A stretch of 64,000 nucleotides of DNA from Nitrospira sp. (GTDB lineage Bacteria > Nitrospirota > Nitrospiria > Nitrospirales > Nitrospiraceae): positions 2,770,001 to 2,834,000 of the forward strand of contig CP126123.1 in assembly GCA_030123605.1 (NCBI GenBank), given 5' to 3'. This document shows positions 1 through 64,000 of this stretch, in pieces. The translations under genes were made by a program, and so were the position numbers. How positions within the stretch are numbered: the stretch's first letter is position 1; the number at the start of each line of letters is the position of its first letter. Below the pieces are notes generated by a model, which made no database searches, had not been told where the DNA came from, and was given only the letters and a program-made list of their open reading frames with translations.

Positions 1-69
1 GTCGAACGTCCCCGGCCGGTATTTGCGGGCTGAGACCTGATAATCCAATGTCGCCGTGCTCCCACGTGA

Positions 70-164
70 TGAGTCCTGAGTCTTGAGTTCCATGTGATCT
101 GCTTAAACCTTGCAGACCACTCAGCTCATCAACTCACGACTCACAATTCATCACTCAACACTCG
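70..164. repeat. Degenerate 7-nt periodic repeat with inverted arms
   Basis: TGAGT recurs exactly every 7 bases at 70, 77 and 84. After a spacer, its complement ACTCA or a one-base variant recurs every 7 bases at 132, 139, 146, 153 and 160, with another ACTCA at 119. The two arms can pair, so the transcript could fold into a register-slipping stem. It lies just beyond the 3' end of the SRP RNA gene. A related block occurs at 46049-46096. Positions 1-69 and 165-178 hold no gene that I can see. Function unknown. Confidence 0.7.
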
Positions 165-178
165 CCTAGGCGAATAGC

Positions 179-279
179 GGGGCCAGGTGATCCTGCGGCA
201 CACAGAACGGACCGCTTACCGTTGCTTCCTTCCGGACCTGGCGGGGTTCACAGGGTTCTGTTGCACAGGGCCCGGCCCC
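179..279 (-). ncRNA. ffs: Signal recognition particle 4.5S RNA (small bacterial type)
   Basis: On the minus strand the core CCAGGTCCGGAAGGAAGCA is the universally conserved SRP RNA apical loop that binds Ffh. The ends GGGGCC (from 279) and GGCCCC (to 179) pair, giving one long hairpin of about 101 nt, the usual size of the short bacterial form. It lacks the Alu domain found in Bacillus-type SRP RNA. The RNA forms the particle that targets nascent membrane proteins to FtsY and SecYEG. It lies about 70 nt downstream of tRNA-Ser on the same strand, so the two may share a transcript. The exact termini are inferred from pairing. Confidence 0.93.
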
Positions 280-347
280 TAATCACACGAGGGCCTTCTC
301 CGCTCGCCAAGAATCATCGGATGGCTCGCGGTCGAGCAAGCTCTGTT

Positions 348-437
<90 letters not shown>

Positions 438-476
438 GCAATCGGACGACTTCATCGCACGACTTCAAGGGACGGC

Positions 477-505
477 ATCTTATCACGCAGGTTTTTGAGC
501 GGCAA
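477..505 (-). promoter_or_regulatory. Possible sigma-70 promoter for tRNA-Ser / ffs
   Basis: On the minus strand TTGCCG (505-500) is followed after 17 nt by TAAGAT (482-477), about 40 nt before the tRNA-Ser 5' end. Both boxes are near consensus with ideal spacing. This is a prediction from pattern only. Confidence 0.45.
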
Positions 506-602
506 GGCGAGCTCTTGAGCGCGCAAGCAGCGCGCCACACTGCCATTGACCCACCTTGCGCGCATTCCTATACTGCGGAACCATCTTCAGCGGAGGGACG
601 TG

Positions 603-2711
603 ATGAAAATCCTGGTCGGGATCGGTGTGGTCATCCTATTGCTCATCATCCTGATCGTCGCCTTGCCGTTCCTCATCGATCTGAACAAGTATCAAGACCG
701 GTACCGTCCGTTGATCGAAGAAGCGCTGAACCGCAAAGTCGAACTCAAGGACATCCGTCTCACTATCTGGCCGCGCATCGGCGCCCGTATAGGCGGATTT
801 CTCGTCCAGGACGATCCGGCCTTCCGCTCCGGTCCCTTCGCCTCCCTGTCCTCACTGGATGTCGGCGTGAAACTTCTTCCATTGCTCGGGGGCAGGGTCG
901 ATGTGGAGGAGATCACCCTGCGCGACCCGATCATCACCGTCCTGAAAAACGCCCAGGGCCAATTGAACGTCTCCACTCTCGGCTCTAAAGCTCCGGCTCC
1001 ACCAGTCCCCTCGAAACCGGAAGCACCAGGACAGTCGGCCGGCAGTCCGCTCCAAGCCCTGGCGCTCTTTGCCGTGGATCGGGTGTCGATCGACGGAGGG
1101 AAATTGACCTACCGCGACGAGTCCACCCAGAAACCGACCGAATACACCGTCAACGACCTCGAATTTCTGCTCACCTCGGTCCATCTCGGAGAAAACCCCA
1201 CCGTGCACCTCGGGGCGACAGTACTGCCCCATAACCTTCCGGTGCGACTCGATGGGACGTTCGGACCGCTCGTTGAAACCCTCGATATCAAATCGTTCAC
1301 CTTCAACCTCGGCGCGGGCAAGATCGCCATGAACCTCAAGGGTCGCGCCGTAGGCGGGAGTCTGGACGCCACCATCACCGCGCTACAGATCGACTCGGCC
1401 GATCTGCCCGTGAAGCTCCCGCTGACGAAGCCGGTCCAGGTGAAGGATCTGCACCTCACCATCCACGCCCCATACCCACTGCAGGCCGACAGCCCTCCAG
1501 CCCACCAGGTGGATGTGACCGATCTGGGCCTGACCGTCGTCATGGGCGGTTCCGCCGTCAATGTAAAGGGCACCGCAGCCAAAGGGATAGCGAATCTGAC
1601 GGCCGCGTCGGCCGGTATCAATTCATCGGACCTACCGGTCGCAGTCGCCCTCACCAAACCGGTCGAACTGAAGGACCTGCATGTGAGCCTGCACGCCAAG
1701 TATCCACCCAAGGAAGGAGCCTCACCCCTTGAGCTGGCGGAGGTCCCGGACCTTGGACTGATCGTGGCCATGGGAAGCTCACGCTTCGATGTGAAGGGAT
1801 CGGTCTTGGGCGGTTCGGCCAAGGTCACGGTCGGCTCAAAACTCGTCAACACCGCCGACCTCCCCCTTACCCTGCCGTTGAAAAAACCGATCGAGATCAA
1901 GGACCTCCAAGTCGCGGCGGAGATGAAGGGACAGGAAGCACGCCTCAACCATCTGTCGCTCCAGCTCTTCGGCGGATTCCTACGCACGCAAGGGACCCTC
2001 GGCCTTGGAACCGAGGCATCGCCTTTCAGCGGCAAGGTGTCGCTGCAAGGCCTTCAACTCGGACCGGCCCTCCAGGCCGTCGGCACCGACCAGGTTTCCA
2101 TCAGCGGCACGGCCGGAGCGGAGCTGGCGTTGACCGGGCGCGGATTCACCCATCCCGACCTCATGAAAGCACTCGCCGGAACCGGTCGCGTGGCGGTGAG
2201 GGATGGCAAGATCGAAGGGATCAATCTGCTCCAGGAAGCGGCCACGTTGCTCAAGGTGGTCGGAGTCTCGCTGGAGAACGTCAAGACCACGGTCTTTTCC
2301 ACGATCGAAAGCGAGTTCGCCGTCAAGCAGGGACTGATCACCGTCCAACGGCTCCTCATGGACAGCCATGACTTTCAGGCGACGGGCGGCGGCACGATCG
2401 GTCTCGATCAGTCTCTCAACATGAAACTGAACCTGACCCTCTCCCAAGCCGTGAGCCAGAAAATCGCCGCAGGGTCGCCGATCGCCAAGGTCGCCATGTC
2501 CGGTGGCCGCCTTTCGCTCCCGCTGCTCATCACCGGAAGCACGCAATCCCCGGCTTATGGGCTCGACACCAAAATGTTCGCCGGAAAGGTGCAGGAGCAG
2601 GTCAAGGAAAAGGTCAAGAGCGCGATCGGGGACATCCTGAAGGGTTCCGCGAAACCGGATGATCTCAAACAACAAGGCAAGGACCTGCTGAAGGGGTTGC
2701 TCGGACGGTAA
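603..2711 (+). CDS. AsmA family protein
   Basis: A 702-residue protein with an N-terminal membrane anchor (residues 4-24) followed by the AsmA-type start (LIDLNKY, then a basic region and a GG turn). AsmA-like proteins are thought to act at the inner membrane/periplasm in outer-membrane or lipid homeostasis. The middle has three similar blocks of about 78 residues, near residues 262, 341 and 418, each with a DLP...KP[VI]..KDL core. The C-terminal part (about 480-680) resembles the AsmA C-terminal domain and ends in a charged tail. The ATG at 603 is chosen because CGGAGGG precedes it and the anchor starts there. The frame is also open upstream. MscS follows after 17 nt, so the two are probably co-transcribed. 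Confidence 0.85.
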   Translation: MKILVGIGVVILLLIILIVALPFLIDLNKYQDRYRPLIEEALNRKVELKDIRLTIWPRIGARIGGFLVQDDPAFRSGPFASLSSLDVGVKLLPLLGGRVDVEEITLRDPIITVLKNAQGQLNVSTLGSKAPAPPVPSKPEAPGQSAGSPLQALALFAVDRVSIDGGKLTYRDESTQKPTEYTVNDLEFLLTSVHLGENPTVHLGATVLPHNLPVRLDGTFGPLVETLDIKSFTFNLGAGKIAMNLKGRAVGGSLDATITALQIDSADLPVKLPLTKPVQVKDLHLTIHAPYPLQADSPPAHQVDVTDLGLTVVMGGSAVNVKGTAAKGIANLTAASAGINSSDLPVAVALTKPVELKDLHVSLHAKYPPKEGASPLELAEVPDLGLIVAMGSSRFDVKGSVLGGSAKVTVGSKLVNTADLPLTLPLKKPIEIKDLQVAAEMKGQEARLNHLSLQLFGGFLRTQGTLGLGTEASPFSGKVSLQGLQLGPALQAVGTDQVSISGTAGAELALTGRGFTHPDLMKALAGTGRVAVRDGKIEGINLLQEAATLLKVVGVSLENVKTTVFSTIESEFAVKQGLITVQRLLMDSHDFQATGGGTIGLDQSLNMKLNLTLSQAVSQKIAAGSPIAKVAMSGGRLSLPLLITGSTQSPAYGLDTKMFAGKVQEQVKEKVKSAIGDILKGSAKPDDLKQQGKDLLKGLLGR

Positions 2712-2728
2712 CAGCCACGGGAGGCACC

Positions 2729-3529
2729 ATGTCGCTGGCGAATCTGGTCACTCAATATATCGTGCAGTACGGCTTTCGGATCATGGGAGCCGCCGTCGTC
2801 TTCATTGTCGCCCTGTTCGCCGCCAAATCGGTCGGCCGACTCTTCGAACGATGGCTCAATCAGCAGGATCTCGAGCCGCCCCTGCGCCTCCTGTTCTTGC
2901 GTCTCCTCAAAACCCTTGTGGTCATCCTGGGTCTCCTCATCGCGTTGGATCAACTCGGCCTGCAAATCGCCCCGCTGATCGCCGGGCTCGGAGTGGCAGG
3001 ACTCGGGGTAGGTCTCGCCCTGCAAGGCGTCTTGAGCAATGTGGTGGCCGGTCTGTCGATCATCTTCACGAAGCCCTATCGAGTCGGGGAACATGTAGCG
3101 CTGTTGGGCGTCCACGGCGACGTCGCGAAGATCGACATCTTCACCACCACCCTCCTGCATCCGGACCGGTCTCGCATCGTCATTCCCAATCGAAAAGTCG
3201 TCGGCGAAATTCTCCATAACTTCGGATCCGTGCGGCAACTCGATCTGTCCGTCGGCGTGTCCTATCGAACCGATATCCCGAAGACCCTGCGGATCCTCCG
3301 GGAACTTCTGGAGCGACACCCACAGGTCCTGAAAGAACCGGCGCCGGTGATCGGGGTCATGAGTTTTGGGGATTCCGCCGTCATGATTTCCGTTCGTCCC
3401 TGGGTGGCCGTCGCTCACGTCGGTTCCGCTCAAGCGGACATCAATCAGGCGATTCTCGAACAGTTCCGGCAAGAGGGTATCGACATCCCCTTTCCTCAGC
3501 AGGAAGTGCGCTTGCTGACCCAAACCTGA
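2729..3529 (+). CDS. Small-conductance mechanosensitive channel, MscS family
   Basis: A 266-residue inner-membrane protein with the short MscS plan: about three N-terminal transmembrane helices, then the pore-lining Gly/Ala-rich TM3 (around residues 82-115, GLGVAGLGVGLALQGVLSN), the beta domain (FTKPYRVGEH) and a C-terminal alpha/beta cytoplasmic vestibule. Such channels open under membrane tension and release solutes on hypo-osmotic shock. GGGAGG lies 7 nt before the ATG. It follows the AsmA-like gene closely. A second osmotic valve, MscL, is encoded about 7 kb downstream. Whether this paralogue gates like E. coli MscS cannot be told from sequence. Confidence 0.92.
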   Translation: MSLANLVTQYIVQYGFRIMGAAVVFIVALFAAKSVGRLFERWLNQQDLEPPLRLLFLRLLKTLVVILGLLIALDQLGLQIAPLIAGLGVAGLGVGLALQGVLSNVVAGLSIIFTKPYRVGEHVALLGVHGDVAKIDIFTTTLLHPDRSRIVIPNRKVVGEILHNFGSVRQLDLSVGVSYRTDIPKTLRILRELLERHPQVLKEPAPVIGVMSFGDSAVMISVRPWVAVAHVGSAQADINQAILEQFRQEGIDIPFPQQEVRLLTQT

Positions 3530-3543
3530 TCGCGGCGACCCGC

Positions 3544-3564
3544 TTGTCGTACTGGGTACGACAA
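3544..3564. promoter_or_regulatory. Perfect 9-bp inverted repeat (operator or terminator stem)
   Basis: TTGTCGTAC and GTACGACAA flank a 3-nt TGG centre, directly between the MscS stop and the candidate promoter at 3584. There is no T-run after it. Its position just upstream of the -35 box favours a protein-binding dyad over a terminator, but either is possible. Confidence 0.45.
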
Positions 3565-3583
3565 CCTGCCAGACCCCTGTTTC

Positions 3584-3613
3584 TTGTTGCCGTCTACAAA
3601 GAGATGCTATCAT
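3584..3613 (+). promoter_or_regulatory. Candidate promoter of the GTPase/OmpA operon
   Basis: TTGTTG (3584-3589), an 18-nt spacer and TATCAT (3608-3613) lie 45 nt before the ATG at 3659. This would give the downstream operon its own promoter, separate from AsmA-MscS. Pattern-based only. Confidence 0.5.
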
Positions 3614-3658
3614 TCATCGTTTTTCAAGCTTACCCCACTTGGTCGAGGGAGATTGGTC

Positions 3659-4261
3659 ATGAGCAGCTCCGCGAACCTCAGTCACGGTCAACAGGCCGGA
3701 GACAGCCTTGCCGAACAGGTCGCCGAGGCATCTGCCATCGAAAGTTCTTCCGAGGGAAAGAACCTCGACAAGATCCGCGACATCCTCTTTGGCGCTCAAG
3801 TACGCGACCACGAGCGACGATTCACCAAACTCGAAGCGCAACTGTTGGCGGAAGCCGTCCAATTACGGAACGATCTCAAGCAACGGTTTGACCAGCTGGA
3901 GCAACACATTCGGAAAGAAGTCGAGACTCTGACCGCCCATCTGACCAACGAGCGGCACACTCGCGCTGCGAGCGTCGACCGGATGACCAAGGAGTTGGAA
4001 TCGCTGGCAGGGGTCCTCCAGTCCAGCACCGCTGCGTTGCAAGACCAGAGCGAGCAGGCCCATCGAAACCTTCGAAACGACCTGCAGTCGGAAGCGACCG
4101 CGCTCCGGGAAGACTTCGGTCACAAACATACGGAACTGTCTGCGGCCGTCGAAACGGCCGTTCAGCGTCTGTCCGCTCAAAAAACCGACCGAGCCTCCCT
4201 CGCCGCGTTGTTTCAGGAACTCTCGCAGAGGCTCTCGGATGACCATTCCGCATCGAATTGA
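3659..4261 (+). CDS. Predicted coiled-coil protein of the small-GTPase operon
   Basis: A 200-residue, highly charged protein with no signal peptide or membrane segment. From about residue 45 onward it is almost entirely heptad-like (LRNDLKQRFDQLEQHIRKEV and similar), so an extended cytoplasmic coiled coil is likely. A short N-terminal motif (KNLDKIRDILFG, about residues 34-45) precedes the rod. I do not recognise a named family. The ATG at 3659 is used because upstream in-frame sequence overlaps the predicted promoter. It is the first gene of an apparent operon with an OmpA-like membrane protein, a Ras-like GTPase and a sigma-54 activator. By inference it may be a scaffold for that set. Confidence 0.75.
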   Translation: MSSSANLSHGQQAGDSLAEQVAEASAIESSSEGKNLDKIRDILFGAQVRDHERRFTKLEAQLLAEAVQLRNDLKQRFDQLEQHIRKEVETLTAHLTNERHTRAASVDRMTKELESLAGVLQSSTAALQDQSEQAHRNLRNDLQSEATALREDFGHKHTELSAAVETAVQRLSAQKTDRASLAALFQELSQRLSDDHSASN

Positions 4262-4350
4262 TAACGTCGCCCGGAGCGTTGCCCGTCACGAACCTCACGG
4301 CAGGCTCTGCTTCGAAGCCTTGCACCCGACAGCTTGAATCCGGAAACAGG

Positions 4351-6081
4351 ATGGCACGCTCGTCTCAAGACCAGACGCCTTCAGGAGGAGACGATTATTC
4401 GGAGCTGCGCAGTCTTCTACTGGCTCCCGAACAATCACGTCTGGAACAGTTGCAGGAACAGGTCGAACGTCTCGACCTCACGGCGCAGAACCTCAGTCGA
4501 ATCCTGCCGGAAGCGATCGAGCTGCGCAGCGAGGGAGACACACAACTCACGCAGGCCCTCACCCCCCACGTGTCGGACGCCCTGAGTCTGTCCGTCAGAA
4601 AACGGCCGCACATGATTGCGGAGGCCATCGCACCGATCATGATGCCGGCCATCCGCCAAGCTATCGCCAACACACTCCGCAGCATGGTGCAGTCCCTCAA
4701 TCAAACAGTCGAACACAGCCTGTCTATTCGAAGCCTGCGGTGGCGCTTCGAATCGTTCCGTACCGGGAAGCCGTTTGCCGAAATCGTGTTGCTCCACACG
4801 CTGCTCTACCGAGTCGAGCAGGTGTTCCTCATCCACAAGGATTCCGGCCTGCTCCTCGCCCATGCGGCCGGCGAGTCGGTGGCCGTGCAGGACCAGACGC
4901 TCGTCTCCGGCATGTTGTCCGCCATTCGCAGCTTCGTGCAGGATTCCTTCGGCGCCGCCCCAGGCGAATCCTTGAACTCCCTGCAGGTCGGCGAGCTCAC
5001 GGTCTGGATCGAACAGGGATCGGCGGCCATCCTCGCCGCCGTCATTCGCGGGGCTCCTCCTGAATCCCTGCGCCTGCACCTGCAGGACACGTTGGATCGC
5101 TTGCACAGGGAACGCCGGGAGGCGCTGGCAGCCTTCGTCGGCGATACATCGTCTTTCGCCGGCACGAAACCGCTCCTGGAGGACTGTTTGCAGGCTCAAT
5201 TTGAGTCGCGCGCACGAACAATGTCTCCTCTCGTTTGGATGTTTCTCGTGGGGCTCCTGTCTGGTGCGGCCATCTGGGGATTCTCGGCCTATCGGGAGCG
5301 ACAGCAGTGGCAGGCCTACCTGGATCGGATCAGGAGCGAACCGGGCCTCATCGTCACTTCGACCGGAACTGAACGGGGTCGCCGGCGAGTCAACGGTCTC
5401 CGGGATCCGCTGGCTGCTGATCCAGACAAGCTGCGCCAAGAAAGCGGCTTGGGAGCCGATCACGTCGTCGGCTCCTGGAGCCCCTACTATGCCCTCGATC
5501 CGGACCTCGTGCTGAAGCGAGTCAGAACTCTGTTGGCTCCTCCGGCCGGCCTGCAGTTGACGATGGAATCTTCTCGACTCATCGCCGACGGTGTGGCACC
5601 TGTGGAATGGTTACAGCAGAGCCGCGCTCTGGCACGGTTGACCCCCGGCGTGAGCCTGTACGATGACCGTGGCGCGATCTCTCAAACCCTGACCCAACTG
5701 ACACAAGAAGTGACAGACGCCTGGATCCTGTTCGAATCAGGAGTCGGCGCGCCGCTTTCCACCGATCAACTCCGCGAAGTCCGGCATCTGGCGGATATTC
5801 TCCATCGCGTGGAGGGTCTGGCGCAGATGGTCGATACCTCGGTGTTGGTTCACATCACCGGCCAGGCTGATGCCCTCGGTCAATCTGAACCGAACCAACG
5901 GCTGAGCGAGACCCGAGCCCAGGCTGTGCTCGACGCCCTGCGCCCAGGCGACTTCGACAGGGTGAGGTTTCGTGCCGACGGCATCGGCACGGTTTCGGCC
6001 TTCTCTCGTCATTCGACTGCGACGAATGACGCCCTGGACCGTCGGGTCTCCTTTCAGATCACCGTCGCCCCGTTTCCCTGA
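4351..6081 (+). CDS. Single-span membrane protein with roadblock-like, BON-like and OmpA-like regions
   Basis: A 576-residue protein. Residues 20-60 are coiled-coil-like. Residues about 155-240 (VEQVFLIHKDSGLLLAHA ... AAVIRG) have the pattern of a longin/roadblock-type sensor fold, an inference from hydrophobic spacing. One membrane span lies at about 291-313. It is followed by a BON-like segment (about 395-450) and a C-terminal OmpA/MotB-like domain (about 458-576) with the landmarks GQAD, N..LSETRA and DRRVSF. The topology implies a cytoplasmic N-terminal half and a periplasmic peptidoglycan-facing C-terminal half. The ATG at 4351 has a weak ribosome site. A TTG at 4258 overlapping the previous stop would add 31 residues. 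The GTPase gene follows after 11 nt. Roadblock proteins are known partners of small GTPases, which suggests direct interaction. Confidence 0.75.
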   Translation: MARSSQDQTPSGGDDYSELRSLLLAPEQSRLEQLQEQVERLDLTAQNLSRILPEAIELRSEGDTQLTQALTPHVSDALSLSVRKRPHMIAEAIAPIMMPAIRQAIANTLRSMVQSLNQTVEHSLSIRSLRWRFESFRTGKPFAEIVLLHTLLYRVEQVFLIHKDSGLLLAHAAGESVAVQDQTLVSGMLSAIRSFVQDSFGAAPGESLNSLQVGELTVWIEQGSAAILAAVIRGAPPESLRLHLQDTLDRLHRERREALAAFVGDTSSFAGTKPLLEDCLQAQFESRARTMSPLVWMFLVGLLSGAAIWGFSAYRERQQWQAYLDRIRSEPGLIVTSTGTERGRRRVNGLRDPLAADPDKLRQESGLGADHVVGSWSPYYALDPDLVLKRVRTLLAPPAGLQLTMESSRLIADGVAPVEWLQQSRALARLTPGVSLYDDRGAISQTLTQLTQEVTDAWILFESGVGAPLSTDQLREVRHLADILHRVEGLAQMVDTSVLVHITGQADALGQSEPNQRLSETRAQAVLDALRPGDFDRVRFRADGIGTVSAFSRHSTATNDALDRRVSFQITVAPFP

Positions 6082-6092
6082 GGCAGCCGCAG

Positions 6093-6602
6093 ATGCTCGA
6101 TCAGAAAATTTGCATGTTGGGTGCCTTCGCGGTAGGGAAAACGAGTCTCGTTCAACGGTTCGTCACCAGCCTCTTCTCGGAACAGTACCAGACGACCATC
6201 GGCGTCAAGGTCGATAAGAAGACGGTCGCGGTGGGCGATCGGCCAGTCAACTTGGTGATCTGGGATCTCTATGGCGAGGATGATTTCCAAAAGCTTCGAC
6301 TGTCATATCTACGGGGCTCCTCAGGATACCTCCTCGTGGTCGATGGGATGCGGCGAGACACCTTGGAGGTCGCTCTGCGCCTGCAACGAACAGCCACCGA
6401 CACTCTTGGCCCCGTCCCCTTTGTCGTCGTCGTCAACAAATCGGACCTCTCGACAGAATGGGAGGTGGCGGAGGGAGATGTGGCCGAACTGACAGAGCGC
6501 GGATGGATGATCGTTCCGGCAAGCGCCAAGACCGGCCAGGGCGTGGAGCAGGCCTTTGCCGCGCTCGCCCATGCCCTTGCCAAGGAGCGAGGAACCGTCT
6601 AA
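6093..6602 (+). CDS. Ras/Rab-like small GTPase
   Basis: A 169-residue stand-alone G domain, the length of eukaryotic Ras-superfamily proteins. G1 is GAFAVGKTSL (10-19), G2 includes Thr in TTIGVKV (34-40), G3 is WDLYGED (57-63), G4 is NKSD and G5 is SAK. The residue equivalent to Ras Gln61 is Glu62, so intrinsic hydrolysis may be altered. There is no C-terminal lipidation motif and no membrane segment. Prokaryotic Ras-like GTPases of this kind are known as a diverse, little-studied group, of which MglA is the best-understood member. It sits 11 nt after the membrane protein and 15 nt before the sigma-54 activator, so it probably acts as the switch in this operon. Its GAP, GEF and target are unknown. 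Confidence 0.9.
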   Translation: MLDQKICMLGAFAVGKTSLVQRFVTSLFSEQYQTTIGVKVDKKTVAVGDRPVNLVIWDLYGEDDFQKLRLSYLRGSSGYLLVVDGMRRDTLEVALRLQRTATDTLGPVPFVVVVNKSDLSTEWEVAEGDVAELTERGWMIVPASAKTGQGVEQAFAALAHALAKERGTV

Positions 6603-6617
6603 CGTTCAGCCGTTACA

Positions 6618-8414
6618 ATGGCCCATCAGGTCCCAGACCCTCAAACGGCATCATTCTTCGCCGGCCTGTTCACGTCATTTCAGGTCGCCATCCTCGAGCA
6701 GGAGGCAGAGAATCGCTTTCGCCCCATCGGACAGCCCCCAGCCTGGTTCCTGAGCCTGTATCCTCAGTTTGCCCGGACAGGCCACGTGACGATCGGGCCG
6801 GAATCCCCCGTGCTCCATAACTTTCTGACGGATGCCGCAGAGACCTGGTGTCGGGAAGAGGGAGCCACAGCCCGGTCGGGATTCTGGACGGAAGAGGATC
6901 CGTCCGGCCATTCGTGGCATCTGGAAGCCACAGCCCTTCGCCATGGGCATCACAACCTCCTGCTGCTGCAACAGGGTGTCGCCGAGTATGACCAGCAAAA
7001 GACAGTACTCCAAGCAGCGCGAGAACAGATGCTGCACCAGCATGACGAGCATCGACACCACCGGCGGACGCAACAGGAACTCACCACCAAGCTTGAAGCG
7101 ACGGAACTGGTCAAGGACGACGTGCTCGCAATCCTGCAGCACCTCGGCCTGGCGATTCTGTTGATCGACGAAGGAGGCAGGGTCCGATTCCTCAGCCGCG
7201 CGGCAGCCCGCCTGCTGGACCTCCCTGAACCAGTTCCGCATCTCCTATCCTGGGATCGGCTCTTGCCCATGGCCAAAGCCGATCGTCTGGCCTTACAGAC
7301 CAAGATACAAACCCCCGACGCGCGGCGTGAGTGGATCTCCTGCTCAATCGAAACCCTGGGCGGTCACCGACTTTGGCTCGATATAGAAGTGCAGGACGAT
7401 CCACGGGACGGGAAAACGAAACTGCTTCTGTTGCACGACCGCACCGAAGTCCACCAACTCCGACGTCTGCTGGAAGACAAGGCGCGATTCCACGACCTTA
7501 TCGGAAAAAGCCCCGGTATGGTCCGGGTGTACCAGCAAATTCAGGACCTCGCCAGGGTGGACGCGACCGTCCTGATCGATGGAGACACCGGAACGGGAAA
7601 GGAACTGGTGGCGCGCGCGCTCCACAATGCCAGTTCCCGTCGGGATGGGCCGTTTATCGCGGCCAATTGTGCCGGCTTGACGGATTCCCTTCTGGGAAGC
7701 CAACTGTTCGGGCATAGGAAAGGAGCCTTTACCGGCGCGATCGGCGACCACCAAGGCCTGTTCGAAGCGGCCCACGGGGGAACCCTGTTCCTGGACGAAA
7801 TCGGCGACATCCCCCACCATGTGCAAACCAGCCTCCTGCGAGTGTTACAGGAAAAAGAGGTGACCAGGCTGGGAGAAACCCGTCCCAGGAAGGTGAACGT
7901 GCGGGTATTGGCCGCGACCCACCACGATTTGAACCAGGATGTTGCAACAGGCGCCTTTCGAGCCGATCTGTTCTACCGAATCCGAGTCGCCCGGATTCAC
8001 CTCCCCTCCCTGCGAGAGCGGAAGGAAGATATCCCGCTGCTTGCGACCAAATTTCTGAGCGACGCACAAACGGGGATGGGAAAAGCGGTCGGCCGGATGA
8101 ATCCTGCCGTTCAGGCCATGCTCCTCGACTATCACTGGCCGGGTAATGTCCGTGAACTCAAAAGCGCCATCGAGTGTGCGGTCATTCACTGTACCGGCGA
8201 CACCCTTGAGCCGGACGACCTCCCGGTCGAGATCCGCAACAAGAGACCGTTCGGTTCTTCACCGATCCCGGAACTTCCAACCGATGAGCGAAGTCGCATC
8301 CTCGTCGCCCTTCGACACGCGCACGGAAATCGCACCGAAGCCGCCCGCGCTCTGGGCATGAGCCGAGCAACCTTTTATCGACGCCTCACCGACCTCAACT
8401 TGCTCACCGATTAG
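6618..8414 (+). CDS. Sigma-54-dependent transcriptional activator with PAS-type sensor
   Basis: A 598-residue enhancer-binding protein. The N-terminal 120 residues are an unrecognised sensor-like region, followed by a coiled-coil linker and a PAS-like domain (about 165-270). The AAA+ core begins near 290 (FHDLIGKSPGM), with Walker A GDTGTGKE near 322, the sigma-54 contact loop GAFTGA near 370, and GGTLFLDEIGD as Walker B. A Fis-type helix-turn-helix ends the protein (NRTEAARALGMSRATFYRRL). There is no receiver domain, so control is not by simple phosphotransfer. As last gene of the GTPase operon it could turn an envelope or GTPase signal into transcription. A dyad and a possible sigma-54 promoter lie just downstream. 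Confidence 0.92.
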   Translation: MAHQVPDPQTASFFAGLFTSFQVAILEQEAENRFRPIGQPPAWFLSLYPQFARTGHVTIGPESPVLHNFLTDAAETWCREEGATARSGFWTEEDPSGHSWHLEATALRHGHHNLLLLQQGVAEYDQQKTVLQAAREQMLHQHDEHRHHRRTQQELTTKLEATELVKDDVLAILQHLGLAILLIDEGGRVRFLSRAAARLLDLPEPVPHLLSWDRLLPMAKADRLALQTKIQTPDARREWISCSIETLGGHRLWLDIEVQDDPRDGKTKLLLLHDRTEVHQLRRLLEDKARFHDLIGKSPGMVRVYQQIQDLARVDATVLIDGDTGTGKELVARALHNASSRRDGPFIAANCAGLTDSLLGSQLFGHRKGAFTGAIGDHQGLFEAAHGGTLFLDEIGDIPHHVQTSLLRVLQEKEVTRLGETRPRKVNVRVLAATHHDLNQDVATGAFRADLFYRIRVARIHLPSLRERKEDIPLLATKFLSDAQTGMGKAVGRMNPAVQAMLLDYHWPGNVRELKSAIECAVIHCTGDTLEPDDLPVEIRNKRPFGSSPIPELPTDERSRILVALRHAHGNRTEAARALGMSRATFYRRLTDLNLLTD

Positions 8415-8469
8415 TCCTTGCGAAGCACCGGCTCGCTGGTTGTGACGGCTGTCTCGTCATGACACAGCT

Positions 8470-8490
8470 TGAGACATGGGCTATGTCTCA
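8470..8490. promoter_or_regulatory. Dyad TGAGACAT-N5-ATGTCTCA, possible enhancer site
   Basis: A perfect 8-bp inverted repeat with a 5-nt centre starts 55 nt after the sigma-54 activator stop and about 85 nt upstream of the possible -24/-12 element at 8574. Fis-type activators bind such dyads upstream of sigma-54 promoters. An identical half-site ATGTCTCA occurs at 8959-8966. It could instead be a weak terminator, but no T-run follows. Confidence 0.45.
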
Positions 8491-8573
8491 TCGACGCCGG
8501 GCCTCTCCGGAAATGGGATTGACCCGTGTTCTAACTCCTCGACAAACCAGGATCCATGCTCTGCCGACGAAAG

Positions 8574-8589
8574 CGGCATGCTCTTTGTA
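8574..8589 (+). promoter_or_regulatory. Possible sigma-54 (-24/-12) promoter
   Basis: CGGCATG-N4-TTGTA fits the sigma-54 consensus TGGCACG-N4-TTGC(A/T) with correct spacing. The -24 GG is intact but the normally invariant -12 GC is GT. It lies 42 nt before the LuxR-type start at 8631 and directly after a gene for a sigma-54 activator. The GT makes this tentative. Confidence 0.35.
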
Positions 8590-8630
8590 CAAGGATTCTC
8601 TCGTAAGAAATATTCACGAAGGAGACCTCC

Positions 8631-8915
8631 ATGGGCACAGTGACACCCTGCACAACAGAACATCCGATGGAACCGACGGCGCGGGAACGAGAAATCCTCG
8701 ACCTGATCTGGGCCGGGCTCACTACCCAGGACATCGCACCGCAGCTGGGTATCACCACCAAGACCGTCGAATCCCATCGCGCCAACCTCATGAGAAAATT
8801 CCGTGCATCCAACGTGGCTCAACTGCTGCGCGTCGCGCTTTCAAAAGGAATCCTGCAGGTGAACCCATCTTCGAGGACAAATAAGCCGTCGCGGAGATTC
8901 GACTCACCGAGATGA
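8631..8915 (+). CDS. Small LuxR-type (GerE) DNA-binding regulator
   Basis: A 94-residue protein that is essentially one LuxR/GerE helix-turn-helix: LTTQDIAPQLGITTKTVESH is the classic recognition region (about residues 31-50), followed by RANLMRKF. There is no receiver or ligand-binding domain, so any control must come from its own expression level or a partner. GAAGGAG lies 7 nt upstream of the ATG. It follows the sigma-54 activator after 216 nt that contain a dyad and a possible sigma-54 promoter, which suggests that it is a target and relay of that activator. Its own targets are not evident. The neighbouring DUF481 gene is one possibility. Confidence 0.85.
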   Translation: MGTVTPCTTEHPMEPTAREREILDLIWAGLTTQDIAPQLGITTKTVESHRANLMRKFRASNVAQLLRVALSKGILQVNPSSRTNKPSRRFDSPR

Positions 8916-9273
8916 TCCATGCACGACAATACACAGGCCGGCATTTGCCTCTCGAACGATGTCTCATTTTGCTCCACTCCACCCCCGTGGATCTCCGCCG
9001 TGGCTCGGACCACCACACCGGGCGCTCGTCATTCCCGCTACTGACAAACCTGTGCGTACCATCATGTACGTAGGGTGTTCGAAACGGCTGCCGGTGCCGC
9101 TTTACCAGGCTTGATGGCTGGAAACCGGTGTGGATCGAACGGAACAAAAGAGGTCGTTGCGCACACTGGGAGTTGATCTCGTACGCAGAATCATTTATAC
9201 AACCACGGAATTTTTGCGCACACGCCCCCATGTCACACCGTTCGGAACGTTAGCAAAGGAGCCAGAAACCCGA
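8916..9273 (+). other. Intergenic region before the DUF481-type gene
   Basis: 358 nt without a supported gene. It contains a half-site ATGTCTCA (8959-8966), a partial inverted repeat built on GTAC around 9056-9072, and the promoter at 9173. The reading frame of the next gene is open through part of it, but the lipoprotein-free signal peptide begins only at 9274. Confidence 0.6.
9173..9201 (+). promoter_or_regulatory. Sigma-70-like promoter
   Basis: TTGATC (9173-9178), a 17-nt spacer and TATACA (9196-9201) lie 72 nt before the ATG at 9274. Both boxes are close to consensus with optimal spacing, leaving a leader of about 65 nt with AAAGGAG near its end. Confidence 0.6.
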
Positions 9274-10371
9274 ATGAAGCGACCACTGATCTCGATGATC
9301 TCCATAATCTTTCTCGTTCTGCTGCACGCGGGAGTTCACGCGGCCAATGCGCCGGCGACGCCCGACGCGGCGCCGACACCGGACATCGTGACACTGAAAG
9401 ACGGCAGCGTGATTTATGGACGCGTCCTCGGCATGATCGAGGGCGAACTCCACATCAAGACCGCGTTCGGGGTCGGTGACGACATCGTCAAGGTCATGTG
9501 GCCGAATATCGCGCAGATCGTCGTGAGTCGCCCGGTGCCGTTCAGTCTCAAGGAAGGCACGGTGATCGTCGGCACCGCCGAGGCCAGCGAACCCGGCATG
9601 TTGCTACTCAAGGCTGCGCCGACCGGAACCCCGATGGCGGTCCCCCTCGACTCGGTCATCGGCGTGAATCAGCCGTCGGTCATCTATACGGGCAGTTTGC
9701 AAGCCGGCTTTTCCCAAGCCTCCGGGAATAGTCACCTTCGAAACGCGAGTGTGATCGGAGAATTCGCGGCTCGCGGTGAATCGTTACGGCTCACGATCCT
9801 GGGCCGTTACGTATACGGCGACGACCGCGGAAACCTGCTCGTCCGCAACAGCCGAGGCACCATCAAACTTGACTTCTTTCTGACGAAACGGTTGTATTGG
9901 TTCGCTTCCTCCTATTTCGAACAGGATACGTTCCAAGACCTCAAACTGCGAACCGCACTCGCGACAGGTCCAGGCTATCAATTTCTTGATCGCGGCGACC
10001 TTTCCGGCATTTTCAAGGACATGACCCTCTATACCGAAGTCGGCGCAGCCTATTTCAACGAGGATTTCAAAATCGCAGCGGACCAAACCAGCACCCGCGG
10101 CCGTTGGGCCGTGAAATGGAACTGGCCGCTCTGGGGAGGGGATCAAGTCGCACTGTACCACTTTCAGGAAGGCTTTCAGTCCATTTCCAATTCGAATGAT
10201 CTTTACCTCACGGCCGACACCGGGTTGCGATTCAAGATCTTCGGCGGCTTGGTGAGCGGATTCCAATGGACGCTGCGGTACAACAAAAACCCGCCGCGTG
10301 GCATTTCGGATACGGACAACCTCTACCTCATCACACTCGGCTACAGTTTCGACACCAGCCGCAAGCAGTAG
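9274..10371 (+). CDS. DUF481-type outer-membrane protein
   Basis: A 365-residue exported protein. Residues 1-23 form a signal peptide ending AHA. An SH3-like or Sm-like beta region follows (about 35-125; ITLKD-type start [13 protein letters not shown]). From about residue 130 the repeated alternating strands ([53 protein letters not shown]) match DUF481 beta-barrel proteins of the YdiY type, and the protein ends with an aromatic-containing strand. The function of the family is not established. The ATG at 9274 is preferred because AAAGGAG precedes it and the signal peptide starts there. MscL follows after 50 nt. Confidence 0.82.
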
Positions 10372-10421
10372 GGCGGAAGGCGGACAAGGCATTTAATCTG
10401 TTTGAGCAAGGAGGAGACACG

Positions 10422-10847
10422 ATGAGCATGCTGGGTGAATTCAAAGAATTTGCCATGAAGGGCAACGTGCTCGACATGGCCGTGGGGGTCATCATCGGCG
10501 GCGCATTCGGAAAAATCGTGTCGTCCGTCGTCAGTGATATTTTGATGCCTCCCCTCGGCCTCCTGCTGGGCAAGGTTGATTTCTCGAGTCTGTTTATCCC
10601 CTTGACCGATGAGGCCAAGGGAAAATCGTTGGCGGCGGCCAAAGCGGCCGGGGCGGCCACCATCAACTACGGCGTCTTCCTGCAAACCATACTCGATTTT
10701 ACGATTCTCGCCTTCGTGATTTTCATGGTGGTCAAGCAAATGAACCGTTTCAAAAAAGAAGCCCCTCCCGGACCGCCTCCCGCCCCGCCCAAGGAAGAAG
10801 TGTTGCTCACGGAAATTCGGGATCTCTTGAAGAATCAACGCCGCTGA
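10422..10847 (+). CDS. mscL: Large-conductance mechanosensitive channel MscL
   Basis: A 141-residue channel of normal MscL length. The cytoplasmic N-terminal helix [20 protein letters not shown] leads into pore-lining TM1 ([22 protein letters not shown]). A periplasmic loop and TM2 (about 84-104, [19 protein letters not shown]) follow, then a Pro-rich linker and the C-terminal helix [13 protein letters not shown]. It assembles as a pentamer and opens as an emergency valve near the lytic tension limit. AAGGAGGAG lies about 8 nt upstream. The periplasmic loop is somewhat long and contains an Ala/Lys-rich stretch ([14 protein letters not shown]). Confidence 0.96.
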
Positions 10848-10921
10848 CCTGTTCGTTCGCATCGGTGATCGAGGCCGTCAGAACCCTACCGATGGTCTCG
10901 ATGTTATGCAAGGAGGATCGC

Positions 10922-12238
10922 ATGAAAGACGCTCGTATCGTTCCCCTGGTACTGACTGCGCTGCTCGCCGCGGCCTGCGCGGCACCCCATGCTCCCAATG
11001 ACTCGGCCAGCAGGGCCCTGAATGAAATGAAGGCGGTCGCGCAACCGATTCCGCCGAAGCCGGACCCGCGAGACGGAACCATCGCCGAGTTGAAACAACA
11101 GATCGCCGATCTGCAGCGCCAGAACGCCGAGCGTGATGCGGAACTGGACCGGCTTCGCTCCTCGTTGACGGGGGATCTCGACCGGGCTAAGACCCGGATC
11201 GGCGAACTCGACTCTCAGATCAACCAGCGCGATCGCGAATTATCCTCGCTTCGCAATGCGGCGGGCGACAAGGATCGGTTGGCAAGTCAATTGTCCGATG
11301 CCGAACGCCAGCTCTCAGCCAAAGATAGCGAGCTCGCCGCGTTGCGGACAAGTGCCGGAGACAAGGATCGTCTCGCGGCAGAGTTGTCTGCACTACAAGG
11401 GCAACTGTCTTCGAAAGATCAGGAACTCACCGCCCTCAAGGGCAGTGCCGTGGACAAAGACCGCCTGGCCGAACAGTTGACCGCTTTACAAGGGCAACTG
11501 TCTTCAAAGGATCAGGAACTTGCCGCCCTCAAGGGCAGCGCCGGCGATCGAGATCGTCTCTCTTCCGAACTCGCAACGGCGAAACAACGCATTGCCGACC
11601 TCGAACATCAATTGGAGCTCAGGGACCACGAGCTGGTGGCATTGAAAAGCGCCGCAGGCGACCGGGAAAAACTCGTGGCCGACCTGGCGGCTGCCAAACA
11701 ACGGGCTGCAGATCTGGACAGCGAACTCGCGCGAAGAGACCAGGAAATGGCCGGCCTGAAAGGCGCCCTTGATCAACAAAAGACCACCCTCGCGCAGGCC
11801 AAAGACGATCTGTCGAAACTCCTCCAGGCCGAAGTCGGGAAGGGCAACGTGACCATGAAGCAGCTGGGCGACCAGCTTACCCTCGGCCTGGCCACGACGT
11901 TGCTCTTCGATTCCGGGGAAGCGACGCTCAAGCCAGGAGGGGTGGACGTCCTGCACCGCATCGGCGGCGTACTGAAGCAATATCCCGACCGGACGATCCA
12001 TGTGGCAGGCCACACGGACAACGTGCCGATACGGGGAGCCTTGGCCAAAAAGTTCCCGACCAATTTGGAGCTTTCCCAAGCGCGCGCCGAAAGCGCGCAG
12101 CTCGCGCTGACCGACGGCGGCATGGCCGTGGAAAAGATTGAAGCCTTTGGTCATGCCGACAGTCGGCCGATCGCCAGCAACTCGACGGCCGAAGGACGGC
12201 AAAAAAACCGCCGGGTCGAAATCGTCGTCAAGCAATAA
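10922..12238 (+). CDS. OmpA-family lipoprotein with 31-residue coiled-coil repeats
   Basis: A 438-residue protein with a lipoprotein signal peptide (lipobox LAAAC, Cys about 19). A central rod of about six tandem units of about 31 residues (GQLSSKDQELTALKGSAxDKDRL) makes a long coiled coil. The C-terminal OmpA/Pal-like peptidoglycan-binding domain (about 325-438) has GHTDNVPI, NLELSQARA and NRRVEIVV. Two units are almost identical in DNA (93-nt period starting at 11395 and 11488), so copy number may vary by slippage. It probably spans from a membrane anchor to the cell wall. AAGGAGG precedes the ATG. A paralogue of the same architecture follows 243 nt later. Confidence 0.88.
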   Translation: MKDARIVPLVLTALLAAACAAPHAPNDSASRALNEMKAVAQPIPPKPDPRDGTIAELKQQIADLQRQNAERDAELDRLRSSLTGDLDRAKTRIGELDSQINQRDRELSSLRNAAGDKDRLASQLSDAERQLSAKDSELAALRTSAGDKDRLAAELSALQGQLSSKDQELTALKGSAVDKDRLAEQLTALQGQLSSKDQELAALKGSAGDRDRLSSELATAKQRIADLEHQLELRDHELVALKSAAGDREKLVADLAAAKQRAADLDSELARRDQEMAGLKGALDQQKTTLAQAKDDLSKLLQAEVGKGNVTMKQLGDQLTLGLATTLLFDSGEATLKPGGVDVLHRIGGVLKQYPDRTIHVAGHTDNVPIRGALAKKFPTNLELSQARAESAQLALTDGGMAVEKIEAFGHADSRPIASNSTAEGRQKNRRVEIVVKQ

Positions 12239-12481
12239 CGAGCGGGGCCGCGAGCCCCAGACCTTGCATCTGCCTCAAGAACAGGCTAGAGTGCCCGCCA
12301 TGTTCTTGGGGCAGGCATTGTTCTAACCAGAATCGTTAGGCACGCATTGCTCAAACCGGCTGATCGACATCCGTCGGCGTCGCCCCGATCGTCCCCTCCC
12401 GTTGACCCCTTCGACTTCTCCCGGACGACGGTCGGCCTCGTGCGACCGCGCGACCTTCCCCCTTTGCCAGGGAGAGACCTT

Positions 12482-14248
12482 ATGAGACGAGTTACATGGA
12501 CGCTCATTGTTCTCGGTTCCCTTGCCGCAGGATGTGAAACCACCCCCCGGGTTCAGCCCATCGCATCGAATCCATCGCCGATGGAGACGAAACTCCTGGC
12601 CCTTCAACAGGAGCGGGAACAATTGCTGGTCACGTTGGGGGAATTCCATGACCGCAATCGCGACCTCGAAAGCAAGCTGGCGGATCGCGAGATCCAACCG
12701 GTCGCTGCATCCTATGACCAAATACTCAGCGCCAAAGAAGCCGAACTCGCCGACCTGCGGAGGCTCGCCCCGGAACGTGACAGACTCTCCGGACAATTGG
12801 CTACTGCGACCGGCGAATTGCATCAGACGCGCCAACGCATCGCGACGCTCGAACAACAGATCGCTTCGCGAGAAAAAGACCTCGCCGACCTGAGGAAGCT
12901 CGTCCCGGAACGTGATAGACTCACCGGGCAATTGATTGCCACGACCGGCGAATTGAACCAGACACGTCAACGCATCACGACGCTCGAACAACAGATCGCT
13001 TCGCGAGAAAAAGACCTGGCAGCCCTCCAAACCCATGCGACAGTCGTCGCCAATCTTGAGGGCGCCAAGCGGAGGATTACGGAGCTGGAAACACAGGTCG
13101 CCCGGCAAGACAACGAGCTTCGTACCCTTCGCGCCGGAACCACTGAGCGAGACAGCCTCACGGCCCAGCTGCAAACGGCGACCGCAACGATCGGTTCCTT
13201 GAAAACCCGCGTCGCTGCACTCGATCAACAGCTCAAGGAACGAGAACAGGCGTTTGATACGACTCGCTCTCGGCTCATGGAACGGGAAAAAGAACGAAGC
13301 AAGTTGGTTCCCCAATACAACGCCATGGTCGCGGAAGTCTATCAGGCGAGGCATCGCATCGCAGCCCTCGAACAACAAGTGAACGAAAAGACCGGAGAAC
13401 GACTCGCACGACAAAAAGGCAGCCAATTCACCAACGGACAACGGGGCGGGGACCTCATCAAACAACGCTTCGCTCCAGCCGAACAACCGTCTGCGAACAG
13501 TGGCTCGGGAGCCGAATCGCAGCGAATGCCCCCCGCGGTCCGCGCGACAGTCGCATCCGAGTCTGTTCCACACCCTAGAGACCTCGGCCAACCCAAACCA
13601 TCGCTCGGCGAGGTGGCAGGACAGGCCTCCCCTGAAAAGCCTGTCGCAACCGGAAAGGATGATGGACGCAACGGAGCTTCGACACTAGGACCGACCTCCC
13701 AACCGGATGCTCGAAAGGGGAGCGTCGCCGCCATGAAGGAGGAACTCCTCAAGGTACTGCCGAGCGACGCGGAGCACAGGGCCATCACCGTCAAACAGGA
13801 CGGAAACCGGTTGACCGTTGCGTTGGGATCCAACTGGCTCTTCACACCTGGTGATGCCGCGTTGACGCCGGAAGGTATGACCACGCTGAAGCGGATCGGC
13901 ACGCTGTTGGGGCAGCTCTCGGACAAGTTCGTACAGGTGGCAGGACATACGGATAATCAAGCGATCAACAAAGCCCAACAAAAAACCTTCCCGGACAATA
14001 AAGCGCTGTCTTGGGCGCGCGCAGAAAATGCCCGTCGAGCATTGATCAACGGCGGAATGCCGGCCGACAGGACCAAGGCCGTAGGACTGGCCGATTCGAA
14101 GCCGGTCGCTTCAAACGCCACCGAACAGGGCCGTCAGAAAAACCGCCGACTGGAACTGATTATCGTCCAAAGCCCCGCCGTCGCCTTGACGCCTCCTGAA
14201 GCAACCCGTGCCGGCGCGCAGCTCGCGGCGTTCGGCCTCTCTCGCTAG
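12482..14248 (+). CDS. OmpA-family lipoprotein with 45-residue coiled-coil repeats
   Basis: A 588-residue paralogue of the preceding gene. The signal peptide has lipobox LAAGC (Cys about 18). The rod uses a different repeat of about 45 residues (ERDRLxGQLxATTGELxQTRQRIxTLEQQIASREKDL), with two strong copies and several decayed ones to about residue 300. A low-complexity linker rich in Ser, Pro and Lys (about 305-415) leads to the OmpA-like domain (about 430-560: GHTDNQAIN, ALSWARAENARRAL, NRRLELIIV). GGGAGAG precedes the ATG at 12482. The 243-nt gap upstream shows a small GGGGC-N5-GCCCC hairpin around 12244-12258. Both proteins probably tether the outer envelope to peptidoglycan. Which membrane holds the lipid anchor is unclear. 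Confidence 0.85.
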   Translation: MRRVTWTLIVLGSLAAGCETTPRVQPIASNPSPMETKLLALQQEREQLLVTLGEFHDRNRDLESKLADREIQPVAASYDQILSAKEAELADLRRLAPERDRLSGQLATATGELHQTRQRIATLEQQIASREKDLADLRKLVPERDRLTGQLIATTGELNQTRQRITTLEQQIASREKDLAALQTHATVVANLEGAKRRITELETQVARQDNELRTLRAGTTERDSLTAQLQTATATIGSLKTRVAALDQQLKEREQAFDTTRSRLMEREKERSKLVPQYNAMVAEVYQARHRIAALEQQVNEKTGERLARQKGSQFTNGQRGGDLIKQRFAPAEQPSANSGSGAESQRMPPAVRATVASESVPHPRDLGQPKPSLGEVAGQASPEKPVATGKDDGRNGASTLGPTSQPDARKGSVAAMKEELLKVLPSDAEHRAITVKQDGNRLTVALGSNWLFTPGDAALTPEGMTTLKRIGTLLGQLSDKFVQVAGHTDNQAINKAQQKTFPDNKALSWARAENARRALINGGMPADRTKAVGLADSKPVASNATEQGRQKNRRLELIIVQSPAVALTPPEATRAGAQLAAFGLSR

Positions 14249-14313
14249 GACCCGGCTCTCGGCTGGAATCCTGCACAGGAGACAGCTCCGGCCCGTACTG
14301 TTGCCGTTCGTTC

Positions 14314-15558
14314 TTACAATCGGCAAGGAGGGTTCTGCACGATCGACGCGATGCCGTCACCAGGAACCGTGGCCAGAATCTTATAGTGGCCAAGCCCCAG
14401 CTCCTTCCCGTAAGCCTGCCCCACAAGCACATCCTGCACATGCTGATGGTCGGAGGCCCGAAAGTAGGATCGCCCTTCCTTCAAACCGTCGAACTCATGC
14501 CCTTCCAGAGTCTTGATGAGCGCATGGGTCTCTGTCGTGCCGGCTCGCTGGATGGCTTCAAGGATCTGCGTCATGGCGGCATAGCCAAGATAACAGCGTG
14601 AGGTCGGTGTGTGGTTGTACTTCTCAACCACGCCCTGAATGAATCGTCTGGAGCCGTCAGTGTTGACCTTCGGGTCCCAAATCAGCCCCCAGATGCCGGC
14701 ATTGTCAGCATAACCGAGGGGACGGCCGATTTGTTCACCCGCAATCATTCCACCCACGCCGATTTTCTCCTTCGCCAATTCCAGTTTCGTGTAGGCCTTC
14801 AAGGCATGAACCAAATCCCACCCGTAAAGATTGAGCACAATGAGAGTCGGATGCTTGTCCTTTGCCGCTGTCAGCGCCGACACGAAATCCGTCGAACCGA
14901 AGGGCATCACTGTCTCACCCACAAACTCCACCCCGTGAACCTGACCAGCCGTGACCATAGCTTGGGCCATGGCTTTGCCGTCTAACGTTCCAGTCGTCAC
15001 CATGTACCAGTGACTGCCGTAGGCCTTCATCAGATGGGGAACGACCGCCTGTGTCATCATAGTGGCATTCGGCATGAACACGAAGGTGTGCGAATTGCAC
15101 GCCACCCCGGTCAATTCAGGAAGGTGGGCGCCCGTCACCATGAACAGCTTGTCCTCCTTCTGTGCGAGAGCGCTGACGGTCAAGGCGCAGTCACCATTGA
15201 AGGTGCCCATGAGCACGTCGACACGATCTTCTTGGATGAATTTGGTCGCGACCTTCAATGCCATGTCCGGGTTGGATGCGTCGTCTGCCTCTACGATCAC
15301 GACCTGCCGGTCCAACACACCGCCTCGCTTATTGAAAAGGTCCACCGCCACATTGGCTCCATGGACATCGTGGATGGAAGAGGTCTTATAGGGGCCCGAT
15401 AGCGGATCGAGGATACCGATCTTGATCGGCTCTGCGGCGTAGGCCGCCGATCTTTGGCGCGGTAATCCGAACAAGTGCTCACCAACATCACTGAAGAGCA
15501 ATGCACCGCCGGTCATGGCCGATAATTGGAGAAAGCGTCTTCGTGAGAGAGCACTCAT
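14314..15558 (-). CDS. Periplasmic branched-chain amino acid/amide-type ABC substrate-binding protein
   Basis: A 414-residue type I periplasmic binding protein (Leu/Ile/Val-AmiC-UrtA superfamily). The N-terminus SRRRFLQLSAMTGG is a twin-arginine signal, so it is exported folded. The mature part starts at EPIKIGILDPLSGPYKTSS and keeps the family landmarks GANVAVDLFNKRGGVLDRQV and DDASNPDMALKVATKFI. No permease or ATPase gene is near, so it may serve a distant transporter or act as a ligand sensor. The ligand cannot be told from sequence; short amides, amino acids and urea are all possible. It is convergent with the preceding OmpA gene (65 nt gap). The remnant of a GAF regulator lies upstream. 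Confidence 0.87.
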   Translation of the reverse strand: MSALSRRRFLQLSAMTGGALLFSDVGEHLFGLPRQRSAAYAAEPIKIGILDPLSGPYKTSSIHDVHGANVAVDLFNKRGGVLDRQVVIVEADDASNPDMALKVATKFIQEDRVDVLMGTFNGDCALTVSALAQKEDKLFMVTGAHLPELTGVACNSHTFVFMPNATMMTQAVVPHLMKAYGSHWYMVTTGTLDGKAMAQAMVTAGQVHGVEFVGETVMPFGSTDFVSALTAAKDKHPTLIVLNLYGWDLVHALKAYTKLELAKEKIGVGGMIAGEQIGRPLGYADNAGIWGLIWDPKVNTDGSRRFIQGVVEKYNHTPTSRCYLGYAAMTQILEAIQRAGTTETHALIKTLEGHEFDGLKEGRSYFRASDHQHVQDVLVGQAYGKELGLGHYKILATVPGDGIASIVQNPPCRL

Positions 15559-15889
15559 GTCTTGATCCCCTTCATGGTCATTGGCATTCGCCCACTCTGT
15601 GCGTCGCGCGTCCGATAGGACATACGAGATCCGGCTGAGAGCAGACGCTCTCTTAACAGAGTGGCTTATTTTGTCACACCTCGAAGGTGCGCCTCGAGCT
15701 CGTCGATCCGCACTCTCAACGGACCGACAAGTTCTTCGATCTCTGCCGGTGTGAACTGTGGCGTGATGTGCTTTGTATAGTTCCGGTCGAATGACACAAC
15801 ATCAATAATGACCACACGTTCCAGACCGGCTTCCGCGGTGCTGGATATAAGACCTTCCGCGTTCGCTCACCGTGCCCAAACACAAACTG
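15559..15889 (-). other. Upstream region with a short orphan C-terminal reading frame
   Basis: No intact gene. From about 15840 to the TAA at 15666-15668 the minus strand is open and reads ERVVIIDVVSFDRNYT and onward, ending in a helical acidic stretch (PAEIEELVGPLRVRIDELEA). It lacks a convincing start and looks like the tail of a lost gene joined to the GAF remnant. The remaining 100 nt before 15558 probably hold the promoter of the binding-protein gene, but no clear boxes are seen. Confidence 0.4.
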
Positions 15890-16579
15890 TCACGAGCGAT
15901 CGCCGATAATCTCCTCAAAATTGCGCTGAAGCTCGAGCTCTTCTCTTAAATAGAGATTTTCGGCCCGGAGCCGGTTTTTGAGCCGTTCTACTTATTCGAA
16001 GAGCTGCGCGTTTTTAATGGCGATCGCCGCTTCGTGAGCAAAGACAGCCATGCGCCTGAATTCCTCATCGCTCAGCGGCCGCCTCCCGAGCATCGTCAGA
16101 ACCCCCAGGAGGTCGCTGCGGAAAATCAGCGGAAACCCGGCAAACAAACAGAGCCGGTTCTCTTGGATCTACTCCTCATTCGGCAATCGATCGTCGTCCA
16201 GCACGCCGCTTGTATAGAGCGCTCCCCAACCCTGCGCAATCTTGCCGATCTTGAGCGCTCCGAGTGGAATACGCCGATGCTCGCCGCTCAGGTTGGTATA
16301 CGTGCCGAGGCTGGCAATCAGATGCAGACAACGTACGCGGTTCGTACAATCCGCGGATTTATAGCGGTGCCCGCAGAGGTCCGCTGGACCCAAGAGCCAG
16401 ATCCTCGCGAAGGCAGCGTCGATCTCATGAACCAAACCTTGGGTGATGGTCGTCAACACGACTTGAAGATCCAGGCTGGGAACCATCTGAAGGGCAATAT
16501 GCCCGAAAACGGTACACGAGCCCTGAGGAGACGAGGAGGGAGACGAAGCGTTCATTTCGTGCTCCAAGCCGGCGACCAA
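15890..16579 (-). pseudogene. Decayed GAF-domain regulator (sigma-54 activator type)
   Basis: The minus strand encodes a GAF domain of the type found at the N-terminus of FhlA-like sigma-54 activators (VVLTTITQGLVHEIDAAFAR, ADCTNRVRCLHL, YTNLSGEHRRIPLGALKIG). The frame is cut by TAG at 16169-16171, probably a former Trp TGG, and by TAA at 15992-15994, probably a former Glu GAA in the segment FE-stop-VERLKNRL. Homology continues in the same frame to EEIIGDRS and ends at TGA 15890-15892, where the AAA+ domain should begin. The AAA+ and HTH parts are absent. This is a truncated gene with at least two nonsense changes. Confidence 0.78.
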
Positions 16580-16626
16580 AAACTTGGAGCACGATAGGGA
16601 GCGACCCTGAGATTGTCAATCGCAGG

Positions 16627-17712
16627 TCAGCTGTACTGATCTTCCGTATACACCTGCTTGATCGACCAGAACACGGCTTCCTTGAGCTTTTTGATCTGGG
16701 GATCGGGGGGGTCCTTTCGAATTTTCTGCAACTTCCTGTCCAGCGCGAACAGCGGCTCGACCGATCGCCGATCCGGTACCCGTCCCAAGGCCCACGCGAT
16801 TTCCGTTTGTACAGCGATATCGATACCCGGCGCATCCAACATTTCGAGCAACGGAGGGACCACCGTCGGATCGCTGTGGATATTGCCGAGATCGCCCAAC
16901 CCCTTTGCCGCAGCGGCCTGCAACTCCGGTTGCTTCGAGTGTTTCAAGATATCGACGAGCAAGGGAATCCCGTCCTTCCCCATGTTGCCCAACGCCACCG
17001 CCGCTTGTCCGGCCAGATCCTTGTCCTTGAGCGCCTCCTTCAGGCGAGGTAGGGCCTCATCCGCTACCATCTCACCCAACAGGGAAATGATCTTGAGCTT
17101 GCGCAACTGGGCGGTTCCAGGAGAGTCCAGAAGTTTCAGCAGTCGGTCCGGCTGTCCCCATTCGGCCGTCAACAGCAACGGAAACTCGTACTTGACCAGC
17201 TCATCGCGCAGTACACCCATTGCGTACACACCGGGTTCACCAGCCTGGGCCGATTGGGCGGCTTGAGCGGCATCTTCGAATTCCGTACGGACTTCCTTCT
17301 GCCACTTGATCTTCATCCCTCCCAAAACGTAGGTGAGTTGGCAGGCTGGCCCTTTCCACAAACGAGAGGGGGCATCAGGCAGGTCATTGTCACCCCCCGC
17401 GGAAGCGGTGCCCTCCCAGGTCTTGCGCTGCTCGCATTTCACTCGTAACACGACATCGTGAGCGGAGGCAGGATCGGACGTGACCACGTAACCCAACTCA
17501 CCCATCCGTCGCATGACGGCGTCCTTGATCGCTTCGGCATTGCCGGCGCCCCTATCTGTCAAGGCGATGGCCTCGACAAGGACAGTATGGATACGCGCCA
17601 ATTGCGCTTTTTGTTCTTCGGTAAAATAGTCTCGATAGGCCCAACCGGAAGAGAACGACCCCAGAGAGAGAACGAACAGAGCCGTGGCGGCGATCGAATG
17701 AATCCGTTTCAT
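16627..17712 (-). CDS. Exported HEAT-repeat protein
   Basis: A 361-residue protein with a signal peptide (about residues 1-25, ending near GWA). An N-terminal domain of unknown type (about 30-170, with a CxxR...C pair) is followed by HEAT/Armadillo-like helical repeats from about 185 (LRKLKIISLLGEMVADEALP, AAVALGNMGKDGIPLLVDIL, AAAKGLGDLGNI, EIAWALGRVPDRRSVEPLF). HEAT arrays serve as protein-binding scaffolds, so a periplasmic binding role is likely, but the partner is unknown. Lyase-type PBS HEAT proteins look similar, but nothing here points to a bilin. It is transcribed away from tRNA-Leu. Confidence 0.75.
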   Translation of the reverse strand: MKRIHSIAATALFVLSLGSFSSGWAYRDYFTEEQKAQLARIHTVLVEAIALTDRGAGNAEAIKDAVMRRMGELGYVVTSDPASAHDVVLRVKCEQRKTWEGTASAGGDNDLPDAPSRLWKGPACQLTYVLGGMKIKWQKEVRTEFEDAAQAAQSAQAGEPGVYAMGVLRDELVKYEFPLLLTAEWGQPDRLLKLLDSPGTAQLRKLKIISLLGEMVADEALPRLKEALKDKDLAGQAAVALGNMGKDGIPLLVDILKHSKQPELQAAAAKGLGDLGNIHSDPTVVPPLLEMLDAPGIDIAVQTEIAWALGRVPDRRSVEPLFALDRKLQKIRKDPPDPQIKKLKEAVFWSIKQVYTEDQYS

Positions 17713-18058
17713 GGATGATTCCTCCCTCTCACCAAAAGCAGGCCTCTGCGGGCAACCAAGACACGACCCGATCGATTGATCATTATACTGCTCATTGACA
17801 CCGAGACACTACCCACGGCTCTCGGTCACCCAGGATGGTGACCATGAACGGTCGCCTACCTCAATCCACCCCATAGACGCCCCATGGATGGATGCTCTCT
17901 GCATCGGAACGGAGAACGTGACGGCAAGCAGGCCCTGCCTGCGTATGGGTTGACAGGTATCCTCATTCGACGGTACAAAATGCCATCATCCAACGATCTT
18001 CCCTCACGCAGACACGGTTCGCATGCTTCACCAGCGGGCAAATGGCGCTCGGCGTCGC
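17713..18058. other. Intergenic region between HEAT gene and tRNA-Leu
   Basis: 346 nt with no supported gene. It must carry the divergent promoter of the HEAT-repeat gene; TTGATCATTATACT around 17777-17790 is AT-rich and suggestive. It also carries the tRNA promoter at 17950. Short open frames here show no family resemblance. Confidence 0.5.
17950..17979 (+). promoter_or_regulatory. Promoter for tRNA-Leu (and perhaps tig)
   Basis: A perfect TTGACA (17950-17955), an 18-nt spacer and TACAAA (17974-17979) lie about 73 nt upstream of the tRNA-Leu 5' end. The tig gene begins 59 nt after the tRNA with no obvious terminator between, so read-through is possible. Confidence 0.6.
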
Positions 18059-18141
18059 GCGAGAGTGGCGGAACTGGCAGACGCGCGGGTCTTAGGAGCC
18101 CGTGGGTAACCGTGGGGGTTCAAGTCCCCCCTCTCGCACCA
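18059..18141 (+). tRNA. tRNA-Leu(TAG), CCA encoded
   Basis: Acceptor arms GCGAGAG and CTCTCGC pair, with discriminator A and an encoded CCA. The anticodon loop CTTAGGA gives TAG, and the T arm is GGGGGTTCAAGTCCCCC. A class II variable arm (TGGGTAACCG) fits leucine. It reads CUA and, by wobble, other CUN codons. Confidence 0.94.
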
Positions 18142-18200
18142 GCTGAAAGGCTCGAGGTGACGCCAACAATTTTTCGTACGCAGAGGACGCGAGCAGACTT

Positions 18201-19526
18201 ATGAAAATGGAAATGACCGAACTCGGCCCCATGAAGCGGGCTCTCAAGATCGAAGTTCCGGCAGACGAAGTCAATCTCCGCTTCGTCCAGGCCTACTCTG
18301 AATTGAACCGGCAGGTTCATATTCCAGGTTTCCGTCCAGGGAAGGCCCCGGTGCAGTTACTGGAAAAGCGCTACGCAAAGACCGTCGAAGAAGATGTCAT
18401 TCGCAGTCTGGTTCCCGACTATTACGATCGGGCCATCCGCCAAGCAGGTATCGTCCCGGTCCTGGTGGAAATCCCGCCGTTGGAACGGGTTAAAGTCAAG
18501 AAAGACACACCTTTCAGTTTTACGGCAACGGTCGAAATCAAACCCACGATCGAACTGCGTGACTATAAGGCTCCGAACCCGATCTCACTCAAACAGGATC
18601 AGCGCACCGTTACAGACGAACAGGTTCAAAAAGCGATCGAGGTGCTCCGCGAGCAAATGGCTCAATTGCATCCGGCTCCTGCAGGAACGGCCTTGGCTGA
18701 GGGGGACTATGCCGTACTAGACGTTGCGGGGACATTGGATGACAGGCCGCTTGAGGGGACGACAAAAGAGGGGCACCTTCATAAAATGGGCTCACATGCG
18801 TCGATTCTGGGTATCGACATCGAAGCCCATCTCCTCGGCAAAAAGGAAGGCGAGACTATTACAGTCCCGCAAGCCTATCCTGCCACACACCCAGATGCAC
18901 GCGTCGCCGGCAAGACCGTGACGTTCCGCTGTACGATAAAGTCGGTAAAACAGCGACGCCTTCCTGACCTGGACGACGAATTCGCAAAGGATTGTGGTCC
19001 CTACCAATCCCTGCAAGAAATTCGGGACAAGCTGCGCACTGAAATGGAACGGGCTCTCAAAAAGGACATCGAGGCTTCTTATAAAGATACGATCTTGAAG
19101 CGCCTGGCGGAAACTCACCATTTCGACCTTCCCGGCACGTTGGTTGAACGGGAGTTGTCGGCCATGGTTCGCCAACACCTGCAGTCTTCTCAACACAGAT
19201 CAGGTGAAAATCCTGACGGTTCGACCGCCGCACCTCGGACGGAGGACACCGCCAAACTCCAGGAGGAGTATCGTCCGGAGGCTGAACGGCGCGTGAAGGT
19301 CGGGCTCATCCTCGAAGCGCTTGCCGCAAAGGAAGGAATCACGGTCACGAATGACGATCTCAACAACGAAATTGCGAGACTCGCTGCAGAGGTCAAGCTC
19401 TCCGTCGACGAAATTCGCCGCATGATTCAGGCCGGAGGGCAAGACACCCTGGACGACCTTCGAGCCAGAATCTTGGCCGACAAGGCGTTGGATTTTGTCT
19501 ATCGCCACGCAATGATTCAGGGCTAA
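18201..19526 (+). CDS. tig: Trigger factor (ribosome-associated chaperone, peptidyl-prolyl isomerase)
   Basis: A 441-residue protein of normal length. The N-terminal ribosome-binding domain carries the signature GFRPGKAP (about residues 45-52; FRK-loop variant). The FKBP-like isomerase domain is about 155-245 (GDYAVLDVAGTLDD ... FRCTIKSVKQRRLPDLDDEFAKD), and a long helical C-terminal chaperone domain follows. It binds ribosomal protein L23 at the exit tunnel and shelters nascent chains. The C-terminal part has a hydrophilic insertion (SGENPDGSTAAPRTEDTAKL). It heads the conserved tig-clpP-clpX arrangement linking nascent-chain care with proteolysis. Confidence 0.97.
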   Translation: MKMEMTELGPMKRALKIEVPADEVNLRFVQAYSELNRQVHIPGFRPGKAPVQLLEKRYAKTVEEDVIRSLVPDYYDRAIRQAGIVPVLVEIPPLERVKVKKDTPFSFTATVEIKPTIELRDYKAPNPISLKQDQRTVTDEQVQKAIEVLREQMAQLHPAPAGTALAEGDYAVLDVAGTLDDRPLEGTTKEGHLHKMGSHASILGIDIEAHLLGKKEGETITVPQAYPATHPDARVAGKTVTFRCTIKSVKQRRLPDLDDEFAKDCGPYQSLQEIRDKLRTEMERALKKDIEASYKDTILKRLAETHHFDLPGTLVERELSAMVRQHLQSSQHRSGENPDGSTAAPRTEDTAKLQEEYRPEAERRVKVGLILEALAAKEGITVTNDDLNNEIARLAAEVKLSVDEIRRMIQAGGQDTLDDLRARILADKALDFVYRHAMIQG

Positions 19527-19651
19527 CAGAATCGCTACACGGCCCAGCCGTACGAGATTTCTCTGAGGAGATCGTCCGGTCATGGCCGCACGAGTATGAT
19601 AAACTAGGGAGATTCCACCCGTAAGGCCTCTAGCGGAAAGGATTCAGCTGA

Positions 19652-20287
19652 ATGCTAGTTCCGATTGTCATCGAGCAAACGAACCGCGGTGAACGCGCCT
19701 ATGATATCTACTCGCGCCTTCTCAAAGATCGCATCATCTTTCTCGGAGCACCGATCGACGACGTATTTGCAAACCTGATTATCGCGCAATTGTTGTTTCT
19801 GGAAGCTGAGGATCCTGAAAAGGATATCAATTTGTATATCAATTCACCCGGCGGAAGCGTGACGGCCGGACTCGGCATCTACGATACCATGCAATACGTC
19901 AAACCTCCTATTACCACGATCTGCTTGGGCCAAGCCGCCAGCATGGGAGCATTCCTTCTGACGGCCGGCACCAAGGGTAAGCGCTATGCGCTGCCCAACG
20001 CTCGCGTCATGATCCATCAACCGATGGGAGGATTCCAGGGCCAGGCAACCGAGATCGATATTCATGCGAGGGAAATACTGAAGATTCGTGAGCGTTTGAA
20101 CGAAATCATGGCCAAACACACCGGCCAACCTCTCGATAAAATCGCACAAGATACCGAGCGTGACTACTTCATGTCGGGCGAGGAAGCCAAACGGTATGGC
20201 CTGATCGATGAAGTCATCACTCGTCCCCTGAAGAGTCTCAAGCCCGTCGGATCGACGGATTCAGGGAAGGACGGCGGCAAGAGCTAG
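19652..20287 (+). CDS. clpP: ATP-dependent Clp protease proteolytic subunit
   Basis: A 211-residue serine protease subunit. The catalytic triad is visible as Ser97 (QAASMGAFL), His122 (MIHQP) and Asp171 (TERDYF). The N-terminal [20 protein letters not shown] and the handle helix are canonical. It forms a 14-mer barrel that degrades proteins fed by ClpX or ClpA-type ATPases. The C-terminus has a short Ser/Lys/Gly-rich tail (about residues 200-211). AGCGGAAAGGATT precedes the ATG. clpX follows after 25 nt, so both are probably co-transcribed, with tig upstream. Confidence 0.98.
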
Positions 20288-20312
20288 TTGACCTTGGTGT
20301 ACAGGAGGCAGT

Positions 20313-21569
20313 ATGGCCAAGCAAGAAAAGATTGATCGGCACCTGCGTTGTTCATTCTGCGGGAAAAGCCGTGACGAAGTGCGCAAGCTCATCGCCGGTC
20401 CGACGGTCTATATTTGCGACGAATGCGTCAACCTTTGCAACGACATCATTGCAGAGGATTGGGAAGAGGCCAAAGAGGAAATATCCTCCAAACTGAAGAA
20501 GCCTGCCGAAATCAAACATCACCTCGATCAGTATGTCGTCGGACAAGACCGCGCCAAAAGAATTCTCTCCGTCGCCGTACACAATCACTACAAACGGATT
20601 TCTTCCAAAGAAAAAGACGTCGACGACGTCGAACTTCAAAAAGGCAACATCCTGATGGTCGGGCCTACTGGTACGGGCAAGACCTTGCTGGCTCAAACTT
20701 TGGCTAAATTCCTGGACGTACCCTTCACCCTTGCCGATGCCACCACCCTCACCGAAGCCGGCTACGTCGGAGAAGATGTTGAAAACATCATCCTCAAGCT
20801 CCTACAAGCCGCGGATTACGACGTCGAGCGGGCCGAACGCGGGATCGTATACATCGACGAAATCGACAAAATCAGCAGAAAAAGCGACAGCCCGTCCATC
20901 ACACGGGACGTCTCGGGTGAAGGCGTTCAGCAGGCGCTCCTCAAGCTCATCGAGGGTACGGTCGCAAACGTCCCTCCTCAAGGAGGACGCAAGCATCCGC
21001 ATCAGGAATTCATTCAGGTGAACACCTCGAACATTCTCTTCATTTGCGGCGGCGCGTTCGTCGGGTTGGAACACATTATCGAACAACGCCTCAACCGAAA
21101 ATCGATGGGGTTCGGAGCCGACGTTCGCAGCCGCAACGATATTCGATTGGGAGAATTGTTGCCGCATGTCCAACCGGAAGACCTTTTGAAATACGGCTTG
21201 ATCCCTGAATTCATCGGCCGTCTGCCTGTCGTCGCCACTCTCGATGAGCTCGATGAGAAGGCACTGATCCGCATTCTCACTGAGCCCAGAAACGCCCTCA
21301 CCAAACAGTATGAAAAACTGCTTTCATTCGAAAAAGTGAAGTTGCGGTTTACCGAAGGAGCCTTGAGCGCCATCGCCCGAAAGGCATTTACTCAAAAAAC
21401 CGGTGCGCGCGGTCTCCGCGCAATTCTCGAAGAGGCCATGCTCGACGTGATGTACGACGCCCCCTCTCAGAAACAGATCAAGGAAGTCGTGATCACCGAG
21501 GACTCGATCAGCGGCAAACACGCGCCGATCCGCATCTTCGAGCAAGACAAGGACGTAAAAAGCGCCTAA
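20313..21569 (+). CDS. clpX: ATP-dependent Clp protease ATP-binding subunit ClpX
   Basis: A 418-residue AAA+ unfoldase. The N-terminal zinc-binding domain has four cysteines (C13, C16, C35, C38). Walker A GPTGTGKT lies near residue 118, Walker [11 protein letters not shown] near 180, the pore loop is GYVGEDVE, and the C-terminal part carries the ClpP-docking region (the IGF-type loop appears as [13 protein letters not shown]). It forms a hexamer that recognises tagged substrates, unfolds them and passes them to ClpP. CAGGAGGC precedes the ATG. It is the last gene of the tig-clpP-clpX set. The 214-nt gap afterwards contains the promoter of the PilZ genes. Confidence 0.98.
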
Positions 21570-21699
21570 CCGTCAATCGGCCTTCTTTGCTCACCTGATC
21601 AACCCTTGTGGGAAGAGGAGCCTGACCCCTCATTTCGTCTTTACCTATCCCCCCACCGTTTATCATCTAAGACCGAAATCAACCCCCAAACGCAGGTTT

Positions 21700-21730
21700 T
21701 TGTCGACAAGACAAATCTGTGCGCTATACT
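21700..21730 (+). promoter_or_regulatory. Candidate promoter and palindrome for the PilZ pair
   Basis: TATACT (21725-21730) is preceded after 16 nt by TCGACA (21703-21708). The perfect palindrome TTGTCGACAA (21700-21709) overlaps the -35 region and could be an operator. The first PilZ gene starts 53 nt downstream. Confidence 0.5.
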
Positions 21731-21783
21731 TGCGTAAAGGTACCGGCTAATCAAAACGTAGCCTGAGTCTAAGGACTGCGCGT

Positions 21784-22308
21784 GTGAAATTCCCGGTCGT
21801 ATCCAGCAACAGACACAAGGGCAAGACGATCGAAGTCGATGCTGCCAAGGAAATAATCACCCTAGTCGGCATCAACGGCGAGCCTATGGGAAGCTTAGCC
21901 TGGGACTTTCTCGTCGATCAAATTCTGACCTATCGGAAGCCCCCACAGTCACGTGAGGCCCGCTTGGAGCCCCGCATCTCACTCTCCATCCGCATCAAGT
22001 ACAATACGCCGGAAGGCACTCAATTCGAGAGCCGAGCGGGCGGCATAGGCGGCGGCGGGCTGTTCATCGAAAGCGCCACTCCGTTAGCTGTCGGAACCAA
22101 GCTCACGATGGAGTTTACACTGCCCGAGAATCCCAGCGAATGGCTTTCGGCGAAGGGAATCATTGCGTGGGTCTGCCCGAAAGCCGACCAATACACGTTT
22201 AGTCCTGGAATGGGAGTACGCTTCGTCGATATCGCCCCTGAAGCACGGAATCGAGTACTGAGCCTGGTCCATTCGGTCAAGGGTGTTCCGCCGAACGCCT
22301 CGCCATAA
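21784..22308 (+). CDS. PilZ-domain protein (first of two paralogues)
   Basis: A 174-residue cytoplasmic protein starting with GTG. Residues 1-50 form a small conserved N-terminal region shared with the next gene. The PilZ domain begins near 57 with the c-di-GMP motif RxxxR (R60, R64). The second motif, normally (D/N)xSxxG, is replaced by a glycine run (GGIGGGG, 86-92), so canonical c-di-GMP binding is doubtful. It could bind an altered ligand or act as a protein-interaction module. The ribosome site is weak. The paralogue follows after 69 nt with the same spacing of all motifs, so the pair arose by tandem duplication. Confidence 0.82.
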   Translation: MKFPVVSSNRHKGKTIEVDAAKEIITLVGINGEPMGSLAWDFLVDQILTYRKPPQSREARLEPRISLSIRIKYNTPEGTQFESRAGGIGGGGLFIESATPLAVGTKLTMEFTLPENPSEWLSAKGIIAWVCPKADQYTFSPGMGVRFVDIAPEARNRVLSLVHSVKGVPPNASP

Positions 22309-22377
22309 CCGCCCACGAGACGGCGCTTCGATTCCAAGGCAGGTCATGTCATAAGCGCCTGAAGATCTGATTCCGAA

Positions 22378-22896
22378 ATGAAATTTCCCGTCACCGCCAC
22401 CCGCGAGCATCAAGGGAAGACCCTCGGCATCGATTGCGATCAAGAAACGGTGTCCCTGTTCGATGAAAGAGGACGACGCCTTGGCATACTTGGCTGGGGT
22501 GCATTGATCGAGCACATCCTCTCAATCGATGAAGACACCCGGTTCGCGCATAGCCGTGCCCATCCACGAGCCCCACTCGCCATCAGGGTCCATTGCGTCA
22601 CCCCCGACGGCAGACACTTCGACAGCCTCACGGGCGGCATCGGCGGCGGCGGAATGTTCATCGAAAGCAGTGCTCCACTGTCACCCGGCACTGAATTGAA
22701 AGTAGAATTTGCCCTGCCCGACCGACCGGGAGAGAAGTTTGAAACCCGTGCGAAGGTCGCCTGGACACGTTCAAAACCGGAACGATATCTACTGTTTCCA
22801 GGAATGGGGGTCCAATTTACGGAGATCGATCAGGATGCACAGAAGCGGCTCATCGACCTGGTCACTGCTCTGAACCGGACTCGTGCGATTGCCTGA
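22378..22896 (+). CDS. PilZ-domain protein (second paralogue)
   Basis: A 172-residue homologue of the preceding protein, beginning MKFPV like it. RxxxR is at R60 and R64, and the glycine run GGIGGGG (86-92) again replaces (D/N)xSxxG. The C-terminal strand motifs (AWTRSKPERYLLFPGMGVQF) match the PilZ barrel. Conservation of the same altered motif in both copies argues that the change is functional rather than decay. The last 35 nt overlap the convergent 3' end of the HEAT lipoprotein gene on the minus strand. No flagellar or pilus genes are near. Confidence 0.82.
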   Translation: MKFPVTATREHQGKTLGIDCDQETVSLFDERGRRLGILGWGALIEHILSIDEDTRFAHSRAHPRAPLAIRVHCVTPDGRHFDSLTGGIGGGGMFIESSAPLSPGTELKVEFALPDRPGEKFETRAKVAWTRSKPERYLLFPGMGVQFTEIDQDAQKRLIDLVTALNRTRAIA

Positions 22897-23641
22897 TCTG
22901 TTGCATCGCCCACCGTGCCCACCCACGTACCGCCACGACTGAATCTGTATCAGCAACCGCTGCCAAATCGGCCATGACGCGGTCATCACCGATTTTTCCA
23001 AGGCGAAATGCCGCCTCAGACCGTACGCCGGCCGCCGAATCCTTTCGCACGAGCGACAGCAGATGCGGAACCGCACGCACATCCCCAGTCTCTCCTAGAG
23101 CCGCTGCGACGACCTGACGGACCGTCGGATCTGAATCTCGAAGAGCGTTCACAAGATCGTCCGAAAAAGAGATGGTATCCAACCCGAGCAAGGCGCGGCT
23201 CGCAGCCGCGCGACCAAAACCTTCTGCATGGCGAAGCGCCCGAAGAATCCGTTGCTCATGTGCCGGCGATGCTTCAATCTCACCGAGCGCCACGGCGGAA
23301 GCGTCTCGGACCGCCTCAACCGAATCGACCAAACGACCTACAAGCGCCGTCTCGCTTCCTCCGTCACGCAATCGGCCCAACGAGATGGCGGCAGCCGCCC
23401 GCACACGAGCGTCCTGATCGTTGAGTGCAGAAAGCAGCCTGGAATTCTCTGAGGCATGACCTATTTTCCCCAAGGCTTCCGCCGCAGTGCGTCGCATGTC
23501 CGGGTCTTGGTCGGCAAGCAAGGCGTCCAGCCGCGCAGCCATCACATCCGGCGCTGCCGGCGGCACATCGACATAACACCCAGCCAACATGAACGAGGAG
23601 AGGAGCCAAACAAAGAGGTGGAGTAAAAACCTCGACGGCAC
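22862..23641 (-). CDS. HEAT-repeat lipoprotein
   Basis: A 259-residue protein with a lipoprotein signal (MLAGC, Cys about 22) followed entirely by HEAT-like repeats of about 31 residues (MRRTAAEALGKIG, VRAAAAISLGRLRD, VRDASAVALGEIE, VRQVVAAALGETGD, VRSEAAFRLGKIGDDRV). It is probably anchored in the outer or inner membrane and acts as a periplasmic protein-binding scaffold. It lies 45 nt downstream of the TatA gene on the same strand, so both may be in one transcript. The 3' end overlaps the second PilZ gene tail to tail. Confidence 0.8.
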   Translation of the reverse strand: MPSRFLLHLFVWLLSSFMLAGCYVDVPPAAPDVMAARLDALLADQDPDMRRTAAEALGKIGHASENSRLLSALNDQDARVRAAAAISLGRLRDGGSETALVGRLVDSVEAVRDASAVALGEIEASPAHEQRILRALRHAEGFGRAAASRALLGLDTISFSDDLVNALRDSDPTVRQVVAAALGETGDVRAVPHLLSLVRKDSAAGVRSEAAFRLGKIGDDRVMADLAAVADTDSVVAVRGWARWAMQQIRQSHESGSEQ

Positions 23642-23686
23642 GATGTGGACAGGCCTCGTATGGATCAGGGGGTTTAGGCCTAGCGG

Positions 23687-24535
23687 CTAAGCAGGCTTTG
23701 CGGGAGGATCTTCGTCCAGCACTGGTGCCTGCTTGGCTGCCTCGATCGATTGTTCCAACTCTTTCTGTGCCGAATCCATCTCCGCCCTGATCGTTCTCAT
23801 TTCAGGATCGACCGAGCCTCGCACATCGGCCACCGCTTGCCGGAAGGTCCGCACAACATCCCCCAGTCCCTCCCCCAAGTTCTGCATATCCTGGGGGGAC
23901 ACGCCGGTCGCTTGAGGTTGTGCGGCCTTCGCACGCAAGGCAGCCTGGGCCGCCTGAACGCGAGCCACGGCATCTTTATTGACGATGGCGGACGGCCTCT
24001 TCGCAACCGGTTTGCTCTGGGCGCCGGCAGGAAGCGGCGGGTACTGTGCCCGCATCACCGGCGAAGGAGCCGCCATGCGATCCTCCATCGTGGGAGGTTG
24101 ATGACCGGAGGACGTTGCCACTCCATCTGTCGCCTGACCCTCTGCCGCGGTGGCGACCCGAGGCTTGATCGGTCGGGCTGCTTGCGGTCCCTGCGGTCCC
24201 GCTGCCGCCATCAGAGCCGCTGTGGTACCAGGAGTCAACTCAGGGCCTGGCTTGTATGGAGCAGCGGCTGGCAGAGCAGGTGCAACCGACGGAATCGTTG
24301 ATGGTTGAACGACTTGAGCAACCTCCGTCGCTGATTGCGTCTGTGTTTGAGCAGAAACAGCATCACCCTGTTCAGTGACGGCTTCCGGAGGCGGGATATC
24401 GTTTACCTCCTTCTTAAACCCCCTGAGGGCCTTCCCCACGCCCTCACCGATTTGCGGAAGTTTTCCCGCCCCAAAAATGATCAACACGATAACCAGGATG
24501 ATAATCAATTCGGAGAATCCCATGGTGCCAAACAT
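23687..24535 (-). CDS. tatA: Twin-arginine translocase TatA-type protein with long C-terminal extension
   Basis: A 282-residue protein. Residues 6-22 are the membrane span (FSELIIILVIVLIIFGAGKL), with the conserved FG hinge, followed by the amphipathic helix IGEGVGKALRGFKKEVND (29-46). About 170 residues rich in Pro, Ala, Gln and Thr come next. Near the end a second amphipathic helix (NLGEGLGDVVRTFRQAVADV, 219-238) closely mirrors the first, followed by an acidic coiled region. TatA/B proteins are normally 60-180 residues. The ATG at 24535 is used because the motif MFGTMGFSEL starts there; the frame is open a little further upstream. It works with TatC (not in this window) to export folded proteins such as the twin-arginine binding protein at 14314. 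Confidence 0.85.
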   Translation of the reverse strand: MFGTMGFSELIIILVIVLIIFGAGKLPQIGEGVGKALRGFKKEVNDIPPPEAVTEQGDAVSAQTQTQSATEVAQVVQPSTIPSVAPALPAAAPYKPGPELTPGTTAALMAAAGPQGPQAARPIKPRVATAAEGQATDGVATSSGHQPPTMEDRMAAPSPVMRAQYPPLPAGAQSKPVAKRPSAIVNKDAVARVQAAQAALRAKAAQPQATGVSPQDMQNLGEGLGDVVRTFRQAVADVRGSVDPEMRTIRAEMDSAQKELEQSIEAAKQAPVLDEDPPAKPA

Positions 24536-24658
24536 GTTCGCTATCCTTCCTCGGCAAGGATGGGCCACTCATCGTCGAAATACCGACCACATGCTCCGAC
24601 ATGCACGATAGCCGCCCGATGCAAAGAGTGTCAAGAAAGGCCGATGGCTGAATCCGTT

Positions 24659-25906
24659 TCAGCGTGGCGCCGGAGGCGACAGAGCAGGAATCGAGATCGC
24701 GACAAGGTCGGTCTGGACCGGTTGCCCGTATACCACCGCGTCTTTCCGAGAGAGATACACATCCAGTTCGCTGCGGATACCGAATTCTCCCGGCAAGTAG
24801 ATCCCCGGCTCGATCGAGAAACAGGTGCAGGGCAATAACCGGCGGCCATCCTGCGTTTCCAGGTTGTCGATGTTGGCTCCGTTGCCGTGCACCTCTTCGC
24901 CGATCGAGTGACCGGTCCGGTGTACGAAATACTCTCCGTACCCTGCGTCTCGGATCACCTGTCTGCAGACATCGTCCACCTCCCACCCGTAGGGGAACGT
25001 GCCGGATCGGACGCGGCTTTGCACGAATGCCACGGCCGTATCTCGCGCCCGCCGGACCACCTGGAACACCTCCTGATGCCGTGCTGGCACAGGCTGCCCG
25101 ATGAATCCGGTCCAGGTGATATCCGCATAGACCGACCCGAGGTCTGGCTGTTTGGCCCACAGGTCGATCAAGACCAAGTCGCCTCGCCTGATGGGAGCCG
25201 ACGCTTCAGAGGTCGGAGCATAATGGGGGTCGGCACTATGGGCATTCACCGCGGCAATCGGCGGACTTGAGGTCACCAGGCCATGTGCCTGCATTCGGGA
25301 AAGGACATATTGCTGCAGGTCGTACTCAGTGAGATCGCCCCCTCCGGCAAGCGAACTCCCGACAAACGTAAACGCCTCATCCACAATTGCCCGCAACCCC
25401 TCTGCCGCCACTTGATGAGAAGCCAGTTGCACTTCATCCCACACCGCTTCGAATTGCTGCACCAAATCGGCGGAAGTCACCACCTCCACACCCAGACTGC
25501 GCACAAGCTCGATCGTCCCGGCATCCACACGCGACAGGTAGGGAACGGCATTCATGGGCGAATATTGCATGGCAATCCGTTTGACGGATTGCAGGATGGA
25601 ACCGAGCGCTGACTGTTGTTCTCGCCAGGACACGTACGACCGTATATCCCCGGGCAAGCCATCCAAGACACGGGGCTCGATACGATGTTGCACCTTGACC
25701 GGCGCGCCCTGTGCCGGAACCCAGTAATACCAACGCCTCGTCACATGCAGCGACTGGTCCAGCAACAACACTCGGTAGGCAATGGGATCGAGATGACGAA
25801 AGTCATAGAATAGCCAGCCATCGAGCCCTGGCTGCTCTCGAATGGCCTGCTGAATGCGGCTCACCCTTGTATTGTACCGAACCGATGCGTCCATGGCGGC
25901 CATCAT
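24659..25906 (-). CDS. M24 family metallopeptidase (Xaa-Pro dipeptidase-like)
   Basis: A 415-residue cytoplasmic pita-bread enzyme. An N-terminal creatinase-like domain (about 1-165) precedes the catalytic domain, in which all five metal ligands are visible in order: Asp in VLIDLWAK, Asp in YADITW, His in HRTGHSIG, Glu in FSIEPGIY and Glu in RSELDVYL. Family members cleave Xaa-Pro or N-terminal residues with two Mn or Co ions. The start is uncertain: ATG at 25906 or 25894, or GTG at 25945, none with a strong ribosome site. It is upstream of tatA on the same strand with a 123-nt gap. Confidence 0.85.
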   Translation of the reverse strand: MMAAMDASVRYNTRVSRIQQAIREQPGLDGWLFYDFRHLDPIAYRVLLLDQSLHVTRRWYYWVPAQGAPVKVQHRIEPRVLDGLPGDIRSYVSWREQQSALGSILQSVKRIAMQYSPMNAVPYLSRVDAGTIELVRSLGVEVVTSADLVQQFEAVWDEVQLASHQVAAEGLRAIVDEAFTFVGSSLAGGGDLTEYDLQQYVLSRMQAHGLVTSSPPIAAVNAHSADPHYAPTSEASAPIRRGDLVLIDLWAKQPDLGSVYADITWTGFIGQPVPARHQEVFQVVRRARDTAVAFVQSRVRSGTFPYGWEVDDVCRQVIRDAGYGEYFVHRTGHSIGEEVHGNGANIDNLETQDGRRLLPCTCFSIEPGIYLPGEFGIRSELDVYLSRKDAVVYGQPVQTDLVAISIPALSPPAPR

Positions 25907-25992
25907 AATAGCGTCATTTCCGGAACGATACCACCGTGCAATCACACTGTTTTCTGCGTGTCGTCCAATGGTACAATTAAGGCCTGTTGCCT

Positions 25993-26451
25993 ATGATCAT
26001 CCCTCCTTCATCGGATCTTGCCCATTATCGCGTAACCTTTTTTTTTGGGCCGGAAGCGGTCGAGCATCGGCCGGATCACCTGCGATGCGTCTTCAATGTG
26101 AAGAAACGGAGCTGGAAAGGCGGCGTACAAGTCGCAGTGGATGTCGCCCAGAACCACCTCACAGAGATCCGCGAACGGATCGGCTATCAAGCCTCACTCG
26201 GGGAGATCTTGCAGAGCGTCGGACAGGAAGATCGAGACGACCTGATACGCCGAACCGAGGACCTGTTCGTCCAAGCTCTTTGCGCCTGCAAACTCAACTT
26301 GGCCTTGCGGGCAGGGCTGGAACAAGACAATCAGATCATCGCCGCGGAGGCATTCGACGCTGAGCTGGATCGCCTCATCGACGAAGAGCCAGATCGGATC
26401 ATTGACCGGATCCGCCTGGAACTCGATCTGGGAGAGATATCTGATGTCTAA
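25993..26451 (+). CDS. Conserved-looking hypothetical protein with a T9 run near its start
   Basis: A 152-residue soluble protein with no signal peptide and no family I recognise. The N-terminal half is beta-like (YRVTFFFGPEAVEHRPDHLR, CVFNVKKRSWKGGVQVAVDV). The C-terminal half is helical and acidic (LDRLIDEEPDRIIDRIRLEL). Nine consecutive T bases at 26038-26046 encode FFF at about residue 16, a site prone to replication or transcription slippage. Slippage by one would stop translation early. A TTG at 25987 is an alternative start. It diverges from the M24 peptidase gene. Confidence 0.65.
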   Translation: MIIPPSSDLAHYRVTFFFGPEAVEHRPDHLRCVFNVKKRSWKGGVQVAVDVAQNHLTEIRERIGYQASLGEILQSVGQEDRDDLIRRTEDLFVQALCACKLNLALRAGLEQDNQIIAAEAFDAELDRLIDEEPDRIIDRIRLELDLGEISDV

Positions 26452-26604
26452 TCGAACAGGTACGTTCACCGCAGAAGCGGAAGGGGTTTGAAAATGGGGG
26501 TGAATTTGTTATAACCACGAAGATCAGTCGCGATCGTACAGGGCCCATCGGCATTCATTTTCTTTATACGAGATCGGAACTTCAGCACGAAGGAGGCGCC
26601 CAAC

Positions 26605-27066
26605 GTGAATGTCTCTGCCAACATGTCCACCAAAAGTCGACGCAGCCTCTGGTCGAATGTCTTCGTCCTGAGCCTGGTCATGACCTGTTCTTTGGCCATC
26701 CTCGTCGCGCCTCTTTCCGCGCAAGAGTCCAACGCGCCTGTCTCGTCGAATGATGCCAGTCCCTCTGGTGTGGGAATTCAAGCAGGATCGGCCCTGGCGA
26801 CCATTCTTTACTTCCCCCTCAAATTGGCCTTCGCAATCGGCGGAGGGGTGGTTGGCGGATTGGCCTATGGTTTCTCCGGAGGCAGCGAACAAACGGCAAA
26901 GAATATTTGGATCCCCAGCATGTACGGCACCTACATCATCACACCGGAACACCTCAAGGGCGATAAGCCCATTCGTTTCCTCGGCGTCCCGGCTGAGCCG
27001 GCGCGGGACTCCGCCGAGTATCCTGCGCAGGAGCCTGCGCCGCTCCCCTTGGAACCAATCCGCTAG
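26605..27066 (+). CDS. Exported or membrane hypothetical protein
   Basis: A 153-residue protein starting with GTG after AAGGAGG. An N-terminal hydrophobic segment (about 18-38) ends in PLSAQ, which fits a signal peptide cleaved near residue 40. A second hydrophobic Gly-rich stretch (about 60-92, FPLKLAFAIGGGVVGGLAYG) could insert in a membrane. The tail is Pro/Glu-rich. No recognised domain. The next gene starts 1 nt after its stop, so they are co-transcribed. The 150 nt upstream (26455-26604) holds no clear promoter beyond AT-rich patches. Confidence 0.6.
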   Translation: MNVSANMSTKSRRSLWSNVFVLSLVMTCSLAILVAPLSAQESNAPVSSNDASPSGVGIQAGSALATILYFPLKLAFAIGGGVVGGLAYGFSGGSEQTAKNIWIPSMYGTYIITPEHLKGDKPIRFLGVPAEPARDSAEYPAQEPAPLPLEPIR

Positions 27067-27067
27067 C

Positions 27068-27805
27068 ATGAACCCCGTCATCGGAGTCACACCCGACTTC
27101 AATGCCGGCGATCGTCAGGAATGGGGCGGCAAGGAGCCCACCTATTTTCTTCGGGCTCGGTACGTCCGTGCCGTCGAGGACCTCGGCGGCGTGCCCTTGA
27201 TTTTACCGCTCATCACAAACCGTGCCTCGCGTCGGCGCCTTCTCCAGGAAGTCGACGGACTGCTTTTGACCGGCAGCGGACCGGATCTCGCCCCGGCCTT
27301 GTATGGAGAGCGGCAGCGATACAAATTCCCGATCGTGGCCGAGCGGCGTTCCGACTTCGAGCTGGACTTGATTCGCCTGGCCTTACGCCACGACATCCCG
27401 ACCCTCGCCATCTGCGGAGGCATGCAAGTCATGAACGTCGCCTGTGGGGGAAGCCTCTATCAGGATATTCCAGACCAGGTGAACGAGGCGTTGCAACACC
27501 GGCAACCTACAAACGCGGCCCATCTGTCCCACAGCGTGTCGATCGCCACCGGCAGTCTTCTGAGCCGCATCGTCAAACGTGCCCGCATGCGGGTAAACAG
27601 TTCCCATCACCAATCGGTGAAACAAGTCGGGCGCGCTCTTATTGCCAGTGCCATCGCTCCCGACGGCGTCGTCGAGGCGATCGAACACCCTGAGCACCGA
27701 TTCTTTCTAGGCTTGCAATGGCACCCTGAATTCCTGTTCGAGCGTCACCTGCTGCACCGGCGACTCTTCCAGGCTTTCTTGCGCGCAGCCTCCCGTCGGC
27801 CGTAA
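27068..27805 (+). CDS. Class I glutamine amidotransferase-like hydrolase, peptidase C26 (PuuD-like)
   Basis: A 245-residue enzyme of the gamma-glutamyl-GABA hydrolase family. The nucleophile elbow is AICGGMQ (Cys116), the His-Glu pair is in LQWHPE (about 222-225), and the N-terminus VIGVTPDF and LLLTGSGPD fit the family. PuuD cleaves gamma-glutamyl-GABA in putrescine breakdown. Relatives hydrolyse other gamma-glutamyl amides, and no other putrescine gene is near, so the substrate is open. The frame continues far upstream, but the ATG at 27068, next to the previous stop, is the true start because family homology begins there. An amino-acid permease follows 103 nt later. Confidence 0.88.
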   Translation: MNPVIGVTPDFNAGDRQEWGGKEPTYFLRARYVRAVEDLGGVPLILPLITNRASRRRLLQEVDGLLLTGSGPDLAPALYGERQRYKFPIVAERRSDFELDLIRLALRHDIPTLAICGGMQVMNVACGGSLYQDIPDQVNEALQHRQPTNAAHLSHSVSIATGSLLSRIVKRARMRVNSSHHQSVKQVGRALIASAIAPDGVVEAIEHPEHRFFLGLQWHPEFLFERHLLHRRLFQAFLRAASRRP

Positions 27806-27908
27806 CCCTATGTTCCACCTGCTATACTTGGGGATCAACCATGACTGGGTGCTCGTCCGGCCATGACAGCGGAAATGGACGTGATGCCACAGGAAGAGAG
27901 GGCGCTGA

Positions 27909-29366
27909 GTGAGCAATCCGCTGTTTCGCATCAAATCCATCGAACGAATCCTCGCTGATTCCGACGCCCAAGAACATCGCCTGAAACGGACCCTGACGGC
28001 CTGGGACCTGACCGGGCTCGGTATCGGAGCCATTATCGGCACCGGAATCTTCGTGCTGATCGGCACGGCGATCGTCGGCGATGCGCACCGACCAGGAGCG
28101 GGACCTGGGATCGTGCTGTCGTTTATTCTGTCGGGCATCACCTGTGCCCTCGCCGCTCTCTGTTATGCCGAATTCGCCGCGATGATTCCTGTGGCCGGCA
28201 GCGCCTACACCTATTCCTATGCGACGCTCGGAGAGTTTCTGGCCTGGTTGACAGGTTGGAACCTGATCCTGGAATACGGCGTCGCCTGCGTGGCTGTGGC
28301 CATCGGCTGGTCCGGGTACTTCAACAACATTCTGAAACTCTGCGGTCTCGAACTTCCAATTTGGGCCACCCATGCCCCCGGCTCGGATGGAGGTATCGCG
28401 AATCTCCCTGCCGCGATCATCGTCCTCCTCGTCACCGGCATCTTGGTCGTCGGGGTGAAGGAAAGCGCACGGGCGACCTGCACCATCGTTCTTATCAAGC
28501 TGGCCGTGATTATGTTCTTTATCACCGTCGGTGCCTCGTCGATCGATACGGCAAACTGGTCGCCGTTTATGCCGTTCGGCTTTTCCGGTGTAGGCGCAGC
28601 CGCCGCCATCGTCTTCTTCGCCTATATCGGGTTCGACGCCGTGTCCACCACGGCGGAGGAGGCGAAAAATCCTCAGCGGGATCTGCCTATCGGAATTTTT
28701 GCATCGCTGGGGATTTGCACGCTGCTGTACATCTCAGTAGCCGCGGTCCTGACCGGCTTGGTATCCTACTCAAAGATCGACATCCACGCACCGGTGGCCG
28801 AGGCATTACGAGTGGCAGGATTTCAATGGGGGGCTGCCATCGTGGCGACCGGAGCGGTGGCTGGCATCACGAGCGTCCTGGTCGTGATGATGCTCGGCCA
28901 GATTCGCGTCTTTTTCGCCATGTCCAGAGACGGACTCCTCGGACCTTGGCTTTCAGCGGTCCACCCGACCTTTCGAACACCCCACCATGCGACCTACCTG
29001 ACCGGCGTGGCCGTCGCCGTCATGGCCGCGCTCATTCCGATCGGTGAAGCGGCCGACATGACGAACATCGGCACCCTCTTCGCCTTTGTGCTGGTTTGCG
29101 TCGGCATCATAGTGCTTCGGTACACCAAACCGAACCACCATCGGCCCTTCCGCATGCCCTTCATGCCGATCGTTCCCGTGTTGGGAGTCTTGGCTTGCCT
29201 AGGTTTGATGTACTTCCTGCCATGGATGACCTGGGTCCGGTTCTTCGTATGGACCATTATCGGAATTCTGGTATATGGGGTGTACGGTATTCGTCACAGC
29301 AAACTCGCGGTTCGACAAGCTGCAGAACAGACTCCGATCCCTCGACCGGCGCAATCCATCGACTGA
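27909..29366 (+). CDS. APC-superfamily amino acid permease
   Basis: A 485-residue inner-membrane transporter with about 12 hydrophobic helices and a GTG start. TM1 has the family motif GIGAIIGTGIFV (about 37-48), where the broken helix binds the amino-acid backbone. The segment FFAYIGFDAVSTTAEEAKNPQRDLP (split here as FFAYIGFDAV and EEAKNPQRDLP) marks TM6 and the following loop typical of the cationic amino acid transporter branch. It probably imports or exchanges amino acids with protons. Substrate cannot be fixed by sequence alone. The upstream peptidase C26 gene would release glutamate or GABA-type products, a loose functional link. Confidence 0.92.
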   Translation: MSNPLFRIKSIERILADSDAQEHRLKRTLTAWDLTGLGIGAIIGTGIFVLIGTAIVGDAHRPGAGPGIVLSFILSGITCALAALCYAEFAAMIPVAGSAYTYSYATLGEFLAWLTGWNLILEYGVACVAVAIGWSGYFNNILKLCGLELPIWATHAPGSDGGIANLPAAIIVLLVTGILVVGVKESARATCTIVLIKLAVIMFFITVGASSIDTANWSPFMPFGFSGVGAAAAIVFFAYIGFDAVSTTAEEAKNPQRDLPIGIFASLGICTLLYISVAAVLTGLVSYSKIDIHAPVAEALRVAGFQWGAAIVATGAVAGITSVLVVMMLGQIRVFFAMSRDGLLGPWLSAVHPTFRTPHHATYLTGVAVAVMAALIPIGEAADMTNIGTLFAFVLVCVGIIVLRYTKPNHHRPFRMPFMPIVPVLGVLACLGLMYFLPWMTWVRFFVWTIIGILVYGVYGIRHSKLAVRQAAEQTPIPRPAQSID

Positions 29367-29391
29367 GACAACTATAGAATGGAATGAAGGT

Positions 29392-29856
29392 TTAGGAGGA
29401 CGATTCGGTCGGCGCAACCGGATCGGCCTTAGGAAGGACTGTTGCCGAGGTTGCAGTCTGAGGAGCGGCTGGCTTCGTAACAGGCGACGCAGGAGAAGGA
29501 GTGGCTGGCGCGGCAGGTGCGGCACCGGCAGCCACTGTTCCTGCCGCCGGAGCAGCCGCAGGTTTGGGCGGAGCGGCTGGCTTGGGTGGAGCAGGCTTCT
29601 CCGGTTTAATCCCTCCCTCCCAGGAAGGGCCTGAATACATATCGGCGGCCAGCCCTTTGCCCTTCCATTTTTCTTCGAAATCCGCGGCAGCTTTGTTCGG
29701 CGTCTCGCCCGACCCCACCACATTATTCCATGGATAGGCTCGCGGTCCGATCTGACACCCCGTTTCCGTGCGCTTCAAATACAACGCTATGGGGTTCCCT
29801 CGGTAGGGCCCGAGGTAGATATGCACCGATCCCACATATTCGAGCAATGTGGCCAC
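29392..29856 (-). CDS. Hypothetical protein with Pro/Ala-rich tail
   Basis: A 154-residue protein if it starts at GTG 29856, which has GGAGG 4 nt upstream. An ATG at 29937 lacks a ribosome site. Residues 1-75 look like a small folded domain (VGSVHIYLGPYRG, ALYLKRTETGCQIGPRAYPW, ADFEEKWKGKG). The rest is low-complexity Pro, Ala and Lys, as in surface or periplasmic linkers, though no signal peptide is visible. No family recognised. It is the last gene of a minus-strand set with PsiE and the CCGH-repeat protein. The convergent permease ends 25 nt away. Confidence 0.6.
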   Translation of the reverse strand: MATLLEYVGSVHIYLGPYRGNPIALYLKRTETGCQIGPRAYPWNNVVGSGETPNKAAADFEEKWKGKGLAADMYSGPSWEGGIKPEKPAPPKPAAPPKPAAAPAAGTVAAGAAPAAPATPSPASPVTKPAAPQTATSATVLPKADPVAPTESSS

Positions 29857-29860
29857 CCTG

Positions 29861-29874
29861 CCTCCAAAAGGAGG
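29861..29874 (-). promoter_or_regulatory. Hairpin covering the ribosome site of the 29392 gene
   Basis: CCTCC-TTTT-GGAGG on the minus strand forms a perfect 5-bp stem whose 3' arm is the Shine-Dalgarno GGAGG, 4 nt before the GTG. It could lower translation until ribosomes from the upstream gene open it. Confidence 0.35.
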
Positions 29875-29952
29875 TGCATGATGCCATAAGAGGCTGGAAG
29901 AGGGCAAGAACGACCTGTCGATTCCCTGCAGTTCCATGCGAGCAGGACGAGG

Positions 29953-30477
29953 TTACGCCGGAGTCGGGTACTGAGGTGCGGAGCGCTTGCGGAGCAGATA
30001 CACGGCCCAGATGAGCACGATAATGACGGTCACGTTCAGGCCGACATCCATCAGGTACTGCAGAAAGAGCTCCTGTCTGGTCTCACGCGCCGCCAGCTCA
30101 AGCTGATGAGACAACTCCGCGCTGGCCGTCAAGACCCTCCTCGTACAGGCGATGATACCGACCGCCAGGTAGGGCTCCAGTTCCAACACCTCCGTCTGGA
30201 GAAACCGCACGACCGTCCGAAACAATTCCAGGAGAATGATCACCAGGAGAAGATCGTTCAGCAACTTGAGCCCGGCAGGTAAGAGACCGACCTGCACCGG
30301 TCGCAGGAGGAAGACATACCAGGCATGGGCAAAAATCACCATGCCCAGGATGAGCAGGCTGAACCCGGCTGCGACATACCCCAACCGGTCCAACTGGTCC
30401 ATAAACCTGAGCAGCGACTGCATGGTAGCTGCTCGGCGTGACCGCTCCATTGAGCCGGGGGAGACAGATGGTTGCAT
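29953..30477 (-). CDS. PsiE-like inner-membrane protein
   Basis: A 174-residue protein with four hydrophobic helices in the pattern of PsiE/DUF2496-like phosphate-starvation-inducible membrane proteins (LILGMVIFAHAWYVFLL, LLLVIILLELFRTVVRFL, EPYLAVGIIACTRRVLT, VIIVLIWAVYLLRKR). The motif LELFRTV...YLAVGIIACTRR is the best match. PsiE function is unknown. The ATG at 30477 overlaps the upstream stop (TGATG), so translation is coupled to the CCGH-repeat protein. A later Met (MQSLLRF) would remove 18 residues. Confidence 0.75.
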   Translation of the reverse strand: MQPSVSPGSMERSRRAATMQSLLRFMDQLDRLGYVAAGFSLLILGMVIFAHAWYVFLLRPVQVGLLPAGLKLLNDLLLVIILLELFRTVVRFLQTEVLELEPYLAVGIIACTRRVLTASAELSHQLELAARETRQELFLQYLMDVGLNVTVIIVLIWAVYLLRKRSAPQYPTPA

Positions 30478-30863
30478 CAAGCCTGCCCTGTCGGACCGGT
30501 AGGAATCGGGGACTCTCCCGGCGGTTGACCGAATTTCAAGCCGTGGACCGCATCGGCCGTGATGAGGTGGCCACAACAACCGATCCCTTGAAGCCCCGCC
30601 CCCCCATCAAGCACCATGACTCGCAGGCCACAGGAGTCGGGAAACTGTCGTTTTTCTTCCAACATGGCCCCAGGCAATAACGCCCCCTTTTTGCGGCCTC
30701 TCGACGGGAGGATATCCGGCACCAAATCCTCCTCGGTCAACTCGTGGCCGCAACAGAAAATCTTCCGGAATCCCTCACCGCCGCCCGCAAACTTGATCAC
30801 GAGGCCGCAAGAATCGGGGAACCGTTTTCGTTCGTCGAGGATGTCACCTTTTTTAATCGTCAT
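30477..30863 (-). CDS. Tandem-repeat cysteine protein (two C...CCGH units)
   Basis: A 128-residue soluble protein made of two copies of a unit of about 45 residues. The first runs from about 5 to 48 with C19, C37, C38 and H40 (RFPDSCG ... FCCGH). The second runs from about 65 to 108 with C78, C96, C97 and H99 (QFPDSCG ... GCCGH). The spacing resembles the desulforedoxin-like fold (CxxC...CC), but the first Cys of CxxC is Pro, leaving three Cys plus a His per unit. This suggests metal binding with altered ligands. No name is known to me. The stop overlaps the start of the PsiE-like gene. An imperfect palindrome CCTCACTGTGAGG lies just upstream (30868-30880). Confidence 0.7.
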   Translation of the reverse strand: MTIKKGDILDERKRFPDSCGLVIKFAGGGEGFRKIFCCGHELTEEDLVPDILPSRGRKKGALLPGAMLEEKRQFPDSCGLRVMVLDGGAGLQGIGCCGHLITADAVHGLKFGQPPGESPIPTGPTGQA

Positions 30864-30942
30864 GTTGCCTCACTGTGAGGGGTCGATCACGCGAACCGCA
30901 GTGAATCAGATCATCGGATGAAAATCCAGCGGAACATCCGGC

Positions 30943-32094
30943 TCAGACATGCGTCACAGGGGAATCATGAGCCGGTGTCGGCTGGTCGACATCGACTGAT
31001 TGCGGTTTAGGGACGCGCCCATAAGCCTTCCGCAACGAATCGAGGAGAGCCTTGTGAGAACGGCACCCGACGATCATCCGTGCCTCGGAAATGGTCACCG
31101 GTTTATAGGGTTGGAGATACTGTGTCTTCAACCGGGCGACACGGGCCAACGACTGCTCCAGCCTATCTTGAGTGATCCGACCGTCGTTCACGGCATGCTC
31201 CATCGCTTGCATGGCCGCCGCGACCCGCTCCTGGTTCTTGCAAATCAATAAGACATCGCAGCCGGCCACAAACGCACGAACAGCCGCCTCGCCGATCCCG
31301 TCGTGGTCGATGATAGCATGCATCTCCAGGTCGTCGGTAAAGAGGACCCCGTCGTAGCGAAACTCCTCGCGCAGCAGGTGCTGCATCACCACCGGCGACA
31401 ACGTCGCCGGAGCGGCCGAATCCAAGGTCCGATACAGGACATGGGCCGTCATCAAGCTCGCCACGCCATGGCGAATCGCTCGTTGAAACGGAGGAAACTC
31501 TACGTCACGTAATCGTTGAAGCCCCGCATCGACCACCGGCAGTTCTTTATGGGAATCCGTCGACGTGTCTCCATGGCCAGGGAAGTGTTTGCCGCAGGCG
31601 ACCACCTTGTTGTCCTGCAGTCCTGCAATGGTGGCCAAGCCCATCTCAGTCACGATATCCGGAGTGGCCCCGAACGATCGATCGCCGATCACGGGATTGT
31701 CCGGGTTGCTGTTCACATCGAGCACCGGAGCCATGTTCATGTTGATCCCGACTGCCCGCAATTCTTTTGCAATGGTGGCAGCGGAAGAATAGGCCAGATC
31801 ATAGGAGTTGCACCGCCCCAGCTGCTCGCAGGCAGGAAAAATCGTAAACTCGCCCGGTAAACGCGACACGCGACCGCCTTCTTGATCGATCGCAATGAGC
31901 AGCGGGGAGCCGGACGACAGTTTCTGCAATCCGTTGGTGAGGTCGACGATCTGCTGAACCGATTCGAGGTTGCGCTTAAAAACAATGACGCCGCCGAGAT
32001 GATGCGCTTTCAGAAATGACGCCAGGTCCTTCGTGACCGCGGTCCCGGTAAAGCCCATCATGAAGAGTTGGCCGATCTGTTCGCGCAATGTCAT
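30943..32094 (-). CDS. nagZ: Beta-N-acetylhexosaminidase, GH3 family (NagZ-like)
   Basis: A 383-residue cytoplasmic enzyme that removes GlcNAc from anhydro-muropeptides in peptidoglycan recycling. It has the NagZ-specific loop with the catalytic dyad, KHFPGHGDTSTDSH (about 170-183), the substrate-site IDQEGGRVSRL and the nucleophile Asp in LFTDDLEM. There is no signal peptide, as for NagZ and unlike secreted GH3 enzymes. A C-terminal tail of about 25 residues (VPKPQSVDVDQPT) exceeds the usual length. It follows pepA on the same strand after 89 nt. Confidence 0.93.
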   Translation of the reverse strand: MTLREQIGQLFMMGFTGTAVTKDLASFLKAHHLGGVIVFKRNLESVQQIVDLTNGLQKLSSGSPLLIAIDQEGGRVSRLPGEFTIFPACEQLGRCNSYDLAYSSAATIAKELRAVGINMNMAPVLDVNSNPDNPVIGDRSFGATPDIVTEMGLATIAGLQDNKVVACGKHFPGHGDTSTDSHKELPVVDAGLQRLRDVEFPPFQRAIRHGVASLMTAHVLYRTLDSAAPATLSPVVMQHLLREEFRYDGVLFTDDLEMHAIIDHDGIGEAAVRAFVAGCDVLLICKNQERVAAAMQAMEHAVNDGRITQDRLEQSLARVARLKTQYLQPYKPVTISEARMIVGCRSHKALLDSLRKAYGRVPKPQSVDVDQPTPAHDSPVTHV

Positions 32095-32183
32095 AACATT
32101 CCCATCTGGTAATCGTCGATCCGTTGATTGACTGACGGGTTGAGTTCCGCTCGCTCGAAGATCAATTCATCAACAGATTCCGT

Positions 32184-33704
32184 TCATTTCAACGTGCGAT
32201 CGATCAGGAATTGAATGAGCAACCGCGTCCCGATCCCGGTCGGTCCCTTGGGAAGATAGGCCCGTTCACGTTCGCTCCAATCGGTACTGGCAATATCGAG
32301 GTGGACCCATGGGCAGTCGCCGACGAACTTGCTCAGGAACAAGGCGGCAGTGATCATGCCTCCACCCCGGCCGCCGATATTCCGCATGTCGGCCACGTCG
32401 CTGCGTAGTTGCTCGAAATAGTCTTCCCATAAGGGCATCTCCCAGACACGTTCACCGGCCTGCAGCCCGGCTTTCCGAACCTGCCCTTTCAACTGGTCGC
32501 TGTTGCCGAACATCCCGATGGCGAATTGACCCAGCGCCACCACACAGGCCCCGGTCAAGGTCGCGATATCGATCAACACCGCCGGCTTGTAGCGGATGGC
32601 ATAGGCCAATCCGTCGGCCAGAATCAACCGCCCCTCGGCATCGGTGTTTTGCACTTCGACGGTTTTGCCGGAGAGGGTGGTGACGATATCACCGGGCTTC
32701 ATGGCTCGCCCGCCCGGCATGTTTTCAGCTACTGGCAGGATACTGATCAAATGCAGCGGCAACTTCAGTCTCGCCGCCGCCCGCATCGTCGCCAAGACCT
32801 CGGCACCGCCCGTCATATCGGCCTTCATATGTTCCATGTTCTCAGCCGGTTTGAGCGAGATGCCGCCGGTGTCGAACGTGATTGTTTTGCCGACCAGCAC
32901 GACCGGTCGTTCCGCCTTCTTCGCCTTCGCGCTCTGATATTCAAGGATGATGAACTTCGGTGGTTCGTGGCTGCCCCTGGCCACACCGAGCAACGCACCC
33001 ATCCCGAGCCTTTCCATATCCGTTTGTTCGAGGACCTTCACCCGCACACCTGATTCTTTCGCCACGGCCCTGGCTTCATGGACGATGCGGGTCGGCGTCA
33101 TCACGTTGGACGGATGGTTGCACAGGTCACGGACCAAGACCGTCGCCTCGGCGGTGGCCACCCCGCGCCGGATGCCTTCGGTCATCCGGGCAAGTTGCGC
33201 CCGCTGTGACGTGTACAGCGTCAGACGCTCGACATCGACCGGCTTGCTCCCGTTGTCGCTGCGATAGGCCGTGAATTGATAGTTGCCGAGCACGGCCCCC
33301 TCGACCAAGGCCTGCGCCACATCCAGGACGGAACTCTCGTGAGGGAGCGTTTCCGGCATCACCACGGCGAACGAACGCACCTTGGCTTGGCGCACACGTT
33401 TGACCGCCGAGCCCAGCGCTTGACGGAACGCATCGAGCCGCAGGTCCTTTTCCTTCCCTAACCCTGTCAACAACAGCCGCTTCGCCCCAGCCTTGCCCTG
33501 CGTATGGAGGAGCAATGCCTCGCCGAGCTTGCCTTCGAATTCTCCGCGCTTGATCAATTCGGCAAGCTGACCCCCGAGTTGTGCATCGATGGCGACTGCC
33601 TCTCGCGTGAGGCCCGACTCACCTTCGCAACGGAGCAACACCAGCACCTCGACTGCCTCGCGTTCCGCCTGCCCCACCAACCCCTGAACCTGCATCATCT
33701 TCAT
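32184..33704 (-). CDS. pepA: Cytosol (leucyl) aminopeptidase, M17
   Basis: A 506-residue M17 enzyme. The C-terminal catalytic domain carries the signature NTDAEGRL with metal ligands, plus VGKTITFDTGGISLKP and the active-site Lys/Arg region. It forms hexamers with two metal ions and trims N-terminal residues. E. coli PepA also binds DNA in Xer recombination and carAB control, which is not tested here. The ATG at 33704 has AAGGAG 9 nt upstream, so the open frame up to 33791 is not used. It lies in a minus-strand run HAD-queE-pepA-nagZ. Confidence 0.94.
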   Translation of the reverse strand: MKMMQVQGLVGQAEREAVEVLVLLRCEGESGLTREAVAIDAQLGGQLAELIKRGEFEGKLGEALLLHTQGKAGAKRLLLTGLGKEKDLRLDAFRQALGSAVKRVRQAKVRSFAVVMPETLPHESSVLDVAQALVEGAVLGNYQFTAYRSDNGSKPVDVERLTLYTSQRAQLARMTEGIRRGVATAEATVLVRDLCNHPSNVMTPTRIVHEARAVAKESGVRVKVLEQTDMERLGMGALLGVARGSHEPPKFIILEYQSAKAKKAERPVVLVGKTITFDTGGISLKPAENMEHMKADMTGGAEVLATMRAAARLKLPLHLISILPVAENMPGGRAMKPGDIVTTLSGKTVEVQNTDAEGRLILADGLAYAIRYKPAVLIDIATLTGACVVALGQFAIGMFGNSDQLKGQVRKAGLQAGERVWEMPLWEDYFEQLRSDVADMRNIGGRGGGMITAALFLSKFVGDCPWVHLDIASTDWSERERAYLPKGPTGIGTRLLIQFLIDRTLK

Positions 33705-33794
33705 TCGAATGAACTCCTTGTCTCCACGAAACCGGCCAACCGTTCGCGGGAGACTTGTTATCTGCGACCCTTGACCAATGGCTCTCGACATCCT

Positions 33795-34433
33795 CTATAC
33801 CCCGCGCATATCCGGTGTCCAAACGTATTTGTGCATTTGCAGCTGAAACCGCACCGACAGCCTGTCGGCCAACACCCACTCCGCCAAGTGCCGTGGATCC
33901 ATCTCACCGAAGACGGGACTGAACAACACGATGCAGCGCGTCGAAAGATCCCGGCGACAGACCACCTCCCGTGCCCATTCATAGTCGACTCGATCTTTGA
34001 TCACGAACTTCGCTTCATCCTTCGAAGAGAGCCGGTCGAGGTTCGGCCAATGCATCCGGTCGATCATCCCGCTGCCGGGGCACTTGACGTCCAGAATCAC
34101 CCGTACCCGGAGATCCACAGCAGCCGTATCGATCGCCCCACTGGTTTCAAGAAGCACCTCGAATCCCTCATGACAGAGTCGGGTCAGCAGCGCCGGCGAG
34201 TCGAGCTGACTCAGCGGTTCCCCTCCGGTCACCTCCACCAGGCGACAATCGAAGGCCCGGACCTGCTCCACGATCTCGTCCATGGTCATATCACGCCCAC
34301 CGTAAAAGGCATAGGCCGTGTCGCACCAGATGCAGCGGAGCGGACAACCGGTCAAGCGGATGAAGACGCATGGTCGACCGGCATGGGTAGACTCTCCCTG
34401 GATACTATGAAAAATTTCGGTTACCTTGATCAT
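33795..34433 (-). CDS. queE: 7-carboxy-7-deazaguanine synthase
   Basis: A 212-residue radical-SAM enzyme of the queuosine pathway, converting 6-carboxytetrahydropterin to 7-carboxy-7-deazaguanine. The cluster motif CxxxCxxC is C30, C34, C37 (GCPLRCIWCDT), the N-terminus is VTEIFHSIQGEST, and the GGEPL SAM-binding motif is present (EVTGGEPLSQL). Length is normal for the family. No other que gene lies in the window. It is 51 nt downstream of the HAD phosphatase gene and 90 nt upstream of pepA. Confidence 0.95.
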   Translation of the reverse strand: MIKVTEIFHSIQGESTHAGRPCVFIRLTGCPLRCIWCDTAYAFYGGRDMTMDEIVEQVRAFDCRLVEVTGGEPLSQLDSPALLTRLCHEGFEVLLETSGAIDTAAVDLRVRVILDVKCPGSGMIDRMHWPNLDRLSSKDEAKFVIKDRVDYEWAREVVCRRDLSTRCIVLFSPVFGEMDPRHLAEWVLADRLSVRFQLQMHKYVWTPDMRGV

Positions 34434-34484
34434 GATGGATTGATTCAGCGGATCAGGGAGTCACTGTTGCGATGACCGGTCGGC

Positions 34485-35180
34485 TCATTTCCATGCGGTC
34501 ACGGGCCAGCCATACCGTCGGGCGACAGAGACCATGCCTCGAATGGGATTCACCACCAACGGATGGCCCACCATTTGGAGAATCTCGACATCACCGGGGC
34601 TGTCGCCATAGGCAAACGATTGCGCTAGATCGATGCGGGATTGTTGCGTCAACCGGACGATCAACTCTCGCTTACCCGGCCCATAGGGCAGTGGAGGGCA
34701 GACCAAACCGGTAAACCGGTCATGCCGCTGTTCCAGATTGGCCGCCAACACGGTCGGCACCTCCAACAACGCCGCAAGCGGAGCCATCAGAAAGTCCAGT
34801 GAACCGGTCACCAGCACAATGTGATGCCCAGCCCGTCGATGTTCATCCATGCGAGACAATCCTTGCGCCGAGAGACGAGGAAAAATCTCGGCGCGACAGA
34901 ATTCTTCTGCCAGCGACTCTACCTCGACCACAAGCTTTCCCGCCAAGTAGAGTTTCCGCTCCCGTAGCGGTTGCAATGAAACGGGAGGCGCATGACGAAG
35001 CACCCATCTCACACTCTCCTGAAACTCACGCCATCCGACCAAGCCGCGCTTCCACAGGAAGCGAAAAAACCGGACTTCACTCGCCTGTCCAGGCAATAGC
35101 GTGTTATCGACGTCAAAGAGCGCCGCGATGTCCGTCTGCCGACTCGTATGCGAATTCTGTGTGACTGAGAGGGAGGTCAT
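34485..35180 (-). CDS. HAD-IB family phosphatase (SerB-like)
   Basis: A 231-residue HAD hydrolase. Motif I is FDVDNTL (nucleophile and acid Asp pair), motif II is LVTGSLDF, motif III Lys is in GPGKRELIVRL, and motif IV is YGDSPGDVEIL. The cap resembles the IB subfamily, which includes phosphoserine phosphatases and lysophosphatidate or CDP-diglyceride-related enzymes. The substrate is undetermined. The ATG at 35180 follows a weak site; the frame is open to 35243. The gene starts just before the promoter of tRNA-Leu on the other strand. Confidence 0.87.
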   Translation of the reverse strand: MTSLSVTQNSHTSRQTDIAALFDVDNTLLPGQASEVRFFRFLWKRGLVGWREFQESVRWVLRHAPPVSLQPLRERKLYLAGKLVVEVESLAEEFCRAEIFPRLSAQGLSRMDEHRRAGHHIVLVTGSLDFLMAPLAALLEVPTVLAANLEQRHDRFTGLVCPPLPYGPGKRELIVRLTQQSRIDLAQSFAYGDSPGDVEILQMVGHPLVVNPIRGMVSVARRYGWPVTAWK

Positions 35181-35272
35181 CTCGAAATTGGGTCGGCCGA
35201 TTTGTTTGTAGGCGGAGAGGTGTGTGTCGTGCCCGCGCAACACGCATCAGATTCTACCGGACAACTAGTTGA

Positions 35273-35302
35273 TTGACAAGCATTTTGGACCACTTCTATA
35301 AT
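35273..35302 (+). promoter_or_regulatory. Full-consensus sigma-70 promoter for tRNA-Leu
   Basis: TTGACA (35273-35278), an 18-nt spacer and TATAAT (35297-35302): both hexamers are perfect. The tRNA starts about 100 nt downstream of the expected start point, so a long 5' leader must be removed. Confidence 0.85.
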
Positions 35303-35407
35303 GCCCTTCCTCTGAAGCCTGTCGCAGATGCGCGTGAGAACGTTCGTGATCACCGGCCTCGGCGAGGAGGCGGCTCGCTTCATGTATCGACAGGAACGAA
35401 TTCGGTC

Positions 35408-35491
35408 GCCGAAGTGGTGGAATGGCAGACACGCACGTTTGAGGGGCGTGTGGCGCAAGCCGTGCGGGTTCAAGTCCCGCCTTCGGCACCA
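35408..35491 (+). tRNA. tRNA-Leu(GAG), CCA encoded
   Basis: Acceptor arms GCCGAAG and CTTCGGC pair, with discriminator A and an encoded CCA. The anticodon loop TTGAGGG gives GAG, the variable arm is TGGCGCAAGCCGT and the T arm is GCGGGTTCAAGTCCCGC. It reads CUC and CUU. Confidence 0.95.
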
Positions 35492-36070
35492 ACTCCATGT
35501 CAGGATGAGGCGAGCTGACATATCGAGCATATCGATTGTGCGTGTCGGACGCAGGAGATCGAATCGATACGTTCGGCTATCTCCCCAGATACTCTTCATC
35601 AGGCCATAGTCCGCTTCATCTGAAGGGCAATCGATTCTCGATTCCAGATATTCGGCGGGCGCTAATTGGGATCAACGGAACCAACCAGAGGTTGCAGTCT
35701 GTTATCGGTCCATCACCACTGCCTTCCGGAACCGTTCGACACCTCCACCCCACCTACGACCCTCGTCACATCGCACTAGTATTGTCGCCCGGGTGAGATG
35801 AGCCCCCGGTTCTACTCCACCAAATACGTACAAATGGCCCTATCATTATAGGGCCAAATTACCTTGCCAAATATCAATCAACCCTAACGACCTTGTGCGG
35901 CTTAGTGGTATGATTTGAACCCTGCGTCGTTCTTATTACGTAATGAGTGCGCTCTCGATGACGGACGGACAACCGACTCCAGTGGTCTGCTCAGCGCATT
36001 CGACCGCTCGCCTCAGAAGAGCTTCATGCTGATGGCCCAGTGCGTTCGTCCTATAGAAATGGGGTAGTGT
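35492..36070. other. Intergenic region after tRNA-Leu
   Basis: 579 nt with no supported gene. It contains a perfect 9-bp hairpin (35835-35856) and a perfect palindrome ATTACGTAAT (35935-35944) about 130 nt before the kinase gene. A short open frame at 35536-35796 has no ribosome site and no recognisable content. GC content drops between 35815 and 35900. Confidence 0.55.
35835..35856. terminator. Perfect 9-bp hairpin, possible terminator or attenuator
   Basis: TGGCCCTAT-CATT-ATAGGGCCA is a perfect stem-loop in an AT-rich stretch, with AAATT following and CAAA before it. It lacks a true T-run on either strand, so termination is possible but unproven. Confidence 0.4.
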
Positions 36071-37681
36071 GTGAGCTCGGTCGGATTGACGGATGCGTTC
36101 CCCCCCGCCGAAGAAGCCACTGCCATCGAAGCTCTTGTCCGGGCTCTTTCCGATCACACCTCCATCGGTATCTTTCTGGCGGACCCTCAGGGCCGCACCT
36201 TGTATCTCAACGAACAGTTGCGCCGCATGGCAGGCCTTGCCGACTCACAGGCGACAGGACACCACTGGCTCGCTATCCTCTCGCCCGAAGAGCGCGATCC
36301 CATTCGTGCCGAATGGTCTCAGGCTGCGACCGAGGGTCGAAGGTTTTCTCGCGAGCTTCACTTCAGACAAGCCGACGGATCGACATGCCGGGTTAAAGCG
36401 GAAGCCTTTCCGTTACGTACCGAACCAGGAGCTTCGACCGGATACGTGGGAGTGGTCCGCGAAGTCACCCCGCTCCAACCGGCGTTGGAGGCCCTGCAGG
36501 CGAGCGAGGAACGGTACCGCGCCCTGATTCAGTTGTCGCCCCATGGGATCCTTACTCACTCTGCCGGCACAATCCTCTTCATCAACGACGCAGGCATCCG
36601 ACTGTTCGGAATCACCGCAGTACAGGGTATCGCAGGCCGATCGCTGTCGGAGTTCTTCCCGAAAGAGTTCTTCGAGGATCAGCCTTCGCCGGCCCTCCCG
36701 ACAACACTGAAACCTGCGACGCCGATCGAGCGACGTTTTACACGACCCGACGGGACCATCATCGACGTGGAGTTGGTCGCAGCCCCTATCAACTTCGACG
36801 GGCAACCGGCCGTCCAGGTGATGGTCACCGACATCACGGCACAAAAAGAAACCGCCGTTCGATTACACCACGCCAAAAAAATGGAAGCCGTTGCAACACT
36901 GGCGGGCGGCATCGCTCATGAATTGAACAATTGCCTGACAGCTATCCTGGGATTCTCGGACCTCGCTCTCCCCTCATTGGTACCGGACAGCCGTGTCCAT
37001 GGACATATCCAGCAAGTCATCCTCGCATCGAAGCGGGCCAGAGATCTTGTCATGCAAATGCTCGTGTTCGGTCGCCAGGCGGAAAGCACCAAGCAACCGA
37101 TTTCCCTGGATATCCTCCTGAAAGAAACTCTTCGGATCCTGAAGGGAAGGTTGCCGGATACCATCAGCGTCCGCGAATGGATCCATGGCGCGACCATGCC
37201 CGTGCTTGCCGATCCGACCCAGATCCATCACGTGTGCGCCAGTCTGCTGGCTCACTGCGAACAAGCCATGACTACGAGTGGCGGAATCCTGGAAGTGCGC
37301 CTCGACAATATCCGTCTGAGCACCGCAGGGAGCGGCCACGCCCTCCCGCTCGCCCCTGGGCAATATGTGCGCCTCACGGTCTCGGATACCGGCGAAGGCA
37401 TGGGCCCCGACAGGCAAGCCCGGCTGTTCGATCCGTTCTTCACCGCCACCGCAGCGGAACATGGAGCCGGAACGGGGCTGGCCGGTGTGCAGAGCATCGT
37501 GAGTGAACATGGAGGCACCCTCCACGCAACCAGTACGGTCGGTCAGGGAACCATCATAGAAGTCTACCTGCCCGCGATGCTCCACCCCAATTCGGTGATC
37601 GTCACCGAGTCGAGCCAGGAAGGACCGGCCGGCCCTGCGGGACTGAAGGAATCCCTTGCCGAGTTAGACAAGGAACGGTAA
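36071..37681 (+). CDS. PAS-PAS histidine kinase with altered N-box
   Basis: A 536-residue cytoplasmic sensor with a GTG start. There are two PAS domains (about 22-135 and 145-260) and no membrane span. The dimerisation domain keeps the phosphorylated His283 (GIAHELNN). The ATPase domain keeps G1 (DTGEGMG), but the N-box is SLLAHCEQAM: the Asn that holds Mg-ATP is His395, and the preceding Asn is also gone. G2 is GTGLAG. ATP use may therefore be weak or lost. A single-domain receiver follows after 117 nt and is the natural partner. The Ser/Glu-rich tail (about 510-536) has no known role. Confidence 0.87.
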   Translation: MSSVGLTDAFPPAEEATAIEALVRALSDHTSIGIFLADPQGRTLYLNEQLRRMAGLADSQATGHHWLAILSPEERDPIRAEWSQAATEGRRFSRELHFRQADGSTCRVKAEAFPLRTEPGASTGYVGVVREVTPLQPALEALQASEERYRALIQLSPHGILTHSAGTILFINDAGIRLFGITAVQGIAGRSLSEFFPKEFFEDQPSPALPTTLKPATPIERRFTRPDGTIIDVELVAAPINFDGQPAVQVMVTDITAQKETAVRLHHAKKMEAVATLAGGIAHELNNCLTAILGFSDLALPSLVPDSRVHGHIQQVILASKRARDLVMQMLVFGRQAESTKQPISLDILLKETLRILKGRLPDTISVREWIHGATMPVLADPTQIHHVCASLLAHCEQAMTTSGGILEVRLDNIRLSTAGSGHALPLAPGQYVRLTVSDTGEGMGPDRQARLFDPFFTATAAEHGAGTGLAGVQSIVSEHGGTLHATSTVGQGTIIEVYLPAMLHPNSVIVTESSQEGPAGPAGLKESLAELDKER

Positions 37682-37798
37682 ATTCATAGCAGCGGTGCAA
37701 CGGCATCACCTGCATCGGAGAACTCACATCGGTCGTTTCATCGATACGACACCCCATCAGCCTGAATTTCAGCCAACAGGACTCTTACGAGGAACCAT

Positions 37799-38170
37799 AT
37801 GCCATCGGTGTTGATCGTGGATGATGAAGAAGCCATCCGTCGGCTCATTCGTGAAACCCTTGAACAGGCTGGCTATCACGTCCACGAGGCGTCCGACGGC
37901 AAGGAGGGATTGGCTCGTTACCGCCAATCACCGGCGGATCTGGTCATCATGGATATTCTCATGCCGGACCAGGACGGGCTCGAGAGTATCCTCACGCTCC
38001 GTCGGGAATTTCCGAAGGCCAGGATCGTGGCTATCACGGGTGGAAGCGACATGATCGGCATCCTCAATTTCCTGGACGTGGCCCGCATGCTTGGGGCTCG
38101 CCGCACCCTCCAGAAACCCTTCGAGATGAAACAACTCCTGGATGCCGTCCAAGCCGAGATTACCGGCTGA
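37799..38170 (+). CDS. Single-domain response regulator
   Basis: A 123-residue CheY-like receiver with Asp8 and Asp9 (VLIVDDEE), phospho-acceptor Asp52 (VIMDILMP), a Thr in VAITGG and Lys in LQKPFE. There is no output domain, so it must act through protein contacts or phosphorelay. The nearest kinase gene, immediately upstream, is the likely donor, although its N-box is abnormal. GAGGAACC lies about 5 nt before the ATG. Confidence 0.93.
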   Translation: MPSVLIVDDEEAIRRLIRETLEQAGYHVHEASDGKEGLARYRQSPADLVIMDILMPDQDGLESILTLRREFPKARIVAITGGSDMIGILNFLDVARMLGARRTLQKPFEMKQLLDAVQAEITG

Positions 38171-38289
38171 CCGGCACCTCCTCTTCTCAGCTCCCTCATT
38201 CATCCTGAGCGCCACGTTGACTTCCGGCCGACCGATCCGCACACTAGCGCCCGCATCGTGCTCCCTTTCACTGGAACGATTTGATCATC

Positions 38290-38715
38290 ATGACGTGGTG
38301 GACTCCGCACGTACACGCGCTGCTGGGCGGAATCGTTGTCGCCATCGGGGCATTCGTGATGTGGGAGCAGGCTGATCCGATCTGGACGGTGGTCTTCGCC
38401 GTAGCGGCAATGGCGTTTCTCTGGTGGAAGGGAAGGACCATCGGAGCCGTCTGGGCCTGGGCTACCTTGGGGCTCGGTATTGAAAGCATGGCTTGGCCGA
38501 TCGCGACAATGGTTCAGATACGGTCGGGAGGGGACCAGCCGACCGAGGAACAGATGGGCACAATTCTGAACGCTGTACTCTTCGGTCTCTTCTCATCGGT
38601 CTTCTGGGTGACATTCGCCTTCGGACTCTTCAAGCGCCTGCGGGAAGGGGAAGCGCCGCCGCTCGGAAGAGAGCCTGCGTCCGTCCGGCCCAAAAAGAAA
38701 CGGACCGGTGCCTGA
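38290..38715 (+). CDS. Small integral membrane protein of unknown function
   Basis: A 141-residue protein with about four hydrophobic helices (near 9-25, 30-47, 50-70 and 90-115) and a basic tail ending KKKRTGA, so the C-terminus is probably cytoplasmic. Trp-rich (WWTPHVHALLGG, FLWWKGRTIG). No family recognised. TTG at 38281 is an alternative start. It is convergent with the priA-like gene, whose 3' end is 6 nt away. Confidence 0.65.
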   Translation: MTWWTPHVHALLGGIVVAIGAFVMWEQADPIWTVVFAVAAMAFLWWKGRTIGAVWAWATLGLGIESMAWPIATMVQIRSGGDQPTEEQMGTILNAVLFGLFSSVFWVTFAFGLFKRLREGEAPPLGREPASVRPKKKRTGA

Positions 38716-38721
38716 ATCACC

Positions 38722-41025
38722 TCAGGTCATGGAAACGGGATCGACATCGATATCGAGCCGAAGCCCCCCTGGTCGCGCTTCCCTTGTAAGAACCTCACAC
38801 GTCCGTACGGCTATCTGGCTTCCCGCCTCGACTGAGATCGACTTGACCAGAATTTGCTGGCAATACCGGCCCCTGGCGAAGGCATGAGGCGCAGGAGACG
38901 GCCCAAGGATGATGATCTTCCCTTCATGACGAGCAACCTCTGCCCGTAACAACGTCGCCCAGCGATCAGCGGCCCAGGCCACAGCCGGTTCGATCGTCCC
39001 AGACACGTCGAGCCGGATGAGATGCGTAGAGGGCGGGTATTGCAACATCTCCCGAAACGACAGTTCTTGATCAAAAAACACCGACTCATCACCGCGGGCA
39101 AGGGCCACCATCGCAGGATGGTCCGTGAAGCGAGTCTGCACCAGAACCGATCCTCCGGCATGAACGGGCTTGGCCAACTCAACCGCATCGACCAGGCCAT
39201 GGTATGTCCGTTCCGCCGAGCGAAAGTCCGGGATATGCAACCCGGCATCCGCATCCGGCACCGCGACGAACGAGGCCTGTCGCGGAAGGCCCAATCGGAA
39301 CAACATCTGTGTTCCAATCACGATATCGATCTCGCCGGCGGCAAGCAAATGCAGGAAGGCTTGTGCATCGGCCGAGCGGCGGATCGTCTCGCCGTCCGCA
39401 CGACCGATGCGCGCCTGAGGGAACATTCGTCTGACAGATTCCTCGATCCGTTCCGTGCCGGCCCCGACCGGCTCCAGCTTGAGAGAGTGGCACTGCAGAC
39501 AATGATCCGGCACGGGTTTCACCCGTCCACAGTAATGGCAGCGCATATGATTGTGATGTTTGTAAAACGTCACTGCGACGCTGCATGCATCACATTGCGG
39601 CATGGCTCCACAATCCCGGCAATGCAGGACACTCGCAAACCCTTTGCGATTCAGATACAGGATGGTCAGGGCCTTCTGCCGTAGGGCTTCTCGAATACCG
39701 TCACACAAGGGAAGCGACAATACCATTCCGGACGACTGTCCATTTGACTGCCCCTTCAGGTCGATGACCTGGACGTTCGGACAAGCTGCCGGATCTCGAT
39801 AGACACAAGCGGTCATCTGGCCTTGCCGGACCGCCGACCAACTTTCAAGAGACGGATGGTTCGAAGCCAGCACGAGCAGTGCTTGGTCGCAGACAGCACG
39901 CCGCCGTGCCACCTCTCGCGCATGGTACCGGGGCACCTGCTCCTCCTTGAGCGAGAGGTCGTCCTCTCCTTCCACCCACACCAATCCGAGGCCTTCAATA
40001 GGGGCGAAGATTGCCATGCGGGTTCCGATGAGGATCGTCGCCGAACGATCCTGCACCGCCCGCCACACGGTCGCGCGTTCCTTGGCCGATAAACCGCTAT
40101 GCAAGAGATGAGGATATTCTCCCGCTGCCGTCAGGGCACCGGCCAACCGACTCGCATTCTCGACATCGCCCGTGATGACCACTACCGAGCGCCCACGACG
40201 ACTCGTCTCTCGGACGGCCTGCATAAGACACCAGACCCTCGTGTCACGAACCCCCTGGACCAACAAGGGAACAAAGGTGTCTCGCGACAAGGCTTCCTTC
40301 ATGGTAGCCGGCCAAGAAGCCGCTTCGATCGGAGGCGGGACGTCGAACGCCAACCCTGCAGAAGGAGCCTGCCCCTTACGGTTAGTCGCGTTCTTCTTGG
40401 GGCGAGAGACGAGATGTGGAACGACGTCCTCCCGACGAAGGACCAATCCTTTACGAATCAGCGCACGCAACGCTGGGATCACAGAAGACTTGTCGCCACG
40501 TTCAAGGGTGGCTGCCGAGATGCCCTTGGGACGACGAGAGAGCCGTTTCAGTACCTGCGCCTCAACCTCTCCCACTTCCCCGACGGAAGAGCGATAAGCC
40601 AAACCCTGCTCCGTCAGCAGGTACCGTGGTTGAACCCGGGCGGCCTGATGAGTAGAGGGTAAGATAAGTTTGATACATTGCCCCCATGGTGCAGCATAGC
40701 GCTCTGCTACCCAGCGGCTCAGATCCAGTTGCGTAGGAGTCAACTGGTGTCTCTGCGACGCCTCAGCCAGCGAGCGGATCGCTTTCAATCCTCGGTCCGG
40801 CGCGCCCTGTGGAAGTCGGGCATGCACCGAAATAACCAATCCCTGAAGGTCTCGGGAACCGAATGGAACGATCACCGGCTGTCCGATGACCACCTTGCCC
40901 TTCAGATCCGCAGGGATCTCATAGGTGAAGGGGTGATGGAGCCTGCGAGGCAAGATCACATCGGCATAGGCAGGAGCGGCAGCGGCAGAAACCGGCTGGC
41001 CCACAGACGAACGCTGGTCGGACAT
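38722..41025 (-). CDS. priA: PriA-like primosomal protein with degenerate helicase motifs
   Basis: A 767-residue protein collinear with replication-restart helicase PriA. The 3' DNA-binding domain (DVILPRRLHHPFTYEIP) and the eight-Cys zinc region (CRDC, CDAC, CHYC, CLQC) are intact, as are GAGTERIEESV and DADAGLHIPDFRSAERT. However, Walker A, normally GVTGSGKTEVY, reads GVRDTRVW (from residue 258). The DEEH box reads EGEDD, GSATPSLES reads ASNHPSLES, and the arginine-finger motif QVAGRAGR reads DAVELAKP. ATP hydrolysis should be lost, leaving a DNA- and protein-binding primosome factor. Helicase-dead PriA forms are known in Actinobacteria. The frame has no breaks, so this is not simple decay. 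Confidence 0.88.
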   Translation of the reverse strand: MSDQRSSVGQPVSAAAAPAYADVILPRRLHHPFTYEIPADLKGKVVIGQPVIVPFGSRDLQGLVISVHARLPQGAPDRGLKAIRSLAEASQRHQLTPTQLDLSRWVAERYAAPWGQCIKLILPSTHQAARVQPRYLLTEQGLAYRSSVGEVGEVEAQVLKRLSRRPKGISAATLERGDKSSVIPALRALIRKGLVLRREDVVPHLVSRPKKNATNRKGQAPSAGLAFDVPPPIEAASWPATMKEALSRDTFVPLLVQGVRDTRVWCLMQAVRETSRRGRSVVVITGDVENASRLAGALTAAGEYPHLLHSGLSAKERATVWRAVQDRSATILIGTRMAIFAPIEGLGLVWVEGEDDLSLKEEQVPRYHAREVARRRAVCDQALLVLASNHPSLESWSAVRQGQMTACVYRDPAACPNVQVIDLKGQSNGQSSGMVLSLPLCDGIREALRQKALTILYLNRKGFASVLHCRDCGAMPQCDACSVAVTFYKHHNHMRCHYCGRVKPVPDHCLQCHSLKLEPVGAGTERIEESVRRMFPQARIGRADGETIRRSADAQAFLHLLAAGEIDIVIGTQMLFRLGLPRQASFVAVPDADAGLHIPDFRSAERTYHGLVDAVELAKPVHAGGSVLVQTRFTDHPAMVALARGDESVFFDQELSFREMLQYPPSTHLIRLDVSGTIEPAVAWAADRWATLLRAEVARHEGKIIILGPSPAPHAFARGRYCQQILVKSISVEAGSQIAVRTCEVLTREARPGGLRLDIDVDPVSMT

Positions 41026-41151
41026 GAGCCATTCTAGCAACAGCGGGTCGAGGCAACAACGACGGATAGGCAGAGGGGCTTTTCAGAACAGGCTGTAGGA
41101 GAAGTAGTAGCTGTGACAGGAAAAGGAACGTGGTAAAGGAGCGGAAACAAC

Positions 41152-41187
41152 CGGCGGTCGACTTCCTCCACAGGAAGTCGACCGCCG
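41152..41187 (-). terminator. Perfect 16-bp stem-loop downstream of the OmpA gene
   Basis: The 16-nt arms at 41152-41167 and 41172-41187 are perfect inverted repeats (CGGCGGTCGACTTCCT on the plus strand) around a 4-nt loop. It lies 7 nt past the stop of the minus-strand OmpA gene. Only a broken T-run follows on that strand, so termination may need a factor. Confidence 0.6.
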
Positions 41188-41194
41188 TTCTTGA

Positions 41195-42760
41195 TTACGA
41201 TCCGGGCGGAACCGAAGCCGGATCCCCTCCGGCAGGCACAGAAGGTACCGACATATCGCCAGGAGGAGCAGCCTGATCGGTCACCGCACCCGAAGGTGTC
41301 GATCCTGTCGGGGTTATCGGAACCGACGGGACCGCTGTCGCATCGGCTGGCGCCATGCCCATCTGGCTATAGGTCGACTGATCCGGATTCGATCGGCTCT
41401 CGCTCACCATCTCCTTCACCGGTTGTGCCTGTAGCTTGTCTTCCGGTGAATACATCACGACCTCAATCCGGCGATTTTTCTTGCGGCCCTCGTCGGTCGC
41501 ATTGCTGGCTACAGGACGACTCGACCCATAGCCCACAGCGGACAGTTGTGCCGAATCCATTCCGCCCTGTTCGATCAGGTACCGCACGATTCCTGCCGCA
41601 CGAGCCTTGGACAATTCCCAATTCGTGGGAAAGTGTCCCTTGAGCGACGGGCCGATTTCCATATTATCGGAGTGACCTTCCACACGCACCAGCTGATGAA
41701 CGGCGGCGCTCTTCAAATACTCCGTCAGCTGCCCGAGAATCGGAAGGCCGGCCGGCTTCACCTTCACTTCTCCTGATTCATATTCCAGCTGATCCAGCAG
41801 ATCATCGAGGTTGATCTTGCCGACACGACCTCGTTCGAACCGCGCTTGGCTCATGGCACGGGACTCCCTCGGCGAGGGTGATGCGACCTCTACCCTCCCG
41901 GCCGGCACCGGCTGTGCCGTGGCTCTATCATGAAGCTCGACATCCTCACTCTCGGGTTGCATCGCCTCGACGGAGGAAGCGCGTTTGGACCGAATGCGAT
42001 CGCCGACCAGGACACGCGCCGTGGCCTTGGAGACCAACCCGGTGGCCGTGTGGAGCTCGGTCGAAAGAACCTTCACCTCGCCGATTTTCCGTTCAGGCAA
42101 TCCGCCCCCCCTACGGAACACCTCAAGATACTCACCTGGACGGAGGCCGTCATCCTGTCCTTTGTCGAGATATACCAGATTCCATTGCGCCACGAGGGAC
42201 ATGTTCTTATCGGACTGCAAATCAACGACCATCCCCTCGATGTCGCTCACCGATGAAGAGCCATCGACAAATTCTTCCGCAGAAGGTGGGGTGAACCGCA
42301 CGACCGGATCGCCGGGCGAGAACGGGGCATAGGATCGGACGACCCTCACACCGACTAACAGCGGATCCACTTGAATGACTTGCACCACCCCCAACCGGTT
42401 GATGATATAGCCCATGTACTGTTTGGTGACGGGGTGAAACACTTTCCGCAATCGGCGATAGACGGTATACAGGTCGCCGACGGCCGCATCGCCGGAATTC
42501 TTCAATTTGAGATAGAGCGTATCGGTCCCGGTCCAGCCGATCATCATTCGGTTGCCGGACATTTGGTTGTCCCCGGTGATCACATTGACGACGCCTTCGC
42601 TCGGCATGTCCTGGCGGATCGATCCAGCGGCATAGGTCAGGGCTGCTTCCCCCAGCCGAACGCTTTGGGCATCTTGAGCATGAACTGGAACGACCTTCAC
42701 GACCCCAAGACAGCAGGACAGGACGATCAAACCGGTGCGCATGGATGACAATGTACTCAT
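41195..42760 (-). CDS. Exported OmpA-family protein
   Basis: A 521-residue protein with a signal peptide (about residues 1-28, ending VHA). The N-terminal two thirds include a beta-rich region with LysM/FlgA-like spacing (GDLYTVYRRLRKVFHPVTKQ, LVYLDKGQDDGLRPGEYLEV), repeated in part. The OmpA-like domain (about 325-445) has GHSDNMEIGPSL, NWELSKARAAGIVRYLIEQG and KKNRRIEVVM and should bind peptidoglycan. The C-terminal 70 residues are Pro/Ser/Thr-rich. The ATG at 42760 is chosen for the signal peptide; the ribosome site is weak. This is the fourth OmpA-domain protein in the window. Confidence 0.83.
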   Translation of the reverse strand: MSTLSSMRTGLIVLSCCLGVVKVVPVHAQDAQSVRLGEAALTYAAGSIRQDMPSEGVVNVITGDNQMSGNRMMIGWTGTDTLYLKLKNSGDAAVGDLYTVYRRLRKVFHPVTKQYMGYIINRLGVVQVIQVDPLLVGVRVVRSYAPFSPGDPVVRFTPPSAEEFVDGSSSVSDIEGMVVDLQSDKNMSLVAQWNLVYLDKGQDDGLRPGEYLEVFRRGGGLPERKIGEVKVLSTELHTATGLVSKATARVLVGDRIRSKRASSVEAMQPESEDVELHDRATAQPVPAGRVEVASPSPRESRAMSQARFERGRVGKINLDDLLDQLEYESGEVKVKPAGLPILGQLTEYLKSAAVHQLVRVEGHSDNMEIGPSLKGHFPTNWELSKARAAGIVRYLIEQGGMDSAQLSAVGYGSSRPVASNATDEGRKKNRRIEVVMYSPEDKLQAQPVKEMVSESRSNPDQSTYSQMGMAPADATAVPSVPITPTGSTPSGAVTDQAAPPGDMSVPSVPAGGDPASVPPGS

Positions 42761-43334
42761 ATTGATCACACCTAGGAAGGTTGCCTGTTGCAACCTTAGC
42801 AAACAGCAAGGGGTTGTCAAGAAGCGCGCCGGCCTCAGTGGGTTTGATTCATGCGCAGACCGGGTGTTATTGTGCCATCTATTCGCCAAGCACGTGCGCC
42901 GCGCAGATGGAATGCGGAAACAAACTCATGGTTTCCAGCAACGTGAGGGATGACGTGGGAGCGGAGAAACGGCGCATCAATACCCAAATGCCTCGCAGAA
43001 CGAAGGTTCGACCGTCGACGCCCATGGCCTCTGAGTGGGACATCGGTGCGGGAGCCCCACCGAATGACTTGAGGACACCGGCTAATAAAATGATGCCGCG
43101 CAGCACCAATGATCGCTCCTCCGTCAACGTTTCTCTACCGCCCAAGAACGACGGTAGCAGCAGGCGATCATAAGCTCCCTACGTCGCTTCTTCTCCCAAC
43201 TCCTGGACAGTATTCACTTTCTAGGACTTTCGGGACGAGAACCCTAGGTCCTTTGTGCGCTTGCTATTAAAAATGGGCAAGGGCTAAGATTCCGACCTCC
43301 TTATAAGCCCTCAAACCTGTTGAGGTTCGAGCCC
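42761..43334. other. Intergenic region upstream of the nuo operon
   Basis: 574 nt without a convincing gene. It must contain the divergent promoters of the OmpA gene and of the nuo operon, but no strong -35/-10 pair stands out. The segment 43214-43254 (CTAGGAC ... GGGACGAGAACCC ... TAGGTCC) can form nested hairpins. A minus-strand open frame at 42879-43145 carries two short similar segments but has no convincing start. Confidence 0.5.
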
Positions 43335-43718
43335 ATGGCCGGTTCCGAGCTCCTCTTAGAGTACCTGAGCCGATACTTTCCCATTCTGGTGTTCGTGTTC
43401 GTCGCCCTGGCGTTCGGCGTGGGCACGCTGCTGATCAGCTATTTCGTGCAGCCCAAATATCCGGAGCCGGAAAAGCTGTCCGCCTATGAGTGTGGATCCG
43501 AGCCGTTTTCCGATGCCCGGATGCCGTTTCCCGTGCGCTACTACATCTTCGCCATGCTCTTCGTGATTTTCGACGTGGAGGTCATCTTTCTCTATCCCTG
43601 GGCCGTCGTATTCAGCAAGATCGGTCTCATCGGTCTCGTGGAAATGTTGATTTTCATCGGTCTCTTCCTCGTCGCCTATGTTTATGCCTGGCGAAAAGGA
43701 GCTTTAGAATGGGATTGA
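43335..43718 (+). CDS. nuoA: NADH-quinone oxidoreductase subunit A
   Basis: A 127-residue membrane subunit with three transmembrane helices. The conserved loop [24 protein letters not shown] is split by TM1 and TM2 ([26 protein letters not shown]), with the acidic residues of the E-channel (DVE). It sits at the junction of the quinone site and the membrane arm. The ATG at 43335 has GAGG about 9 nt upstream; TTG at 43320 is an alternative. The last 10 nt overlap nuoB. Confidence 0.94.
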
Positions 43719-44236
43719 TTCAACTGGGGGTCCGAGACAAGGACGGGAGCCCCGACGTCATCACCACGACGGTCGAGAAGGCCGTCAATTGGGCCAGAAA
43801 GGGCTCCTTATGGCCGATGACATTCGGTCTGGCTTGTTGCGCCATTGAAATGATCGCCGCCGTCTCATCCCGTTATGATATGGATCGATACGGAGCCGGC
43901 GTCTTTCGTGCTTCTCCGCGCCAATCCGATCTCATGATTGTGGCCGGTACAGTCTGCCGCCGCATGGCTCCGGTGATTCGGAAGATCTATGACCAGATGC
44001 CGGAGCCCAAATATGTGATCGCCATGGGATCTTGCGCGACGTCGGGCAATATCTACGACAGTTACAGCGTGGTGCAGGGCGTCGATCGATTCGTGCCGGT
44101 CGATATCTATGTTCCCGGTTGCCCGCCGACGCCCGAGGCTCTGTTCGACGGCATTCTGAAACTGCAAGAACGCATTATGCAAAAGCGTGTGTTCCTCGCA
44201 CAACCGAAAGAAGTGAAGGAAGCCCTGAAGGTCTGA
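43709..44236 (+). CDS. nuoB: NADH-quinone oxidoreductase subunit B
   Basis: A 175-residue peripheral subunit that holds cluster N2, the electron donor to quinone. The four ligands are visible: tandem Cys43-Cys44 (GLACCAIEM), Cys in GSCATSGN and Cys in VPGCPPTPE. The start overlaps the end of nuoA by 10 nt with AAAAGGAG upstream. Length and motifs are normal. Confidence 0.96.
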
Positions 44237-44254
44237 CGGGCAGGAACGAGTCCG

Positions 44255-44752
44255 ATGAATCAACCGGCCACCCGTATCGAAGCAACCTTCCCCGGCGCCT
44301 TCGTTAAGGCGACAGAGTGGCGTGGAGACGTAGCCGTCACGGTCAAGCGGGAAGCGTTGCATGACGTGGCGCGGTTTCTGCGGAACGATCCCTCGCTGTT
44401 GTTCGATTACATCGTCCATGTGAGTTCGGTGGACTGGCCCGACGACGAGGAGCGATTTGAAGTCGTGTACGAGGTCTACTCGATGCGGACTCGCCAGCGT
44501 ATCCGCCTGAAAACACGGGTGCCAGAATCGGACTGCATCGTGGATTCCTTGACCGACGTGTGGAAGGGCGCCGACTTCATGGAACGCGAAGTGTACGACA
44601 TGATGGGGATTCGGTTCCGCAACCATCCGGATCTGCGCCGTATATTGATGCCGGACGAGTACGAAGAAGGTTATCCCTTGCGTAAAGATTTCCCACTACG
44701 CGGCAAGGGGTGGCGTGACACGTTCGACTTTTTGGATGAATCTGCCCGTTAG
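44255..44752 (+). CDS. nuoC: NADH-quinone oxidoreductase subunit C
   Basis: A 165-residue 30-kDa-type subunit. The C-terminal signature FMEREVYDMMGIRFRNHPDL followed by RRILMPDEYEEGYPLRKDFP is canonical. It bridges NuoD and NuoI in the Q-module. It is a separate gene here rather than fused to nuoD as in E. coli. Confidence 0.95.
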   Translation: MNQPATRIEATFPGAFVKATEWRGDVAVTVKREALHDVARFLRNDPSLLFDYIVHVSSVDWPDDEERFEVVYEVYSMRTRQRIRLKTRVPESDCIVDSLTDVWKGADFMEREVYDMMGIRFRNHPDLRRILMPDEYEEGYPLRKDFPLRGKGWRDTFDFLDESAR

Positions 44753-44785
44753 GGCGACATTCCTGGAACAGACCGCTGAAGGATC

Positions 44786-46033
44786 ATGGCACAGTTCGAA
44801 GATCAGAGAACCACCGTCTATAAGGTCGATCCCGAACATCCCGAGAGCGAGTCGCTGCCGACGCTCAGGACTGAAGAGCTGCTGCTCAACATGGGACCGC
44901 AACACCCCAGCACTCACGGGGTGCTGAAGGTCATCTTGGAATTGGAGGGAGAGCGGCTGGTCAAATCAACGCCGGTGATGGGCTTTCTCCATCGCGGCGT
45001 GGAAAAATTGGCCGAGGATGGGACCTACCACCAGTTCATTCCCCACACCGATCGCCTCGATTACGTGTGTGCGATGTACAACAACTTCGCCTATTGTCGC
45101 GCCGTCGAAAAACTGATGAACATCACGGTGCCGGAGCGAGCCGAGTACCTTCGCACCATCGTCGCAGAAATCCAGCGCATCATCGGACATCAGTTCTGGC
45201 TTGGCACGCAGGCGCTCGACATCGGGGCCATGACCGTTTTCTTCTACTGTTTCAGGGATCGCGAAATCCTGCTGGACTGGTTCGACGAACTCTGCGGAGC
45301 CCGCCTCACAACCAGTTGGTATCGTATCGGCGGGGTCGAGCGGGACTTCACGCCGTCGCTGTTCGCCAAACTCAAACAGTTTCTGGATTACTTCCCGCCG
45401 AAGATCGACGAATATGTGATCTTTCTGGAAAAAAATCGCATCTGGCTCGCGCGCACAAAGGGAGTCGCGGTGATTTCAGCCGAAGACGCATTGAGCTTCG
45501 GTCTGAGCGGGCCGACCCTGCGAGGGTCCGGCGTCGATTACGACCTCCGCAAATATGAACCCTATTCTGCCTATCCCAAATGCGAGTTCAGCGTGCCGGT
45601 CGGAAAGAACGGCGACACCTACGATCGCTATTGGATTCGCGTGCAGGAACTCTATGAAAGCGTCAAGATCATCCGCCAATGCCTGGAGCAGATTCAAGAC
45701 GGGCCCATCATGGCGGACGTGCCCAGCGTGACCCTTCCGCCGAAAGAGCGGGTGTTCACGAATCTGGAGTCCATGATTCAACAGTTCAAATTGTTCTCGC
45801 AAGGCTTCAACGCCCCTCCGGGAGAAATCTATTGCGGGACCGAAGCGCACAAAGGTGAATTGGGTTTCTACATTGTCAGCACGGGCGGAGGAAAACCGTA
45901 CCGGCTGAAAATCCGCGCCCCTTCGTTTATCCACATGGGCGCCTTCGACCATATGTCGAAAGGGTATATGATCGCAGACGCCGTGACGATCTTCGGCACG
46001 TACGATATCGTCATGGGCGAATGCGACCGGTGA
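44786..46033 (+). CDS. nuoD: NADH-quinone oxidoreductase subunit D
   Basis: A 415-residue 49-kDa-type subunit. NMGPQHPSTHGVLKVILELE starts the core domain; the quinone-site His and the Tyr in the family segment TYHQFIPHTDRLDY are present, and the C-terminus IFGTYDIVMGECDR is typical. It forms the quinone-binding pocket with NuoB. After the stop there is a 72-nt gap to nuoG that contains the 7-nt periodic repeat. Confidence 0.96.
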   Translation: MAQFEDQRTTVYKVDPEHPESESLPTLRTEELLLNMGPQHPSTHGVLKVILELEGERLVKSTPVMGFLHRGVEKLAEDGTYHQFIPHTDRLDYVCAMYNNFAYCRAVEKLMNITVPERAEYLRTIVAEIQRIIGHQFWLGTQALDIGAMTVFFYCFRDREILLDWFDELCGARLTTSWYRIGGVERDFTPSLFAKLKQFLDYFPPKIDEYVIFLEKNRIWLARTKGVAVISAEDALSFGLSGPTLRGSGVDYDLRKYEPYSAYPKCEFSVPVGKNGDTYDRYWIRVQELYESVKIIRQCLEQIQDGPIMADVPSVTLPPKERVFTNLESMIQQFKLFSQGFNAPPGEIYCGTEAHKGELGFYIVSTGGGKPYRLKIRAPSFIHMGAFDHMSKGYMIADAVTIFGTYDIVMGECDR

Positions 46034-46048
46034 GCCAGTTGGAAGTGT

Positions 46049-46096
46049 TGAGTGATACATTCTGAGTTCAACTCAACACTCAGAACTAAGAACTAG
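46049..46096. repeat. Second 7-nt periodic repeat, between nuoD and nuoG
   Basis: TGAGT at 46049 and 46063 (14 apart), then ACTCA at 46071 and 46078, ACTAA at 46085 and ACTAG at 46092, all with 7-base spacing. The opposite-orientation arms can pair. It matches the repeat at 70-164 in both core and period and sits inside an operon. Confidence 0.68.
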
Positions 46097-46105
46097 GAAT
46101 ACAGC

Positions 46106-48814
46106 ATGGGGCTAAAGCCAGCCACGAATCCCGACGTCGAAGCCGCCACGATCGAACTGTCCATCGACGGGCGGACGGTGACGGCCAAAGACGGTGTTTC
46201 GCTCTATGACGTCATTGCCAGCACGGGCAAGATCATTCCCGCCATGTGCTACCACTATACCTTCGATCCCTTCGGATCCTGCGGCATGTGTCTGGTCATG
46301 CAGGAAGGGAAAAAGGCCCCGGTCCGGTCCTGCACCGCCAAAGCCACAGCGGGCATGGTCATCCGTACGGAGGGCGAGGATTTATTTGCGGCCAGGAAAA
46401 AAGCGGTCGAGAAGCACCTGTCCGTCCATCCGCTGGACTGCCCCGTCTGCGACGCCGACGGCCATTGCGAACTCCAGGACATGGCGTTTCAGCACGGTGT
46501 GACGAACCTCGCCAACGCCAAGCAAAAGTTCATCCCCGAAGACACTCGAAGCCTGGTGCTCGATTTCAACATGAATCGCTGCATCGCCTGCGCCGAGTGC
46601 ATCAACGTCTGCAAAGACGTCTTGATGATCGACGCCTTGCAGTTCATGAAGAAGGGCGGCTTCAACCAGGTCGTCGCCAAGGGCGATCAACCGCTCTCTT
46701 GCGAATTCTGCGGCGATTGCCTGGCCGTGTGCCCCGTCGGCGCCATCACGAACAAGTATTCCAAATACCTCTACAAGCCGTGGCAGATGAAGAAAACCAC
46801 GACTACCTGCAACTATTGCGGTGACGGTTGCCAGATGCATCTCGAAACCAAAGACACCGAAGTGGTTCGCGTCACCTCACCGCTGTCCTGGAAGAATAAA
46901 TGGGGCGACCGGGCGGAAACCGCCAAGGGGCATGGCGGGCTTTGTGTTCGAGGGCGGTTCGGCTTTCAATATATCAACAGTGAGCAACGACTTCGACAGC
47001 CTCTTGTCCGAAAGGGCGAGACGTTGACAGAAACGCCCTGGCTCGACAGCATGCAGATCCTGATCGATCGGCTGTCAGAAATCCATCGCAAACACGGGCC
47101 GGAATCGATCGCCGGGCTCATCACTGCCCGTTGCACCAACGAAGAACTCTACCTGTTCCAAAAGCTCATGCGCGCCGGGTTCAGGACCAATCAACTCGAC
47201 AGCAGCGCCCGTTACGGCCATCTGAATTACGTCCATGCCGTGCGTCATGCCGTCGGCATCGGCCGGCCGCTCAATGATTGGGAAGACCTGACAAAAGCCA
47301 AAGCTGTGCTCGTGATCGGCTCCGACATCACGGAAACCAATCCGTTGACCTCCGTCCGTATCAAGGAAGCGATCCGGGTGTACAACGCCCAGGTCATCGT
47401 CGTGGATTCGGCGAATACCAACATCGCACACCTCGCCTCGCATCCGTTGTTGGTGAAACCGGGCACCGAAGCACTGCTGATCGACGGACTTGTCAAATCG
47501 GTGATCGAGCAAGACTTGATCGATGAGAGCGTCACGGCACGACATCCGCAAGCATTCGCTGCGCTGAAGCAGGCATTGGACCAGGTGTCGCTGGACCGGG
47601 TCTCCGCACAGACCGGTATTTCTGTCGGACAGATTCGAGAAGCGGCGGCCATCTTCGCGGAAGCACCACGCGCGGTGACGTTGTGCGCGGAAGGTATCGT
47701 CCGCCAGCCGAACGGGTACCAGAATGTCCTCAAGCTCATCGACCTCGCTTGGGTGACCGGCAAACTGAGCCGGCCGGGGTGCGGCGTCACGACGGTGACC
47801 GAAGAAATCAACGAACAGGGCGCGGTCGACATGGGTGTGGCGCCGGAGTTCCTTCCCGGCCAGGCGCGTTTCGACGACCAGGGCGCAAGAGAACGGCTCG
47901 GCAAGGCCTGGGACGTGACCCTGCCGGCCGCCGGCAGCGGGGCCAGTCTCCTGGAGATTCTGGCACGTATACGAAACGGCCAAATCAAGGCCCTCTACGT
48001 GATCGGGGAAAACCCCTTGGCGACCCTGCCAGCTTCCATGGACGTGAAGGGCACGCTTGAAAAATTACAGCTTCTGATCGTCCAAGATCCCTTCTTGACC
48101 GAAACGGGCCGGATGGCGCACATCGTCCTCCCGGCTGCGACCTATGCCGAGAAAGACGGTACCTTCACCAACCTCGAAGGCAAAGTCCTGCGCGTGCGTC
48201 AGGCGCTCGACCCGGTCGGTGAGAGCCTGCCGGATTGGCATATTATGACCGCGTTGGCCAACGGCCTCGGATACGACTGGCCCTATGAATCCCCGCAAGA
48301 CGTCCAGAACGAAATCATGAAACTGCTCCCGGGCTATTACAATCTCGGTCAGCCGCGTCGCGTCTCGCCGTCGGCGGACGCCTATCTGTCCAACGGATAT
48401 GCCGCCGAGGTGGCGAATCGGTATCGAGGCCAGTCAACAGTTCGTCCATCGAACGATCAGGCGCGGCCCTTTACCCTGCTGACCGGACAGGTGCTCTATC
48501 ATTCCGGGAAAATGTCTACGTGGGCCTCGGGCCTGATCAACATCGAACCGAACAGCGGGCGTTTGCGGATGAACCCCGCCGACTTGCAGCGACTCGGGCT
48601 GAACGAACAATCCACCGTTCGCCTGACGTCCCAACAGGGCTCCGTGCAGTTGGGTGTGACTGCGGATCCCGACGTTCTGCCCGGGTCTTGTTTCTTCCCG
48701 GAACATTTCAACGAGCCGCCGGTAAAAGATTTGATGGCCGTGGAGGCCGATGCAACGACGGGGGTGCCGTACTTCAAGTCCACGCACGTGAGCATTGAAA
48801 AGGTCGGTGCGTAA
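46106..48814 (+). CDS. nuoG: NADH-quinone oxidoreductase subunit G (molybdopterin-domain type)
   Basis: A 902-residue iron-sulfur subunit. An N-terminal 2Fe-2S domain (CGMC, RSC) is followed by the His-Cys3 cluster (HPLDCPVCDADGHC), two 4Fe-4S ferredoxin-type motifs (CIACAECINVC; CEFCGDCLAVC) and a further CxxCxxxC cluster (CNYCGDGC) opening the molybdopterin-like domain. The C-terminal dinucleotide-binding domain is complete, as in formate dehydrogenases, but the Mo-ligand Cys/Sec position is Gly371 (SSARYGH), so it is not a formate dehydrogenase. With no nuoE or nuoF near, its electron partner is open; ferredoxin is plausible. Confidence 0.92.
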   Translation: MGLKPATNPDVEAATIELSIDGRTVTAKDGVSLYDVIASTGKIIPAMCYHYTFDPFGSCGMCLVMQEGKKAPVRSCTAKATAGMVIRTEGEDLFAARKKAVEKHLSVHPLDCPVCDADGHCELQDMAFQHGVTNLANAKQKFIPEDTRSLVLDFNMNRCIACAECINVCKDVLMIDALQFMKKGGFNQVVAKGDQPLSCEFCGDCLAVCPVGAITNKYSKYLYKPWQMKKTTTTCNYCGDGCQMHLETKDTEVVRVTSPLSWKNKWGDRAETAKGHGGLCVRGRFGFQYINSEQRLRQPLVRKGETLTETPWLDSMQILIDRLSEIHRKHGPESIAGLITARCTNEELYLFQKLMRAGFRTNQLDSSARYGHLNYVHAVRHAVGIGRPLNDWEDLTKAKAVLVIGSDITETNPLTSVRIKEAIRVYNAQVIVVDSANTNIAHLASHPLLVKPGTEALLIDGLVKSVIEQDLIDESVTARHPQAFAALKQALDQVSLDRVSAQTGISVGQIREAAAIFAEAPRAVTLCAEGIVRQPNGYQNVLKLIDLAWVTGKLSRPGCGVTTVTEEINEQGAVDMGVAPEFLPGQARFDDQGARERLGKAWDVTLPAAGSGASLLEILARIRNGQIKALYVIGENPLATLPASMDVKGTLEKLQLLIVQDPFLTETGRMAHIVLPAATYAEKDGTFTNLEGKVLRVRQALDPVGESLPDWHIMTALANGLGYDWPYESPQDVQNEIMKLLPGYYNLGQPRRVSPSADAYLSNGYAAEVANRYRGQSTVRPSNDQARPFTLLTGQVLYHSGKMSTWASGLINIEPNSGRLRMNPADLQRLGLNEQSTVRLTSQQGSVQLGVTADPDVLPGSCFFPEHFNEPPVKDLMAVEADATTGVPYFKSTHVSIEKVGA

Positions 48815-48858
48815 GAGTAAGCTCGTCCGTCTTTTTGATGCGGCCAGGGGTGAGGGGA

Positions 48859-49446
48859 ATGAGTGTCGGAGATTTGACCAAAAAAATTCTGCAAGCGGCG
48901 TTGTTCTATGAAATCTGGGACGCCATGAAGGTTACCTTCAAGCACATGTTCCACAAACCCATCACGTTTCAATATCCGCGCGAACAGCGGACCATTCCGG
49001 ACGGTCATCGCGGTGCGCTCGGCCTGCTCCGCTACGACGACGGACGGGAACGTTGCGTGGGCTGTGATCTGTGCGAGGCGGCCTGCCCATCTCGATGCAT
49101 CAAGGTCATCAGCCACGAAGACGCCGACCGTCCCCTGCAGCGTTATGCCACGGAATTTTATATCGACATTACCAAATGCGTGTTTTGCGGTTACTGCGTG
49201 GAAGCCTGCCCCGTTAACGCGTTGGCGATGACCAAGATGTACGAATACTCCACCCACGACAAACGCACCCTCCTGTTCGACAAAAAACGTCTCTACGAGA
49301 TCGGCGAACGCCATCTCGCGGACGCCAAAAAATATCTGTATGCCCATAACCAGGAAAAAAATTCGAACGAGAGCCGGGAGTACCGTTATTACTTTCCGCA
49401 GTCGGTTCTCAAACCTACACAGTCACAACCCAAACACTTGAGCTGA
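48859..49446 (+). CDS. nuoI: NADH-quinone oxidoreductase subunit I
   Basis: A 195-residue 2x[4Fe-4S] subunit holding N6a and N6b (CVGCDLCEAACPSRC and CVFCGYCVEACPVNA). An N-terminal amphipathic helix binds the membrane. The C-terminal tail (about 160-195) is longer than usual and hydrophilic. It directly follows nuoG: the expected nuoH between them is missing. The ATG at 48859 is preferred, after GGGG; the frame is open to 48835. Confidence 0.94.
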   Translation: MSVGDLTKKILQAALFYEIWDAMKVTFKHMFHKPITFQYPREQRTIPDGHRGALGLLRYDDGRERCVGCDLCEAACPSRCIKVISHEDADRPLQRYATEFYIDITKCVFCGYCVEACPVNALAMTKMYEYSTHDKRTLLFDKKRLYEIGERHLADAKKYLYAHNQEKNSNESREYRYYFPQSVLKPTQSQPKHLS

Positions 49447-49457
49447 GCCGCACCGTT

Positions 49458-49982
49458 ATGGCCTTCGTGTTTTTCGTGTATTTCGCAGTGGTAAGTATTG
49501 TCGCCGGCATTCTGACCGTGGCGTTGAAGAACCCGGTGCAGTGCGGTTTGGCGCTCTTGGCCCTGCTCCTCCACGTCTCGGGCCTGTTCATCTTGCTGAA
49601 CGCCGAGTTCCTGTGGGCGGTCCAAGTGATCGTCTACGCCGGAGCCATCTTGGTCCTATATCTGTTCGTCCTCATGCTGTTGAACCTCAAGACGGACGAC
49701 CGCTATTTCCACGCCAAAACGCCCTATCTGCTTGCGCCTGCGGCGATAGGATTGTTGTATCTCATCTTTCTGCTGGCGCGGTCGCCGTTCGGTGGCGCAA
49801 AGGGCGATGCGCCTGCGGCAGCGATCCTGCAACATGGAGACGCGCACGCCATCGGGCTCAAGATGTTCAGCGAGTACTTGCTCCAGTTCGAGATAATAGG
49901 AATGTTTCTGACGGCGGCAATCGTCGGCGCTATTGTTCTGGCCAAAACCCCAACCCTCGTCAAACGGAACACCGATCGTTAG
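49458..49982 (+). CDS. nuoJ: NADH-quinone oxidoreductase subunit J
   Basis: A 174-residue membrane subunit with five hydrophobic helices, including the conserved TM3 region (VQVIVYAGAILVLYLFVLML) with the pi-bulge typical of NuoJ. It links the E-channel to NuoK. It follows nuoI after 11 nt and is followed 9 nt later by the guanidinium-exporter gene. Confidence 0.93.
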   Translation: MAFVFFVYFAVVSIVAGILTVALKNPVQCGLALLALLLHVSGLFILLNAEFLWAVQVIVYAGAILVLYLFVLMLLNLKTDDRYFHAKTPYLLAPAAIGLLYLIFLLARSPFGGAKGDAPAAAILQHGDAHAIGLKMFSEYLLQFEIIGMFLTAAIVGAIVLAKTPTLVKRNTDR

Positions 49983-49991
49983 GAACGGACC

Positions 49992-50309
49992 ATGGCTTGG
50001 GTCTATTTAGTAGCGGCCGGCATTTTTGAAATCGGGTGGGCCGTTGCTTTGAAGTACACGGAGGGGTTTTCACGCCTGTGGCCGACCGCCCTGTTCGCCG
50101 TGTCGATGCTGTTAAGCGTGTGGTTGCTGGCGGTGGCGCTGAAAACCATTCCTGTGGGAACCGGGTATGCGATTTGGACCGGAATCGGTGCCGCTGGCAC
50201 CGCGATTTTTGGTGTGATCCTGTTCGGGGAATCACGGGACGGATGGAGGGTTTTCGGCATCGTGTTGATCATTATGGGAATCGTGTCTCTGAAGCTTTCG
50301 AGCTCGTAA
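49992..50309 (+). CDS. gdx: Small multidrug resistance family guanidinium exporter (Gdx/SugE type)
   Basis: A 105-residue protein with four transmembrane helices. All six residues that I associate with the Gdx guanidinium site are in register: G10, E13, W16, S42, Y59 and W62. Sequence landmarks EIGWAVALKYT.GFSRLWP and PVGTGYAIWTGIG separate it from EmrE-type drug pumps. It works as a dual-topology dimer exchanging protons for guanidinium. It is embedded between nuoJ (9 nt) and nuoK (8 nt) in the complex I operon, so it must be co-expressed. The link to energy metabolism is unexplained; some Nitrospira are known to handle guanidine. Confidence 0.92.
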   Translation: MAWVYLVAAGIFEIGWAVALKYTEGFSRLWPTALFAVSMLLSVWLLAVALKTIPVGTGYAIWTGIGAAGTAIFGVILFGESRDGWRVFGIVLIIMGIVSLKLSSS

Positions 50310-50317
50310 CGAACCTT

Positions 50318-50620
50318 ATGATTCCTCTTTCTGCATATGTCACCGTGAGCGTGATTCTCTTCGTGACGGGGTTGCTCGGGGTGTTGATCCGACGCAATTT
50401 CATCATCGTGTTGATGTCCGTCGAGATCATGCTGAACGCCGCCAACATCAACCTGGTCGCCTTCTCCCATTATCTCGAATCCATGCAGGGCCAGATCGTG
50501 GCCCTGTTCAGCATCGCCATCGCGGCAGGCGAAGCGGCGATCGGACTGGCCATCATCATCGTCGTCTTCCGCGGCAAGATCTCGACCAACGTGGATGAAA
50601 TGAACCTGTTGAAGTGGTAA
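50318..50620 (+). CDS. nuoK: NADH-quinone oxidoreductase subunit K
   Basis: A 100-residue, three-helix subunit with the two conserved membrane Glu residues (VEIMLNAANINLVAFS and AAGEAAIGLAIIIVVFR) of the proton path. It starts at ATG 50318, 8 nt after gdx, and ends 1 nt before nuoL. Long upstream open frame is not coding, since family homology starts at MIPLSAYV. Confidence 0.95.
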   Translation: MIPLSAYVTVSVILFVTGLLGVLIRRNFIIVLMSVEIMLNAANINLVAFSHYLESMQGQIVALFSIAIAAGEAAIGLAIIIVVFRGKISTNVDEMNLLKW

Positions 50621-50621
50621 C

Positions 50622-52625
50622 GTGTCGGACTCCATCGATCTGATCGTCAAACTGATTGTCGTGTTTCCGTTGATGGCCGTCCTGGTGAACGGCCTCTTCG
50701 GGCACCGGTATTCTCATGACCTGGCGCACCGTTTCGCCTGGGGCTCCGTTCTGCTCTCGTTCCTCTGCACGCTGGCGGTCTTTACCGACACATTGAAAAC
50801 GGGAGCCGCTCGCGAGGTAGTGGCCTACAAGTGGATCTTCGGCGGCGACCTCACGATCAACCTCGCCTTTCTGATCGATCCCCTCACCTGCATCATGTTG
50901 TTGGTCATCACAGGGGTGGGGTTCCTGATTCACGTCTATTCCGTGGGATATATGCATGGAGAGTCGGGTTTCACGCGGTTCTTCGTGTACATGAACCTCT
51001 TCATGGTCTCGATGTTGTTGCTGGTGATGGGCAACAACTATGTCGTGCTGTTCATCGGGTGGGAAGGCGTCGGGCTCTGCTCCTATCTCTTGATCGGCTA
51101 CTACTACGACAAGGTGTCCGCCGCCAAAGCGGCCACGAAGGCCTTCGTGGTCAATCGGATCGGCGACGCAGGATTTCTGCTGGCGATCTTTCTGGTGTTC
51201 GTGAATTTCCGCACGCTCGACTACACCCAGGTCATGCAGAATGCCGCCCAGCTCTCGCCTGAAATGGCGACTGCCATCGCGCTCTGCCTGTTGATCGGCG
51301 CGGTCGGAAAGTCCGCTCAACTTCCGCTCTATACCTGGCTGCCCGATGCGATGGAAGGCCCAACGCCGGTCAGCGCCCTCATCCACGCCGCCACCATGGT
51401 CACAGCCGGCGTCTACATGATCGTCCGGAATCACGTGATCTTCGACATGTCCCCGGTCGCCATGACGACCGTCGCCTGGATCGGCGGACTCACGGCACTC
51501 TTTGCCGCCACCATCGGGCTTGTGCAAACCGACATCAAGCGGGTCCTGGCCTATTCCACCGTGAGCCAGCTCGGATACATGTTCCTCGGATGTGGCCTCG
51601 GCGCCTATACGGCCGCAGTCTTCCACCTGATGACCCACGCCTTCTTCAAAGCCCTGCTCTTCCTGTCCGCAGGCTCGGTCATCCACGCGCTGTCCGGTGA
51701 GCAGGATATCCGCAAGATGGGCGCCCTGAAGTCGAAAATTCCCTGGACACACACGCTCTTCCTGATCGGCACGATCGCGATCGCAGGCATTCCGCCCTTG
51801 GCGGGGTTCTGGAGCAAGGACGAGATCATGGGCCATGCCTTCGTCCACCACCACTATCTGCTCTACGGCATGGCAGCGGTCGGCGCCTTCCTGACGTCGT
51901 TTTATATGTTCCGACTGACCTACCTGACGTTTTATGGAACGTCGCGTCTGGACCACCATACCGCCGAACATGTGCACGAATCCCCGATGGTGATGATCGG
52001 CCCCCTGGTCGTGCTAGCGACATTGTCCGTCATCGGCGGCTTCCCTGGCGTTCCGCCGGAAAACGGCTGGTTCCATCACTTCCTCCATTCCGTGGCAAGC
52101 GTGGCGGGTGAAGAACATGCCGCAGCCCCGGCTCTGGTGATCGGTTTGATGGGAACGGCGACCGTCATTGCGCTGCTCGGTTGGGGCCTCGCCCATTATT
52201 TCTACGGCGGACATTCCACGGCAGCCGACGCTTTAGCCGCACGCATGCCCGGCCTCTATACGACCCTGCTCAACAAATATTATGTGGACGAACTCTATGA
52301 CCAGGTGTTCGTGGAACCCACGAAGCGATTGGGTCGGCTCTGGGACTGGTTCGATCGGACCATCATCGACGGCCTGATCCGGTCAGTCGACCGGGGAGCC
52401 GACGTCGGCTCTGCCGCCATCACCTGGACCGAAAAATACGTCATCTATGGATTCTTGAATATCATCGGCTATGCCAACCACTTGCTGGCTCGCTCCTGGC
52501 GGCGGCTCCAAACCGGCATGGTGCACCATTACGCGGCCATCATAGTGGCCGGACTGTTTATTCTCGTTCACGTCATTCTTTTGATCTGGACCGGGACCGG
52601 TTCATCCGGCTATTCGTCACGCTGA
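50622..52625 (+). CDS. nuoL: NADH-quinone oxidoreductase subunit L
   Basis: A 667-residue antiporter-like distal subunit, GTG start. Key residues are present: TM5 Glu (GWEGVGLCSYLLIGYY), TM7 Lys (VGKSAQLPLYTWLPDAM), TM8 His (ALIHAATMVTAGVY) and TM12 Lys (FWSKDEIM). The C-terminal third contains the lateral helix and final anchor (about 540-667), which should be long enough to span an extra antiporter subunit if the arm has one. It follows nuoK after 1 nt. Confidence 0.95.
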   Translation: MSDSIDLIVKLIVVFPLMAVLVNGLFGHRYSHDLAHRFAWGSVLLSFLCTLAVFTDTLKTGAAREVVAYKWIFGGDLTINLAFLIDPLTCIMLLVITGVGFLIHVYSVGYMHGESGFTRFFVYMNLFMVSMLLLVMGNNYVVLFIGWEGVGLCSYLLIGYYYDKVSAAKAATKAFVVNRIGDAGFLLAIFLVFVNFRTLDYTQVMQNAAQLSPEMATAIALCLLIGAVGKSAQLPLYTWLPDAMEGPTPVSALIHAATMVTAGVYMIVRNHVIFDMSPVAMTTVAWIGGLTALFAATIGLVQTDIKRVLAYSTVSQLGYMFLGCGLGAYTAAVFHLMTHAFFKALLFLSAGSVIHALSGEQDIRKMGALKSKIPWTHTLFLIGTIAIAGIPPLAGFWSKDEIMGHAFVHHHYLLYGMAAVGAFLTSFYMFRLTYLTFYGTSRLDHHTAEHVHESPMVMIGPLVVLATLSVIGGFPGVPPENGWFHHFLHSVASVAGEEHAAAPALVIGLMGTATVIALLGWGLAHYFYGGHSTAADALAARMPGLYTTLLNKYYVDELYDQVFVEPTKRLGRLWDWFDRTIIDGLIRSVDRGADVGSAAITWTEKYVIYGFLNIIGYANHLLARSWRRLQTGMVHHYAAIIVAGLFILVHVILLIWTGTGSSGYSSR

Positions 52626-52649
52626 CGACATTGATTTTCTGGACATACG

Positions 52650-54209
52650 ATGCTTGAAGAATTCAGTTTTGGTTTCCCCATCCTCTCGTACCTGATCTTC
52701 CTTCCCTTGGCGGGGGCCGCCGTCCTCTGGCTGATCGACAACGAAGATCTGGTCAAAACGACCGCCTTGGGAATTTCTCTGCTGGAAATGGCCCTGGCAA
52801 TCCTCGTTCTGTTGCGATTCGTGCCGGACTCGGCGGCGATGCAGTTCGCCGAACATGCGCGTTGGCTGCCGGCGCTCGGGATCGGCTACCACTTGGCCGT
52901 CGACGGCATCAGTGTGCTCTTCGTAGGCCTCACCGCCTTTCTGACCGTGCTGGTCATCATCTATTCCTGGGATACGGTGCGCAACCAGGTACGTCTGTAC
53001 TTCATGGCGTTGTTGGCGCTGGAGACCACCACCATCGGAATCTTCGTTTCCATCGACCTGATCCTGTTCTTCGTCTTCTGGGAACTCATGCTCATCCCCA
53101 GCTATTTCCTGATCAAGTTGTGGGGCGGTGGGGCGGAACGACATTATGCGGCGCTCAAATACGTGCTCTATACGTTGCTGGGCAGTGTCTTCATGCTGGT
53201 GGGCATCGCGTTGCTCGACATCAACTATCACCAATGGGCCGTGACCCATCACCTCGAACATGTCTACTCGTTTGACCTGTTAGAGTTGCTGTCGGTCCCG
53301 ATCCCGCTCTCCCAGCAAATTTTGATCTTCTGGCTCATGTTCATGGGGTTCGCCTTCAAGGCGCCGGTGTTCCCCTTCCACACCTGGCTTCCCGATGCGC
53401 TGGTTGAAGGTCCCATCGGCATGGCGGTCATGCTGGCAGGCATGAAATTGGGCACCTATGGATTCCTGCGCTTCACCTTCCCCCTGCTCCCAGATGCCTC
53501 GAAGAGCGAAGGGGTGGTTTCAGTCGTCATGGTGTTGGGCCTCGCCGCCATTCTCTATGGAGCCGTGATCGCGCTGGTGCAACCGGACTTCAAACGCCTC
53601 CTCGCCTTCAGCAGCATCAGCCACCTCGGCTTTGTCGTGGTGGGGCTCTTTGCCCTGAACTTTCAAGGCCTGCAGGGCAGCCTGTTGACCATGATCAACC
53701 TGGGGTTCAGCACCGCCGGCCTGTTTTTCATGGTGGGCTTTCTCTCGACCAGGCAACAGAGTTCCCACCTCTCCGCCTTCGGAGGCTTCGCGAAACAGGT
53801 CCCGCTCCTCGCCACCTTTCTCTTGCTGATCGGCATGGCCTCCATCGGATTGCCGGGCACCAATGGATTCGTCGGCGAATTCCTGATTTTGCTCGGCGCC
53901 TTCAAGGCCAAATGGTGGTATGGAGCCATAGCCGTCCTTGGCGTTATCTTCGGGGCAGCCTATTTCCTCTGGTATTACGAACGGGCGATGCTCGGACCCC
54001 TGACCAAGAACGTCTCGGCGACGATCAAGGATTTACAGATGCGAGAGGTCGCCATAGCCCTGTCGTTGTCAATCATGATCTTATGGATCGGCCTCTACCC
54101 GTCGCCCTTTCTGAGAATGATGAACGGATCGATTCAAGCCCTCGTGGACCGGCTGGATCGCGCCAAAGTGGCCTCCGTAGAGACCGTCATCCACGCGCCG
54201 GCTGAGTAA
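52650..54209 (+). CDS. nuoM: NADH-quinone oxidoreductase subunit M, first copy
   Basis: A 519-residue antiporter-like subunit with all expected charged residues: TM5 Glu (FWELMLIPSYFL), TM7 Lys237 (GFAFKAPVFPFHTWLPDA), TM8 Lys (MLAGMKLGTYGFLRF) and TM12 Glu (NGFVGEFLILLGAF). It is therefore a normal proton-pumping NuoM. It follows nuoL after 24 nt and precedes a second, divergent nuoM by 4 nt. Confidence 0.95.
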   Translation: MLEEFSFGFPILSYLIFLPLAGAAVLWLIDNEDLVKTTALGISLLEMALAILVLLRFVPDSAAMQFAEHARWLPALGIGYHLAVDGISVLFVGLTAFLTVLVIIYSWDTVRNQVRLYFMALLALETTTIGIFVSIDLILFFVFWELMLIPSYFLIKLWGGGAERHYAALKYVLYTLLGSVFMLVGIALLDINYHQWAVTHHLEHVYSFDLLELLSVPIPLSQQILIFWLMFMGFAFKAPVFPFHTWLPDALVEGPIGMAVMLAGMKLGTYGFLRFTFPLLPDASKSEGVVSVVMVLGLAAILYGAVIALVQPDFKRLLAFSSISHLGFVVVGLFALNFQGLQGSLLTMINLGFSTAGLFFMVGFLSTRQQSSHLSAFGGFAKQVPLLATFLLLIGMASIGLPGTNGFVGEFLILLGAFKAKWWYGAIAVLGVIFGAAYFLWYYERAMLGPLTKNVSATIKDLQMREVAIALSLSIMILWIGLYPSPFLRMMNGSIQALVDRLDRAKVASVETVIHAPAE

Positions 54210-54213
54210 GACC

Positions 54214-55869
54214 ATGGCTGAATACACATTACTCATCATCCTTTTCGCCCCGTTTGTCGGGGCCTTGGCCTTGATCTTCGTCTCCAACCGCCAACTCTCA
54301 TTGGTCCGAGGCATTGCCGCCGGCGCCGCCGGTGTTTCTTTGATCGCTTCGTTGTACCTCTTTTATGCGTACGATTCGCTCAAAGGCGGCTTCCAATTCA
54401 TTCAACGTATCGAATGGTCCCGCCAATTGGGAATTTCGCTCCATCTCGGGGTGGATGGCATCGGGACCCCTCTGGTACTGGCCTCCGCGATCCTGCTCTT
54501 CGCCGGCATTTTCGTCTCTTGGCACATCAAGGACCGGACAAAAGAGTTCTACATCTGGATCTTGATCCTCGCCGCCGCGACCATCGGCGTCTTCATGTCG
54601 CTGGATCTCTTCTTCCTCTATTTCTTCTATGAAATGTCCGTGATCCCCATGTACCTCTTGTTAGGCATGTGGGGCAGCCACACGAAGAAATATCTGGAGA
54701 TGACCGACCCCGAAGGCCTCAAGCAACGGGATTCCGTCGGCTTCATTTTCAATTTCGCCGCCAACAGCAAAGAATACGCGGCCATGAAGTTGGTCCTGTT
54801 TCTGTCCGCCTTCGCAGTAGTGGCCTTGATGGGGATTCTGCTCATCTATAAGTTTTCCGGGCTCAACACCTTCGATATTTTGGTCCTGCGCGAGAAGGCC
54901 CATTTCTCCGGCCCCCTGGCGACGCTCATCTGGCTGTTGATCTTCTTCGGCTTTGCGTCGATCGCCCCGATCTGGCCGCTGCATTCCTGGTCCCCCGTCG
55001 GCCATGCGGCGGCACCGGCCGCGACCAGCATGTTGCATGCCGGCGTCTTGATGAAACTCGGGCATTTCTCGATCATCCGCGTCGCCTTCGAAATCCTCCC
55101 CGAGACGACCCGTGAGCTCATGCCGATCGCCGCCGTCCTCTGCATCTTCAGCATCATTTACGGAGGACTGGTCGCCTACTACGCGAAGGACACCAAGTAT
55201 GTGATCGGGTATTCCAGTTCCAGCCACATGGGCTACGTGTTCCTCGGCATGGCGGCACTCGACTACATCAGCCTGAGCGGTGCTGTGATCTATATGTTCG
55301 CGCACGCGATGGCCACTGGTATGCTGTTCGCCATGGCCGGCTGGGTCTACGATCAAACGCATACTCGCGACATTCCCTCCTTGGGCGGACTGTCCAACCG
55401 GATGCCCTTCATCTCGGCCGCCTTCGTCGTCGGCTGCATGGCCTCGATCGGCATGCCCGGAACGGTTAACTTCATCGCCGAAGTCATGATCATCGTCGGC
55501 AGTTGGAACAAATACCCCTTTCAAGTCGTGATCGCGGTGTTGGGCATCGTGCTGACCATGGCCTATCTCTTCAAGATGATGCGCGGCCTGTTCTATGGAT
55601 CGATGGCGGAGAAATACAGCCACTCGCACGACGCGGTGGCGGTCGTCGATCGCCTGCCGCTCTTGATCATGATCACCGTCAGCATCGGCTTCGGCATTTT
55701 CCCCGGCCATCTCTACTCGGTGGTCCGTTCAGGAGTCGATCCGCTGATCGCCCGTATCACCAAGGTCGTCCCGGTCGCGGAACAACCGATGACCGATCCA
55801 CATGCCGCCTCATCATCAGCACCCCTGTACACGTCCGGTGAGGCGATAGCGAAGGTGACCTTGCAATGA
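54214..55869 (+). CDS. nuoM: NADH-quinone oxidoreductase subunit M, second divergent copy
   Basis: A 551-residue NuoM homologue. TM5 Glu140 (FYEMSVIPMYLL), TM8 Lys281 (GVLMKLGHF) and TM12 Glu423 (NFIAEVMIIVGSW) are kept. The central TM7 Lys is replaced by Ile250 (FASIAPIWPLHSW), and LPDA is changed to SPVG. A hydrophilic insert of about 35 residues follows TM5 (HTKKYLEMTDPEGLKQRDSV). Clusters with two NuoM are known as 2M complex I and are thought to pump more protons. Whether this subunit pumps without the TM7 Lys is uncertain. The 3' end overlaps nuoN by 4 nt. Confidence 0.93.
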   Translation: MAEYTLLIILFAPFVGALALIFVSNRQLSLVRGIAAGAAGVSLIASLYLFYAYDSLKGGFQFIQRIEWSRQLGISLHLGVDGIGTPLVLASAILLFAGIFVSWHIKDRTKEFYIWILILAAATIGVFMSLDLFFLYFFYEMSVIPMYLLLGMWGSHTKKYLEMTDPEGLKQRDSVGFIFNFAANSKEYAAMKLVLFLSAFAVVALMGILLIYKFSGLNTFDILVLREKAHFSGPLATLIWLLIFFGFASIAPIWPLHSWSPVGHAAAPAATSMLHAGVLMKLGHFSIIRVAFEILPETTRELMPIAAVLCIFSIIYGGLVAYYAKDTKYVIGYSSSSHMGYVFLGMAALDYISLSGAVIYMFAHAMATGMLFAMAGWVYDQTHTRDIPSLGGLSNRMPFISAAFVVGCMASIGMPGTVNFIAEVMIIVGSWNKYPFQVVIAVLGIVLTMAYLFKMMRGLFYGSMAEKYSHSHDAVAVVDRLPLLIMITVSIGFGIFPGHLYSVVRSGVDPLIARITKVVPVAEQPMTDPHAASSSAPLYTSGEAIAKVTLQ

Positions 55870-57362
55870 CGTTTTCCCTCACGATTACGGCCAGTGATCT
55901 GCTGTTGCTCCTCCCGGAGTTGTTTCTCATCGCATGGCTCTGCATCATCCTGATCGTCGATTTTTCGTTCAAACGGATCGTGCAGGAGCAACTGGCCTAC
56001 CTCAGCATCCTGGGGCTCGCCGTCACGCTGGCCATTCTGGCCTACTTCGACGTCACCGGCATCACCGGCACCCTGTTCGGCAAGATGTTCGTGTTGGATC
56101 GTATGGCCATCTTCTTCAAGATCATGATCCTGTTGGCGACGATCCTGGTGATCCTCCTCTCGATCGATTATGTGCACCGGTTCTCTTTCTTCCGCGGCGA
56201 ATACTATTTCCTGGTCGCCACGTCCGCCCTGGGCATGATGTTCATGGCTTCGGCCAACGATCTCCTGTCGCTGTTCGTCACGCTCGAATTTTCGACATTT
56301 GGCTTTTACGTGCTGGTCTCCTACCTGCGTGACGATATGGCCTCCAACGAAGCCGGCCTCAAGTTTTTCATCCTTGGGGTCTTTGCAGCGGGGCTGTTGG
56401 CCTACGGCATCAGCCTGGTCTTCGGCGAAACGGGCAAACTGGTCTTCTCGGAGCTGAGCGGTGCGGCGCCGACCACCGGCCTCGTCATCGGCTTTCTGCT
56501 CATTTTTACCGCCTTGGGGTTCAAAATCGGCACTGTCCCGTTCCATTCCTGGATTCCCGATACGTACCATGGCGCGCCCACTCCTGTGACCGCGTTCCTG
56601 TCGATCGCGCCGAAGGTCGCGGCCTTCGCCATTTTGTTGCGGTTGTTCCTTGTCACATTGGCGACCTTCAAGCCGGCCTGGGTGTTGCTGCTCGTCGCGG
56701 CCTCGATCCTGTCCATGACGTACGGCAACATCGTGGCGATCGCCCAGCGAAACATCAAGCGCCTGCTGGCCTACTCCGGCATCGCACAAGTCGGTAACGT
56801 GTTGATCGGCCTGGCGGCCGGAACCAAAATGGGGACTGACTCCATTTTGTTCTACCTGCTCACCTACCTCTTTGCGAATCTCGGCGCCTTCGCGGTCATT
56901 ATGGCGATCAGTAATGCGCTGGGGAGCGATGAGATCGAAGATTACAGCGGGCTCAATCGGCGTTCACCGTTCCTGGCGTTCGCCATGCTGATTTTTCTCC
57001 TGTCGCTGGCCGGAGTGCCTCCGCTGGCCGGCTTCATCGGAAAGCTCTACATTTTCGTTGCGGCGATCAAGGAAGGTCTCTACACACTCATTGCCGTGGG
57101 GCTTCTCAACGTCGTCATCTCGATGTACTACTATTTGATCATCGTGAAGAAGATGTACATCAGCGAACCGCTCGATTCGTCTCCCATCAAGACCACTGGT
57201 CCCTTGCGGGCGGTGGTCTATGTCGGCCTCGCCGGGACCCTCGTCATCGGCATCTATCCGCAACCCTTCATCGACTGGGTCGTGGCTGCAACCCTCATGT
57301 TCTCCAATTTGGTAGGTCCCTCCGCCTCCATCCCCCCGACCGTTCTTCCATTCGGAGGATAG
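55866..57362 (+). CDS. nuoN: NADH-quinone oxidoreductase subunit N
   Basis: A 498-residue antiporter-like subunit next to NuoK in the complex. Key residues are present: TM5 Glu (VTLEFSTFGFYVL), TM7 Lys (GFKIGTVPFHSWIPDTYHGA), TM8 Lys (SIAPKVAAFAILL) and TM12 Lys (GFIGKLYIFVAAI). It starts within the end of the second nuoM (ATGA overlap) and is the last gene of the operon. No terminator hairpin is evident in the 150 nt that follow. Confidence 0.95.
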   Translation: MTFSLTITASDLLLLLPELFLIAWLCIILIVDFSFKRIVQEQLAYLSILGLAVTLAILAYFDVTGITGTLFGKMFVLDRMAIFFKIMILLATILVILLSIDYVHRFSFFRGEYYFLVATSALGMMFMASANDLLSLFVTLEFSTFGFYVLVSYLRDDMASNEAGLKFFILGVFAAGLLAYGISLVFGETGKLVFSELSGAAPTTGLVIGFLLIFTALGFKIGTVPFHSWIPDTYHGAPTPVTAFLSIAPKVAAFAILLRLFLVTLATFKPAWVLLLVAASILSMTYGNIVAIAQRNIKRLLAYSGIAQVGNVLIGLAAGTKMGTDSILFYLLTYLFANLGAFAVIMAISNALGSDEIEDYSGLNRRSPFLAFAMLIFLLSLAGVPPLAGFIGKLYIFVAAIKEGLYTLIAVGLLNVVISMYYYLIIVKKMYISEPLDSSPIKTTGPLRAVVYVGLAGTLVIGIYPQPFIDWVVAATLMFSNLVGPSASIPPTVLPFGG

Positions 57363-57515
57363 GTTTCACCCGCAGGCCTCTCACCAAGATTGGCTCAAAT
57401 CTCTTCGCATATCAATATCTTCTGTTACAATACGTTCTACAGTCATCAGGAAGCTCGACAACAGTTGGTAACGCGCCTGAACTCCACCTTCGTCGTCCTG
57501 AACGCTGTAAATCGT

Positions 57516-59009
57516 ATGGATGAACCGAACCGCCAACCGGTCGAGGCCGGCGACGACAAGCCCATCCTTCCCACCCCCCCCGAGGTCGAGCGCGTCCTGG
57601 CGACAGTCTCGTCTCCCGGCCGACTGGTTCACTTGCTTCAGAGCTGGTCGATCGAACATCGCATACTGGCCGGCTTCGGACTCGTGTTTGCCGGTATTCT
57701 GGTCATTTCCGTCATTTCGTACCGCAACATGACCGTCCTCATCCGCAACGGCCACCAGGACCAACGCAGCCACGAATTCATTCAATTCCTGGCTGCGACC
57801 GGCGAAGCAATGGATGATGCCGAGAACGGCCATCGCCGTTTCCTCGTGACAGGAGATGACAGTTACCTCGCTTCCTACAACACCCTTCGCGAACGCGCAC
57901 CACAATACATCGGCTACCTCCGGGAGCTGTCCGACCCAGACAGTCATCAGCAGGCGCGCGTGAACGCACTCGAACAATTGATGACGCAGCAACTTCAGGC
58001 GGAGCGTGCGGCCATCGACCTTCGTAACGCCACCGGGTTCGAGTCGGTGAGGACGATGGCTATGGCCGGAGTCGCCAAGACCGAACTCGATTCCGCCCGG
58101 CAGTTGCAGGCTCAGATGGAGCAGGACGAAACCAAGGCCCTTGGGCAGCGGGTGGTGGAATCCACCGCGACCACCCGCTCCAGCATCATTCTGTTGATCA
58201 TCGGTGCATTGTTGCTGTTCGTGCTGCTGGCTGCCGTGTATTATCTGATTCGCCATGACATTACCGAACGACGGCGGGTCGCGGACGAACTCCAACGCCG
58301 CGGGGAACTTCTGGAGGCAGCCAATAAGGAACTGGAAGCCTTCAGCTACTCCGTGTCGCATGATTTACGCGCGCCGCTGCGCCACATCGACGGATATGCC
58401 TCGCTGTTGACGAAGGTCGCTGCCGTCTCGCTGGACGACAAGGCCAAACGCTACCTGCACACGATTTCAGAATCGGCCACCAGAATGGGGCAGCTCATCG
58501 ACGATCTGTTGGTCTTCTCCCGGATGGGCCGACAGGAAATGTTGCGAGGAGAAGTCAACCTGGACCAATTGATCGCGTCCGTGCTACACGATCTTCGACA
58601 TGACTTGCAAGATCGCGCCATCTCGTGGACAATCGCTCAACTCCCTGAGGTCATGGGGGACGCAGCCATGTTACGGCAGGTCTTTACGAATCTGGTCGCC
58701 AACGCGATCAAATTTACCGGTACGAGGCCACAAGCCGTCATCGAAATCGGTAGCCGACCAAGCAGCGAGGACGAAACCGTGTTGTTCATACGCGACAATG
58801 GTGTAGGATTCGACATGCGGTACGCCAATAAACTCTTCGGTGTCTTCCAGCGGCTCCATCGAGCCGATGAATTCGAGGGAACCGGCATCGGACTGGCCAA
58901 TGTCCGACGCATTATTCACCGGCACGGCGGAAAAACCTGGGCGGAAGGCGCCCTCGGCGAAGGCGCCACGTTCTATGTCAGCCTTCCGCTTGCGAGGTCG
59001 TCGACATGA
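57516..59009 (+). CDS. CHASE3-domain sensor histidine kinase
   Basis: A 497-residue membrane kinase. TM1 (about 50-70) and TM2 (about 227-248) flank a periplasmic CHASE3 helical domain (GHQDQRSHEF ... GHRRFLVTGDDSYLASY). The HisKA box keeps His282 (SVSHDLRAPLRHIDGY). The ATPase domain is complete: N-box TNLVANAIKF, G1 DNGVGFD, G2 GTGIGLA. This phytochrome-like kinase class pairs with Rcp1-type receivers, exactly what the next gene encodes (4-nt overlap). The ATG at 57516 is the best start; a TTG at 57390 would add 42 residues. Confidence 0.92.
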   Translation: MDEPNRQPVEAGDDKPILPTPPEVERVLATVSSPGRLVHLLQSWSIEHRILAGFGLVFAGILVISVISYRNMTVLIRNGHQDQRSHEFIQFLAATGEAMDDAENGHRRFLVTGDDSYLASYNTLRERAPQYIGYLRELSDPDSHQQARVNALEQLMTQQLQAERAAIDLRNATGFESVRTMAMAGVAKTELDSARQLQAQMEQDETKALGQRVVESTATTRSSIILLIIGALLLFVLLAAVYYLIRHDITERRRVADELQRRGELLEAANKELEAFSYSVSHDLRAPLRHIDGYASLLTKVAAVSLDDKAKRYLHTISESATRMGQLIDDLLVFSRMGRQEMLRGEVNLDQLIASVLHDLRHDLQDRAISWTIAQLPEVMGDAAMLRQVFTNLVANAIKFTGTRPQAVIEIGSRPSSEDETVLFIRDNGVGFDMRYANKLFGVFQRLHRADEFEGTGIGLANVRRIIHRHGGKTWAEGALGEGATFYVSLPLARSST

Positions 59010-59473
59010 CCGTATCCAAGCCTATCTTGCTGGCCGAAGACAATCCGCGGGACGCAGAGTTGGCCCTCGCGGCGATGGAAGAGCATCACCTCGCCGATAA
59101 AGTCATTCTCTGCCACGACGGCGCCGAAGTTCTGGATTACCTCTATTGCCGCGGCCATTTCAAAACGCGACTGCAGGGAAATCCGGCCGCCGTGTTCCTC
59201 GATCTGAAAATGCCGAAGGTCGATGGGCTGGAAGTCCTGCGCACCATCAAGGGAGATCCCGTCTTGAAGCCCATCCCGGTCGTCATGCTGACCTCCTCGC
59301 GCGAAGAGCGTGATCTGGTCGAGAGTTATGCCTTGGGCGCCAATGCCTACGTGGTGAAACCGGTGGAGTTTCACCAATTTCTCAAGGCCGTCAAAGAGCT
59401 CGGCGTGTTCTGGGGGATGATCAACGAGCCGCCTCCCGAAGGAGCAAGCCGCGCCGCCGGGCGAGCCACCTAG
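59006..59473 (+). CDS. Rcp1-like single-domain response regulator
   Basis: A 155-residue receiver with acidic pair ED (LLAEDNPRDAEL), phospho-acceptor Asp66 (AVFLDLKMPKVDG), Thr in VVMLTSS and Lys in VVKPVEF. The NxRDxEL start marks the Rcp1 group that works with CHASE3 or phytochrome-type kinases. It overlaps the kinase stop by 4 nt, so the two are translationally coupled partners. There is no output domain. Confidence 0.94.
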   Translation: MTVSKPILLAEDNPRDAELALAAMEEHHLADKVILCHDGAEVLDYLYCRGHFKTRLQGNPAAVFLDLKMPKVDGLEVLRTIKGDPVLKPIPVVMLTSSREERDLVESYALGANAYVVKPVEFHQFLKAVKELGVFWGMINEPPPEGASRAAGRAT

Positions 59474-59504
59474 CCGCCGAGCATTCTCCCGTCCCACACA
59501 CACG

Positions 59505-61145
59505 ATGCCTCAACCCCTACGATTCCTTCACCTCGAGAGTTACCAAGCCGACACGGACCTGATCTCCTCCACCTTACGGGACGCCGGTATTTCATGCCGA
59601 CCCACGCGCGTACAGACACGTGAAGAATTTCTGACCGCGCTGAAGCAGGAGGGATTCAGCCTCATTCTCGCCGACGATTCGGTGCCGGGATTCGACGGCG
59701 CCGACGCCCTCTCCCTCGCACGCACCGTGCGTCCCGAGATGCCGTTCCTGTTCATCTCCGGTTCGCAAAGCGAGGACTTCGTCATCGACATGATGCAACG
59801 AGGGGCGACCGACTACATCTTCAAACAACGCCTGGGACGTCTTGTGCCGTCCATCACGCGCACGCTGCGCGACATCGACGAAAGGCAGGAACGCAGACGG
59901 GCGGAAGAAGCGCTGCGATTGAGTGAAAAACAACTCCGCCAGGCTCAAAAAATGGAAGTCGTCGGCCGCCTCGCGGGAGGACTCGCGCAGGATTTCAACG
60001 ACCTGCTGACGGTCATCATGGGTCACAGCCACACGTTGCTGGGAGAACTCGCGACCGGTCATCCCATTCGAGCCAAGATCGAAGAGATGCAGAATGCAGG
60101 AGAACGGGCGGCGGGCCTGATCCGTCAACTCCTCGCCTTCAGCCGGAACCAAGCCGTGGAGCCCACCGTCCTGTCGCTGAACGGCGTGGTCGGCCATGCG
60201 GAATCCCTGCTCCGGCGCCTCATCAACGACGACATCCAACTGGTGATCCGTCCCGATCCGCTTGACGGTCATGTGAAGGCCGATCCCGCCCAACTCGAAC
60301 AGGCCATCGTGAATCTGGTCGCCAATGCCCGGGATGCCATGCCCAACGGAGGCCTGCTGGCGATCGAAACGTCGCAAACGGAACTCACACGTACGCCGAT
60401 GCATCATCTGCAACCACTGCCGCTCGGGCGCTATGTCAAATTGACCGTGACCGACACCGGCTGCGGAATGGATGCCGAAGGCCTGTCGCATCTGTTTGAA
60501 CCGTTTTTCACTACGAAGGACGAACGCCATGGCACCGGGCTTGGTCTCTCGACCGTGTTCGGTATCGTGACGACCAACGGAGGGGGGATCGATGTTTGGA
60601 GCCAGGTCGGCCATGGCACCACCTTCGACCTCTATTTCCCGCTCATCGACCGACAGGTGATGCCGAGAAGCATCCCGGAATCCAAAGACCAACTCAGGCA
60701 GGGATCTGAGACGATTCTGCTCGTCGAAGACGAATCCAGCGTACGCGAACTGGTTCGCAAGGAGTTGGCCAGAATCGGGTATCACGTCGTCGAAGCCAAA
60801 AATGGCGTCGAGGCCTGCCTGTCCGCCACCCAACAAAGTTGTCACGTAGACCTCCTCCTCACCGATGTGGTGATGCCGGGAATGAACGGCCGCGAGCTCG
60901 CGCAACACCTGTCCGTCATCAAACCGAATCTGCGGGTGCTCTTCATGTCCGGCTACCTGGACGACATCAGCGTCAATAGGGACATGGATCCGCATCGGAC
61001 CACGTTTCTGCAAAAGCCATTCACCCCTGATGTGTTGGTACGCACGGTACGCGCGTTGTTGGATTCTTCCGCTCCCGGCACGGACGGTTCCCAATACCCG
61101 TCGTCCCCTTCCGACCCGGCCCCACGAACCTTGCGGGCATCCTGA
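59505..61145 (+). CDS. REC-HisKA/HATPase-REC hybrid protein lacking the phospho-accepting His
   Basis: A 546-residue cytoplasmic protein. The N-terminal receiver (1-120) has Asp57 (LILADDSVPGFDG), but its acidic pair is changed to ES. The dimerisation domain reads AGGLAQDFNDLL: the His of the HDFNN box is Gln162, so it cannot autophosphorylate on the normal residue. The ATPase domain appears intact (N-box NLVANARDAM, G1 DTGCGMD, G2 GTGLGLSTV). The C-terminal receiver has Asp454 (LLLTDVVMPGM) and Lys in FLQKPF. It may act as a pseudokinase, phosphatase or phosphate sink for the kinase-receiver pair just upstream (31 nt gap). Confidence 0.9.
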   Translation: MPQPLRFLHLESYQADTDLISSTLRDAGISCRPTRVQTREEFLTALKQEGFSLILADDSVPGFDGADALSLARTVRPEMPFLFISGSQSEDFVIDMMQRGATDYIFKQRLGRLVPSITRTLRDIDERQERRRAEEALRLSEKQLRQAQKMEVVGRLAGGLAQDFNDLLTVIMGHSHTLLGELATGHPIRAKIEEMQNAGERAAGLIRQLLAFSRNQAVEPTVLSLNGVVGHAESLLRRLINDDIQLVIRPDPLDGHVKADPAQLEQAIVNLVANARDAMPNGGLLAIETSQTELTRTPMHHLQPLPLGRYVKLTVTDTGCGMDAEGLSHLFEPFFTTKDERHGTGLGLSTVFGIVTTNGGGIDVWSQVGHGTTFDLYFPLIDRQVMPRSIPESKDQLRQGSETILLVEDESSVRELVRKELARIGYHVVEAKNGVEACLSATQQSCHVDLLLTDVVMPGMNGRELAQHLSVIKPNLRVLFMSGYLDDISVNRDMDPHRTTFLQKPFTPDVLVRTVRALLDSSAPGTDGSQYPSSPSDPAPRTLRAS

Positions 61146-61233
61146 CGCCGTTCACGCTCAAGAATTGACCCCCATGTCCGTCCTTTCTATACTGAAACCG
61201 TTCAAGGCGTTCCGTGTCACGGTGAGGGTGTGG

Positions 61234-62157
61234 ATGTTCGGCGACAGCCAGCAGCGACCACCATCCGCTCGACTCCTGAATGTGTTGTGCAGCTGCGTGA
61301 TCGCCCTCTGGATCGGCGAGGCGCATCACGTTGAAGCGGCGGGAGACGACCGATCCTGGGAACGATTGATTCCCGGTATCGAAGTCACCCTGTGGAATCC
61401 CGTCGAGGCCTGCCGAGAGGTGCCGGCGCTGCTCATGTTGCATATCGACCCCGAGCGATTTCGGTTTTCGATCTACCAGTTTCGCGATGAAGGACTTTCC
61501 GCGCCGCTCTCGATTCACGAGTGGCAACAACGAACCGGCGCCTACGTGTTGTTCAACGCAGGCTTATTTCGTGAGGACTACTCGTATCTGGGGTTGCTGT
61601 TGAAAGAGGGCCGTTCACTCGGCGGCAAGAAGCACCATTCATGGCAAGGGCTGTTCGCCGCGGAACCGACCGACGGTGCTCTCCGGAAAGCCCGCGTGCT
61701 GGATCTGGCGTTCGACCGGTTCGCCGAAGAAGCCCCCCTCTATCGGGAAGCCGCCCAATCGTTGATGCTGCTCGACCGGACCGGCAAACTCAGAGTGCGG
61801 GATAGTGGCAAGCGCGCCTATCAAACGATCGTGGCCGAAGACAGGGAGGGCGCCATTCTCGTGATCAAGACGGTCGAGAGCGTCTCGCTCCACCACCTTG
61901 CCGATTGCCTGCACCGGCAGATGCCATCGATTCAACAAGCCATGGCAATGGACGGGGGCTCTTCATCCGATGTCATCGCCGCCCCCGACTTGCTGCACGC
62001 CGCCAAGGAAACGCCGCGACAGGCCGAATGGCAAACACTCCTGGAGGGTACGAGGGGAATGCATATCGCCCTTCCCGCCGTCATCGGCATCAGTCCACGG
62101 ACAGGACCACGAAGCCTGCCGCCTCCTGCTTCGGTATCGGCATCGCACGGACGATGA
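61234..62157 (+). CDS. NAGPA/DUF2233-type phosphodiester glycosidase-like protein
   Basis: A 307-residue exported protein. The signal peptide ends near HHVEA (about 30). The body resembles the NAGPA fold of phosphodiester glycosidases and exopolysaccharide-linked enzymes (YVLFNAGLFREDYSYLG, the MDGGSSSDVIAA motif near 245). The GGSS loop is the usual catalytic-region marker. The substrate is unknown, perhaps a cell-wall or envelope glycan. GAGGG 5 nt before ATG 61234 supports that start; ATG 61174 would add 20 residues without a ribosome site. Confidence 0.72.
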   Translation: MFGDSQQRPPSARLLNVLCSCVIALWIGEAHHVEAAGDDRSWERLIPGIEVTLWNPVEACREVPALLMLHIDPERFRFSIYQFRDEGLSAPLSIHEWQQRTGAYVLFNAGLFREDYSYLGLLLKEGRSLGGKKHHSWQGLFAAEPTDGALRKARVLDLAFDRFAEEAPLYREAAQSLMLLDRTGKLRVRDSGKRAYQTIVAEDREGAILVIKTVESVSLHHLADCLHRQMPSIQQAMAMDGGSSSDVIAAPDLLHAAKETPRQAEWQTLLEGTRGMHIALPAVIGISPRTGPRSLPPPASVSASHGR

Positions 62158-62168
62158 CCGCTCAAAAC

Positions 62169-62594
62169 CTAGCGAGCCGGCGCGATGGGATATCCGGCCT
62201 CGGTCCAGGCGTTCATGCTTCCCACGACATTGTACACGTGCGTATACCCCAGATCGGCCAACGTCTCGGCGGCAATGTTGCTGCGATGGCCGGACTGACA
62301 ATACACCACGATATGGTCGTCCAATTTTGCCCCGAGTTCCCGATGCCGAGCCTTGATCTCGCGAAAATCGATGTTCAGGTCGGTTCCTGGAATCATGCCG
62401 GAGGCATGTTCTTCCGGCGACCGCACATCGACCAGCACAAACCCCTTGGCCCCCGTCGAGGAAGCCTTGACCAGGCCGGCCCGTAATTGCTGAACGCTCA
62501 ACACATAGGAATGATGGGCGAGTATCGCTTGAGGTCCGTCGATGACAAGGGCACACAGAACTGCGCCGCATGCGACAAGGGTCAGATATCTCAT
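62169..62594 (-). CDS. Exported rhodanese-like protein
   Basis: A 141-residue protein with a signal peptide (about 1-26) and one rhodanese domain: VLVDVRSPEEHASGMIPG and the active loop CQSGHR with the sulfur-accepting Cys (about residue 100). The loop length of six residues fits sulfurtransferases. It would act in the periplasm on sulfur carriers or as a redox sensor. It is convergent with the preceding gene and divergent from the small lipoprotein gene. Confidence 0.88.
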   Translation of the reverse strand: MRYLTLVACGAVLCALVIDGPQAILAHHSYVLSVQQLRAGLVKASSTGAKGFVLVDVRSPEEHASGMIPGTDLNIDFREIKARHRELGAKLDDHIVVYCQSGHRSNIAAETLADLGYTHVYNVVGSMNAWTEAGYPIAPAR

Positions 62595-62657
62595 GGTCCC
62601 TTCTCCTTTGCTCGTATCGGGAAGGCTCTGTACCGCACCCCCTATGATAGGAGCCCT

Positions 62658-62969
62658 ATGAAAAGCTGGTCAAGAGCAAGCCTCGCCCTGCTGTTGATGG
62701 CCCTCTTCGGTTGCGGGGACGGTGCGATGATGGCGAAGGAACTCGACAACGGCGGGGTGGTCGTCTACCCCTATCGTGCAGAACAGGGCACTCTGCTCTC
62801 ATCGTTTCGGAAAGAGGCGGTTCGTCTGATGGAACAGAAATGCCCCGGCGGATACACAACCGTCCGCGAAGGAGAAACGAAGGGCCGATTACGACAGGCG
62901 AGTCCCGTCGCAGGATCAAGCGACGTGGTGGAAGAGCGACGCTGGGGCATTCAGTTTCAGTGTAAGTGA
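62658..62969 (+). CDS. Small hypothetical lipoprotein
   Basis: A 103-residue protein with signal peptide and lipobox ALFGC (Cys about 19). The mature part is short and polar with a conserved-looking Cys pair (KCPGGY and FQCK) that may form a disulfide. No family recognised. ATAGGAG precedes the ATG. The upstream open frame is not used. It is convergent with pyrE (16 nt). Confidence 0.7.
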   Translation: MKSWSRASLALLLMALFGCGDGAMMAKELDNGGVVVYPYRAEQGTLLSSFRKEAVRLMEQKCPGGYTTVREGETKGRLRQASPVAGSSDVVEERRWGIQFQCK

Positions 62970-62985
62970 GTACCGGTAACCGGCC

Positions 62986-63555
62986 TCAGCCACGGCCTTT
63001 CATGAGATCGTCGATGGTGAGGAGACTCCGCACCCGCACCTGCTCCCGCTCGATACGCGCACGACCGTCCTGCTCCTTGCGATCGACGATCACCAATGCT
63101 TCCCTGACGTGAAGTCCGGCATCACGGGTCGCCGTGATGGCCTTCAGCACCGAGCCGCCGCTGGTGAGGACGTCGTCCACGATCAGCGCGCGATCCCCGA
63201 CGTAGACGACCCCCTCGACGAGCCGGCCCAGGCCGTGATCCTTCGCTTGCTTCCGCACGAAGAAGGTACGCCACTCCCGGCGCTGGACGGCGGAGTAGGC
63301 AAAGTCCGAAATACTGGTCGCAATCGAAATCGCCCCGATCTCCAACCCTCCGAGACAATCGATGTCCAGATCCTTGGTCGTCTCATAGGCCAGACGTGCG
63401 ACCAGGTTGCGGGCATACGGAAACGCCAGCAACGTCCGGCAATCGACGTAAAACTGGCTCAGCAGTCCCGAGGCCAGCTTGAACCGGCCCTCAGGATCCC
63501 ACTTGAAGGCCTGGGTCTTGTGAAAGGCGGCAATAAGGTCGTCTTGCAACATCAT
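62986..63555 (-). CDS. pyrE: Orotate phosphoribosyltransferase
   Basis: A 189-residue enzyme of pyrimidine synthesis joining orotate to PRPP. The PRPP-binding motif is ALIVDDVLTSGGS (about 123-135), and the family starts LIAAFHKTQAFKW and FKLASGLLSQFYVDCR are present. KxxKDHG is seen as RKQAKDHGLG, the flexible catalytic loop. Two ATGs (63555 and 63552) are possible. The next minus-strand gene upstream ends 144 nt away. Confidence 0.93.
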   Translation of the reverse strand: MMLQDDLIAAFHKTQAFKWDPEGRFKLASGLLSQFYVDCRTLLAFPYARNLVARLAYETTKDLDIDCLGGLEIGAISIATSISDFAYSAVQRREWRTFFVRKQAKDHGLGRLVEGVVYVGDRALIVDDVLTSGGSVLKAITATRDAGLHVREALVIVDRKEQDGRARIEREQVRVRSLLTIDDLMKGRG

Positions 63556-63699
63556 GCTTCTTGCGCTCCATTGAAAGTCATGCCCATCAAGCCACCGCAG
63601 CTCGAAAGGCCCTGCGTCAATTGCGGGTGCAGATTTTACACTGGTCGCGATGCAGATGACATCGGTGAGTTGCGGACCCTTCTTCGAACTTCCAGGCGG

Positions 63700-64000
63700 T
63701 CACGAGAATCGTTTGATCTGCTCCGACAGGATGTTCGCAACCAGGTTCAAATCGAACGGCCAGGCATAGCGGAGCACAACGGCCGGGTGCTGTTTCCGAA
63801 GCTGTTCGAGGATCTCGGGGATTTCGATCTCGGAATGCGCTCCCCCCGGCGTAAACATGGTCGTCGCCACGGTAATATGAGTCGCGCCTTGTTTGACGAG
63901 TTGCTCCACCGACTCTTCGAGGGTAGGCGCGCAAAACTCGTTGTAGGCCACGGCGAACAACAGGGAGCCGAGGTCGGCTCGCAACCGCGCCGCCACCGCC
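63700..64000 (-). CDS. Sirohydrochlorin chelatase/CbiX-like protein, truncated by the window edge
   Basis: The last 100 codons of a gene that continues beyond the window. AYNEFCAPTLEESVEQLVKQG followed by ATHITVATTMFTPGGAHSEIEIP matches the CbiX/SirB chelatase fold: the second metal-ligand His is in GGAHSE. Such proteins insert Co, Ni or Fe into sirohydrochlorin for B12, F430 or siroheme. The N-terminal half, with the other His, is not visible, so the call rests on this half. Confidence 0.8.
   Translation of the reverse strand, partial: AVAARLRADLGSLLFAVAYNEFCAPTLEESVEQLVKQGATHITVATTMFTPGGAHSEIEIPEILEQLRKQHPAVVLRYAWPFDLNLVANILSEQIKRFS

Follow-up and report, generated by a model that had tools for sequence, protein, structure and literature searches.

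The extra NuoM of the Nitrospira 2M complex I, NuoM2, has, throughout its family, isoleucine at the site of the TM7 lysine and serine where the N-side gate leucine would stand, and the remaining residues of its proton wire are strictly conserved. Our tentative preference is for a subunit that continues to carry protons, with gating supplied by its neighbors rather than by a switch of its own. The gene lies in a 64,000-nucleotide stretch (the window) of a Nitrospira genome, from the same genus as N. defluvii; positions below refer to the window, and all features are on its + strand.

The nuo cluster with two nuoM genes

The window contains a 14-kb nuo cluster (43320 to 57362), in which open reading frames and Pfam matches identify nuoA, B, C, D, G, I, J, and K (43320 to 50621), followed by nuoL (50622 to 52625), nuoM1 (52650 to 54209), nuoM2 (54214 to 55869), and nuoN (55866 to 57362). 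This L-M-M-N order of antiporter genes, with its second nuoM, assigns the cluster to clade 3 of 2M complex I. In the alignment, the long amphipathic helix of the 667-residue NuoL contains an insertion that is found in all aligned 2M NuoL but is absent from the other, canonical NuoL of the same genome (637 residues) and from Bacteroides; the lateral helix extension of 2M complexes is given as about 26 residues in the literature. The cluster shares with the clade, of which it is a member, the two nuoM genes, the longer NuoL lateral helix, separate nuoC and nuoD, and the absence of nuoE, nuoF, and nuoH, none of which was found within 43320 to 57362. Nitrospira CI_1 has been classified as a clade 3 2M complex I (PMC6606698), and the presence of this complex in Nitrospira has been published, as has a possible part for it in reverse electron flow (PMC6606698, PMC9040806, PMC12342949). 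2M complexes also occur in Chloroflexota, Nitrospinota, and archaea. In the accessible descriptions of 2M complex I, the second NuoM counts as a further subunit that pumps protons, whereas the one described here lacks the TM7 lysine and the gate leucine. Chadwick et al. 2018 is the key paper on this complex; it and most subscription papers lie outside the accessible 2M literature, in which neither missing residue is mentioned.

NuoM2 is a NuoM without the canonical ion pair

NuoM2 (551 residues) is a NuoM by profile, by fold, and by residues. It scores 416 bits against TIGR01972 (NDH_I_M; curated cutoff, 263.8) and contains the antiporter domain PF00361 (E = 6.8e-54). Its AlphaFold2 model (pLDDT 80.9, pTM 0.84) has Paracoccus NuoM (8qby_M) as its top PDB match, with a TM-score of 0.83/0.91, and the TM5 glutamate, TM8 lysine, and TM12 glutamate typical of NuoM are present in 147 to 148 of the 148 aligned NuoM2 rows.

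The segment from 54946 to 55056 encodes NuoM2 residues 245 to 281 (FGFASIAPIWPLHSWSPVGHAAAPAATSMLHAGVLMK). Ile250 (codon ATC, 54961 to 54963) occupies the site of the TM7 ion-pair lysine and aligns with E. coli K234, Paracoccus K232, and Thermus K204; NuoM1 has Lys237 here (codon AAG, 53358 to 53360). Ten residues farther on, Ser260 (54991 to 54993) replaces the N-side gate leucine that follows the HxW motif (E. coli L244, Paracoccus L242, Thermus L214); this position is Ser in 148/148 NuoM2 rows versus Leu in 138/142 NuoM1 rows. Val, Ile, or Leu likewise takes the place of the phenylalanine next to the TM12 glutamate on its C-terminal side. Compared with canonical NuoM/ND4/Nqo13 of E. coli, Paracoccus, and Thermus, which possess all three of these residues, NuoM2 shares the fold, the TM5 glutamate, the TM8 lysine, the TM10/TM11 histidines, and the TM12 glutamate.

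The TM5 ion-pair glutamate is Glu140 (54631 to 54633; 148/148), the central TM8 lysine is Lys281 (55054 to 55056; 148/148), and the terminal TM12 glutamate is Glu423 (55480 to 55482; 147/148, the remaining row being a gap). Together with His338 (55225 to 55227; 148/148), they align with E. coli E144, K265, E407, and H322, respectively. Two further histidines of the wire are kept in most NuoM2, namely, the N-side uptake histidine His264, equivalent to Paracoccus H246 (55003 to 55005; 143 His and 5 Tyr among 148), and His364, equivalent to E. coli H348 (55303 to 55305; 143/148). TM8 holds His275 (55036 to 55038; 148/148), which shares a column with NuoL His254 and has an equivalent in Bacteroidales NuoM but not in NuoM1, and the NuoM2-specific His284 (55063 to 55065; 147/148). 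The first-pass annotation had contrasted Ile250 with Lys237 of NuoM1 and had listed Glu140, Lys281, and Glu423 as intact; translation and alignment bear out both points.

The lysine loss is fixed and under constraint

All 148 aligned NuoM2 rows have Ile at the TM7 site, versus Lys in all 142 NuoM1 rows, and the 133 distinct NuoM2 proteins recovered over all loci are Ile without exception. Since Ile250 is spelled by three codons (ATC in 100, ATT in 28, and ATA in 1), recent shared descent is not the cause of this uniformity. NuoM2 is present in 115 of 118 searched genomes of the order, and its signature occurs in none of the sampled genomes of the phylum beyond the GTDB class of the window. In a scan of genome contigs the best 80 matches were all Nitrospira-like, and scans of viral contigs gave no match to a further NuoM2 or Bacteroidales-type NuoM. 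NuoM2 has a dN/dS of 0.036 relative to N. defluvii and the lowest dN among NuoL, NuoM1, NuoM2, and NuoN, and residues 250 to 289 (TM7 to TM8) are near-invariant throughout the family.

The loss is thus neither a local mutation nor decay; the 133/133 isoleucines, the three codons, and a dN/dS of about 0.04 leave a negligible probability for a local mutation, a sequencing error, or a decaying duplicate. The alignment across two-nuoM clusters that the first-pass annotation had proposed gave Ile throughout, with no relative regaining Lys. Its central claim stands: the lysine is really absent, and NuoM2 must function without the standard Glu-Lys switch. The alignment contains no conserved, NuoM2-only Lys or Arg in the helix core that might substitute, the two TM8 histidines being the only candidates.

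NuoM2 belongs to an old lysine-less subfamily

Lys occupies the TM7 site in each of approximately 50 other NuoM, which come from Nitrospirota, Pseudomonadota, Actinomycetota, and Bacillota, and the sole exceptions in this comparison are three Bacteroidales (Bacteroides, Phocaeicola, and Prevotella). Their NuoM (L166:8938-10419, L179, and L180) resembles NuoM2 in having a hydrophobic residue for the TM7 lysine, Ser for the gate leucine, and the TM8 motif LHAGVLMK. It differs in having Leu instead of Ile, in the absence of His284, in sharing only about 35% identity, and in having no second NuoM beside it in its complex, whose NuoL lacks the helix insertion; in gene order it adjoins NuoN. In a tree from which the TM7-TM8 columns were excluded, the Bacteroidales NuoM is the sister group of NuoM2, and the two share one clade (support, 100/97). 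An in-place duplication of NuoM1 was considered and rejected, the grouping of NuoM1 with NuoM2 having a p-AU of 0.0003. Phylogenetically, then, Nitrospira did not gain its extra NuoM by copying the adjacent NuoM1, and the TM7 lysine would most simply have been lost once, in an old NuoM subfamily. As NuoM2 groups with a sole NuoM, the loss marks this subfamily and not extra subunits per se, and the idea that it came from becoming an extra subunit is weakened by the one, equally lysine-less NuoM of Bacteroidales.

Three lysine-bearing modules in extended complexes I

Within 2M clusters, the TM7 lysine is present in NuoN (133/133) and NuoL (98/98) as well as in NuoM1. Complexes with two MrpD-like subunits have Lys in MrpD1 (8/8) and Asn in MrpD2 (11/11); four rhizobial green complexes I have Lys in MrpD1, NuoM, and NuoN and Asn in MrpD2. 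Asn-bearing MrpD2-like subunits of the five-antiporter and rhizobial green complexes are encoded at L064:8909-10882, L165:7219-8979, and L265:3073-4833. The MrpD2-like subunit found in rhizobial green complexes I and in Manganitrophaceae Complex_I_3 is like NuoM2 an added subunit that keeps the TM5 glutamate and lacks the TM7 lysine, but it has Asn and not Ile, belongs to the MrpD family, carries a TM12 lysine, and bears the lateral helix; its lysine loss is independent of that of NuoM2. With Asn in MrpD2 and Ile in NuoM2, every extended complex sampled retains three lysine-bearing modules (N, M1, and L in 2M; N, M, and MrpD1 in green; N, M1, and MrpD1 in five-antiporter complexes), although three is not a strict requirement, as the Bacteroidales complex has two. 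The gene order also follows a charge rule, in that the lysine-less M2 and MrpD2 adjoin a unit with a TM12 lysine (N and MrpD1, respectively), whereas a unit that comes after a TM12 glutamate retains its own TM7 lysine.

NuoM1 and NuoM2 differ further in their uptake histidines. NuoM1, which also has a 2-residue deletion in TM8, has Leu251 and Leu351 at the sites of E. coli H248 and H348, and these histidines are gone from NuoM1 in most 2M clusters; where NuoM1 has Leu/Leu, NuoM2 retains both. In most members of family f7 and in families f10 and f12 the two have traded states, with His/His/Arg in NuoM1 and Tyr/Asp/Leu or Met in NuoM2, and the state is reversed between the two NuoM in five-antiporter complexes. 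A rule that exactly one NuoM retains the uptake histidines is broken by one lineage (G393/L240) with histidines in both, and NuoN and NuoL lack these histidines; as independent swap events are few, the complementary pattern is suggestive only. In the five-antiporter NuoM2 (L064, L065, and L068), a second lysine stands by the TM8 lysine (HAGVLKKLG compared with HAGVLMKLG).

It may be, though we hold this with less confidence than the favored reading of NuoM2 itself, that 2M, green, and five-antiporter complexes generally keep three full Glu-Lys switches, the number in canonical complex I, that their added subunits are unswitched and neighbor gated, and that the two 2M NuoM divide uptake and switching between them. 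With uptake and switching so divided, a longer arm would not simply add one proton per subunit.

Possible mechanisms of NuoM2

The strong constraint on NuoM2, and a NuoL lateral helix as long as a fourth unit would call for, argue that NuoM2 is a working part. If the gene order L-M1-M2-N mirrors the membrane arm, which would place NuoM2 beside NuoN, the charge rule leads to the reading that we favor. Protons would pass along a wire His264/His275-Lys281-His338/His364-Glu423 in a subunit that has neither an intrasubunit Glu-Lys switch nor a bulky N-side gate (Ile250, Ser260). Glu140 would face and pair with Lys393 on TM12 of NuoN (57042 to 57044; Lys in 133/133 NuoN of 2M clusters), which would stand in for the missing lysine, so that the NuoM2 module would follow NuoN instead of switching on its own. 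NuoM1, with its switch kept and its uptake histidines usually lost, would then hand the charge wave on to NuoL. The option that NuoM2 pumps by a different route, raised in the first-pass annotation, is thus the one that we prefer, with gating by neighbors added, at odds that we put somewhat below even.

Canonical NuoM also adjoins the TM12 lysine of NuoN and nevertheless keeps its own TM7 lysine, which counts against neighbor gating. Mutants of Thermus Nqo13 are informative on what such a wire may do. Proton conduction becomes faster when the ion pair is broken (E123Q; PMC11496545) or the gate made smaller (L214A; PMC13220270), and in isolated Nqo13 it stops on loss of the central lysine or the terminal glutamate (PMC11496545, PMC13220270), both of which NuoM2 retains. 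By this analogy NuoM2 may be an open, unswitched but complete wire; the analogy is limited in that loss of the glutamate in E123Q does not equal loss of the lysine, no K204 mutant having been found. In the sole NuoM of Paracoccus, K232Q and L242A each nearly abolish activity (PMC9802314); a NuoM in which the two are combined might therefore be inert, which again counts against neighbor gating.

Four other readings are each less probable. The one that comes next, unlikely but to be taken seriously, is that NuoM1 and NuoM2 jointly do the work of one NuoM, the switch operating in one and N-side uptake in the other, at about 4 and not 5 protons per 2 electrons. It would explain why NuoM1 combines its Lys with Leu/Leu where NuoM2 has His/His and why the histidine state is swapped in f7, f10, and f12, and it agrees with the three TM7-Lys units of every extended complex sampled and with the abolished activity of the Paracoccus TM7 histidine mutant H246F (PMC9802314). 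The swaps, however, amount to only about two independent events, histidines occur in both NuoM of G393/L240, NuoN and NuoL are thought to pump without them, the Paracoccus TM11 mutant H346Q is mild (PMC9802314), and Bacteroidales has only two TM7-Lys units. We regard as improbable that the switch has been rebuilt, with another basic residue of NuoM2 pairing with Glu140. TM8 His275 would be the most likely partner, being invariant in NuoM2 and shared with the lysine-less NuoM of Bacteroidales but not with NuoM1; His284 (147/148) would be the alternative. Yet the His275 column is His also in NuoL and MrpD1, both of which have the TM7 lysine, so this histidine is not specific to lysine loss; published work places its Thermus NuoL homolog, H241, within the uptake channel (PMC13220270), and Bacteroidales lacks His284.

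A little less probable still is a spacer or force-transmitting unit without ion carriage, which would lengthen the arm and might, for example, alter the energetics of reverse electron flow. NuoM2 does lack a residue without which the single NuoM of Paracoccus stops working (PMC9802314), but Lys281, His338, His364, Glu423, and His264, needless in a spacer, are under strict selection, and such conservation of proton-wire residues makes the plain spacer envisaged in the first-pass annotation unlikely. Carriage of Na+ or another cation has only the odd residues in its favor, and we consider it very unlikely.

Implications for proton stoichiometry

The figure of five protons per two electrons for the 2M complex is unproven, and the fifth proton underlies ideas on how nitrifiers reach ferredoxin by reverse electron flow. 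Given that NuoM2 always lacks a lysine thought essential for pumping, the assumption of an extra proton per extra part needs testing. NuoM2 of these widespread nitrite oxidizers and the sole NuoM of Bacteroidales are natural tests of the need for this lysine in pumping. The loss of the gate leucine, the complementary changes in NuoM1, and the same lysine loss in the extra subunit of rhizobia extend what was first noticed in the window.

Other features of the cluster

Three nuoH-like genes are located elsewhere in the genome (2456578, 277715, and 3074564); as the cluster has none, the 2M complex must borrow one of them or do without. A small multidrug resistance (SMR/SugE-like) gene unrelated to nuo (PF00893, E = 1.5e-29; 49992 to 50309) is located between nuoJ and nuoK, and among other nuoJ loci only L241 (G309) shares it.
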